This document shows positions 1 to 38,777 of a stretch of DNA of 38,777 nt, one piece after another. The stretch's first letter is position 1. Each line of letters begins with the position of its first letter. Position numbers and translations under genes: made by a program. The notes under the pieces were generated by a model, which saw only the letters and a program-made list of their open reading frames with translations, was not told the origin of the DNA and did no database searches. Source of the DNA: a virus; IMG/VR virus record IMGVR_UViG_3300005915_000048, positions 1 through 38,777 of that record; one strand, 5' to 3'.

Positions 1-90
1 AGACAAAAGGAAATACCAACTTCAATAACCATTGAGGTTGTTGAAGGAGAAAAAAAATTAAGAAAAATGAAGAAAAAGCTTGACAAATGA
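1..90 (+). CDS. 3' end of an unknown gene (partial)
   Basis: An open frame enters from the left edge and runs for 29 codons to a TGA at 88-90. The visible tail is lysine-rich and ends in Lys-Lys-Leu-Asp-Lys. No family can be assigned from so little. The last codons overlap the -35 box of the promoter at 80-108, an arrangement repeated at the ends of two other genes in the window. Confidence 0.5.
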   Translation, partial: RQKEIPTSITIEVVEGEKKLRKMKKKLDK

Positions 91-108
91 TGAAAAATGT
101 GGTATAAG
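80..108 (+). promoter_or_regulatory. Sigma70-type promoter, copy 1
   Basis: TTGACA at 80-85, a 17-base spacer and TATAAG at 103-108, with a TGG extended -10 element immediately before the -10 box. The 34 bases 79-112 are identical to 10668-10701, and the same -35/spacer-end/-10 design recurs at 700-728. A match to the bacterial housekeeping consensus suggests early expression by host RNA polymerase (inference). Confidence 0.8.
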
Positions 109-283
109 GGAAGAGGATAAAGCTAGTTTAGACAGAATAGATTCCTCAAAGAGCTACACAATAGGTAATATACAATGGGTAACTTCTGTAATAAATAAAA
201 CAAAAATGAATCTACCAAATGATTATTTTATAAATTTATGTAAAAAGGTGGCTAAACATGCAACTACAAAAACTAACCAATGA
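80..283 (+). pseudogene. C-terminal remnant of an HNH homing endonuclease
   Basis: The frame opens at a TTG that is itself the promoter -35 box. It soon reads SLDRIDSSKSYTIGNIQWV, followed by an Asn-Lys-Thr-Lys-Met-Asn-Leu stretch. That is the typical C-terminal half of phage HNH endonucleases (LDRIDS-x-GYT-x-x-N-x-Q-x-V...N-x-x-K). The N-terminal zinc/HNH residues are missing; about 10 codons of promoter sequence stand in their place. No Shine-Dalgarno sequence precedes the TTG. It is most likely a dead fragment left by deletion or by insertion of the promoter, although a leaderless or short peptide cannot be excluded. Its 3' end overlaps the next gene. Confidence 0.6.
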
Positions 284-716
284 AGAATTAGACTACTTAG
301 AAAAACTATTAAAAACAATAGGAGATGAAAAAACAAACAGAATTCCAGATATTGAGAAATATGGATACTCAACAAAGTGGGCTTACAACACTGTGAGACT
401 TCTAAATGAAGTTGAGCAAATCCTGACAGAGGGTGATCTTGATTTGGAACGGAACAGAGAGCAGCTTAAATCGATCAGGAGAGGCGAATGGACAGAGGAG
501 AGTATCTACACATACTTTGATGTGAAAGAACGCTCTCTGGAGGAACTGTATAGCCTTAGCACACTAAGACATAGCCCAGACGAAGAGGCTATAAAGGATA
601 TTCTGCTGAAATGTCTTGAAGAATACTATGGATCTCTTGATAAAATGATCCATATGACAGACAACTCTGAAAATATCTTAAAGGATTTAGAGAAATTGCT
701 TGACAAATACAAATAA
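258..716 (+). CDS. C-terminal domain of a phage nucleotidyltransferase (RlaP/COG3541-like), N-terminus missing
   Basis: The 152-residue product resembles the C-terminal half of phage-encoded predicted nucleotidyltransferases. Visible features are a KYGYSTKWAYNTVRLL segment (usual form YGYDTK-x-A-x-H-x-x-RLL) at about residues 34-49, then LTEGDLDLERN and IRRGEWT. The family members I know are roughly 250-300 residues and carry a GS..DxD catalytic motif in the N-terminal half. That motif is absent here and is not visible upstream, where the HNH remnant lies. The ATG at 258 follows AAGGTGG. Either the gene has been broken by the endonuclease insertion or this domain now works alone. Family call is by eye. 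Confidence 0.6.
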   Translation: MQLQKLTNEELDYLEKLLKTIGDEKTNRIPDIEKYGYSTKWAYNTVRLLNEVEQILTEGDLDLERNREQLKSIRRGEWTEESIYTYFDVKERSLEELYSLSTLRHSPDEEAIKDILLKCLEEYYGSLDKMIHMTDNSENILKDLEKLLDKYK

Positions 717-728
717 ATGTGGTATAGT
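700..728 (+). promoter_or_regulatory. Sigma70-type promoter, tRNA-Ser and downstream genes
   Basis: TTGACA at 700-705, 17-base spacer and TATAGT at 723-728 with extended -10 TGG. It overlaps the last codons of the preceding gene and lies ten bases before the tRNA acceptor stem. The outer parts match the promoters at 80 and 10669 (TTGACAAAT and ATGTGGTATA), while the middle of the spacer differs. Confidence 0.8.
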
Positions 729-737
729 GCCTAAATT

Positions 738-825
738 AGTAGAGTACCAAAATTGGTTAATGGAATGGATTGCTAATCCATCAGGTGTAAAAGCCTTGCA
801 GGTTCGAGTCCTGTCTCTACTGCCA
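738..825 (+). tRNA. tRNA-Ser (GCT anticodon)
   Basis: Acceptor stem AGTAGAG/CTCTACT with discriminator G and an encoded CCA (823-825). The anticodon arm is a perfect 5-bp stem ATGGA/TCCAT around loop TTGCTAA, giving anticodon GCT. A long variable arm, as expected for serine, and a T-arm with loop TTCGAGT follow. The anticodon reads AGC/AGT codons. It appears intact, with its own promoter just upstream. Confidence 0.92.
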
Positions 826-846
826 ACCAAAAGGAGGATATATAAA

Positions 847-1095
847 ATGAAACTAAAAGAATTAGCAGAGAAAGTAAACAAACTACCTGATAAAATTACA
901 TATAGACCAACAAGAATGCTAAATTTATTTTATGGAACTAATATTTTTGACTCTAAAAACTTACCGGAAACAGATTTTAAAAGAGTAATAAAACAATTAG
1001 AGGTAGAAAATTATGAACTACAGGTTATGGTAAGTCATTTATCTAGTGCTTACAACACTATAAGAGATATTTTATTAGAAGCAGAAATAGAATAA
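847..1095 (+). CDS. Hypothetical protein, 82 aa
   Basis: The ATG at 847 is preceded by AAAGGAGGATATAAA, a very strong ribosome site; an upstream in-frame extension runs through the tRNA and is not real. The product is lysine-rich at the N-terminus (MKLKELAEKVNKLPDK) and helical with heptad-like hydrophobics in the second half, so a small coiled-coil or helical-bundle protein is likely. It is probably co-transcribed with tRNA-Ser. No function recognised. Confidence 0.75.
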   Translation: MKLKELAEKVNKLPDKITYRPTRMLNLFYGTNIFDSKNLPETDFKRVIKQLEVENYELQVMVSHLSSAYNTIRDILLEAEIE

Positions 1096-1139
1096 GAGAG
1101 ATTGATGGAACTGGTTTATAAAAAGAAAGGAATTTAGAT

Positions 1140-1418
1140 ATGAGAAAAGTATATAAGTATGAAGTAGAACAAACTACATGGTTGCCAGAAAATCATAAGA
1201 TACTACATGTTGCTTTTATGAAACCTGCTGATGGTCTTGTTGAATCTATTCACATATGGTGTGAGGTTGATACATATATAGTAACCTGTACAAAACATTG
1301 TAAATTCCACATTATATGTACAGGAGATCCTGTACCAGAAAATAGTGAGTATATAGGAACGGCTATTAATGATGAAAAAACATATGTATTACATTTATAT
1401 AAGGAGAAAGGAATTTAA
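1140..1418 (+). CDS. Small phage protein of the DUF7352 type, 92 aa
   Basis: Starts MRKVYKYEVEQTTWLPENHK and continues with ILHVAF, a W-C-E-V-D stretch, and near the end YIGTAIN and LHLY. This is the pattern (K-Y...LP-x-x-A-x-I-L-H-V...W-x-x-V-D...G-T) of a small beta-rich protein common in phage accessory regions with no known function. AAAGG precedes the ATG. Both its first and last about 28 bases recur around the next gene, indicating a duplication. Confidence 0.75.
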   Translation: MRKVYKYEVEQTTWLPENHKILHVAFMKPADGLVESIHIWCEVDTYIVTCTKHCKFHIICTGDPVPENSEYIGTAINDEKTYVLHLYKEKGI

Positions 1419-1576
1419 ATATGAAAAAAGTATTACGATGCAAAATTACCGGAAATTTATGTGGAACTGACACATGGATAAAAAATCATCCATGCGAATG
1501 CATAAATTGCCAAAAATATTTGGGTCAAATTAAAGACAAGAAGGAATCATGAAAAAATATATGTATTACATTTATA
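1372..1576 (+). repeat. 28-base direct repeat pair (1372-1399 and 1549-1576)
   Basis: The 3' end of the DUF7352-like gene (1372-1399) recurs at 1549-1576 with one mismatch. The 5' flanks of the same two units (1125-1152 and 1406-1433, covering RBS, ATG and first codons) also match with two mismatches. The second unit has the ends of the first but an unrelated middle. Confidence 0.8.
1421..1552 (+). CDS. Cys-rich small protein, 43 aa
   Basis: An ATG after GGAGAAAGGAATTTAAAT opens a 43-codon frame ending in TGA. The start region copies the preceding gene's start (MKKVL versus MRKVY) and then diverges. Four cysteines in the order C-x6-C ... C-x-C-x2-C could bind zinc. It may be a chimeric gene built on a duplicated start. 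Function unknown. Confidence 0.55.
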   Translation: MKKVLRCKITGNLCGTDTWIKNHPCECINCQKYLGQIKDKKES

Positions 1577-1603
1577 CAAAAAAATAACATAGGAGACAAT
1601 AAA

Positions 1604-1771
1604 TTGAAAAAAAGCCAAACACACCAAGAAAGACATATTTTCTTACATAAATGTTTTGATGAATTGTTGGCGGATTTTATTGGTCATACTAACAAACTGC
1701 CATCAGAAACAACATTAATTGATTTTATGAACTGGTCACACTCTCAAACTGTAAAACCAACAGAAAAATAA
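1604..1771 (+). CDS. Hypothetical protein with TTG start, 55 aa
   Basis: TAGGAGACAATAAA places a Shine-Dalgarno sequence correctly before TTG at 1604. The frame runs 55 codons to TAA. The product is His/Glu-rich with an amphipathic middle (FDELLADFIG). No family recognised. Its placement between two well-formed genes and the good ribosome site support it. Confidence 0.6.
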   Translation: MKKSQTHQERHIFLHKCFDELLADFIGHTNKLPSETTLIDFMNWSHSQTVKPTEK

Positions 1772-1797
1772 ATAACAACTATTATAGGAGAAACATA

Positions 1798-2013
1798 ATG
1801 CAAAATTGTAAATACCTAGATTGTACACAAAAAGTAGAGTTAACATCTGACAGAACAGTGCCGTCAATACCACAATATACAAAAGCAACAGACAAGGATG
1901 GTAATGTTGTAAACAAAAAATATATTGGTAACTTTTTTCCATCAGTAATTAAGACAGGATTTTGTAGATTTCACAATCTTCTTAATGATGGTAAGATAGA
2001 TAAAATGAAATAA
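1798..2013 (+). CDS. Hypothetical protein, 71 aa
   Basis: ATG follows TAGGAGAAACATA. The protein has cysteines as C-x4-C near the N-terminus (NCKYLDC) and a third in GFCRFHN, so it may hold a metal. A PxIPxYTKATDKDG loop is conserved-looking. It is tightly spaced before the replication-initiator-like gene. No function recognised. Confidence 0.65.
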   Translation: MQNCKYLDCTQKVELTSDRTVPSIPQYTKATDKDGNVVNKKYIGNFFPSVIKTGFCRFHNLLNDGKIDKMK

Positions 2014-2025
2014 GGAGTTGAGATT

Positions 2026-3222
2026 ATGAAAAATTCAGTACTAAATAGAGTACCAAAAGATACATTCATACCTGTAAGACAGTCCTATATAGAAATATGT
2101 GGTGATTTGAGTGCAGGAATATTGTTAGGGATATTTGAATATTGGACAAATATTAAATTAAATAATAAAAATCAGATTGATATTGAAAATAGGATAAGGG
2201 AAAAAGAAGGGTTAGAGAAACTACAATATGATATATGGATATATAAAACATATGATAATCTTGTAGAAGACAGTCTTGGTCTTCTTACAAAACATAAAGT
2301 GAATAATGGATTATTTTTATTAATAGAGCTTGGATTCTTAGAGAAACGAAATAATCCAAAATATTCATGGGACAGAACTTTGCAATATAAATTAAATACT
2401 GAAATTATCAACTCACATTTAGGATCTCTCCATCGACCCTATATGGTGGATGGAAAAACCCTATATGATCGAACAATACCAAAGACTACTAGCAAAGAGT
2501 CTTTAGTTAAAGATAAATCTTTAACTAACCAAAATCCAATAGTTGGTGAAAAAGCTTCTGAAGAACATAACAATATATTAAACACATGGAATTCTTTTGT
2601 TGAAGATCATCAGGATAAGTTTAAAGGTATCATATCCAGACATAAAAGTATATTATCTAAATTAAAAGAAACTAATTCACGTAGTGCTAATGCTGTTTCT
2701 ATTTCAGAAGCCGTTGAAACTTGTATAGATAAACTAGAAATATCTTATACTGATATTACTCATTCTATTGATAATTATTTTAAGATACTGACTTCAGATG
2801 ATTATTATTATTCATTTGGATTTCCAACAATAGTTATGTTTTTGTTATCAGAAAAAGGTGTTGAGCAATTTATGGCAGATAGTGTGTTTCAGAAATATAA
2901 GTCAGAGTCTGGCTATAAAAATAGAGATGTTTATGTGTTAAATAGAGAGAAATATGAACCAGTTATATATAAATATAACAATAAAAACATATTAGATACA
3001 GCTTCTCAGACCTATATGGGAGTTGGGGTGATAATATGTAAGACAAGGGACATTGCAAAGGTGTTAGAAGATGTTGAACCATTTGATTTGGCAGCTCAGT
3101 TTGAGTATTGGAATCTTGATCTGTTAGAGGGATGCATAGCTGCAGGATTTTATCAGAAATGTGACACTGAGTTATTAGATAAGATGCTGAAACTACACAA
3201 TAAACATAAGGGGGTTATTTAA
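2026..3222 (+). CDS. Putative replication initiation protein with N-terminal winged helix
   Basis: The 398-residue product begins with a FIPVRQSYIEICGDLSAGIL segment followed by a Trp-containing helix and, around residues 80-115, a helix-turn-helix rich region ending in LIELGFLEKRNNP. This is the usual layout of phage replication initiators of the RepO/DnaD-like type, in which an N-terminal winged helix binds origin DNA and a C-terminal part recruits the helicase. The linker (about 150-190) is polar. The gene lies upstream of primase-helicase, clamp and polymerase, as expected. GGAGTTGAGATT precedes the ATG. The family call rests on N-terminal pattern and context only. Confidence 0.5.
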   Translation: MKNSVLNRVPKDTFIPVRQSYIEICGDLSAGILLGIFEYWTNIKLNNKNQIDIENRIREKEGLEKLQYDIWIYKTYDNLVEDSLGLLTKHKVNNGLFLLIELGFLEKRNNPKYSWDRTLQYKLNTEIINSHLGSLHRPYMVDGKTLYDRTIPKTTSKESLVKDKSLTNQNPIVGEKASEEHNNILNTWNSFVEDHQDKFKGIISRHKSILSKLKETNSRSANAVSISEAVETCIDKLEISYTDITHSIDNYFKILTSDDYYYSFGFPTIVMFLLSEKGVEQFMADSVFQKYKSESGYKNRDVYVLNREKYEPVIYKYNNKNILDTASQTYMGVGVIICKTRDIAKVLEDVEPFDLAAQFEYWNLDLLEGCIAAGFYQKCDTELLDKMLKLHNKHKGVI

Positions 3223-3224
3223 AA

Positions 3225-3404
3225 ATGGATAAATTTGAAAAATGGGATGTAAAGAAACATTGTAAATCAGATTGTTGTTTTCTTGATTTTGATTGGTGTA
3301 AGTATAAGAATAAGAAATGTTCTTATGATATTTGTCCTTTTAGAGTAAAAAGTTCACACAGATATGTAGACACATATGGAAGAACTATAGAGAAAATTTC
3401 ATAA
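3225..3404 (+). CDS. Cys-rich small protein, 59 aa
   Basis: ATG at 3225 lies just after the stop of the previous gene, with AAGGGGG upstream. The product holds six cysteines in the first 40 residues (C13, C17, C18, C25, C32, C37), spaced in a way that suggests zinc binding. No family recognised. Confidence 0.6.
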   Translation: MDKFEKWDVKKHCKSDCCFLDFDWCKYKNKKCSYDICPFRVKSSHRYVDTYGRTIEKIS

Positions 3405-3415
3405 TAGGGGGTAAC

Positions 3416-3838
3416 ATGAAAAAGAATTATAAGTATAGTATTGGGGATTGGGTTATAGTAAAAGAGGTGGTGGAATTTGGGTATTATGTTGATAAAAATA
3501 AACGAACAATGAAAAAGGAAAGAGGGGAATTTATCGGTCAGGTTTGTGGAATGAAACATAAAAAGATAGGAAGACTTAGTTATAGTCATTCAGAATTTCC
3601 ACCATATTTTGATGTTGAAGGAACAATAGAGGTATACTTAGTAAGAAGAGGTATGCTTAATAGACCAGTTATGGTTTTAGAAGAGAATATAGATTGGTTA
3701 TCATTAGAGGAAGGAGGAGTAGGGCCACTTCCCAAGAAAGATACAGGATGGACAAAACATACAAAAGAAATGGCTTCTAAATTTATGAAGGATAATGCAA
3801 AAGATTTTCCAAGGGATGAGAAAGGAAGATTTGTATAA
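3416..3838 (+). CDS. Hypothetical protein, 140 aa
   Basis: Begins YKYSIGDWVIV, the look of an SH3-like barrel (KOW-type 'GDxVxV' strand), followed by GxFIGQVCGM and a second strand pair (IEVYLVRRGM). The C-terminus ends in FPRDEKGRFV, a short basic tail. The ATG is preceded by AGGGGGTAAC. No function can be given. Confidence 0.65.
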   Translation: MKKNYKYSIGDWVIVKEVVEFGYYVDKNKRTMKKERGEFIGQVCGMKHKKIGRLSYSHSEFPPYFDVEGTIEVYLVRRGMLNRPVMVLEENIDWLSLEEGGVGPLPKKDTGWTKHTKEMASKFMKDNAKDFPRDEKGRFV

Positions 3839-3872
3839 CATATTGTTTTAATTTAGTAAGGAGAAATAATAT

Positions 3873-4100
3873 ATGAGAACAGTGGTAAAAATTCCTAGTG
3901 GAGAATGTGTGCATAAAACTTTTGATGAGGCAACAGTTGCTGGATCAAAACAAATGACAAGGTATATGTCAGGCAGATTAAATCAAATATTTTATACTGT
4001 TACAGCAACTAAGAATGGGGATGTCATAAAGCCGGGTAAGTTTATATATGACACACTAATTGGTATGTATATGAAATCTAAGATGGAGAAAAAATTATAA
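3873..4100 (+). CDS. Hypothetical protein, 75 aa
   Basis: Strong ribosome site AAGGAGAAATAATAT before the ATG. The protein appears to be a small alpha/beta domain with KIPSGECVHKTFDEA at the start and a YTVTATKNGDVI strand in the middle. No signal peptide, membrane span or known motif. Confidence 0.6.
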   Translation: MRTVVKIPSGECVHKTFDEATVAGSKQMTRYMSGRLNQIFYTVTATKNGDVIKPGKFIYDTLIGMYMKSKMEKKL

Positions 4101-4140
4101 AAACTAATACAGGAGTTATTAGGAGAAAGGAGATTTAAAA

Positions 4141-4425
4141 ATGTGGAAATGTCCAAAATGTCATGAATATAGATTTGATGATGTAACAAAGTGCCGTTGC
4201 TCAAAATTTACTATTTTTGATGAAGAGGAAGAATACAGCAACATATTCGCTTTAAGTTTTAAGGATGCCGCTTTAAAATATGCCGAAAAATCTAATACTG
4301 GGGGTGATTATTATTTAATGGACAGTGTGGTTGAAATAGAAATTTTAGGAGCAGACGGCAAAAAAGAAAAGTTTGCAATCAGCGCAGAACAAAGTATTGA
4401 TTATTCTGCAATTAAAATAAACTAA
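4141..4425 (+). CDS. Zinc-ribbon small protein, 94 aa
   Basis: C-P-K-C at residues 4-7 and C-R-C at 18-20 form an N-terminal zinc ribbon. A helix (FKDAALKYAEKS) and strands follow, typical of a widespread small phage protein in which the ribbon precedes an alpha/beta domain of unknown role. GAGAAAGGAG precedes the ATG. Confidence 0.65.
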   Translation: MWKCPKCHEYRFDDVTKCRCSKFTIFDEEEEYSNIFALSFKDAALKYAEKSNTGGDYYLMDSVVEIEILGADGKKEKFAISAEQSIDYSAIKIN

Positions 4426-4473
4426 TTCCTGCAGGTATGAGTCTGTGGGTAAAGATTTGTAAAGGAGGTAAAA

Positions 4474-4668
4474 ATGGCACATCCAATAAATGACAAAATA
4501 AATAAATTAGAAGGACATCAAGCTGTTCTATGTAACGAAACTTGTGAGTATTGGAAATTTCCGCATCTTGAAACTGCATGTGTATTGAGTGATGTATTTT
4601 CAGTAAAAAAGGGGGAGCTTTGTTTTGAATATAAACAAAAACCCCCACAAAGCAACATGGATTTATAA
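4474..4668 (+). CDS. Hypothetical Cys-containing protein, 64 aa
   Basis: AAAGGAGGTAAAA before the ATG is close to the ideal Shine-Dalgarno sequence. Four cysteines (CNETC, then one each in ETACVL and GELCFEY) could form a metal site. No family recognised. The 63 bases between its stop and the primase gene hold a second GGAGG and no other visible element. Confidence 0.6.
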   Translation: MAHPINDKINKLEGHQAVLCNETCEYWKFPHLETACVLSDVFSVKKGELCFEYKQKPPQSNMDL

Positions 4669-4731
4669 GGCTGTGCCAAGTCTATGTTAGTTTAACTGAT
4701 GGAGGAGAAATTACTATAATAAAGGAGAAAA

Positions 4732-6525
4732 ATGAGTGAAGTTATAAGTTACTTAGAATCAAAAGGAATTGAGTATACCAGACCTGAGACAAGCGAGGCT
4801 ATGATTGTCTGTCCTGTTTGTGGTAAGCAGAAGCTGTCCATAAATACAGACTCTGGTATGGCTCAATGTTGGGTATGCAAAGCAGAGCATCCCAATTCGT
4901 GGACTGTGAAGTGCCACATAAATAGAATAAAAGAGGAATTTGGTGATATCCTGACAGTTGCAAAACCAGGGGATATGGTATTAGCTGGCAAAAAGAAGGA
5001 AGAAAAAACAGATAAAGATTTTACAGACTTAGCTAATGAACATCACAAACGCTTACTTGAAACACCTAAGGCACAAAAATATTTATTCAAGAGAGGTATA
5101 AGTGAGGATTCTATAGATAAATTTAAGTTAGGCTATGCTGAGATAAAAGGGCAGGGGTGGATAAGTATACCTGCTATTGAAGATAAAATAATTAAATTAA
5201 TAAAATACAGGCAACTACCACCCGTAAATAAGAACTTGGCAAAGTGTGAAAGAGCACCAGGTGGAAAATCAGTGTTATTTAATGGAGATGCTTTAGATGA
5301 GTATGATGAGGTTTTTGTACTCGAAGGTGAAATTGATACTATCACACTCATTCAAAGTGGATATCCAAATACAGTTGGTATAACTGTAGGAGCAGGTACA
5401 TTAGAAACAGAGTGGTATGATAAACTTATATTAATGGATAAAATATATATTGTATTTGATGCTGATTCTGTTGGTCAATCTGCTGCAAAAAATGTATATG
5501 CTGATAGAATAGGTATAGATAAGTGTTGGAATGTAGTTCTGCCGGAGGGTGAGGATGTTAACTCGTTTTTTATGAACAATACAAAGGAGGATTTTGATAA
5601 GTATGTTGAGAAAGCTGAGAGATTTAGAATTGAAGGGGTAATGAATATTAAACAGGCAATTAGAGAAATGTACAGAATGGGAACACAGGATGAGCAACTA
5701 GCATTTGAAACTCCCTGGCCTTTGGTTAATAATCTACTTGGTGGTGGTCTTAAAAAGAAACATCTACTTATATTAGGAGGACAGGGTGGGGCTGGAAAAA
5801 CAACACTTGCATTGCAGATTGCATACCATTTTGCAGTTGCATATAAAATCCCATCTTTTACATTCTGTCTTGAGATGACAGAGGTTGACTTGTTAACTAA
5901 GATAATCCAGTTGAAGTTTGATTTATTGTATGAAGATGTAAGCTTTTCTGATGCACATATTTTTGGTAGTGAGATATCAGATCTCCCTTTATTCTTTGGG
6001 TACAAATCAAACATAAAATTTGAAATGTATTATAATACCGTAAAACAATTGAGAGATAGGTATGGTTGTCAGTTGTTTATATTTGACAACTTACATAGAT
6101 GGATAGCAAGTGATGTAGAATCAGAATATGCTAAAGCTGTACAGAGTTTTAAGAACTTGGCAATGGATCTTAATGTAATGATGCTGCTTGTGATGCAACC
6201 AAGAAAATTAAATGAAGGAACAACTGCTGATATAAATACGTTTACTCCAACATATGATGACCTTAAGGGATCTTCAGCCTTCTCTCAGGAAGCTGATGAG
6301 GTATTACTTATACATAGGCATAGAATGAGTGGGGAAAATACTATTGGAAGTTTTATGAAGAAGACACACATCATAAATGACAAGGCTCGATTTGCTGTAG
6401 GGGGAAGATGCCTGTTGCATTTTGAGACAGGTAAGTCGAGGTTTTACAACATTACAGATACAGAAGTAAAGAGTTTGTATGAACAGGAAATAGAGAAACT
6501 AAAAGCAAAAGGAATTATAACATAA
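4732..6525 (+). CDS. Bifunctional DNA primase-helicase (T7 gp4-type)
   Basis: The 597-residue protein should unwind DNA at the fork and make RNA primers. An N-terminal zinc module has Cys27, Cys30, Cys46 and Cys49. The TOPRIM primase part shows VLEGEID (about 197-203) and VFDADSVG (about 241-248), the metal-binding acidic motifs. The RecA-like helicase part has Walker A GGQGGAGKTT (about 349-358), Walker B LFIFDN (about 452) and a DnaB-type DLKGSSAFSQEAD segment. Length and domain order match phage primase-helicase fusions. It is followed by the clamp and polymerase genes, so all likely act in one replisome. Confidence 0.9.
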   Translation: MSEVISYLESKGIEYTRPETSEAMIVCPVCGKQKLSINTDSGMAQCWVCKAEHPNSWTVKCHINRIKEEFGDILTVAKPGDMVLAGKKKEEKTDKDFTDLANEHHKRLLETPKAQKYLFKRGISEDSIDKFKLGYAEIKGQGWISIPAIEDKIIKLIKYRQLPPVNKNLAKCERAPGGKSVLFNGDALDEYDEVFVLEGEIDTITLIQSGYPNTVGITVGAGTLETEWYDKLILMDKIYIVFDADSVGQSAAKNVYADRIGIDKCWNVVLPEGEDVNSFFMNNTKEDFDKYVEKAERFRIEGVMNIKQAIREMYRMGTQDEQLAFETPWPLVNNLLGGGLKKKHLLILGGQGGAGKTTLALQIAYHFAVAYKIPSFTFCLEMTEVDLLTKIIQLKFDLLYEDVSFSDAHIFGSEISDLPLFFGYKSNIKFEMYYNTVKQLRDRYGCQLFIFDNLHRWIASDVESEYAKAVQSFKNLAMDLNVMMLLVMQPRKLNEGTTADINTFTPTYDDLKGSSAFSQEADEVLLIHRHRMSGENTIGSFMKKTHIINDKARFAVGGRCLLHFETGKSRFYNITDTEVKSLYEQEIEKLKAKGIIT

Positions 6526-6540
6526 AATAAGGGATATAAA

Positions 6541-6735
6541 ATGAAAAGAAGAGCAGGACTACCTAAAGATTTAGAGGATGAGACATATACCGCATTGAGG
6601 AAGATATATATCAAGTATGTAGCTCTTAAAAAATCTCATATGACAAAATATCATATTTTGGGAATTATGTATGATTCATTTAGCAAAATAACATACAGTA
6701 GAAAAGAAATAAGGGAGAGATTTACAGATGCATAA
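6541..6735 (+). CDS. Hypothetical basic protein, 64 aa
   Basis: Follows the helicase gene after 15 bases (AAGGGATATAAA before the ATG) and overlaps the clamp gene start. Residues 20-60 look helical and basic, with a possible helix-turn-helix in HMTKYHILGIMYDSFSKITY. This could be a small DNA-binding or replisome accessory protein, but that is inference. Confidence 0.6.
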   Translation: MKRRAGLPKDLEDETYTALRKIYIKYVALKKSHMTKYHILGIMYDSFSKITYSRKEIRERFTDA

Positions 6736-7747
6736 ACTAAAACAATACATACCACTGTTATTATTAGGATGTTCCAACAATGACTATCCACTGTACTGCA
6801 AATATATTTATTCAGATGGTAACAATGTGATGACCTGTAACAATAGTGTTATTGTAAAGATAGAGTTAGAGCTACCATTTAAGGGGTTTATAAATTTATT
6901 TGTAATTGATGATGTATTTAAAAATATCAGTGAAGACTTTAAATATGAAATCACAGAGGACAGGCTCATAATAACAGACGGTAGATTTAGAACAGAATTG
7001 GTAATAGAGGATTTTGAAATACCTGATTTCTCAAAACTGTTTTCTCAAATTGGTCAATCTAGTTTCTTAAATGTCACAGATGAACTTATTGATACATTTA
7101 AGGCTGCTATAAAATTTACGGATGCAAGCAAGGGAGATAGGGGATACATTGTTATCAGTAAAGAATCCATATCTGCAACAGATGATCATAGGGCATTTTA
7201 CAATAAAGATTCCTTTGTTACAGAAGAGTGTATTGGTATAAACAACAAGATATTAGGGATACTGGATAACACTTGTGAGATTGTATCTGTAGGATACAAT
7301 ACTGTCATAAGGAGCAACAACATGTTATTTGTATTCTCTATTGACAAACTTGATTTCTACCCTGTTGATAGGCTAAAGGAAATCATTGATAAATACAATA
7401 GCGTACATCCATTGTGTAAGTTCAGTGACTTAAAGAACGCTGTTAACAAACTAAATTCGCTATCGTTTGGTGAGAGCACATTTTTTGTCAACATAAAAGA
7501 CAAAGGAGAGCATATAGAAGTTTCATATGAATCAGTTGTGAATGGGAGTGCTTCGGTTACAATACCTAGTATTGTGAACGACAAACTCGAAAACAAAGAT
7601 TCAGTTTTTGTAAATGGTAAGTTTATCAAGAGTATTAATGATTTAGATTACACTGTATATCTAAATCCTATTTTTAATGGTATAATATTTGAGAATGACA
7701 AATACACAAACATACTAATGGGGGTATTATTATTAATACAGAAATAG
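6728..7747 (+). CDS. DNA polymerase sliding clamp, DnaN-like (divergent)
   Basis: The 339-residue protein matches the beta-clamp plan of three repeated domains. Domain 1 ends with LIITDGRFRTELVIEDFEIPDF, equivalent to the strand pair and 'xxFP' turn of DnaN. In domain 2, SATDDHRAF (about 149-157) corresponds to the DnaN signature ATDGHRL. The third domain (about 230-339) fits in length. It would encircle DNA and tether the polymerase at 8276-10672. A clamp-loader-like ATPase is encoded at 15189. The call is from motif recognition; overall similarity to DnaN appears low. Confidence 0.75.
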   Translation: MHKLKQYIPLLLLGCSNNDYPLYCKYIYSDGNNVMTCNNSVIVKIELELPFKGFINLFVIDDVFKNISEDFKYEITEDRLIITDGRFRTELVIEDFEIPDFSKLFSQIGQSSFLNVTDELIDTFKAAIKFTDASKGDRGYIVISKESISATDDHRAFYNKDSFVTEECIGINNKILGILDNTCEIVSVGYNTVIRSNNMLFVFSIDKLDFYPVDRLKEIIDKYNSVHPLCKFSDLKNAVNKLNSLSFGESTFFVNIKDKGEHIEVSYESVVNGSASVTIPSIVNDKLENKDSVFVNGKFIKSINDLDYTVYLNPIFNGIIFENDKYTNILMGVLLLIQK

Positions 7748-7806
7748 AAAGATATGAAGGTGATGTAGAAAATTTTATTGGCAATGTTACGTCTTTAAAA
7801 GATGGA

Positions 7807-8058
7807 ATGTGGTGTGTGAGAACCATAAGAAATGGCAAACACTGCTCATTGGTGTCAGAGAATATTGATGACTATCCTGAAGCTCTCAGAGAAGCACAAC
7901 TGATGCCCATCAAAAATGCTATAGCTAATGAGTTACATGAACATATCAGTAGAGAAGATATCAGTATGGAGGAACTTACGGCTAAAAAGCTAACTGATAT
8001 TGTGTTTAAGGCTATACGAAAAAAGCTGATATATGTTGATACTCAGAAGGAGGTTTGA
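7807..8058 (+). CDS. Hypothetical protein, start uncertain
   Basis: Helical, acidic product (83 residues from ATG 7807) ending just before the strong ribosome site of the next gene. No Shine-Dalgarno sequence precedes ATG 7807. The same frame is open back to 7720, overlapping the clamp gene's end in the -1 register, and includes ATT codons at 7726-7734 spaced after GGGGG. The true start may therefore be a rare ATT upstream, or translation may be coupled to the clamp. Function unknown. Confidence 0.5.
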   Translation: MWCVRTIRNGKHCSLVSENIDDYPEALREAQLMPIKNAIANELHEHISREDISMEELTAKKLTDIVFKAIRKKLIYVDTQKEV

Positions 8059-8059
8059 A

Positions 8060-8275
8060 ATGACTAAAAAACAAATTAGAATTTTATCTATGGCTGTTAG
8101 AGCAATATATTTTGGTAATAAGAGTGGTTATTTATCAGCATTATGGGGTATTGTGGATGTACTTGGTGGAAAAGAAGCTACAGATTTATTAGAAGAAGAT
8201 AGTACTGCAGCATATAATAAATATTGTCAAAATGAAATAATATATAAAGTGGTATCTGAAAAGAAGGTATTATAA
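8060..8275 (+). CDS. Hypothetical protein, 71 aa
   Basis: AGAAGGAGGTTTGAA places an ideal ribosome site before ATG 8060; an upstream TTG in the same frame has none. The product is mostly helical with a small hydrophobic centre (YLSALWGIVDVLGG). It abuts the polymerase gene. No family recognised. Confidence 0.6.
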   Translation: MTKKQIRILSMAVRAIYFGNKSGYLSALWGIVDVLGGKEATDLLEEDSTAAYNKYCQNEIIYKVVSEKKVL

Positions 8276-10672
8276 ATGGAAATTAAATGTACAAGATGCA
8301 GATGGTATGACAATGAGGAGGGGGTAAACTGTACTGGCATATTTGGAAACCAAAATGCTGATATAATTTTTGTGGGTGAGGCTTTTGGAAGCACTGAGGC
8401 AAAAGCAGGTATAGCGTTTGTAGGCAAGGCAGGTGAGATCTTCGATAAGTTGCTAAAGCTGATTGATTTAACAAGAGAAGATGTTGCTGTCATAAATGCA
8501 ATCAGATGCTATCAGGTTGGAAATCCAACACCCACTACAAGGGAGATGGATAGCTGTTTCATACACACATACAGAGATATACAGAAGATAAAACCTAAAG
8601 TAGTCGTTGCAATGGGTGAGTCAGCATTTTATCAGGTATCAGGTAAAACCAAAGATGATTATAAATTTTATAGAGACAGGCTATTTTATTCTGAAAAGAT
8701 AAAATGTAATGTTTTCACTGTATTCCATCCTGCTGCTGTCCTTTACGACAATAGCAGATTGGATAAGCTCGAAGTTTCTTTTAAGAAATTACCACTCATA
8801 TTAGGTTTTGATACCAAGGATGTTTATAATTATGATTACATCTATATTGATACACAAGACGGATTTAACAAAGTGTCTCAAAGATTTGACAACTGTGAAG
8901 AGATATTTTTTGATGTTGAATCTACTGGGTTAGATTTTTACAATGATGAACTAACTTTAGTTCAAATGAGTGATGGTCAGGAACCTGTATGTCTGTTTGA
9001 CCCACCTCTGATTAATACCAATAGAGATAAGGTCAATGAGTGGTTTAAAACTAAAAAGATAACAGGACAGGGATGGGAATTTGATGCAAAGTTTATAAAA
9101 GAAAAGTTTGACATCTTTCCAGAAATATGGGACTATGACACCTGCTTGGCAGAATACATTATATCAGGTATGGGGAGCAATGATTTAACGTCCCTAGTGT
9201 GGCGATACTGTCCTGAGAGTGGGGGGTATGATGATTATGTCAGACTGGTAGGTGGAGCACAGAATGTTAAAGATAAAACCAAACTTCATAAGTATGCCAG
9301 TACTGATGTTGGTGTTCTCCCTAAGATAAAAGAAAAGCAGATTAAGATACTGAAAGCAATGGACAAGTATGATCTCTTTATGGATTTAGTAATGCCTACA
9401 AACAAAGTTCTAACAAAGATGTCAATAAGAGGTGTGCAGTATGATTTAGAAACTCTATGGAGATTGGATGAGGAGTATGTAATAAAAGCAGAAAAGGCAA
9501 TGTATAAAGCTATTGTATTACCTGGTATTAAAGAGACAGAAATATACTTTAATCAGAGATTTAATCCGAAATCTTCATTTCATATCAGACATTTATTGTT
9601 AGAGTATCATAACCTGCCGATTTTAAAAGAAACAAAGAAAGGAAATCCAAGCATAACTATTACAGAAATGGAGAAGTATGCTGAAAATCATAATAATGAA
9701 TACTGTAGAACAATGCTTAAGTATCGATCCTACAATACTGTAAGGAAGAATTTTCTAGGTGGTGTTGTAGACAAATTAGTAGATGGTGTTGCCCACACGT
9801 CCTATGGGTTGCATTCTACGGAAACCGGCAGACCAAATTCTAAGAATCCTAACCTATTGAATTTACCAAGGAAGGAAGGACAGATAAAGGAATGTCTTGT
9901 AGCAAGAGAAGGATATAAGTTTGTGTATGCAGATGAAGGTCAGTTAGAGGTAAGAATAGCAGCAGTTATATATGATGAGCCTAAGTTGATTGATATATGT
10001 AATAACCCAACTGAGGATATGCATAGTAGGATTACGGCACAAATCCTAGGATATGATTATGATTATATTAACAAAGGACACAAAGTAGATCCTAAAATAA
10101 GTGAGTTAAGGACTCATGGAAAGGAAATCCAGTTTGGAATTCTGTATCAGAGAGGTGCAGCTTCCTTAGCTTATGAACTTGGCATATCTAAAGAAAAAGC
10201 ACAAGGCTATATTGATAGTTATTACACAGAGTTTCCAAGTCTATATAAGAACATAAAAGCTACAAAAGCTAAGGTTATTAAGCAGTGGTACTTGGATAAC
10301 TATTTTAATTTCAGAAGGAGATGGAAAAAACCTACAGGAGAAAAGGCTGCTCAGATAGAGGAGGCTATACAAAGAGAGGCCGTAAACTTTCTGATACAAT
10401 CGGTTGCATGGAACCTTATAGAGTTAGCTATGATTCAGATTGATCAAATTCTTGTTGATAAGAATCTCTACAGTTATCTATTACTGCAGGTATATGATGC
10501 AATAGCTGTAGAGAGTCCTGATAATGAAGTTGAGCAAGTAGGTGATATTGTTAGAACTGTTATGGAGGGTGTTAACAAACCTTACCCAAATCTCAATAGA
10601 GTTAGACTGACTACTGATGTACAAGCTGGAGATAATTTAAAAAATCTTGTAGATTTGCAAAAAAGTTCTTGA
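8276..10672 (+). CDS. Uracil-DNA glycosylase / family A DNA polymerase fusion
   Basis: A 798-residue replicative polymerase. Residues 1-175 are a family 4 uracil-DNA glycosylase: iron-sulfur cysteines C5, C8, C78 and C94, motif GEAFGSTEAKAGIAFVGKAG (34-53) and HPAAVL (151-156). A 3'-5' exonuclease follows (FFDVESTGLDF, about 211). The polymerase palm and fingers carry motif A YADEGQLEVRIAA (about 549-561), motif B with R, K, F and Y at 4-residue steps in RTHGKEIQFGILY (about 612), and motif C QVYDAIAVE (about 737-745), where Tyr replaces the usual His. Uracil scanning coupled to synthesis is a natural inference. Phage SPO1 polymerase is a known precedent for a UDG-like domain on a family A enzyme. 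AAGAAGGTATTATAA precedes the ATG. Confidence 0.92.
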   Translation: MEIKCTRCRWYDNEEGVNCTGIFGNQNADIIFVGEAFGSTEAKAGIAFVGKAGEIFDKLLKLIDLTREDVAVINAIRCYQVGNPTPTTREMDSCFIHTYRDIQKIKPKVVVAMGESAFYQVSGKTKDDYKFYRDRLFYSEKIKCNVFTVFHPAAVLYDNSRLDKLEVSFKKLPLILGFDTKDVYNYDYIYIDTQDGFNKVSQRFDNCEEIFFDVESTGLDFYNDELTLVQMSDGQEPVCLFDPPLINTNRDKVNEWFKTKKITGQGWEFDAKFIKEKFDIFPEIWDYDTCLAEYIISGMGSNDLTSLVWRYCPESGGYDDYVRLVGGAQNVKDKTKLHKYASTDVGVLPKIKEKQIKILKAMDKYDLFMDLVMPTNKVLTKMSIRGVQYDLETLWRLDEEYVIKAEKAMYKAIVLPGIKETEIYFNQRFNPKSSFHIRHLLLEYHNLPILKETKKGNPSITITEMEKYAENHNNEYCRTMLKYRSYNTVRKNFLGGVVDKLVDGVAHTSYGLHSTETGRPNSKNPNLLNLPRKEGQIKECLVAREGYKFVYADEGQLEVRIAAVIYDEPKLIDICNNPTEDMHSRITAQILGYDYDYINKGHKVDPKISELRTHGKEIQFGILYQRGAASLAYELGISKEKAQGYIDSYYTEFPSLYKNIKATKAKVIKQWYLDNYFNFRRRWKKPTGEKAAQIEEAIQREAVNFLIQSVAWNLIELAMIQIDQILVDKNLYSYLLLQVYDAIAVESPDNEVEQVGDIVRTVMEGVNKPYPNLNRVRLTTDVQAGDNLKNLVDLQKSS

Positions 10673-10697
10673 CAAATGATGAAAAATGTGGTATAAG
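10669..10697 (+). promoter_or_regulatory. Sigma70-type promoter, exact copy of the one at 80
   Basis: TTGACA at 10669-10674, 17-base spacer and TATAAG at 10692-10697 with extended -10 TGG. Bases 10668-10701 are identical to 79-112. The -35 box contains the polymerase stop codon. It should start a transcript for the zinc-ribbon gene at 10740 and the following SSB/RecA region. Confidence 0.85.
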
Positions 10698-10739
10698 GGA
10701 ATATAGAATTGATAATATTATGAAGAAGGAGATAGAAAT

Positions 10740-10964
10740 ATGGAATGCAATAATTGTATGAATTATAGACCGAGTAAACCTCATAATGGAGAATTTACCT
10801 GTCCAGAATGTGGTCAAAAGTATGTATTAGCTGGAGTTTGGCCAGGTGATTACTATGAGACATATGAGCAACATGAAGAGGAACTTAAGGAAACAGAAAA
10901 ACTTCTTAATGAATATAGAAATGCTAGAACAAAAAAAGAACTACAACAAAAGTACACATTATGA
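10740..10964 (+). CDS. Zinc-ribbon protein with helical tail, 74 aa
   Basis: Two Cys pairs (C3-x2-C6 and C-P-E-C at about 21-24) form a zinc ribbon. Residues 40-74 are a charged helix (YEQHEEELKETEKLL) that may dimerise. AAGAAGGAGATAGAAAT precedes the ATG. It is the first gene after the 10669 promoter, so it may be a regulator, but nothing proves this. Confidence 0.65.
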   Translation: MECNNCMNYRPSKPHNGEFTCPECGQKYVLAGVWPGDYYETYEQHEEELKETEKLLNEYRNARTKKELQQKYTL

Positions 10965-10966
10965 AC

Positions 10967-11049
10967 TAGGGGATAAAATAGAGTTACCACAAGAATTCCT
11001 AAGATGATATAAATAAAGCTTGATAATAACTCTTCAACTTTATCCCCTA
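10967..11049 (+). ncRNA. Long-stem structured RNA element
   Basis: TAGGGGATAAA (10967-10977) pairs perfectly with TTTATCCCCTA (11039-11049). Inside it AGAGTTA (10980-10986) pairs with TAACTCT (11027-11033), and CAAG (10990-10993) with CTTG (11019-11022). The three helices are co-axial and separated by small internal loops. No U-run follows, so it is not an ordinary terminator; the ribosome site of the next gene (GGGGGGCAA) starts 16 bases after the stem. It may be a leader element or processing site. Confidence 0.5.
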
Positions 11050-11072
11050 TTACTTTAGCAGAAGGGGGGCAA

Positions 11073-11279
11073 ATGAAAACATTTACTAATAAAGAATGTC
11101 AAGTAATTGTAAAAGCAGTTGATGGTCTATCACGTGCTGTAAAAATTTTAACAAACCACATACGAGATAGTTTTGATGGGGAAACTTTTGTTCATATTGT
11201 GGAACCATTTGAGGATAGAGAACAGTTTAAGGATGGAATATATCAGCATCCTCTTAACAAGGTAATGAGTCGGTTGTAG
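11073..11279 (+). CDS. Hypothetical protein, 68 aa
   Basis: GGGGGGCAA precedes the ATG. The first 30 residues look helical (QVIVKAVDGLSRAVKILTNHI). The rest is acidic and short. It sits directly behind the structured element at 10967-11049, which may control it. No function recognised. Confidence 0.6.
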   Translation: MKTFTNKECQVIVKAVDGLSRAVKILTNHIRDSFDGETFVHIVEPFEDREQFKDGIYQHPLNKVMSRL

Positions 11280-11289
11280 GGATAATAAA

Positions 11290-11583
11290 ATGGCAAAAAA
11301 GATTATCATAACATGCACATATTGTGACAGATACAGAACACTAACTAGAAAAGGGGATGGAAGCAAGTATTGTACTGAAGAAAAGGAGGATATAACATCA
11401 GATACTGAAATATGTGAAGACAGTTTTGTGCCGACAACACTTATGTATTGTCTTAAAGCATCCTATTGGATAGATACTGTTGTCTGTATGAATAGGTACA
11501 AAAAAAGAGTTTATGGCTGTAAGACCTGTAAACAGGGAAAAATTATAAGAAAAATAAAGGAGCAATTTATAGATGATAATTGA
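11290..11583 (+). CDS. Cys-rich zinc protein, 97 aa
   Basis: Cysteines occur as C-T-Y-C near residue 9, single cysteines in the middle, and C-K-T-C at about 77-80, so the protein probably binds zinc through two paired sites. AGGGATAATAAA precedes the ATG. Its 3' end overlaps the next gene by 11 bases, implying coupled translation. Function unknown. Confidence 0.65.
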   Translation: MAKKIIITCTYCDRYRTLTRKGDGSKYCTEEKEDITSDTEICEDSFVPTTLMYCLKASYWIDTVVCMNRYKKRVYGCKTCKQGKIIRKIKEQFIDDN

Positions 11584-12064
11584 TGACATTAACAAAAGAG
11601 ATTTTGAAACAGACAACTCATCTCTATTCTCTCTTGAAAAAGAATTGAAAGGATATTCAGAATTGGTATACAAATATGGAGGATTGTATGCAAAAGCTAT
11701 AAAACAGGAACAAGAAGCAGAATTAAGACTTAAGATAGTTGTAGCAGAATTGGTTAAAGAGTATGCTGAGAATAGCAAGAAGGATGTATCTCCGTATGCT
11801 ATGACAGAGATAAGGAAGTCAGGGATACAGACTGATGAGAGATTCAAAATGGCTGCACAGGATCTTATAGACGTAACAGAGAGTTCTAATATACTAAAGG
11901 GAGCTTATTTTTCTATTGTATATAAGAATGAGAGGTTGAAGGAGTTATTTAGAATGGCTATGAGGGATTTAATTGGAGATGAGATGTCTGTTGTAAAAAA
12001 TAAACACAGGGAAGGGGGGATGCAAAGCAGATTGGATAAAGCAGAAATGGAGACTGGATTATAA
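11573..12064 (+). CDS. Helical protein upstream of SSB, 163 aa
   Basis: Almost wholly alpha-helical and charged, with long heptad-like runs (SLEKELKGYSELVYKY; EAELRLKIVVAELVKEY). The start ATG follows TAAAGGAGCAATTTATAG. In many phages a helical protein of about this size lies just upstream of the ssDNA-binding protein or recombinase, so a recombination accessory role is possible; this is context inference only. Confidence 0.6.
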   Translation: MIIDDINKRDFETDNSSLFSLEKELKGYSELVYKYGGLYAKAIKQEQEAELRLKIVVAELVKEYAENSKKDVSPYAMTEIRKSGIQTDERFKMAAQDLIDVTESSNILKGAYFSIVYKNERLKELFRMAMRDLIGDEMSVVKNKHREGGMQSRLDKAEMETGL

Positions 12065-12089
12065 CAAATAACAAATAACAAATAACAAA
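12062..12089 (+). repeat. Four tandem TAACAAA heptamers
   Basis: TAACAAA is repeated four times without interruption (12062, 12069, 12076, 12083), filling the gap between the stop codon of the previous gene and the GGAG of the SSB candidate. The first copy overlaps the stop. It may act as an unstructured translational spacer or enhancer. Confidence 0.9.
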
Positions 12090-12101
12090 GGAGAATAAAC
12101 T

Positions 12102-13022
12102 ATGACAAAAGACATATGGACAATCTCACCAGACGAAGCACAAAAGAAAAAGTATGAGGCAAAACCAGGCAGCAGGGGAATACCTTGTCCCAAACGAAAC
12201 TTAACAGGTACATGCTATGTGTGTCCTAAAGTCGATCCTTTTAGTAGAGAGGAAAAAGGAACGGTAAAAAAACAAATATATCAAGACAAAAAGGCAGGAT
12301 GCTCTTGGTTTCTTAATTGTTTAATACCAGCAATATCAAAAGAAAAGGTATGGAAATTGGAAATTGGGGCTAAAGCTGGATCTTCTTTTCTAGATGGTAT
12401 TAGTGATGAAGATAAGAACTGGAAGAATATGGCTCATGTTAAATCGAATAAAGGTTTCCTTATGAACATTAAAAAGCAACAGGCAGATGGACAGAACTTT
12501 TATGAAGTATATAAAGGAGAAGTATGTGATTGGGATGTTTCAGATAAGGTATTAAACAATCTTAACAACCTCAATAGACCTGTTCTATCAGAAGGTATTC
12601 TTTCTGGAGATTTATTTGATGATAACTATATGCACATTAAAGAACTAAAAATGGATGATACCCTTAAAATTCGTGTATTGCCCCACTGGGATTCCGAAAA
12701 AAGAAGTTCAGCACCGTTAGAGTTTGTATGGAGACATTGGGGATTTTTGACAAGGGAAGAGGTGGATGGAACTGTGGAGTTTAATCCGTTTGATGGGTAT
12801 AAGGAGACTGAAGACAAGGATATTCCATTTGCTGGTGGGCTTAATAAGGTCAATGAGCCTGATATTGATGATAGAAAGTTTAAAGAGGAGAAAAAGGAGA
12901 CTCCAGTAAACAATCCTCAATGCTTTGGTTCATTAAAACATTATGATCCAAACAGTCCTGAGTGTAAAGATGAGTGTAAGTTTTTTGATGGATGCAGGGC
13001 AAAGGTAAAGGAATCGTTGTAA
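12102..13022 (+). CDS. Putative single-stranded DNA-binding protein (gp32-like)
   Basis: The 306-residue protein has an N-terminal cysteine cluster (GIPCPKRNLTGTCYVCPK, about 26-43, with a further Cys in AGCSWFLNC) embedded in a region where T4 gp32-type SSBs carry their zinc site. It also has a LKIRVLPHWD strand near residue 187 of the type seen in phage SSBs. The end, from about 272, is Cys-rich (CFGSLKHYDPNSPEC...CKFFDGC), preceded by a Lys/Glu linker. Phage SSBs with a CFG...C..C tail are common. It sits in the replication cluster between polymerase, clamp loader and RecA. No OB-fold search was possible, so confidence is moderate. Confidence 0.55.
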   Translation: MTKDIWTISPDEAQKKKYEAKPGSRGIPCPKRNLTGTCYVCPKVDPFSREEKGTVKKQIYQDKKAGCSWFLNCLIPAISKEKVWKLEIGAKAGSSFLDGISDEDKNWKNMAHVKSNKGFLMNIKKQQADGQNFYEVYKGEVCDWDVSDKVLNNLNNLNRPVLSEGILSGDLFDDNYMHIKELKMDDTLKIRVLPHWDSEKRSSAPLEFVWRHWGFLTREEVDGTVEFNPFDGYKETEDKDIPFAGGLNKVNEPDIDDRKFKEEKKETPVNNPQCFGSLKHYDPNSPECKDECKFFDGCRAKVKESL

Positions 13023-13093
13023 GTTAATTAGAAATGAGGTATGTTTATAATTTTATATTAATAATGCTTGTTATGTGCTTGAGGTTATTGAAA

Positions 13094-13306
13094 ATGGTTT
13101 TATCAAAAGATGTTGAAACGATAGGTCATGTGCCAACATGTTTGAGACATGAAATGGTTTATGTTAGTAAGTATAGCACAAAATATGATTCTTATTATTG
13201 TGAAAAGTGTAATCGTTGGCTGGAAGAACCATGTAGGTGTGGTGGTGCTGATTGTAAATGGTTTCCTAATCGACCATGCAAACCATTGGTAAAGGAATCA
13301 TTATAA
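13094..13306 (+). CDS. Small zinc protein with SSB-like C-terminus, 70 aa
   Basis: ATG 13094 is preceded by TTGAGGTTATTGAAA. An in-frame ATG at 13034 would add a hydrophobic, signal-like segment but lacks a ribosome site. The product has seven cysteines, including C-x2-C-x7-C-x-C, and ends CKPLVKESL, nearly the same as the SSB candidate's CRAKVKESL. The last 18 bases of both genes match with two changes. It may be a partial duplication of the SSB tail. Confidence 0.6.
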   Translation: MVLSKDVETIGHVPTCLRHEMVYVSKYSTKYDSYYCEKCNRWLEEPCRCGGADCKWFPNRPCKPLVKESL

Positions 13307-13314
13307 CCAAGAAA

Positions 13315-13387
13315 CGGGGGTAAGCTAGGGTAGCTCCTGGGCCTTGGAAGCTTGGGGCAGCAGGTTCAATCCCTGTGCCCCCAACCA
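13315..13387 (+). tRNA. Unusual tRNA, probably tRNA-Pro (TGG), perhaps degenerate
   Basis: An acceptor with five G-C pairs (GGGGG 13316-13320 with CCCCC), a T-arm GCAGG/CCTGT with loop TTCAATC, and an ACCA end are clear. The anticodon loop is best read as CTTGGAA (anticodon TGG), but its stem TGGGC/GCTTG has three G-U pairs. The D-loop is only five bases (AGCT-AGGGT-AGCT), and position 1 (C) faces A. An alternative fold pairs TTGGGGCA with the 3' acceptor strand, extending the T-arm into a long hairpin. Function is doubtful. Confidence 0.5.
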
Positions 13388-13396
13388 AAACAAAAC

Positions 13397-13466
13397 GCAG
13401 GTGTATAGCTCAATTGGAAGAGTACTCGATAGGGGGATGTAGGGTTCGAATCCCACTGCACCTGCA
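13397..13466 (+). pseudogene. tRNA-like gene lacking an anticodon arm
   Basis: Acceptor GCAGGTG (13397-13403) pairs with CACCTGC (13459-13465). A D-arm (GCTC-AATTGGAA-GAGT) and a T-arm (loop TTCGAAT, stem with one bulged A) are recognisable. Only about 15 bases (CTCGATAGGGGGATG) lie between them, where about 22 are needed for an anticodon arm and variable loop, and these cannot form a 5-bp stem. No CCA is encoded. It is probably a decayed tRNA, or a tRNA-like structure with another use. Confidence 0.55.
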
Positions 13467-13496
13467 AACTAAAAATAGAGGATAAAAAGGAACAAT

Positions 13497-14012
13497 ATGA
13501 AAATTAGTGATTTTGAAATAAGATATAATGATGGTATTTGTTTATTTCCTTACTCATTGTATATAAAATTTGAGATGGAAGGTAAGGATTATAATATTCA
13601 TTCTATGCTTGAGAAAATTGAGGATAGCAAATGTAAGGATATTGTGTTAATAGACAGTAATCTGTACGTATATGAACTGAGTTGGCTGCTACCAAGATTA
13701 TTAGCAGACAGGTATCATATATCATGCATGACAATAATTGACATGATGACGAGGCTATCTGTTAACAGATATATTATTGTAACTGATGTAGCAGGATTCA
13801 AACGAAGGATAGATAAATTCAAAGTTCTGAGGGAGAATGATGTTGTAATTCTGAGAGCAGAATCTCCAAGAGAGGTTATAACAGTGAGGAATTCATTTCA
13901 AACTAATAAGATTGCATCAGGATTGGCGTTTGATTCCTCTCTTATTACTCATGAACAAATGATTGATGCTGAAGTGTATGATGTAGGATCATATGGTGGG
14001 CGTATTATATAA
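13497..14012 (+). CDS. Hypothetical protein, 171 aa
   Basis: Follows the two tRNA-like genes (AAAGGAACAAT before the ATG). The predicted layout is alternating strands and helices (IVLIDSNLYVYEL, YIIVTDVAGF, VVILRAES), suggesting a Rossmann-like or similar alpha/beta fold. No nucleotide-binding loop or catalytic motif is visible. I do not recognise the family. Confidence 0.6.
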   Translation: MKISDFEIRYNDGICLFPYSLYIKFEMEGKDYNIHSMLEKIEDSKCKDIVLIDSNLYVYELSWLLPRLLADRYHISCMTIIDMMTRLSVNRYIIVTDVAGFKRRIDKFKVLRENDVVILRAESPREVITVRNSFQTNKIASGLAFDSSLITHEQMIDAEVYDVGSYGGRII

Positions 14013-14022
14013 GGAGATAAAG

Positions 14023-14340
14023 ATGGAAAATAAATTATTGGATTTAATTAATGATTTAAATGATTATAGTTATGATTTATATGGAATTCATGAAAATTTT
14101 TTAGAAGATTCAATTGTTTTTTGTTCTACAGGATATGATGAAGTTATAAAATTTATGGGGAGTAGGATTTATTATGATGGTATATGGGATTATAAACAGA
14201 TATTAATAGAAGTAAAAGAAAAGGCAGAAAAGTGGAATAAATTATGTGAATTAATGGAAAAGTTTTTTAGTAATATGAGTAATGAAGAAATAGAAGAAAA
14301 ATATGAAATAGGAACAGAAGAGGATAAGGAGGTAACATGA
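14023..14340 (+). CDS. Hypothetical acidic protein, 105 aa
   Basis: The ATG at 14023 follows AAGGAGATAAAG; an earlier in-frame start lies inside the previous gene. The product is helical and very acidic at the end (NEEIEEKYEIGTEEDKE), rich in Asp, Glu, Tyr and Ile. It overlaps the next gene by four bases (ATGA), so translation is coupled. Function unknown. Confidence 0.6.
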   Translation: MENKLLDLINDLNDYSYDLYGIHENFLEDSIVFCSTGYDEVIKFMGSRIYYDGIWDYKQILIEVKEKAEKWNKLCELMEKFFSNMSNEEIEEKYEIGTEEDKEVT

Positions 14341-14603
14341 AAATAGCAGACGCATTATTGTTACAACAAGATTTAGCAACAGAGATCAGCAGACTGAGAT
14401 CACTATCTGAGCAGAAGGCATGGTCATATGCACAACAAAGAGGTGTTGGTGAAGAGCTTGTAGCAACTTTTGATTTAGAGGAAAACCATAAAAGAGTTAT
14501 GAACTTATCTAAATTGAAAAGGACGTTATCAAGGGCAGTTTCAGTAGCCAATAATACTGTAGCTATTGTGGTAGATGAAAATGATTATAAGGAATGGATG
14601 TAA
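14337..14603 (+). CDS. DIP1984-like (DUF6847) helical protein, 88 aa
   Basis: Begins MKIADALLLQQDLATEISRL, close to the M-K-L-A-E-A-L-x-L-R-x-D-L start of the small coiled-coil proteins of the DIP1984 type found in phages and bacteria, and has the long helix with ISRLRSL heptads. GAGGTAAC precedes the ATG. The molecular role of the family is unknown. Confidence 0.6.
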   Translation: MKIADALLLQQDLATEISRLRSLSEQKAWSYAQQRGVGEELVATFDLEENHKRVMNLSKLKRTLSRAVSVANNTVAIVVDENDYKEWM

Positions 14604-14610
14604 TTAATCT

Positions 14611-14791
14611 TGGGATGTTGTAGATAGATATGGTATTAGTATATATTACGTGTTATAGAATATACCTTTATCTACCCCTATTGGCTACCTGATCTATTCT
14701 CTGTATATGGTGATATTGTATCCCTTAAGAGAGTGACAGGCTCAATGTTGTTTGTTTATTGTTGATTGTTTTCTGCAACATCCCATTTTTT
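14611..14791 (+). ncRNA. Candidate structured noncoding RNA closed by a 13-bp stem
   Basis: TGGGATGTTGTAG (14611-14623) pairs with CTGCAACATCCCA (14773-14785) over 13 positions with one G-U, and TTTTTT follows at 14786-14791. Inside are a hairpin GTAGATA/TATCTAC (14620-14626, 14669-14675) with GGTAT/ATACC (14632-14636, 14662-14666), and a second arm CCTG/CAGG (14688-14691, 14737-14740) leading to ATTCTCT/AGAGAGT (14696-14702, 14728-14734). The first hairpin and the closing stem share bases 14620-14623, so the two could be alternatives. No coding frame fits. It may be a small RNA with its own terminator or a leader of the downstream gene; I do not recognise a known ribozyme or riboswitch. Confidence 0.55.
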
Positions 14792-14807
14792 ATTAGAAGG
14801 AGTTAAG

Positions 14808-15176
14808 ATGAAATTGATGCTCAAACAATGTTGGAATTGTAAAACAACATTCAATTTTGAAAACAGTGACATAAAAGAAACACAACATACTGAAACAAAA
14901 AATAGGAAGGGAGATAAAAAACCATTAATAAAAAGGAGGTTTTTCCATACAGATTATTCAGGAATTGTAACATACAATTCAACAAAATATTTGGTTATGG
15001 AAAATATAATTATATGTCCTGTGTGTGGGAAAGAAAATCGACTATGTGAGATTGGGCGTGAAGTTGTGAGTGAAAATAAATACCAAGAGATTGAGAATGA
15101 GGTTGAAATGTTCGGCCCAAATCCACCAAGTATAGTGGGTGAGAGAGAGGCAGTTAGTATGTGGTTAAGTCATTAG
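14808..15176 (+). CDS. Zinc-ribbon protein, 122 aa
   Basis: ATG 14808 follows AGAAGGAGTTAAG; an upstream in-frame extension would run into the structured RNA. Two distant Cys pairs (C8-x2-C11 and C-P-V-C at about 71-74) form a zinc ribbon around a lysine-rich loop. The C-terminus is acidic. It may be controlled by the RNA element upstream. Function unknown. Confidence 0.65.
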   Translation: MKLMLKQCWNCKTTFNFENSDIKETQHTETKNRKGDKKPLIKRRFFHTDYSGIVTYNSTKYLVMENIIICPVCGKENRLCEIGREVVSENKYQEIENEVEMFGPNPPSIVGEREAVSMWLSH

Positions 15177-15188
15177 AGGGGAGATTTG

Positions 15189-16115
15189 ATGCATTTAAAA
15201 TATAAAGCTGAATCTTGGAACGATATTGTTGGTAATAAGCACATAAAAGAATCTATAAGGAATTACAAGTTTGATACACCATTGATGTTTGAAGGCGAAA
15301 AAGGTTGTGGAAAAACATCTATGGTCAACATACTAATAAATGAATTTGGTGTTGACAAGAACAATGTAAAAACTATTAACTGTGGACATTTTTCTGATAT
15401 AAAAACTGCAAGAGAGGAGATATCCAATTTAAGTAAGTCAAGTTTATATGGAAACAAAAAAGTGTTAGTACTGGATGAGGTTCACACATTGAAGAAACAA
15501 GTACAGGATGCTTGGCTGATACCTCTAGAAACTTTACGAGATGGAGTTCTTGTGTTTGCATGTACAACTCTGACGGAGAAACTGCAGGATACATTTCTCA
15601 GAAGGTTTATCAGGTATAAAGTCAAAGGATTATCTTATGATGAGAGTGTTGAACTCATTGATATAATTTGTAAAAAGGAGAATATACGGATAAAAAAGTG
15701 GATAAAGGCTCTTGTTGTAGAAAGATCACAAGGAATACCAGGACTCATCTTAACGGCCTTACCTAAAGTTATTGACATTGAAGACCAAGTTACTGCTGAA
15801 CTTTTATTGGATGTTAATGTAGTAGAGGGAATGGAGTATCAGACACTTAACTTGTTTAAATATATAGGAAGTAGTACAGAATGGAGTGTAGTTAAAAAAG
15901 AGGCTAAAATGCTATATGATGAGTTTTCTGCTGATAGGGTAAGAATTGATTTGATGAATGTAATTGCCTATAGATTATCTACACTTAATGGTATAGATAT
16001 TAGACATGGAGACGAGTTATTAAGAATGTTTGAAATACTGAATGAATCACATTCAGTATTGGAATGGGCAGGATTTATAACAACAATATTTAAACTATGG
16101 AAAGGAAATAACTAA
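15189..16115 (+). CDS. AAA+ clamp-loader-type ATPase
   Basis: The 308-residue protein has the clamp-loader layout: a WNDIVGNKHIKESI start (box II-like), Walker A GEKGCGKT (36-43), Walker B VLVLDEVH (92-99), a sensor 1 region FACTT (about 124), and LQDTFLRRF in place of the SRC arginine-finger motif. A helical C-terminal half would be the collar. It should load the clamp encoded at 6728. Only one loader gene is visible, so it may form a homo-pentamer or work with a host subunit (inference). GGGGAGATTTG precedes ATG 15189. Confidence 0.85.
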   Translation: MHLKYKAESWNDIVGNKHIKESIRNYKFDTPLMFEGEKGCGKTSMVNILINEFGVDKNNVKTINCGHFSDIKTAREEISNLSKSSLYGNKKVLVLDEVHTLKKQVQDAWLIPLETLRDGVLVFACTTLTEKLQDTFLRRFIRYKVKGLSYDESVELIDIICKKENIRIKKWIKALVVERSQGIPGLILTALPKVIDIEDQVTAELLLDVNVVEGMEYQTLNLFKYIGSSTEWSVVKKEAKMLYDEFSADRVRIDLMNVIAYRLSTLNGIDIRHGDELLRMFEILNESHSVLEWAGFITTIFKLWKGNN

Positions 16116-16309
16116 TGGGAGAAAAAGAGATAGAAGTAATACCTGCTGAGAGAACAGATAGTATTGAAGTTAATCTTGATAAGAAAGGAGCACCCTCATA
16201 TAAGATTAAAGTTTATTATAACAATGAGGAAACATCTGTACTTGAAATATCATCTAAACTTCATGCAACATATAAAGAACTTGTAGCAAAATTTGGAGGT
16301 GGCAGTTAA
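16115..16309 (+). CDS. Hypothetical protein, 64 aa
   Basis: A small gene squeezed between clamp loader and recA, overlapping both by one base or codon (TAATG junctions). The product seems to be a beta-rich domain (SYKIKVYYNNEETSVLEIS) followed by a helix and a GGGS end. Its coupling to the two neighbours suggests a role in recombination or loading, unproven. Confidence 0.6.
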   Translation: MGEKEIEVIPAERTDSIEVNLDKKGAPSYKIKVYYNNEETSVLEISSKLHATYKELVAKFGGGS

Positions 16310-18462
16310 TGTCAAAGAAAGCAGAAACAAAAACCGAAACAAAAAAGAAAGAGTTCTCGCTTGCTGATTTGGCTAAACAGATTAAAAAGGACTATGGCTC
16401 CATACATGTTGCAGCAGACAGGGAAGATCCTACTGAGTTTATATCAACAGGTAACAAGGCATTGGATTTATCTTTATCTGGAGGTATAGCTTGGGGATAC
16501 GCAGTTGAATGGTCAGGATTCAGTACGACAGGAAAAACGACTTTGATGCAAATGATGCTAGCTGATGCACAAAAACGATATGGTGCTTATGGTATATGGG
16601 TTGACAGGGAGAACTCATGGTTTAATAAAAGAGCAGAGCAATTAGGGATTGATACAAGTAATGTTTTAGTAATAAAACCTTGGGATATACCAACAGTTAC
16701 AGATGCTGCTGCTATGTTGAAAAACACATTAAGTAAATTTCCAAAGGATAAATACAAGTTTGTTGCTGTTGATTCTATATCCTCTTTTAAGAAAGGAGGT
16801 AAGATAGATAAATCGGATATGGGAAAAAAGCCACAGGAGTTACACAATCTATTTAGAGAGATACTGTCTTACTGTGATGAAAGAATGAGTGTTCATTTCT
16901 CTAACCATAGAACTTATAAGATTGGAATAATGTTTGGGTGTCTACATGCCGATTGTAATATTCCTTTTGTGGATGGTAGGTCATTTACAATACGCCAAAT
17001 TGTTGATAACAGAATTGAGGGGGAAGTTTTTGCGTATGATGAGAATTCTAATGAATTCAAACCTACAAAAATTGTAAATTGGCTTAATAATGGAAATGTT
17101 TCTAATAAAAATGATTTTGTTACTATTATCACAAATGCTATTGATACTCTAAATGGTAAATGTGGTATAACTTGTACAAAAAATCATAAAATTTTAACTG
17201 AAAGTGGTTGGATAGAAGCAAAGCATATTACAAAGGGAGATTTTGTAGTCACTAAGTATGATTCAATATTAAATAAATCATTAAAAGAATTTATTATTGG
17301 AACCTCAATTGGTGATTCATCTATAGAAATCAGAGGTAACGGAGCTTACATAAAATTAGAGAACTCTGAAAATAAAAAATATAATATATGGAAGTTGAAC
17401 AAACTTTCTAAATTTTATAAATTTAATGAAGTTAAAACTGCAAGAAATACTTATATTTTTTCTTCTACACCACTTAACTATGAACTTAAATTATTAAAAA
17501 ATAGGATTGGACACAGAAATCCAACTAAAGTAAAGAGTGGTTTTACTTGGCTATCTTTAGCTGTATTATTTATGGATGATGGTCATTATGATAGTAAATC
17601 AGGACATTGTAGAGGCTCCATAGCATTTTACAGATTTAAAAATTCTAAAATTTTAGATAACATTGCCAAAATGTTAAAGGATAATTTCAATATAGATACT
17701 TCTATTAATTACAATAATGGAAAAATAACTATTAATAAAAATTCGTTTTTATATATGTGTGAAAATATAAAACAATATATTCCACCTTGTATGCAATATA
17801 AATTACCTATAGCATACAGAGAAAAATATAGAGAATTTGATTTAGAGAGTAACCTTGTGATAAAAACAGAGTATGTTGAAGTTTTGTCTGTGACAGAGAG
17901 TTCTGAAAGAAAATTTAGGCAGACTGGTAAGTATGATATTGAGGTGGATAAGTATTCAAACTATTTAGCTGGAAATACACGTAGTGGAATAGTTGTACAT
18001 AACTCTAACACAACTACAACTGGTGGTGAGGGGCCGAAGTTTTATACAACATACAGGGTACAGTTAGAGGAATTAAGGAATATTTTAGATCCAAAAAGAA
18101 ACAAAGAGGATATAGGTAATTGGCTTAAAGCTACTGTGTTAAAAACAAGGATGGGTGATGGCAGGAGAAAGGTTTATTTTCCACATTATTTTAAGACAGG
18201 AATTCCATACTACGGCGGCTATGCTAGACTCCTTGCTGATAGAAATTATCTATATCCTAAAAACAAAAAGGAGTTTAAGTCGCTTAGTCAGGTAACTGTG
18301 AAGCATGAAATAACTGAAAAGGATGTGGAGAAAAGAGAATTTATTGAATTCAGTGAGCATGATATTGAGAAATTTCTTGAAGATCACCCAGAACTTGTGT
18401 TTGATGAATATCCTGAGTTTAATTATGATGGACTCTCAATAGAAGAGGATGAGGAGGGATAA
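16309..18462 (+). CDS. recA: RecA-type recombinase interrupted by an intein
   Basis: The precursor has 717 residues; removing the intein (211-565) leaves 362, normal for RecA. N-extein: Walker A GFSTTGKT (70-77), VAVDSISSF as Walker B, and KIGIMFG at the intein border. C-extein restarts SNTTTTGGEGPKFYTTYRVQ, so the joined sequence KIGIMFG-SNTTTTGG reproduces the bacterial RecA L2 region KIGVMFG-NPETTTGG. The protein should pair homologous DNA during phage recombination. The acidic C-terminus (SIEEDEEG) is RecA-like. It starts at a TAATG junction with the previous gene. Confidence 0.92.
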   Translation: MSKKAETKTETKKKEFSLADLAKQIKKDYGSIHVAADREDPTEFISTGNKALDLSLSGGIAWGYAVEWSGFSTTGKTTLMQMMLADAQKRYGAYGIWVDRENSWFNKRAEQLGIDTSNVLVIKPWDIPTVTDAAAMLKNTLSKFPKDKYKFVAVDSISSFKKGGKIDKSDMGKKPQELHNLFREILSYCDERMSVHFSNHRTYKIGIMFGCLHADCNIPFVDGRSFTIRQIVDNRIEGEVFAYDENSNEFKPTKIVNWLNNGNVSNKNDFVTIITNAIDTLNGKCGITCTKNHKILTESGWIEAKHITKGDFVVTKYDSILNKSLKEFIIGTSIGDSSIEIRGNGAYIKLENSENKKYNIWKLNKLSKFYKFNEVKTARNTYIFSSTPLNYELKLLKNRIGHRNPTKVKSGFTWLSLAVLFMDDGHYDSKSGHCRGSIAFYRFKNSKILDNIAKMLKDNFNIDTSINYNNGKITINKNSFLYMCENIKQYIPPCMQYKLPIAYREKYREFDLESNLVIKTEYVEVLSVTESSERKFRQTGKYDIEVDKYSNYLAGNTRSGIVVHNSNTTTTGGEGPKFYTTYRVQLEELRNILDPKRNKEDIGNWLKATVLKTRMGDGRRKVYFPHYFKTGIPYYGGYARLLADRNYLYPKNKKEFKSLSQVTVKHEITEKDVEKREFIEFSEHDIEKFLEDHPELVFDEYPEFNYDGLSIEEDEEG
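16939..18003 (+). mobile_element. RecA intein with LAGLIDADG endonuclease
   Basis: 355 residues (211-565 of the precursor). Cys1 begins CLHADCNIPFVDGRSFTI (block A). Block B contains T-x-x-H in CTKNHKILTESGW. A LAGLIDADG endonuclease has FIIGTSIGDSS (about 328) and LAVLFMDDGHY (about 415), each with the acidic residue. The C-terminal splice region reads YDIEVDKYSNYLA, then VVHN with Ser as the +1 residue. All splicing residues are present, so it is probably active. The site is in the L2 DNA-binding loop, a conserved spot used by other RecA inteins. Confidence 0.92.
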
Positions 18463-18463
18463 A

Positions 18464-18678
18464 ATGGAAAATCAAGGTACAGGAATAGGTATTGGTACTA
18501 TACTTTTTTAATATTTTTAGTACTAAAGCTTGTAGGCACAATAACGTGATCATGGTGGTGGGTTACTGCTCCATTATGGATTCCAGTAGCACTTGTATTT
18601 GGTATATTTTTAGCAGGATCAATAATGATAGGATTGGCTTATTTATTTGACCAAACAAAAAAATCAAAAAGGGGATAA
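18464..18678 (+). pseudogene. Broken small membrane protein gene
   Basis: An ATG (18464) gives 15 codons to a TAA at 18509. If one base is shifted in the T6 run (18504-18509), the frame continues as LIFLVLKLVGTIT, then hits TGA at 18547, then resumes SWWWVTAPLWIPVALVFGIF and a second hydrophobic stretch to TAA at 18676. Intact small phage membrane proteins with a KLTGxIxWSWWWVxAPLW core put Trp where this TGA stands. Two lesions make it a likely pseudogene. Confidence 0.65.
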
Positions 18679-18679
18679 A

Positions 18680-19246
18680 ATGAGTGAAACAAAAGATTTT
18701 GCGTTAGACGAACTAAAGAAAAAAGCACTTGTGTCATCAACAATATCTGTTGGTATATCATGGATTGATGGTAGATGTGTGTTCAGACCAGACAAGAAAC
18801 ACGCACAATGTTGGTATGGTATATGCCATTTCTCAGATATGGTATTTAACATATCCCCTATAGACTATCAAGATGCTACTATGCTTAAAACTATAAAGGT
18901 ATCACCGTCAGAGGGCTATTGTGAGAAAGCTCACACATGCCTTAATTTTGATTGTACAGCAAGACATCCTATTACAGGAACTCCGGTAAAATTAAACAAG
19001 TTTGATAAGAATCTGTATGTTTATGAGTTCAAGGATATAGGATTTTCATCATTAGGCTTACCTGATAATATAGGAACTGAGACTTTATGGTTTAATAACA
19101 TAGTGCAGATTGGAGATAAACCATACCACTTTAAATTCTTTTGGGGAAAGGTGATAAAACCGTATAAACCGGATGGTGTTGTACTTGAATACAGTGAGTA
19201 CACGGAAGACCAAAGAATAGATAGGGGTGGAATTATTAATGAGTAA
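18680..19246 (+). CDS. Hypothetical protein, 188 aa
   Basis: AAAAGGGGATAAA precedes ATG 18680. The product is beta-rich with six cysteines (CVF, CWYGIC, YCEKAHTCLNFDC) and no obvious catalytic motif; HAQCWYGICHF could bind a metal. Its place after recA suggests an accessory role. I do not recognise the family. Confidence 0.65.
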   Translation: MSETKDFALDELKKKALVSSTISVGISWIDGRCVFRPDKKHAQCWYGICHFSDMVFNISPIDYQDATMLKTIKVSPSEGYCEKAHTCLNFDCTARHPITGTPVKLNKFDKNLYVYEFKDIGFSSLGLPDNIGTETLWFNNIVQIGDKPYHFKFFWGKVIKPYKPDGVVLEYSEYTEDQRIDRGGIINE

Positions 19247-19279
19247 TACAAATAAAAACTTATGGAGGACAAAATCAAA

Positions 19280-19540
19280 ATGAATTTAACAACTGAGTAT
19301 ATAAAGTCTTTATTTAACAAGGGAACTTATAGTGATCTAGTATCCTCACTCAAGAAATTACAAGACAAACTAAAAGACTTAACTGAAAGAAGTCTAAAAA
19401 CAGTAAATGAGATTGAGAAAAGGATTGAAAAAGAAAAAATTGATAGAGATCTGTATGAGTTAGAGAGACTTAAGGCGTTAAAAACCATAGAGAATCTGAA
19501 CAAAATTATTGTAAACAAAATCCAAATGGAGGAAATATGA
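19280..19540 (+). CDS. Coiled-coil protein, 86 aa
   Basis: GGAGG at 19264-19268 marks ATG 19280 as the start; the ATG at 19262 overlaps that site. Residues 24-80 form a continuous heptad coiled coil (LVSSLKKLQDKLKDL; IEKRIEKEKID). It overlaps the next gene by four bases. Function unknown. Confidence 0.6.
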   Translation: MNLTTEYIKSLFNKGTYSDLVSSLKKLQDKLKDLTERSLKTVNEIEKRIEKEKIDRDLYELERLKALKTIENLNKIIVNKIQMEEI

Positions 19541-19716
19541 AATCGGAGAGGGAGATATACGAAATTGCAGGTAAGATGCGTATAGGTGCTGCTTCAATAA
19601 CAGAATTACAGTACTTTCTAGAATATACTACTGTTCTTGAACAAATGGTAAGAGAAGCATCAGATGATGATTTCTTTGGAACAGAGGGATGGAAACATTT
19701 TATAGGGTGGGATTAA
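19537..19716 (+). CDS. Hypothetical protein, 59 aa
   Basis: ATGA overlap with the previous gene and TGGAGGAAAT just before the start. Helical, mixed-charge product with an aromatic C-terminus (GWKHFIGWD). Too short to classify. Confidence 0.5.
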   Translation: MKSEREIYEIAGKMRIGAASITELQYFLEYTTVLEQMVREASDDDFFGTEGWKHFIGWD

Positions 19717-19719
19717 CTT

Positions 19720-19899
19720 ATGAGTGTGAAATACATAGCAGATGCTATTATTGAACATGCTGCTTCTTCAAAGAATACTGATTTAGATGATGTGTCTAAA
19801 GTCTACTCTGTTGAATTAGAAGTGCAAGCGTGTTTAATAGATTGGATGAAAGAAAAAAGAAAGGAAGAAAGGAGGGATAAAGATGCCAAGAAAAAATAA
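19720..19899 (+). CDS. Hypothetical protein, 59 aa
   Basis: Opens three bases after the previous stop with no clear ribosome site, so it is probably translated by coupling. It begins with a helix (KYIADAIIEHAA) and ends in a run of Lys, Arg and Glu. It overlaps the next gene by 17 bases. Confidence 0.5.
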   Translation: MSVKYIADAIIEHAASSKNTDLDDVSKVYSVELEVQACLIDWMKEKRKEERRDKDAKKK

Positions 19900-20032
19900 G
19901 AGAGGGCCATCAAAAAAATCAAAAGGCCCACAAGATGGGCATGGTGGTGGAAAGGGAAGATTTAGTGGAAGTAAGATCGGAACTGGAGCAATGACTGGAG
20001 GCAAAAAAGGAATAAAAAAAAATAATGGCTAA
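19883..20032 (+). CDS. Gly/Lys-rich basic small protein, 49 aa
   Basis: AAGGAGGGATAAAG precedes the ATG. The sequence is highly basic and glycine-rich (GPQDGHGGGKGRFSGSKIG). Short proteins with a G-P-x-D-G-x-G-G-G-x-G pattern are common in phages with unknown role. It is probably disordered and may bind nucleic acid (inference). Confidence 0.6.
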   Translation: MPRKNKRGPSKKSKGPQDGHGGGKGRFSGSKIGTGAMTGGKKGIKKNNG

Positions 20033-20627
20033 AAAGAAACAGAAAAAGAAGAGAATTAAAGTTAGTGATAAGGGCTTTAACTTTGAAAGAGAAATGAGCA
20101 AGAAGTTATCCCTGTGGTGGACTAATGGTAATAGGGAGGATGTTATATGGAGAACGTCTCAGTCAGGTGGCAGGGCTACAACAAGGCTCAAGAAAGGACT
20201 AACTACAAAGTATCAGTATGGAGATCTGACGTTTACAGATCCAATAGCTCAACCTCTTTTTGATATGTTTCTTATAGAGTGTAAGCGGGGGTATTCTAAT
20301 GATGTTGATGTCTTAGATTGTATTGATGTGCCGGATAACAGGGAAACAAAACCAGAAATTTATGAATGGTGGGATAAGGCACAAAAGGAAAAGGAAGTTG
20401 GTGGGAGACATGAAGTTCTGATTATTTTGAAAAGGAATAGAAGGTTGAAAGTTGTATTTATAAGGCATGGCTTTCTATCTATTTTAGAGTCTTATTGTGG
20501 ATCTTGTATAGGTACTAAGATTATACAGGTAGGACAGGACATTGATATACTCAGACTTGATAACTTTTTGAGATTACTAACACCTGAAACAATAGGAACA
20601 ATATTGAGTGATATACGGGAGATATAA
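20025..20627 (+). CDS. PD-(D/E)XK nuclease-like phage protein, 200 aa
   Basis: After a lysine-rich start, the protein reads FNFEREMSKKLSLWW, RTSQSGGRATTR, then YGDLTF (Asp67) and FLIECKRGY (Glu85-x-Lys87), the E...D...E-x-K constellation of PD-(D/E)XK enzymes. Close relatives in phages are often labelled Holliday-junction resolvase-like. A recombination or DNA-processing nuclease fits its position after recA. It overlaps the previous gene by eight bases. Confidence 0.65.
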   Translation: MAKKKQKKKRIKVSDKGFNFEREMSKKLSLWWTNGNREDVIWRTSQSGGRATTRLKKGLTTKYQYGDLTFTDPIAQPLFDMFLIECKRGYSNDVDVLDCIDVPDNRETKPEIYEWWDKAQKEKEVGGRHEVLIILKRNRRLKVVFIRHGFLSILESYCGSCIGTKIIQVGQDIDILRLDNFLRLLTPETIGTILSDIREI

Positions 20628-20974
20628 TGTTAGATAATAAATTTGATATCATCGAGAATATGACTTCTACAAATGTTAAAACAAAAAGAGAGAATTGGGA
20701 TACATTTTCTAAGTTGATATCTAATCAATTTGAACATGGAGGTACTAAGTATGCTCATACAAGAGATAAGGAGTTTACAGATGTGATATGTGAGTTTGTA
20801 CCAGGAGATACTGGAGTTGATTGGATACTAGGAACAATTCTGAAGTACATGGGAAGGTACAAAAACTTAAAAAGAGAAAAGGATTTGTTAAAAATAGCTA
20901 CATATTGTTATATATGTTGGCTGAAAGCAGGACACCATTTGAAGGAGGAACATGATGAAGATACCGGAAAATAA
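20627..20974 (+). CDS. DUF3310-like small protein, 115 aa
   Basis: The C-terminal half (ILKYMGRYKNLKREKDLLKIA) resembles the K-Y-x-x-R-Y...D-L-x-K-A signature of DUF3310-type phage proteins, sometimes described as nucleotide-kinase-like without firm proof. The N-terminal half is specific to this protein. Starts at a TAATG junction with the nuclease gene. Confidence 0.5.
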   Translation: MLDNKFDIIENMTSTNVKTKRENWDTFSKLISNQFEHGGTKYAHTRDKEFTDVICEFVPGDTGVDWILGTILKYMGRYKNLKREKDLLKIATYCYICWLKAGHHLKEEHDEDTGK

Positions 20975-21266
20975 ACTTAAAGTACGTAAAGGAAGTGGCA
21001 ATTTTATAAAGTATATTTTAGAGAGGGGGGGACACACTTCAACATGTGGATTTTATATTAAAGAGTGCTCTTCCATATGTCCTCATTTCAAGTTGCATGG
21101 TATTCATAAAGGAAGAGAAAATGAGATAACAACACCCATATCCGGGCCAAGATTACTCAGGAGAAGTGATGACAACCCACCTGACTTATATGAATTGCAC
21201 CTAACATGTGTTAACCCACCTACAGTTTTCAGATTTGAGGAGTCAGAAATTGAAGGCAAAGTTTAG
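20955..21266 (+). CDS. Hypothetical protein, 103 aa
   Basis: GAAGGAGG lies six bases before ATG 20955 (the adjacent ATG at 20952 is too near). Cysteines are grouped as CGFYIKECSSIC and a late single Cys; with the histidines, a zinc site is plausible. It overlaps the preceding gene by 20 bases. No known family. Confidence 0.6.
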   Translation: MKIPENKLKVRKGSGNFIKYILERGGHTSTCGFYIKECSSICPHFKLHGIHKGRENEITTPISGPRLLRRSDDNPPDLYELHLTCVNPPTVFRFEESEIEGKV

Positions 21267-21393
21267 ATGTATGAAATGTGGCTATACTTTTGAGACAAAA
21301 CACTGGGGGCCACAAGTTTGCCCAAGGTGTGATCATAAGTATCTCAATTGGTTGAGCTATGAAGAGATGAATAAAAAGATATTTCATAATTAA
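21250..21393 (+). CDS. Zinc-ribbon mini-protein with TTG start, 47 aa
   Basis: TTG 21250 lies after TTTGAGGAG, inside the end of the previous gene. The product has a textbook ribbon: C-M-K-C at 7-10 (FRCMKCGYTFE) and C-P-R-C (VCPRCDHKYL). Rubredoxin-like or ribbon regulators of this size are common in phages. No function is assignable. Confidence 0.6.
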   Translation: MKAKFRCMKCGYTFETKHWGPQVCPRCDHKYLNWLSYEEMNKKIFHN

Positions 21394-21405
21394 GGAGACA
21401 AATTA

Positions 21406-21621
21406 ATGGGAAAAAGAAAAGTCAATGTTATGTGGGATAGAGTCAGTGGTAAAGATTTAGATCCTAAAAATGCAATAAGAGCAGAAAGAAACAAGAATAC
21501 TATGAGGGATGAAACATTTCTTGATGCCTGTAAAGCAGTTAATGTAGAGCCTACCAAACGACAGTCATCAAAGTATAATAATAAAAAAGGTATGGCTTAT
21601 AGACATGGGAGAGGAGAATAA
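21406..21621 (+). CDS. Hypothetical basic protein, 71 aa
   Basis: AAGGAGACAAATTA precedes the ATG. Lys/Arg/Asn-rich, ending KKGMAYRHGRGE, with a central helix (DETFLDACKAVNVEP). It is probably nucleic-acid associated, but this is composition-based inference only. Confidence 0.55.
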   Translation: MGKRKVNVMWDRVSGKDLDPKNAIRAERNKNTMRDETFLDACKAVNVEPTKRQSSKYNNKKGMAYRHGRGE

Positions 21622-21622
21622 A

Positions 21623-21802
21623 ATGGATATACGATATAATGAAATGAAAATTTATTATAAACATCCTGATACAGTAATATGCAAAGAATGGGATTCGGCT
21701 ATTGAGGATGCCCTGTCTGCTTTTGGGGCAAAGAGATGGGCTAGTGGGTATGATTTAACAAATGGAGTTCGGGATTTGGCTTTTGATATAGAGGAGAAGT
21801 AA
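21623..21802 (+). CDS. Hypothetical protein, 59 aa
   Basis: GAGAGGAGAATAAA precedes ATG 21623. The sequence reads as two strands, then a helix (WDSAIEDALSAFGAKRWASG) that resembles small phage proteins with a 'GxxxWASGYD' end. Function unknown. It meets the next gene in a TAATG junction. Confidence 0.55.
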   Translation: MDIRYNEMKIYYKHPDTVICKEWDSAIEDALSAFGAKRWASGYDLTNGVRDLAFDIEEK

Positions 21803-22032
21803 TGGCAACTTATAACGTCTGTAGTAACAAACACTGTGTATGGTGTATTTATTATCTTGAATTAGGTGCTATTATAAATAAACCTAAAGTTGAGTTTGTT
21901 GGTTATTGTAATGTAGATAATTGTTCTGGTAATAAAGAGAGGAGTCTTCATTTGGTTTCTGCAATAGGGAATGCTTGTGATAAGTTTATGTGCAGAATTT
22001 GTTTAGAAAAGGAGAATAATGATGACTCATAA
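21802..22032 (+). CDS. Cys-rich protein, 76 aa
   Basis: Eight cysteines in 76 residues (C7, C12, C15, then CNVDNC, and at the end C-x4-C-x2-C with the KFMCRICLEK stretch), enough for two zinc sites. Preceded by GAGGAGAAG. It overlaps the next gene by 11 bases. No family recognised. Confidence 0.6.
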   Translation: MATYNVCSNKHCVWCIYYLELGAIINKPKVEFVGYCNVDNCSGNKERSLHLVSAIGNACDKFMCRICLEKENNDDS

Positions 22033-22222
22033 AAAACTACTTAATTATTATCAAGTAGAGCCAGAATATTGTACTATAGAAGATCATAATATATTATGTA
22101 AGTATGGAATTTATAGCTGTCCTAAATGCGGGGAAAGTACAAAAATGATAAGTACAATAACAGTTAGTGTAACAGCGCCAGAAGATGTATATTGGTTTAT
22201 GGATAGCAAAATATTAAGCTAA
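22022..22222 (+). CDS. Zinc-ribbon protein, 66 aa
   Basis: Two adjacent ATGs (22019, 22022) follow AAAAGGAGAATA; the second has the better spacing. C-P-K-C (SCPKCGES) plus two earlier cysteines make a ribbon. Unknown function. Confidence 0.55.
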   Translation: MTHKKLLNYYQVEPEYCTIEDHNILCKYGIYSCPKCGESTKMISTITVSVTAPEDVYWFMDSKILS

Positions 22223-22249
22223 TTACCTAAATTAAAAGGAGAATAATCT

Positions 22250-22705
22250 ATGTTTCGATACGAAGAGGGAAGTGACAAACTGATAGAGGTATTTTTTAAT
22301 GTAATGGAAGAGAGATTTGGAGAAATGCAATCTCTGAAATTTAAACTTTTGTTTGATAATAAAAAGAAAGTAACAAAAGGAAAGTTAGTGTTAGCAAGTG
22401 TGGAAGTTCCAGGTGAAAAACTTAAATATTTTACAATAGATAAAATATCTGTTGAGGGGTATGATTTTATATTAATAGTAGACAAGAAGGCCTTTGAATT
22501 GGCATCTGATGCAGATAGGGCAAGAATACTGTCCCATGAACTGCAACATGTTGTGATAGATGAGGAGAATAAATGCAAAACAATAGGCCATGATGTCTCA
22601 GATTTTTATGATGAAATTGAGAGGAATGCTCTTGATCCAAGATGGGGAGATAAACTTGCAAGCAGGGTATTGATAGCATACAGTGAGGAGAAAAATGGAA
22701 GATAA
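22250..22705 (+). CDS. Putative phage metallopeptidase, 151 aa
   Basis: H-E-L-Q-H at 96-100 (ILSHELQHVVID) is a zinc-metallopeptidase HExxH motif. A downstream GHDVSDF (113-119) supplies a likely third ligand. The arrangement is that of the small phage metallopeptidase family (PF18894 type), whose substrate is unknown. AAAAGGAGAATAATCT precedes the ATG. It overlaps the dCMP deaminase start by 11 bases. Confidence 0.7.
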   Translation: MFRYEEGSDKLIEVFFNVMEERFGEMQSLKFKLLFDNKKKVTKGKLVLASVEVPGEKLKYFTIDKISVEGYDFILIVDKKAFELASDADRARILSHELQHVVIDEENKCKTIGHDVSDFYDEIERNALDPRWGDKLASRVLIAYSEEKNGR

Positions 22706-23243
22706 TATAAAAAAGTGGGATAAGTATTTTTTAGATGTATGCAATACTGTTGCCAGTAATTCAAAATGTTTATCAAGAAAGATAGGAGTTATACTTGTTA
22801 GAGATAAATCTATTATATCAACAGGGTACAATGGTGCTCCATCTGGAGTACCACATTGTGATAGAAGATTAGCTTATGATGGTAATTTAAGAGATCTTTT
22901 TGTAGAGAAAGGTAAAGATCACTCATTTATGAGAGATTGGATATTAGATGAATGTCCAAGATATTTACTAGGAGCAAAGTCTGGTGAGATGAGAGATATC
23001 TGTCCATCCGTACATTCTGAAGCCAATGCAATAGTCAATGCTGCTAAAAATGGTGTGTGTACAGAAGGAACTATAATGTATATGTCATGTTCAATCCCCT
23101 GTTTTGAGTGCCTAAAGCTCATCATAAATGCAGGAATAAGAGAAATTGTAGTAACCGGACTTAATTATTATGATAATATGTCTGAATTTTTATTAACCAA
23201 CTCTACTCTAAAGTATAGAGTTTATGGAGAAATATCAAAATGA
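22695..23243 (+). CDS. Deoxycytidylate deaminase
   Basis: A 182-residue zinc deaminase converting dCMP to dUMP, the precursor of dTMP. Zinc-site residues are H107-x-E109 (SVHSEANAI) and C136-x2-C139 (IPCFEC). The N-terminal KIGVILVRDKSIISTGYNGA segment is the standard substrate-pocket strand-turn. ATG 22695 follows GTGAGGAGAAAA; an earlier in-frame start lacks support. Four bases overlap the nucleotidase gene (ATGA), and the reductase follows, forming a dNTP-supply cluster. No thymidylate synthase is visible in this window. Confidence 0.92.
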   Translation: MEDNIKKWDKYFLDVCNTVASNSKCLSRKIGVILVRDKSIISTGYNGAPSGVPHCDRRLAYDGNLRDLFVEKGKDHSFMRDWILDECPRYLLGAKSGEMRDICPSVHSEANAIVNAAKNGVCTEGTIMYMSCSIPCFECLKLIINAGIREIVVTGLNYYDNMSEFLLTNSTLKYRVYGEISK

Positions 23244-23791
23244 TACTTGGCTTCGATCTTGATGATGTTTTATTCCCAACAGCAAGAAGCATACTAATAA
23301 ATCTCAGATTGCTGTATCCTGAGAAAGATATACAAATGAAATATTTAACAGAAAAGGATGCAGCGAGTATTTTTGATATACCAGAAGATGTTGTTTTTGA
23401 TAATGTAACAAAAGCTGTTGAGAGTGACTTAGAACCATATGCAAATTCTCTGTGTATGTTGAGTGGATTAGCAGTGGATAATGATATACACTTTATAACA
23501 AGCAGACCGGAGAGTCAATTCTCTATAACACAGTCTCAGTTATCCAGTATTCTTGATTTTGATTTTGTACTAGATAGTACAGTTGATAAGCATGAGTATG
23601 TTAAGTTTTGGGATATTGATGTATTTGTGGAAGATGATCCAAAATATATAATCCCAATCTCAGAACTGACTAACTGTAAGGTTATTGTGTATGACAAACC
23701 TTGGAATCAAAAACTCGATAGCAAGTTTCCAAGAGTCAAAAACTGGATAGAGATAGGTAATTTATTAAATCAAATATATAGAAATCAGTAA
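23240..23791 (+). CDS. 5'-deoxyribonucleotidase of the HAD superfamily
   Basis: 183 residues with HAD motif I FDLDDVLFP (nucleophile Asp6, acid/base Asp8), motif II ITSRP (86-90), and motif IV VEDDPKY (130-136), matching the NT5C-like small deoxynucleotidases. It would dephosphorylate dNMPs, perhaps trimming host or unwanted nucleotides. It starts by ATGA overlap with the deaminase gene. Confidence 0.8.
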   Translation: MILGFDLDDVLFPTARSILINLRLLYPEKDIQMKYLTEKDAASIFDIPEDVVFDNVTKAVESDLEPYANSLCMLSGLAVDNDIHFITSRPESQFSITQSQLSSILDFDFVLDSTVDKHEYVKFWDIDVFVEDDPKYIIPISELTNCKVIVYDKPWNQKLDSKFPRVKNWIEIGNLLNQIYRNQ

Positions 23792-23803
23792 GGAGGTGAT
23801 ATT

Positions 23804-23962
23804 ATGACAGTTATTTTTTGGATATTATTTTTAGCAGTTGCAGGTTTTATTGGTTACAAGGTATTAAAAAAACAAAGACCTGATGTAGCTGAACTTATGG
23901 AAGACAGATTTGAGGATGTAGTTGATGATATTAAGGATAAAATAGATGATATTAAAAAATAG
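23804..23962 (+). CDS. Single-span membrane protein, 52 aa
   Basis: AAGGAGGTGATATT is an ideal ribosome site. Residues 2-20 (VIFWILFLAVAGFIGY) form one membrane helix, followed by a positively charged KVLKKQR stretch and an acidic helical tail with DDIKDKIDDI repeats. The tail should be cytoplasmic (positive-inside). The role is unknown. Confidence 0.65.
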   Translation: MTVIFWILFLAVAGFIGYKVLKKQRPDVAELMEDRFEDVVDDIKDKIDDIKK

Positions 23963-23977
23963 AGGAGATGATGCCTA

Positions 23978-26900
23978 ATGCCTGAACTTAGTAGTAATGC
24001 TAATGCTGTAGTTGCAAAAAGATACTTCGAAGATAGTGAGATTTCATGGGAGGGCTTAAGTAGGAGAGTAGGTGAGGCTAATGCTGTAAATGAAAAGGAG
24101 AGAGTTAAATACGAGAATTTATTTAGTAATGAAATATTTGATATGAATTTCATACCTGCGGGTAGGATATTAAGAAATTCAGGCAAACCAAAACAAAGTA
24201 TGCTCAATTGTGCCTGTCTTCCAATAGGAGATTCAATAGAGGCTATTGGTGAAACAATTAAGAATGCACTAATTATGTGGTCTTATGGTGCAGGAATAGG
24301 TATAGATTTCTCTCCACTAAGAGAGAAGGGGAGAAAATTAGCATCTAAGGGTGGTGTTTCTAGTGGTATGTTAAGTTTTCTAGAAGCCATAGATTACGTA
24401 GCCCATACGATAGAAACGGGAGGGCAAAGAAGGTCTGGGCTATTGGGGATGCTATCTATATCTCATCCCGAAATATTTGATTTTATAAACGCCAAACAGA
24501 AACCGGGAGTCTTACCATATTGTAATTTATCTGTAGCTATACCTAACAATTTTATAGATGCTGTAAATGAGGATAAAGAGTGGGATCTATTGTTTGCAGG
24601 ACAGAAAGTAAGAACAGTAAGTGCTGTAGAGTTATGGAGAGAAATACTGACAAATATGATGAATCATGGTGAGCCTGGTATTATTATGATAGATAATATG
24701 AGAAAAAATAATTCATATTATTGTTACCCAATCTCTGCCCCAAACCTCTGCTTAACGGGTGATACAAAAATAGCTGTAGCGGATGGAAGAGGTGATGTAT
24801 CAATAAAAGATCTTGCTGATAAAAAGGAAGACATTCCAGTATTCTGTACAAATTACAGTGGAGAGGTTGTTATTCGTCAAATGAGAAATCCGAAAATAAC
24901 ACGAAAACAGGCTAAAATACTTAAAGTTAAATTTGATGATGGTTCTTATTTTAGAGGTACAGAAGATCACGAAATAAAATTATTAGATGGAAAACCAATA
25001 AAACTAAAGGATATCAAGATTGGAAGTAGAGTATCTCATCTAACAAGATACAAATTAGCAAATACAAGAGCAAAAAAGAATACACCCTATTGGTTTTGGA
25101 ATAGAGGATCTGCATTTCAGAAATCTGAACATAGAATAGTATATGAACACTATTTTGGCAAGATAGAAGATAACTATATTATTCATCATAAGGATTTTGA
25201 TAGTTTGAATAATATTCCAAAAAATTTAGAGAAATTACACAAGAATAAACATGTAGAATTACATGCAAAAATTTCTACAGTTGGAGAAAAAAATGGTAGA
25301 TATAAAGGATACACCCAATCAGCAATATTTGATATTGCTGTAAATTATTCCTCACAATTAGGTAGAAGAGTAACAAAAGAAGAGTGGGGACAATATTGTA
25401 AATTAAATAATTTACCCTATAGTGAATATAGTATACATCCCTGTAAATCAGTTAATAATTTTTTATTAAAAGCTGCTGTTACTGCACAAACTATGTTAAA
25501 CCCTGATATCTATATTTATAAAAATTCAGCAGAAGCTAGAGAATACAAAAGATATCTAAAACTTATAGATGAAACTGATTTAGATATATTTTTCAGTAAT
25601 AGTAGTATTTATGTTAATAAAATATGTGAAGGATGTGATAAAGTTTTTGCAGTAAAGTGGGGTAAAAGAAATAACAGTTTTTGTTCAACCACATGTGCGA
25701 ATAGGTATATAGCAAACAGTAATAATGTGAAAGCCTATTACAAAACTAAACAAATTATAGTTAAGGAAAAACAAGTTAATGTATTTTTAAAATTAAGAGA
25801 TGTTTTAAACAGAACTCCTTTAATAAAAGAATGGAAAAATCGATGTAAAGAAGTAGGAATACCCTATAGATTGCACTTTAATTCATTTAAAACATATGCT
25901 GATTTGAAAGAGGCAGCATTGTCTGAGAATTTTAAAGTTGTATCTGTGAAGCATGACGGATATGAGGATGTCTATAATGGTGCAGTAGATGAATTTCACA
26001 ATTATTTTGTAGTTGTAAATAGTACAGATAATAGAAAAAAGATAATAAATTCAATGAATTGTTCCGAACTCCCGTTACCAGCGTATGGGGTTTGTGATTT
26101 AGGAAGTTTAGTATTACCAAACTTTATTTCTGGCAGAAGTACTAATTGGAAAAAACTAGAGGATTCAATATATCTAGCTGTACGATTCTTGGATAATGTT
26201 TTAGATGTAAACTATTTTCCAATAAGGCAGATGGATGTTGTTGCAAAAGATATCAGAAAGATAGGTCTAGGAACTATGGGATTACACGATTATCTGATGC
26301 TGAAACAGATACGTTATGGTTCTGATAAATCAATAGAAGAGATAGAAAAGCTGTATAAGTTTATAAGAAATGTTGCGTACCAAGCCTCTATAGAATTAGC
26401 TGTTGAAAAAGGAGCATTTCCAAGATTCTCTCCTAACGAATTTGGGAAGGCTTCATTTATAAGAAAATTACCACCAAAACTTAGATTGGAAATAAGAGAT
26501 AAGGGAATTCGAAACAATAGTATATTATGTGCAGCACCAGTTGGTACTACATCATTAATTCCAGAAGTGTCATCAGGTGTAGAGCCTGTTTTTGCATTAG
26601 CTTGTAGAAGAAAGGATAGAGTTTCAGATAGAGTTTATATACATCCACAATATTTAAATTATATTGAGTCGAACGAGAAGAAACCAGATTGGTTAGTAGA
26701 TTCCTCTGACTTAAAACCGGAAGATCATTTGGATGTACAAAGTACAATACAAATGTACCTAGATAATGCAATATCTAAAACTATAAATTTTCCAGAGTCT
26801 GTTACAGTTGATAATTTGTCAAAACTTTTATTGGAGTACGCACATAATTTAAAAGGTCTAACAATATTGGTCGATAAAGCAAGAGGAGATCAAGTTTTAA

Positions 26901-27007
26901 ATAGATTAACTAAACAAGAGGCTAAAGAATTCCTGAAGAAGGATAACTTTAATACATCTGAAGATGTGGTAGATATAGAATGTAGCACAGGATCTTGTGA
27001 CATATAG
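23978..27007 (+). CDS. Ribonucleotide reductase large subunit (class II-like) with intein
   Basis: The precursor has 1009 residues; splicing out 258-694 leaves 572. It reduces ribonucleotides to deoxyribonucleotides. Seen: MLNCACL (Cys77, redox partner), RRSGLLGMLSISHPEI, the split N-L-C-S-E active-site motif (Cys695 as thiyl Cys), YGVCDLGS (second redox Cys), the PVGTTSLIPEVSSGVEPVFA loop, and a C-terminal C-x4-C pair (1002, 1007). The single-gene layout without a visible beta subunit and the SHPEI/GTTSLIP pattern favour the B12-dependent class II type (NrdJ); class I is not excluded because nrdB could lie outside the window. There is no N-terminal ATP-cone. Confidence 0.88.
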   Translation: MPELSSNANAVVAKRYFEDSEISWEGLSRRVGEANAVNEKERVKYENLFSNEIFDMNFIPAGRILRNSGKPKQSMLNCACLPIGDSIEAIGETIKNALIMWSYGAGIGIDFSPLREKGRKLASKGGVSSGMLSFLEAIDYVAHTIETGGQRRSGLLGMLSISHPEIFDFINAKQKPGVLPYCNLSVAIPNNFIDAVNEDKEWDLLFAGQKVRTVSAVELWREILTNMMNHGEPGIIMIDNMRKNNSYYCYPISAPNLCLTGDTKIAVADGRGDVSIKDLADKKEDIPVFCTNYSGEVVIRQMRNPKITRKQAKILKVKFDDGSYFRGTEDHEIKLLDGKPIKLKDIKIGSRVSHLTRYKLANTRAKKNTPYWFWNRGSAFQKSEHRIVYEHYFGKIEDNYIIHHKDFDSLNNIPKNLEKLHKNKHVELHAKISTVGEKNGRYKGYTQSAIFDIAVNYSSQLGRRVTKEEWGQYCKLNNLPYSEYSIHPCKSVNNFLLKAAVTAQTMLNPDIYIYKNSAEAREYKRYLKLIDETDLDIFFSNSSIYVNKICEGCDKVFAVKWGKRNNSFCSTTCANRYIANSNNVKAYYKTKQIIVKEKQVNVFLKLRDVLNRTPLIKEWKNRCKEVGIPYRLHFNSFKTYADLKEAALSENFKVVSVKHDGYEDVYNGAVDEFHNYFVVVNSTDNRKKIINSMNCSELPLPAYGVCDLGSLVLPNFISGRSTNWKKLEDSIYLAVRFLDNVLDVNYFPIRQMDVVAKDIRKIGLGTMGLHDYLMLKQIRYGSDKSIEEIEKLYKFIRNVAYQASIELAVEKGAFPRFSPNEFGKASFIRKLPPKLRLEIRDKGIRNNSILCAAPVGTTSLIPEVSSGVEPVFALACRRKDRVSDRVYIHPQYLNYIESNEKKPDWLVDSSDLKPEDHLDVQSTIQMYLDNAISKTINFPESVTVDNLSKLLLEYAHNLKGLTILVDKARGDQVLNRLTKQEAKEFLKKDNFNTSEDVVDIECSTGSCDI
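24749..26059 (+). mobile_element. Ribonucleotide reductase intein with HNH endonuclease
   Basis: 437 residues (258-694). Cys1 starts CLTGDTKIAVADGRGDVSIK (block A). RGTEDHEIKL holds the block B T-x-x-H. A HNH endonuclease part centres on IIHHKDFDSLNNIPKNL (about 398-414), and a four-Cys zinc motif (CEGCDK...CSTTC) follows. Block F is EDVYNGAVDEFHNYFVVVNS. The C-terminal residues are Ser-Met-Asn followed by Cys+1, so the usual penultimate His is Met. The site lies directly before the reductase catalytic cysteine. Confidence 0.9.
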
Positions 27008-27009
27008 AA

Positions 27010-27085
27010 TGACACGTAGCTCAGTTGGCAGAGCAGGTGATTGTTAATCACAAGGTCGCAGGTTCAAGTCCTGCCGTGTCAGCCA
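27010..27085 (+). tRNA. tRNA-Asn (GTT anticodon)
   Basis: Acceptor TGACACG/CGTGTCA, discriminator G and encoded CCA. D-stem GCTC/GAGC, anticodon arm GGTGA-TTGTTAA-TCACA (last pair mismatched, anticodon GTT) and T-arm GCAGG-TTCAAGT-CCTGC. Three bases after the reductase stop codon. It appears functional. Confidence 0.93.
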
Positions 27086-27100
27086 TTAAATGGAGAAAAG

Positions 27101-27262
27101 ATGAATTTTATTAAAAGATTAATTGTACTAATTGTAGAAATATTTAGATATCCAACTTATACTTCATTTATTAAAGAGAACCGAGATGGTTCTTTTGAAG
27201 TTGTCAGATGGAGATTTGGGAGGAAAGACAAAGAGATTGTTGGTACTTATTTTAAAAAATGA
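27101..27262 (+). CDS. Small protein between two tRNAs, 53 aa
   Basis: ATG 27101 follows ATGGAGAAAAG; the longer in-frame version would start inside tRNA-Asn. Begins MNFIKRLIVLIVEIFRY, a hydrophobic segment that could be a membrane anchor or amphipathic helix, followed by a beta-like stretch (SFEVVRWRFG). The stop TGA overlaps the first bases of tRNA-Gln. Confidence 0.55.
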   Translation: MNFIKRLIVLIVEIFRYPTYTSFIKENRDGSFEVVRWRFGRKDKEIVGTYFKK

Positions 27263-27332
27263 CATGTCGCTTAGTTGGTAAAGCATGTGGCTTTGAACCA
27301 CAAGATCGTAGGTTCGAGTCCTACCATGTCAT
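27260..27332 (+). tRNA. tRNA-Gln (TTG anticodon)
   Basis: Acceptor TGACATG/CATGTCA with U1-A72 as is usual for tRNA-Gln, discriminator T, no encoded CCA. D-stem GCTT/AAGC, anticodon arm TGTGG-CTTTGAA-CCACA (anticodon TTG), T-arm GTAGG-TTCGAGT-CCTAC. Fully paired, likely functional after CCA addition by the host. Confidence 0.93.
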
Positions 27333-27352
27333 CTACTGTGAAAAGGAGTGTA

Positions 27353-27553
27353 ATGAAAACAGGAATATGCCCAGATTGTTATAAAGTAACTGTGCTCACA
27401 AAACGAGGAAAAATATCTCGGCATGGATGGCAAAATTATGCAAGAAATAAAACTTGGCTTGGTTTCTTTAAACAATCAAATTTTACAATGGTTGAAACTA
27501 AACCATTTTGCAATGGTAGTGGAAAATGGCCTTTGGATGAGAGCCGTTTTTGA
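27353..27553 (+). CDS. Zinc-finger small protein, 66 aa
   Basis: ATG 27353 follows AAAAGGAGTGTA. A C-P-D-C pair (GICPDCYK), a His in SRHGWQN and a late Cys in PFCNGSG could bind zinc. Aromatic-rich, basic. The upstream in-frame extension lies in tRNA-Gln and is rejected. Function unknown. Confidence 0.55.
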   Translation: MKTGICPDCYKVTVLTKRGKISRHGWQNYARNKTWLGFFKQSNFTMVETKPFCNGSGKWPLDESRF

Positions 27554-27572
27554 AAATGGAAAGGAGAATGAT

Positions 27573-27902
27573 GTGGATATATTTTTAAATGAAGAGGTAA
27601 GCAATAGAGTACGGGAGGGATTAAGAGTTGGAAAAAATCCGTGGTGCTGTTCTATGTATATAGAAGATCGTGCTTATGCAATCTTAAATGCAGGAGGGGT
27701 TTATCCACAAGAAACATATATGGAAAGTCAAAGACGTTGGTGTGAGGAAGGAGTTATTACAAAAAATCAATTAAAAGAAATAGAAAGAGAACTGAAAGAA
27801 CAAAAAGAAAAAACACTTGTGAGTAATGTAAGAAGTGCATTGGATAATTTAATAGCTTACTATCAAGGAGAACCAAGTGAAAAAAGTAGAGAAGAAAATT
27901 GA
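27573..27902 (+). CDS. Hypothetical protein with GTG start, 109 aa
   Basis: GGAAAGGAGAATGAT puts the ribosome site six bases before GTG 27573; the longer in-frame version overlaps the previous gene and lacks a site. The C-terminal two-thirds are a charged helix (LKEIERELKEQKEKT). CCSMYIEDRAYAI lies in the N-terminal half. No family recognised. Confidence 0.6.
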   Translation: MDIFLNEEVSNRVREGLRVGKNPWCCSMYIEDRAYAILNAGGVYPQETYMESQRRWCEEGVITKNQLKEIERELKEQKEKTLVSNVRSALDNLIAYYQGEPSEKSREEN

Positions 27903-28053
27903 CCCATTTAAATTCTTAAGGAAAAAAATTCCACCGCCTGGCCATGTTATAGGTTTAAAGAAGCATGAGAGACGCAGAAACAGGAGGGATGGTAGAAATA
28001 TAGTATTTGAAGGTATAGAGGAGTACGAAAAAACGAAAACCCAAAACATATAG
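27877..28053 (+). CDS. Basic hypothetical protein with GTG start, 58 aa
   Basis: AAGGAGAACCAA precedes GTG 27877 inside the end of the preceding gene. Strongly basic centre (KKHERRRNRRDGRN) after a FLRKKIPPPGHVIG segment. It may bind nucleic acid. Function unknown. Confidence 0.5.
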   Translation: MKKVEKKIDPFKFLRKKIPPPGHVIGLKKHERRRNRRDGRNIVFEGIEEYEKTKTQNI

Positions 28054-28065
28054 AGGTGATGTTAT

Positions 28066-29529
28066 ATGAAGATAACAACATATATACAGGATGGTATAGT
28101 TGAAATTATTAATAGATATAAGGGTATAGGTAGAAGGGAGTTATCGAGATTGGCGAATATTCCTGAACAGGAGGCTAGATATTACTTGAAACTTCTTGCA
28201 AATAACGATAATAATTTAGAAGTTAATGCTGATGGTAAAAATAGCTATTCGTGGGGAGGGAAAGTTCCTGAACTAAGTCTCCCAATACCTGATACTTATG
28301 CACACCAGATTAATCATACTGATGTAAAAGGATCTTCTCTAGCTGATGATAAGGTAATTAATACAGATACTGAGTTTGTCAGACCTGCTGACGATATAAA
28401 AACATCGTATTCAGAAAAGAAAGCTACAATAGAGATTAACTCTATGACTATATCTACATTGGAGGAAGCACTTAAGGCAGCTAAAGTGGACTTAGACATA
28501 TGGAAGGTTGATAAATTTACACTACGGCAAGTGCCTGCAAAGATCTATAAAGGAAAAATAGTCGTCAAGACCAATTACCAAATTAGCGTGTGGCTGAAGC
28601 CTGTTGTGATTAAACCTGTTGAATTGGCGATTAAGGAACTGATAAAGGAACTTCCGTCCCACGTTCCGCAATATGCGAAGTACATAGGCGATCCAAATCC
28701 AGATGGAGACATTATGCTAGAAATTTCGTTATATGATTTGCATATGGGGATGCTAGCACATTTTTCTGAAACAATGAATGATTATGACCTTAAAATAGCA
28801 GCAGATCTTTTTCAGAGGGCTGTTGTTAAAATTATTGAGAGAGCATCCAATTATAAAATTGCTAAAATTTTATTTCCAGTTGGTAATGATTTTTTGCATG
28901 TGAATAACAATGAAGGAATAACCCCTGGTGGAAAGAATAAATTGGATATGGATAGTCGATTTTCTAAGATATATATGGCAGGCGTACAAGCTTTAATAAA
29001 AGCTATTGATTATTGCATAGGAGTGGCCAACACTGAGATAATTTTTATACCAGGAAACCACGATATTGAAACAGGGTTTACATTGTGTATTGTGTTGGAC
29101 GCACATTATAGAAATTGCGATAAAGTGTCTGTTGACATTTCTCCAATATGTAGAAAATACAGGCGACATGGTAAATCTCTTATTGGGTTTTGTCACGGCA
29201 ATTTTGGGAAAGTGGGGGATTTAGGACTCATTATGAGTTCAGAGGTTCCAGAATTGTGGGCAAAAACTGTGTACAGGGAGTGGCATACGGGTCACTACCA
29301 CAAAAAACGTGAAACTAAATACGTAGCTGGAGATACTATTGGAGGAGTTTCTGTGAAAATTATACCTAGTCTTTCTGGCACAGATGCGTGGCATTTTGAA
29401 AATTTATTTGTACGTCCATATAAAACAGGTATGGGCTTTATTTGGGATAAGGAGGAGGGCAACATAGGAGAGGTTTTTGTAAATTTTCCATTAAGTGAAT
29501 ATACTAATAAGAACAAAAAGGGGGAATGA
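28066..29529 (+). CDS. Metallophosphoesterase with N-terminal winged helix
   Basis: 487 residues. Residues 1-50 are a winged helix (IGRRELSRLANIPEQEARYY). The C-terminal phosphoesterase has metal motifs DLHMG (about 224), GNDF (about 275), GNHD (about 330), CHGN (about 376) and GHYH (about 410), the SbcD/Mre11-like calcineurin fold. It probably cleaves phosphodiesters in DNA repair or degradation; the exact substrate is unknown. Residues about 62-85 (YSWGG, then ELSLPIPDTYAHQIN) closely resemble a segment of the HNH protein encoded next door, an odd insertion. GAGGTGATGTTAT precedes the ATG. Confidence 0.8.
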   Translation: MKITTYIQDGIVEIINRYKGIGRRELSRLANIPEQEARYYLKLLANNDNNLEVNADGKNSYSWGGKVPELSLPIPDTYAHQINHTDVKGSSLADDKVINTDTEFVRPADDIKTSYSEKKATIEINSMTISTLEEALKAAKVDLDIWKVDKFTLRQVPAKIYKGKIVVKTNYQISVWLKPVVIKPVELAIKELIKELPSHVPQYAKYIGDPNPDGDIMLEISLYDLHMGMLAHFSETMNDYDLKIAADLFQRAVVKIIERASNYKIAKILFPVGNDFLHVNNNEGITPGGKNKLDMDSRFSKIYMAGVQALIKAIDYCIGVANTEIIFIPGNHDIETGFTLCIVLDAHYRNCDKVSVDISPICRKYRRHGKSLIGFCHGNFGKVGDLGLIMSSEVPELWAKTVYREWHTGHYHKKRETKYVAGDTIGGVSVKIIPSLSGTDAWHFENLFVRPYKTGMGFIWDKEEGNIGEVFVNFPLSEYTNKNKKGE

Positions 29530-29535
29530 TTAAAA

Positions 29536-30702
29536 TTGTCAAAGAAATTTACATATGAATTTGTAAAATCAGAATTTGAGAAGGAGGGGTATACTCTACT
29601 ATCAACTGAATATAAAGATAATCGTACAAAATTATATTATATATGTCCAATTGGACATAGGTGGTCAATAACATATGGAAGTTTTGCTTCTGGTAGGAGA
29701 TGTAATTTTTGTGCTATAGATTACAAAGCAAATAAAAGAAAGCTAACATACGAATCTGTAAAAAAACAATTTGAAAAAAGAGGATATACTCTTCTTTCTC
29801 AAACATATAAAAACTCTCATACTAAACTAAAGTATATGTGTGACAACAAACATATAAGACTAATTGCATATAATAGTTTTCAACAAGGACATGGGTGTAG
29901 TATTTGTGCTACAAAATTAAATTCTGAAAGACAGAGATTTTCTTATGATTATATAAAATCAATATTTAATAAAGAGAATTATACTCTATTATCTGAAAAT
30001 TATATAAATGCTAATCAAAAATTAGATTTTATTTGTCCAAATAATCATAAAGGATCAATTACTTATGGTGATTTCAAAAGTGGGTATAGATGTAGGTGGT
30101 GTTATTTAGAAAAAAATAGTGGGAAAAATCATTATTACTGGAAAGGTGGTGTTACAGAACTAAACCTTCCTGTATATAACACTTATGCACATAGAATAAA
30201 TTGGTGTGAAGAAACTAGAAGAGATCCTGAAAACAATGTTTTATTACAAGTCAAATGTACTGAATCATCATGTAGAAAATGGTTTACACCAACGATGAAA
30301 CAAATTTGTCATAGAATAGGGGCACTAAATTCAGAAGATGGATTTGAGAATAGACTATATTGCTCTGATGAATGTAAAGGGAATTGTTCAATATATCATA
30401 AAAAAAATTACCCAAAAGGATTCAAACACGATTACTATAGAGAAGTCCAATCTGAGCTAAGGGATATGGTTTTAGAACGAGATGAATATATGTGTCAAAG
30501 ATGTTGGGCTAAGGATAAGCTACAGTGCCATCATTATGAAAGTATATATTTTAATCCAATTATGTCTGCAGACATTGAAATGTGTGTGACATTGTGTAAA
30601 AAATGTCACAAGCTAGCACACGGTGAAGTTGGTTGCAGACCAATTGATTTAACAAGAGAAAGTTTATGCAAAACAGCAAAAGCAAAAGGAGAAAAACCAT
30701 GA
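29536..30702 (+). CDS. HNH endonuclease with three zinc-finger repeats
   Basis: 388 residues, TTG start with AAAGGGGGAATGATTAAAA upstream. Residues about 5-175 are three related repeats of 55-60 residues, each with a YTLLS start, a C-P/D-x-x-H segment, a W/F-x-x-YxSF strand and a C-x2-C pair (RRCNFC, HGCSIC, YRCRWC). A linker YYWKGGVTELNLPVYNTYAH (about 199-218) leads to a C-terminal HNH domain: CQRC, HHYES and CKKCHKLAHG (about 320-365), which should bind a metal and nick DNA. The repeats are probably sequence-reading zinc fingers. It is likely a free-standing homing endonuclease inserted after the phosphoesterase gene. Confidence 0.8.
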   Translation: MSKKFTYEFVKSEFEKEGYTLLSTEYKDNRTKLYYICPIGHRWSITYGSFASGRRCNFCAIDYKANKRKLTYESVKKQFEKRGYTLLSQTYKNSHTKLKYMCDNKHIRLIAYNSFQQGHGCSICATKLNSERQRFSYDYIKSIFNKENYTLLSENYINANQKLDFICPNNHKGSITYGDFKSGYRCRWCYLEKNSGKNHYYWKGGVTELNLPVYNTYAHRINWCEETRRDPENNVLLQVKCTESSCRKWFTPTMKQICHRIGALNSEDGFENRLYCSDECKGNCSIYHKKNYPKGFKHDYYREVQSELRDMVLERDEYMCQRCWAKDKLQCHHYESIYFNPIMSADIEMCVTLCKKCHKLAHGEVGCRPIDLTRESLCKTAKAKGEKP

Positions 30703-30983
30703 AAAAATTACACTATTTTAATTTGGTTTTTATGTATGATAATAATGACCCAAATGTAGCAGTAGGTTATATTTCAGCTTATGTAGGTTTAGGTTATAGA
30801 GCAAGAAAAAGAATAACAAAACACGTAATTAATAAGGCTAAAGAGGCTGCTGGTATAGATAAAAATATTGAATCTATATTGTTGTCGTGTGATTATCTTG
30901 GTAAAATGACAGAAAAGGAAATGAATGAAGGTGTAACACACAAGATATTACAATTTAATGGAAGTAAAGGAATTGCAAAATGA
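30699..30983 (+). CDS. Hypothetical protein, 94 aa
   Basis: AAAAGGAGAAAAACC precedes ATG 30699, at the end of the HNH gene. Basic helix RARKRITKHVINKAKEAAG in the middle and beta-like N-terminus. Overlaps the next gene by four bases. Unknown function. Confidence 0.55.
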   Translation: MKKLHYFNLVFMYDNNDPNVAVGYISAYVGLGYRARKRITKHVINKAKEAAGIDKNIESILLSCDYLGKMTEKEMNEGVTHKILQFNGSKGIAK

Positions 30984-31438
30984 AGATAACAAATTATAAA
31001 GGTGAGTATAAGGAATTACCTTGGGATAATGCATCAACAGAATATTGTGAAGTTCCCTACATAGAAAACTTTCATAAGCCGGATCTGTGCAGATATGATA
31101 TTCCTATAATCAATGAGGTATTGGGTGTGGATATGGGGGGATATTATGGTACTCTCAGATTAAGTGGTAACTGGTGCTGGCGTAGAAAAGTAGGAGTAGT
31201 GATATGTGATGATAAAGAAGAAGATGCTTATGCAGACGCAACACCAGAAAAAATACTAAAACATTACAATTCTGCTTTTCCAAAGCATGATAAAATAGAG
31301 AATGAAACAAAAAAGGGAAAACGCATAAGATTGGTAAATGAAACTAGTGATCTGATAATAAAAGGATTTGAAAAATATATTGGGAGGAAGATAAATGATG
31401 AAGAACAAAAGATAATGAAAAATAGACATGACACTTGA
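30980..31438 (+). CDS. Hypothetical protein, 152 aa
   Basis: Last + strand gene, overlapping its neighbour by ATGA. Contains Trp/Cys-rich NWCWRRKVG strand and an acidic DDKEEDAYAD helix; the C-terminal half is a charged helix. No known motif. It ends 44 bases before the shared terminator. Confidence 0.6.
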   Translation: MKITNYKGEYKELPWDNASTEYCEVPYIENFHKPDLCRYDIPIINEVLGVDMGGYYGTLRLSGNWCWRRKVGVVICDDKEEDAYADATPEKILKHYNSAFPKHDKIENETKKGKRIRLVNETSDLIIKGFEKYIGRKINDEEQKIMKNRHDT

Positions 31439-31481
31439 AGAATGTAAGCAATATATGTAAGTAAGAAATGTAAAATAAAAC

Positions 31482-31522
31482 AAAAAACTCCCAGTACCAA
31501 TTTCAGGTATTGGGAGTTTTTT
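31482..31522. terminator. Bidirectional terminator between converging operons
   Basis: A 17-bp stem (31482-31498 with 31506-31522, one G-U) with 7-base loop AATTTCA. The stem bottom is A6 on one side and T6 on the other, so each strand ends in a U-run. It separates the + strand early block from the - strand tail block. Confidence 0.92.
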
Positions 31523-31543
31523 GTTTTGAATGAATAATAAATA

Positions 31544-31990
31544 TTAAAATGAAGTTAGATATGATAAATGAACCTTTATACTGTCTCCCACATCAAGATC
31601 AGCCGGTAAATCTCGAAGGGCGCCATTGAATAGTGATGTAAACGAAATTACAATATCATTCGCTGTAATGACTGATTCAATTCCTGTTGGCGTATTATGT
31701 TCTGTGGTACTATATTCTTCATAAACTGCGATTACAGCAACGGCACTCCCGGTTAATCCAGCTGCTTCAATGGTCAGGGTTCCTTTGTCGGAATTTAATG
31801 TAAAATTACCAACAGTCCCACCACCTTCAACAATATTATCAGTAGCTGCTATTGTATCTCCATCCCATTTATTTATTAGAGATGCTTTTATTGAATTAGC
31901 TGCAGTTCCATGTTCAAGAAGTAACTGAGATATTCTAAGAGCTCCATCTCCTTTAATGTAACCAGCACTTGGATATCTAATAACAGGCAT
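31544..31990 (-). CDS. Small structural (tail-associated) protein, 148 aa
   Basis: Last gene of the tail operon. Begins PVIRYPSAGYIKGDGALRIS and is rich in Thr, Ala, Gly and Val with beta-strand patterns, as in decoration or tail-fibre accessory proteins. No catalytic motif. It starts at a TAATG junction with the upstream gene. The function is inferred only from its position next to the tail tip. Confidence 0.6.
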   Translation of the reverse strand: MPVIRYPSAGYIKGDGALRISQLLLEHGTAANSIKASLINKWDGDTIAATDNIVEGGGTVGNFTLNSDKGTLTIEAAGLTGSAVAVIAVYEEYSTTEHNTPTGIESVITANDIVISFTSLFNGALRDLPADLDVGDSIKVHLSYLTSF

Positions 31991-32658
31991 TACGAAACCT
32001 CACTTCCCCACATCATAATTACAAGATCTGATGTAGCAGGATTAGCTATTATTGCTTCAGATGCTTCCATACTAATACTGAATTGATATGGTATAAAGCC
32101 ATACGCACCTATTTCTTGACCGTACGCTAAAAACTCAGATGAGGCAATAGCTGTTGCTGCATTTGTAGTGTGGGCAAGAATTATTGTCTGTCCTGATGCT
32201 GTGGGATTGCATATATTAATAGTGGATACAGTTGTTTTTGTACCTGCTGGTGCTCTATATATTTCAGTATAGATATCTGCTGAAATTCTTGTAGCAGCAA
32301 GTTCTTTAACACTCTCTGCTATACCATCAAATTCACTACCATAAGCACCTGCAGTTATATTACCAGCATCTGTGTCTGTCTTAATTTTTAACATGTCACC
32401 AGCAGACATACCTATACCTAATTTAAGTACGGATGTTAAGGTAGTATCAAGGTCATATTGATATGTAACATATTCAGAGTCTTCGGGAGTTGCAGTTTGT
32501 GTAACAGCAAGAGAGAAATCTCCAGGGGAATCTACAATATTATTTACAACTATAGATCTAACAAAATTGCTCTTACTGGTTGCACAAGTGCATACTGTAT
32601 ACCAAGTATTAGTAGCAGCTAAATATGTATTACCTAATCTTTTGTTGTTTATAGCCAT
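31990..32658 (-). CDS. Small structural (tail-associated) protein, 222 aa
   Basis: Beta-rich, Thr/Ala-heavy product ending VIMMWGSEVS. Strand patterns such as FVRSIVVNNIVD and TTVSTINICNPTASGQ look like a single jelly-roll-like domain of a tail decoration or head-tail accessory protein. TAGGAGATAGA precedes the ATG (read on the - strand). No family recognised. Confidence 0.6.
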   Translation of the reverse strand: MAINNKRLGNTYLAATNTWYTVCTCATSKSNFVRSIVVNNIVDSPGDFSLAVTQTATPEDSEYVTYQYDLDTTLTSVLKLGIGMSAGDMLKIKTDTDAGNITAGAYGSEFDGIAESVKELAATRISADIYTEIYRAPAGTKTTVSTINICNPTASGQTIILAHTTNAATAIASSEFLAYGQEIGAYGFIPYQFSISMEASEAIIANPATSDLVIMMWGSEVS

Positions 32659-32675
32659 TCTATCTCCTATTATTT

Positions 32676-33026
32676 TTATTTAAAATTATTTCTCACTACA
32701 ACAATACTTTCTCCACTAATTGTTATATATAGCCATATTCGGCTATATTTTTTTGGTAAATACTTAGTAAGAACTAAATGTCCTAAACTTGTTGTTGTAA
32801 AATATATATCAATTTTTTTATCAGATGGATATTTACCTAGAATAATATTTTGTTCATAATATCCTTTATCGTAATCAATATTTCTCGTTTGATACCAGTC
32901 AATCCAATGTATAGTTTGATAAGCACTTTCTAATATGATATCTTGTTTGGATAATTTTCTACCAAGACTACAATTAGTTGTTAAAAAAACAGTAATTATC
33001 ATTATTAATATAAATAGTCTTTTCAT
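32676..33026 (-). CDS. Phage lipoprotein of the DW-x-QT type, 116 aa
   Basis: An N-terminal signal (MKRLFILIMIITVFLTTNCS) has a Cys at 19 in a loose lipobox with Asn at -1, unlike the usual G/A/S. The mature part shows IDWYQTRNI, then YYEQNIILGKYPSDKKI and YFTTTSLGH, a pattern I know from a small phage and prophage lipoprotein family (DWxQT...NPxLG..PS...YF) located near tail genes. A role in superinfection exclusion is a guess. It begins two bases after the tail-tip gene stop without a clear ribosome site, so translation is probably coupled. Confidence 0.6.
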   Translation of the reverse strand: MKRLFILIMIITVFLTTNCSLGRKLSKQDIILESAYQTIHWIDWYQTRNIDYDKGYYEQNIILGKYPSDKKIDIYFTTTSLGHLVLTKYLPKKYSRIWLYITISGESIVVVRNNFK

Positions 33027-33028
33027 AA

Positions 33029-36000
33029 TTATAGATTTAACATTTCATTAGTAAATAAATAAGAATTCTCTGGTTGGTTAACACCATTTTCTATATTATT
33101 GATAAATATATTTCCTGTTCCATTATTTAGCCAAAGAATCCCATAATTTTGAAGGATATTACTAGAAATGTTATTATTATCACTATTCAAAAAATGCATT
33201 GTAATATCCTTTGTAGAATCTGAGTTTACCATATCTATAGTATTGTTTCCTATATTTTTATTACCATAAGTCTCAATTAATATTCCTTTATGAAGACCTG
33301 TGTTATTATCATTATCTATTCTGATAGTATTTCCTGATAGAGTTCCCAAACCTGGACTATTATGGTGAATTCCTATAACTGTTCCGCTTGAACTTATATT
33401 CACATCAACACTATTGTTGGATAAAACAAGTCCAGATAGACAATTAACAAGATATATACAAATTGTATTTGAAGTTGTATTAGTATGTCTAACTTCAATT
33501 GAATTATTAGTTAACACAATACCAGGTTTTGATGTTGCTGCTGCTGGTGGCATTATTACCCATAAATTAGCTACTGCAGTATTATCTGTAACTGATTTAC
33601 ACACATTTCCATCTATTGTACAATTAGTAATAATAGTACCAGAATTACCATAAATAGCACTTTGTGTATAGTTCAAAAACTTATTATTTATAATAGTATT
33701 AATATTCTGTTTTCCTTCAATTGCAAGACAAAGTGCTCCATTTGCATCAACTTCATTATCTTCAACAATTAAATTATAAATTCTACTTGTACGTAAATGA
33801 CAGTTTAAAAATTTACAATTTTTTACAGTAAGATTTATATAATATCCACTAGTAAATATTCCTCCACTAAAATACACTCCACCAGTACTATTATAAGTTG
33901 CTCTTTTAAAATACATATCATCCAAGATTATATTAAATGATGTGGTACTTATTGCTCCTAAAATTAGATATTTACAGCTATCAGTATCTCCATAAATTTG
34001 GAAAGATGATAGATATATAACTTTATCACTAAAGTTATGCATATTAAATGCATTATCATTATCATTGCACACTACAATAGAACTGTCTTGCCCAGATCCT
34101 GTTATTCTTATACTCTTATCTGTTGGAAACACAACACCATCACTATAATTTGTAACACCAGTTTCATTTGCAAGATCATATGTCCCTTCTTTAAGCACAA
34201 TGGTACTCCCATCAGGTACATTGTTTATAGCATCCTGGATATATTGAAAATGCCCCACACCAGCAGTTGGATGCACCGTAAAATACGATTTTTCATTCTT
34301 GCAATCTCCGTTGGTTGCTGAGGCTGTAGATTGTTGATCATAAACATCAACTGCTTTAACCTCTATATCTATATTTGATCTTCCACCCGCTTGGGCTACC
34401 AGTTCAGTAGTTGTTAATCTTTTTGTAACATAAGATCCAAATGTTTCCTGCCAACTCGACCATCCATCTGATTCTACCTGCAACCGATATGTGTATTTCA
34501 ATACATCAGTTTCAGTATTAGGAGTCCACTCAAATGTCACTCCATCTTCAACTGCCGTAGCAGATAACCCCGTTGGGGCAGATGGAGCTTCATTATGAGT
34601 GTTAAATGTTGTTGAGGTTAGTGATTCAGTAAATTTATTTAATGAATACAATTCAAATATGAGATTATTATTAGCAACTGTTGTTCCAGCATCTGCTATG
34701 TTCATTTCATATGTATATTTATATTGGGAATCTGCCACAATCTCTGTTCTAAGTAAATCTGAATTGTTGGTTGTGTCTTTGTAGATATTAATTTTATACC
34801 CACTCATTGTAACCTGTTGATCAAAAAGAATACCTAATGGATTCCATGCAATAGATACATCTTTACCATCATACAGGTGTCTGCTGCTACTATCTGTGTC
34901 ATTAGGATCATATCCTTTAATGTACACTCCAGTTGGTGGATTTGGTGCATATAGATCCTTATCAATAAATGATGAACCAAATGCTGGTTGCCCACTTCTA
35001 TATACAGATCTGCAGAACAGTTTGAAATAATAGGTATGATTTAATCTCAGATTATTATCTATATAAACTACTGAATTTGAACCTGAAGGAATTGTTGTTA
35101 TGGTACTGTATATACCATCATCAGCATCACTCATCTGAACAACAATATCATAACTATTATCTGATCGTTTAGTAGTAATACTAAATCCTACACCTTGTTT
35201 TACATCAGCAATTTGTATATCTACATAGGATATACCTGGTGGTGCTAACGGATTAGGTAAACTGGAGTAGTTTGGTTTATCTATTACAATACTATCTGTT
35301 GCTGTATAGACACCTGAGTTATGTTCTATTGCTGAAAATTCAACATCATTTTTGTCAACTCTACTCATATCTATTATTCGGAATGGTTTGACATACGTAT
35401 CTTCATTTCCTAAAGCAAACATGGAATATGTAGCAGGAGTCCCTTCCCATGTTTTTACAGATAATTCTTGTTGTTCACCAGTTACAGTTATATCTAATGT
35501 TGCAGTTATGGTAGTATTTTCTCTATCTACATATTCGATCATAAAAGTTGTAGCTGAATTTGTAGATGTGAAGTTGACATTATCTTCTATTGTGATTGTT
35601 TTGCCTGAATAACTATAATCAATAATCCTGCCACCATGACCCCAAGATGGTAATGAGTCCTGTATATTAATTAAATCACCAGCAGTTTGGTGAACTTTAT
35701 CAATACCACATTTTACTTGTATTTGCTTAATATTAGTAGATACAACTCTTGATTTATGTTTCAGTTCCCTTCCTGCTTTTCTCCTGTTTGTTATACCTTT
35801 CAATCCAATAGTTCTTTCGTTTGATTTGTTTAAGGATGAATCAGGTGATTTTGCCAGTATTTGAGTCATATCGAAATTAAACTCATCATCTGTATATTGC
35901 CCTATTAACAGATAAGGTATTTCAGATAGTGGTGTGAACGACTCACTAAACTCAGTTGTATCTCCAACTGACAGGACATCATTTACAGTTGAGTCCTTGT

Positions 36001-38662
36001 CCATGACAAAATTAAACCTACCATTATACCAAGAAACCCACGTTCTAAATGAATCACACATTTCCTTCATCGCTGTTGGTGCTGCCTGTTTACCATCCAT
36101 AACACCATCGTATGTATGATAATGATCTTTTGTTGTTAGTGTTACAGAAACATCATCCAATCTGAAACTGATATTTTTGTCACATGTAATATTTAATAAT
36201 AAGGCAGACATCCCACCAACTTTTGATGTTATATTAGTTGTGAATGTACCTGCTGATGTTTTGTCTGATATGCTTCCTAATAATATATGTGCAGCATCAG
36301 AAATAGACTGAACTCCAAATATAGCAATGCTTGTAACTTCATATGTTATACTTCCAAATGTTATACTAAATGTATATGTTGATCCTCTTAATAATGGAGT
36401 ATTAATATTAACTACAAACGTGATAATTCTAGCTTCATCATCTATAGTTGAATTCTCAACTGCAATCATTCTAGATGCTTCATTAAAAGATGCTGTTATA
36501 TCTGTTTCATCAAATGATATATCCCACAAATCAATCCATACGTCATCCTCTCCACCATCCCAATTTACATAATCATGTGTGGCATTATAGGAGGAATAAG
36601 AGGCATGACAATCCTTCATTACTGAAACTAAAGAAGTTGTGTAGATATCATCAGTGGTAACATAATTACCAATACCATATCTTGTATCTGTCATTAAATC
36701 ATTAACACACAATACTGAATTATCACTAAACTCATCTCTCCAAGAGGATGTATTATTCCAATATGCTTCAGTATGATTAGAATCTACCCATATCTCATTT
36801 GTGTCATCCCAAAATACATCCTCAAATGCAACAGTAGTTGCTGCACCAACAGCATCCCTAAGATCAGGTACTGATATTTTCGTACCTCTTAAAATAGTTG
36901 TGACATTAGGAGGAGCACCAGATAATTGTTCTGTAGCCTTTATTTTAAATCCAAGTAATGCAGTATTAGGATATATGAAGTTACCATTGACAATTTCAGT
37001 TACAGAATTTAAGATTAGCTTATCTTCAATTTCAAATTCATCAGATGTAGCATCAGTTCTTTGTAGCTTTATCATATAGGTCGCTTTCTTACCACCCAAT
37101 TCAGATAAAGGAACAATAACACTACTCCATACGCCTGTTTTAGTTTTATCTTTTACATATATTTCACCAGATAAAGATGCATCAATAACAGATGATAGTA
37201 TAAATACATCTCCTGTTTCTACACCTCTGTTTATATCAACTATATAATCCCCAATTTGGATGGTATTCCATACCCCACTAGTAAATGAAACAACATTTGG
37301 AAGCATCAAGATATTGCCAAATATATTCATTGGGAAATAACCAATTGCATCAACTAAGCCATCTTCTGTTACTTCATATACTTTATAATATACCCAAGTA
37401 GTAGGATCATAAGTAGTGTTAGGTCTAACATTAGTTACTTGAATTATATATGTTGGTCTCTTTATACTATATATATATTCTGATCTTGAACTTTCATAAT
37501 CATCACATTTAAAATATGATGATGCTGTTATACCTTGTCTTACAGATAAGTAAGGTATTTCAGCATTTGGTATTGTTGATGGTGTTGAAACCTGTACCAA
37601 TGGTGTATAAGCATCAGGTTCCCACAAAGCATAAGAACCTGCTACTGTCTTCCAATATACTCTATATTTTACTTCATGTTCCTGTATTCCCTCTACTGGA
37701 TCAGAAGCATCATATAAGGCAGGACATCTTACCTGGACATTGATTTCATCCACAGACTTTGTAGTTGTATAAACTATACCATCTCCTGCTGCACCTATTC
37801 CATATGTTATTTCTCTACCATCATCATGCTGAATTCTTGCACCATCAAAATTAGGTATTCTGTTTTGCTCAGATGGATCATAAAAATCAATAGATCCGGT
37901 TCCACATAAATTTGTGCCTTTTCTGTACCACCATTCTACATTATCAAAGGATTTAAATGGTTGGTCATCAAGCTTTATTGCGGGGTTTGCATAAGAGGCA
38001 TTAACCGTGTCTGATGTTGTACATACTGATGTGTTATCATATTCCTGACATATACCATCAATCTCCCCCTCACATAAAGCCAGTAGCATATATAAATAAT
38101 TATTCTCACCAAGGCTCTCAGTAAACAATGATATAAGATTCCCACCCACCATATGTGTGCCGTATACTATAGGTATTGGGAGATCAGATCTGGCTGTTGT
38201 TTTTATACCACTCCAATTATATGTTTGTGTTGTCTTACTGCCACTGTCTGATATAACTGGGAGATCAGGCTGAAATAGTAATTGAGATATGCCTCCTAAT
38301 ACAAGAGAGATACCCATACCAAACATTATTACAGATAGATAACCAATTCCTTCAATTACAGCAAGATTAGATGCACCTATTAAAACAGCACCTATTGCTA
38401 TAGATAAAAGCCCACCCTCTAAATTAGGTACTATAATAAATTCATCATTAACACAGGCATGAGTTGTATTCCACTTAGGAATAGGGATCATTTCATCATT
38501 CAAGTATATAGAAACCTTCTGATTCAAAATAGCTCTATAGATTTCCTCATCCATAGTTTTAGCATACTCACGGATTGTAGGAATAAGCATCTGTGATTCA
38601 TGTTCTATTACCTTGAACTCAGATTCTGTATCTAATATATTCCTAAATGTTATTTTTGACAT
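33029..38662 (-). CDS. Tail-tip protein, gpI/gpJ-type, with C-terminal beta-helix
   Basis: 1877 residues. The first 175 resemble lambda gpI: a beta-grasp-like start, two hydrophobic helices (about 84-130) with LGGISQLLF, then NWSG and PIPIVYGT. The centre matches gpJ-type tip attachment proteins (RTIGLKGITNRRKAGRELKH, then AGDLINIQDSLP). Three fibronectin-III-like domains lie at about 1134-1235, 1240-1350 and 1357-1450 (APSAPTGLSATAVEDG). From about 1455 to 1877 repeated Asn-rich strands (NNTIDMVN, NNISSNILQNYG) indicate a right-handed beta-helix, plausible receptor binding or depolymerase. It would form the tip at the tail end that contacts the host. Confidence 0.85.
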   Translation of the reverse strand: MSKITFRNILDTESEFKVIEHESQMLIPTIREYAKTMDEEIYRAILNQKVSIYLNDEMIPIPKWNTTHACVNDEFIIVPNLEGGLLSIAIGAVLIGASNLAVIEGIGYLSVIMFGMGISLVLGGISQLLFQPDLPVISDSGSKTTQTYNWSGIKTTARSDLPIPIVYGTHMVGGNLISLFTESLGENNYLYMLLALCEGEIDGICQEYDNTSVCTTSDTVNASYANPAIKLDDQPFKSFDNVEWWYRKGTNLCGTGSIDFYDPSEQNRIPNFDGARIQHDDGREITYGIGAAGDGIVYTTTKSVDEINVQVRCPALYDASDPVEGIQEHEVKYRVYWKTVAGSYALWEPDAYTPLVQVSTPSTIPNAEIPYLSVRQGITASSYFKCDDYESSRSEYIYSIKRPTYIIQVTNVRPNTTYDPTTWVYYKVYEVTEDGLVDAIGYFPMNIFGNILMLPNVVSFTSGVWNTIQIGDYIVDINRGVETGDVFILSSVIDASLSGEIYVKDKTKTGVWSSVIVPLSELGGKKATYMIKLQRTDATSDEFEIEDKLILNSVTEIVNGNFIYPNTALLGFKIKATEQLSGAPPNVTTILRGTKISVPDLRDAVGAATTVAFEDVFWDDTNEIWVDSNHTEAYWNNTSSWRDEFSDNSVLCVNDLMTDTRYGIGNYVTTDDIYTTSLVSVMKDCHASYSSYNATHDYVNWDGGEDDVWIDLWDISFDETDITASFNEASRMIAVENSTIDDEARIITFVVNINTPLLRGSTYTFSITFGSITYEVTSIAIFGVQSISDAAHILLGSISDKTSAGTFTTNITSKVGGMSALLLNITCDKNISFRLDDVSVTLTTKDHYHTYDGVMDGKQAAPTAMKEMCDSFRTWVSWYNGRFNFVMDKDSTVNDVLSVGDTTEFSESFTPLSEIPYLLIGQYTDDEFNFDMTQILAKSPDSSLNKSNERTIGLKGITNRRKAGRELKHKSRVVSTNIKQIQVKCGIDKVHQTAGDLINIQDSLPSWGHGGRIIDYSYSGKTITIEDNVNFTSTNSATTFMIEYVDRENTTITATLDITVTGEQQELSVKTWEGTPATYSMFALGNEDTYVKPFRIIDMSRVDKNDVEFSAIEHNSGVYTATDSIVIDKPNYSSLPNPLAPPGISYVDIQIADVKQGVGFSITTKRSDNSYDIVVQMSDADDGIYSTITTIPSGSNSVVYIDNNLRLNHTYYFKLFCRSVYRSGQPAFGSSFIDKDLYAPNPPTGVYIKGYDPNDTDSSSRHLYDGKDVSIAWNPLGILFDQQVTMSGYKINIYKDTTNNSDLLRTEIVADSQYKYTYEMNIADAGTTVANNNLIFELYSLNKFTESLTSTTFNTHNEAPSAPTGLSATAVEDGVTFEWTPNTETDVLKYTYRLQVESDGWSSWQETFGSYVTKRLTTTELVAQAGGRSNIDIEVKAVDVYDQQSTASATNGDCKNEKSYFTVHPTAGVGHFQYIQDAINNVPDGSTIVLKEGTYDLANETGVTNYSDGVVFPTDKSIRITGSGQDSSIVVCNDNDNAFNMHNFSDKVIYLSSFQIYGDTDSCKYLILGAISTTSFNIILDDMYFKRATYNSTGGVYFSGGIFTSGYYINLTVKNCKFLNCHLRTSRIYNLIVEDNEVDANGALCLAIEGKQNINTIINNKFLNYTQSAIYGNSGTIITNCTIDGNVCKSVTDNTAVANLWVIMPPAAATSKPGIVLTNNSIEVRHTNTTSNTICIYLVNCLSGLVLSNNSVDVNISSSGTVIGIHHNSPGLGTLSGNTIRIDNDNNTGLHKGILIETYGNKNIGNNTIDMVNSDSTKDITMHFLNSDNNNISSNILQNYGILWLNNGTGNIFINNIENGVNQPENSYLFTNEMLNL

Positions 38663-38777
38663 AATCTCACCCCGCTATACAAGTGGCTTTTCCAGTATCC
38701 TTCAAACTTGTCAACTCTTGATTTTATATTCTCATATATATGAATGAACTTCCCATCCCCTATCCACAGTCCTATAT
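38650..38777 (-). CDS. NlpC/P60-type tail assembly protein, C-terminal end (partial)
   Basis: Read on the - strand, the frame entering at the right edge gives GLWIGDGKFIHIYENI and, further on, GYWKSHLYSGVRLCQK to a stop at 38650-38652. The G-L-W-I-G-D-G-K-F-I-H core is the C-terminal His region of NlpC/P60-like peptidoglycan-cleaving tail proteins (lambda gpK-like). It overlaps the tail-tip gene start by 13 bases, consistent with the lambda order K-I-J. Only the end of the gene is in the window. Confidence 0.8.
   Translation of the reverse strand, partial: IGLWIGDGKFIHIYENIKSRVDKFEGYWKSHLYSGVRLCQK

Follow-up and report, generated by a model that had tools for sequence, protein, structure and literature searches.

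Does an intein that lacks the customary penultimate histidine, and that sits directly before the thiyl cysteine of a ribonucleotide reductase, hold its host enzyme back? Accounts of splicing usually count the penultimate histidine (His-G6) among the working parts of the reaction and treat inteins that lack it as uncommon exceptions. The question is raised by our window, a stretch of 38,777 nucleotides (IMG/VR virus record IMGVR_UViG_3300005915_000048, a fragment), in which the initial annotation had suggested that the penultimate methionine of such an intein, Met436, may slow splicing and so leave dNTP synthesis dependent on it. From comparisons of sequences, we consider the element likely to be a class 1 HNH intein, functional and mobile, that occupies the NrdJ thiyl-Cys site and belongs to a clade without His-G6 and with Asn rather than Asp at position F:4; no regulation is required to account for Met436.

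The host gene is a single open frame at 23978-27007 (+), whose 1009 residues represent an intein-interrupted class II ribonucleotide reductase (NrdJ), as identified by TIGR02504 (NrdJ_Z; E 3e-121, 406 bits compared to a cut-off of 399.95) and by PF02867 (E 1e-89). The insert is an HNH intein that begins Cys-Leu-Thr-Gly-Asp-Thr and ends Ile-Ile-Asn-Ser-Met-Asn, followed by Cys-Ser-Glu, directly before the catalytic cysteine (Table 1). The joined exteins (572 residues) read ...APNL/CSELPLPAYGVCDLGS across the junction (the slash marks the splice point here and below) and match T. maritima (Thermotoga maritima) NrdJ 1xje at E 3.5e-74. In this alignment, Asn-Leu-Cys-Ser-Glu of the window reductase falls on Asn-Pro-Cys-Gly-Glu of 1xje. 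Of the cysteines, +1 aligns with C322, that of CDL with C333 and Cys78 of the extein with C134; C322 is the thiyl cysteine of the T. maritima enzyme, and C333 and C134 are its redox pair. Since the catalytic Cys/Asn/Glu set is complete, with no active-site residue missing, the spliced enzyme should be active. The unspliced precursor, by the same alignment, cannot be, because Cys+1 is also the thiyl cysteine. Thus, the initial annotation was right about the intein itself (24749-26059, ending Met-Asn), about the intact T-x-x-H motif of block B (T71-E-D-H74), and about the dual role of Cys+1, which precludes an active reductase before splicing.

Table 1. Features of the intein-interrupted nrdJ gene, in coordinates of the window.
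Feature	Coordinates	Strand	Basis
N-extein of NrdJ, 257 residues, ending ...ISAPNL	23978..24748	+	TIGR02504/PF02867 matches; 1xje alignment
Intein, 437 residues, Cys1 to Met436-Asn437	24749..26059	+	Frame; TIGR01445 intein_Nterm E 4e-9; AF2 Hint fold
Cys1 (TGC), first splicing nucleophile, block A	24749..24751	+	Cys in 100/100 of family
Block B, Thr71-Glu-Asp-His74	24959..24970	+	Thr and His each in 100/100 of family
Glu75, position B:11	24971-24973	+	Family alignment
HNH homing endonuclease core, intein residues 126-173	25124..25267	+	PF13392 HNH_3 E 1e-9, residues 128-168
First short helical repeat after HNH core, LGRRVTKEEWGQYCKLNNLPY	25358..25420	+	Sequence; pattern retained in consensus of long family members
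Putative zinc-ribbon-like CxxC...CxxxC insert	25625..25696	+	Sequence; CExC/FCSxxC in consensus of long members
Second short helical repeat, LNRTPLIKEWKNRCKEVGIPY	25805..25867	+	Sequence
Block F, DVYN410...FH417N, with Asn at F:4 and His at F:13	25967..26017	+	Family counts; DnaE intein alignment (VYD...HN)
Block G, KIINSMN, with penultimate Met436 (ATG 26054-26056)	26039..26059	+	Sequence; G:6 never His in family
Asn437 (AAT), terminal intein residue	26057-26059	+	Sequence
Cys+1 (TGT), reductase thiyl cysteine, equivalent of Tm NrdJ C322	26060..26062	+	1xje alignment; Cys in 100/100 of family
C-extein of NrdJ, 315 residues and stop, ending ...CSTGSCDI	26060..27007	+	Profile matches; 1xje alignment

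The anatomy of the intein is that of class 1, with Cys1, Cys+1, Thr-x-x-His in block B, a C-terminal Asn437 and a predicted Hint fold. The AF2 model (built with 40 family rows, from scan loci only) has a mean pLDDT of 87.4, with the splicing domain mostly above 90, and its closest solved structures are Ssp DnaB (Z 19.8), NrdJ-1 (Z 19.2), Ssp DnaE (Z 18.6) and Npu DnaE (Z 18.4). An HNH nuclease lies inside the Hint domain, as in HNH homing inteins, and its His pair is nearly invariant in relatives. The penultimate His, which is common (in about 95%) but not defining among class 1 inteins, is absent. In addition, F:4 is noncanonical: Asn410 aligns on the block F Asp of DnaE inteins, Asp being usual at this position, and His417 aligns on their block F His. 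A class 3 intein is ruled out by the presence of Cys1 and by Asn410, rather than Cys, at F:4. We rejected an intein end at VVVN/S (residue 424), because it would leave 13 surplus residues and break the N-L-C motif; nor is this an allele at the NrdJ-1 insertion site, between C and S of N-P-C-S-E, since the window intein sits before the Cys.

Neither the window intein alone nor the whole ORF brought up anything close when viral contigs were scanned. A family profile, made from this intein together with six relatives, detected about 196 stretches in viral contigs, almost all of them NrdJ with an intein at N-P/C-G-E; the best 80 of these 196 loci, by likeness to the query, were used. A second profile found about 55 loci in bacterial and archaeal genomes, with hosts among Desulfobacterota, Chloroflexota, Acidobacteriota, Lokiarchaeota, Heimdallarchaeota, Woesearchaeota and others. 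Removal of duplicates left 113 distinct inteins, 100 without the penultimate His and 13 with it. Cys1, Thr-B7, His-B10 and Cys+1 are each found in all 100 His-less members, as is Asn at F:4, although the F:4 counts of the cellular loci are biased because V-Y-N was part of one of the two patterns in the genome scan; those of the viral loci, from which most of the members come, are not, since the peptide patterns of that scan were N-terminal only and took no account of blocks F and G. His at F:13 is present in 99 of the 100, and the terminal residue is Asn in 63 and Gln in 37.

At G:6, by comparison, the same 100 inteins carry Lys (36), Ala (18), Leu (14), Arg (14), Phe (5), Met (3), and then Glu, Pro, Cys, Gly, Thr, Ser and others. 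Since the position varies so freely, it looks to have lost its role rather than to act as a tuned brake. The ending N-S-M-N of the window intein resembles N-N-L-N, I-N-Q-L-N, I-N-T-F-N and N-T-M-Q of its relatives. Residues other than His occur at G:6 in about 5% of functional inteins, and restoring the His benefits some inteins and harms others (PMC4031507); in PMC5050341, a native phage intein with penultimate Gly is fully spliced at time zero, and its His mutant needs more than 5 h to reach about 50%. Because inteins without His do splice, and because the His-less state is shared across the clade, the proposals that Met436 slows splicing and that it makes dNTP synthesis conditional are left without support, although the window intein may nonetheless splice slowly.

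How, then, might splicing proceed? In the reading that we prefer, of a functional class 1 intein, Cys1 would undergo the N-S shift with the aid of Thr71 and His74, the N-extein would pass to Cys+1, Asn437 would cyclise, probably aided by His417 of block F and not by residue 436, and an S-N shift would then complete the motif N-L-C-S-E, thiyl Cys included. His-F13 is the proposed base for Asn-G7 (PMC4031507), and the role of His-G6 can pass to the block F His (PMC5050341). Two things would explain why the intein persists: an imprecise loss at the thiyl-Cys codon would destroy the enzyme, and the intein nuclease could home.

Two positions count against this reading. A basic residue at B:11 has been proposed to aid Asn cyclisation in Ssp DnaE, which lacks His-G6 (PMC4031507), and Lys or Arg occupies B:11 in 86 of the 100 His-less inteins, where most of the His-type relatives have Leu or Pro, but the window intein has Glu75 and so is without this aid. 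We rejected a basic B:11 residue as the compensation for the missing His: it would suit 86% of the family, yet the window intein lacks it, and the residue at B:11 shows no dependence on the type of residue at G:6. Residue 395 departs from the clade as well, being His in 96 of the 100 and Phe here. Because of these two positions, the window intein is an outlier in its clade by sequence and may splice differently from its relatives.

We considered that the missing histidine might slow Asn cyclisation such that a signal (redox, pH or temperature) gates the reductase. Some other inteins are known to splice conditionally (PMC7360933; PMC6195587), the slowest step is often cyclisation (PMC4031507), oxidation could in principle reach Cys1 and the thiyl Cys+1, and the changes at B:11 and 395 could weaken catalysis. 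We think such gating unlikely, given the freedom of G:6 throughout the clade, the complete splicing of the His-less phage intein tested in PMC5050341, which an added His slowed, and the quick supply of dNTPs that a lytic phage would presumably need. It is similarly doubtful that the intein is degenerating, with block G (KIINSMN) in decay and the reductase made poorly or not at all. Block G does differ from G-I-L-V-H-N, and two more consensus residues of the family are gone (B:11 and 395), but the nucleophiles, the HNH core and the 1009-codon frame are all intact, and block G is equally odd (VNNLN, INQLN, INTLN, NTMQ) in many phage and cellular relatives.

The pairing of F:4 with G:6 bears on the chemistry. 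Asn-F4 accompanies the absence of His-G6 in 100 of 100 cases compared to 0 of 13 among the His-type relatives, all 13 of which have Asp at F:4. It occurs only with Cys+1, and the sister group with Ser+1 retains Asp and His. This sister group consists of bacterial NrdJ inteins of the same type at NPC/SE, which make up 8 of the 13 His-type relatives and form a separate group on the tree. Among all inteins seen here, a non-Asp residue at F:4 never occurs with a penultimate His, although the converse is not true. We do not take the link as independent evidence of coevolution: when blocks F and G are left out of the tree, a single branch has the His-type rows on one side, and since a single switch explains the data, the link has no independent replicate. 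A changed chemical route, in which Cys+1 or the C-terminal amide would be activated in a way undescribed for class 1, seems decidedly improbable, even though Asn-F4 is invariant and tied to the missing His and the residues listed for F:4 are Asp, then Cys, then Trp (PMC4031507), since a single switch suffices, Asp-F4 is found in other lineages beside a Gly or Ser at G:6, and class 1 chemistry is the simplest reading of an invariant Cys1. In a bolder reading, which we think less likely than not, the NrdJ thiyl-Cys inteins with Asn-F4 and no His-G6 would form a distinct mechanistic variant in phages, bacteria and Asgard archaea, in which the block F His (often with a basic B:11) and Cys+1 would serve both transesterification and Asn/Gln cyclisation.

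We compared substitution rates in close pairs of relatives, the window intein itself having no close relative. In these pairs, dN/dS is 0.03-0.15 in the Hint region and mostly 0.05-0.23 in the nuclease region, similar to the exteins, with only some ratios usable because many pairs are saturated in dS. In several pairs, dS is lower in the intein than in the exteins (0.4-0.5 compared to 2.3 for L128/L133), which is consistent with lateral spread. Since purifying selection is combined with intein dS below that of the exteins, we read the clade as maintained and mobile; splicing speed cannot be read from dN/dS.

The insertion site is used well beyond this clade. The junction N-L-C-x-x-G-D-T-K occurs in at least 119 stretches of viral contigs, nearly all reductases and many of them NrdA with split inteins. 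Because more than 100 viral contigs share it, it is far beyond chance; the reductase thiyl-Cys site is a viral intein hot spot. Narrower searches of viral contigs gave no match for Met-Asn-Cys-x-Glu in a reductase context and only three chance matches for Pro-Asn-Leu-Cys. A survey of reductase inteins at the same site had been proposed as a check on Met436. Among the matches listed, 26 distinct cis junctions at the site (from the window, viral and annotated phage loci) end His-Asn (14), Gly-Asn (5), Ser-Asn (2), Met-Asn (2), Lys-Asn (1), Gly-Gln (1) or Ser-Gln (1), so that the penultimate His is missing in 12, and Met-Asn is confined to the window intein and one other. That other (IMGVR_UViG_3300026518_000006) is an intein of a different type at the same reductase site, with Cys at F:4 and the end GVMTMN/CTES. 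Genuine split inteins at the site end His-Asn among the matches listed, with Gly-Asn in Thermus phage TSP4 as the one exception. Among unrelated inteins at this site, Asp-F4 is also found where G:6 is Ser or Gly, and the LAGLIDADG-like ones have Cys-F4 where G:6 is Gly, Ser or Met. Many of the split inteins are in phage NrdA at NL/C; their frame stops about 105-140 residues after Cys1, and the C-half with LVHN/C is located elsewhere. Four loci carry a second NrdJ intein at another site, with the canonical end SHN/T, beside the His-less thiyl-Cys intein. Inteins in general tend to be inserted at catalytic sites (PMC5874633; PMC5050341), and the intein of Aquifex NrdB lies between two metal ligands (PMC8772380).

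The known systems most like the window intein are the NrdJ inteins at NP/C (the huge phage LR756501 and MAGs of Desulfococcaceae, Anaerolineae, Lokiarchaeota and Woesearchaeota), which share the site before the thiyl Cys, the HNH nuclease, a VADGR motif, Asn-F4 and the lack of a penultimate His; identity is about 25-41%, however, and the window has N-L rather than N-P before the junction and Glu at B:11. The archaeal NrdJ model NF006207 (PRK08332) has about 363 positions between the reductase halves in the same place as the window intein, a likeness of model layout. The HNH inteins of Ackermannviridae NrdA (Dickeya LIMEstone1, Salmonella pertopsoe, Vibrio YC) share the site (NL/CLE) and the HNH type, but interrupt a class I reductase and have Asp-F4 and the penultimate His. 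NrdJ-1, a fast split intein at N-P-C/S-E (PMC13123727; PDB 8ubs, native exteins NPC/SEI), interrupts the same reductase motif and has the same Hint fold (Z 19.2), but it lies one residue later, after the thiyl Cys, has Ser+1, is split and has no HNH (PMC13123727). Class 1 mycobacteriophage inteins with penultimate Gly, Lys or Ser likewise lack His-G6, and the native Gly form splices completely; they occupy other host proteins and other insertion sites, and the accessible text does not mention Asn-F4 (PMC5050341).

Inteins, the insertion principle, HNH inteins, the missing penultimate His and a C-terminal Gln are all already known. We found no description of the clade or of its invariant Asn-F4 in the literature searched, which mostly lay outside subscription papers and the work on the Pyrococcus abyssi reductase intein. 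The interest thus lies in the clade and not in Met436. At least 100 distinct inteins that never have His-G6 and always have Asn-F4 amount to a natural experiment on what Asn/Gln cyclisation needs, and in phages, bacteria and Asgard archaea alike the reductase radical Cys has a second role as a nucleophile in splicing; a single odd residue should not be taken as regulation.

The window also contains a second intein, of 355 residues with LAGLIDADG_2, at 16939-18003 (+) within the ORF of a RecA/UvsX-like recombinase (16309-18462). It has the canonical end Val-His-Asn/Ser, and therefore the same phage carries one intein with the penultimate His and one without. Genes for tRNA-Asn (27010-27085) and tRNA-Gln (27260-27333) lie directly downstream of nrdJ, with those for tRNA-Ser and tRNA-Pro elsewhere in the window. 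The HNH endonuclease encoded at 29536-30702 has a CapR domain (PF21817) and, at residues 304-364, a weak likeness to IscB (E 2.5e-5).
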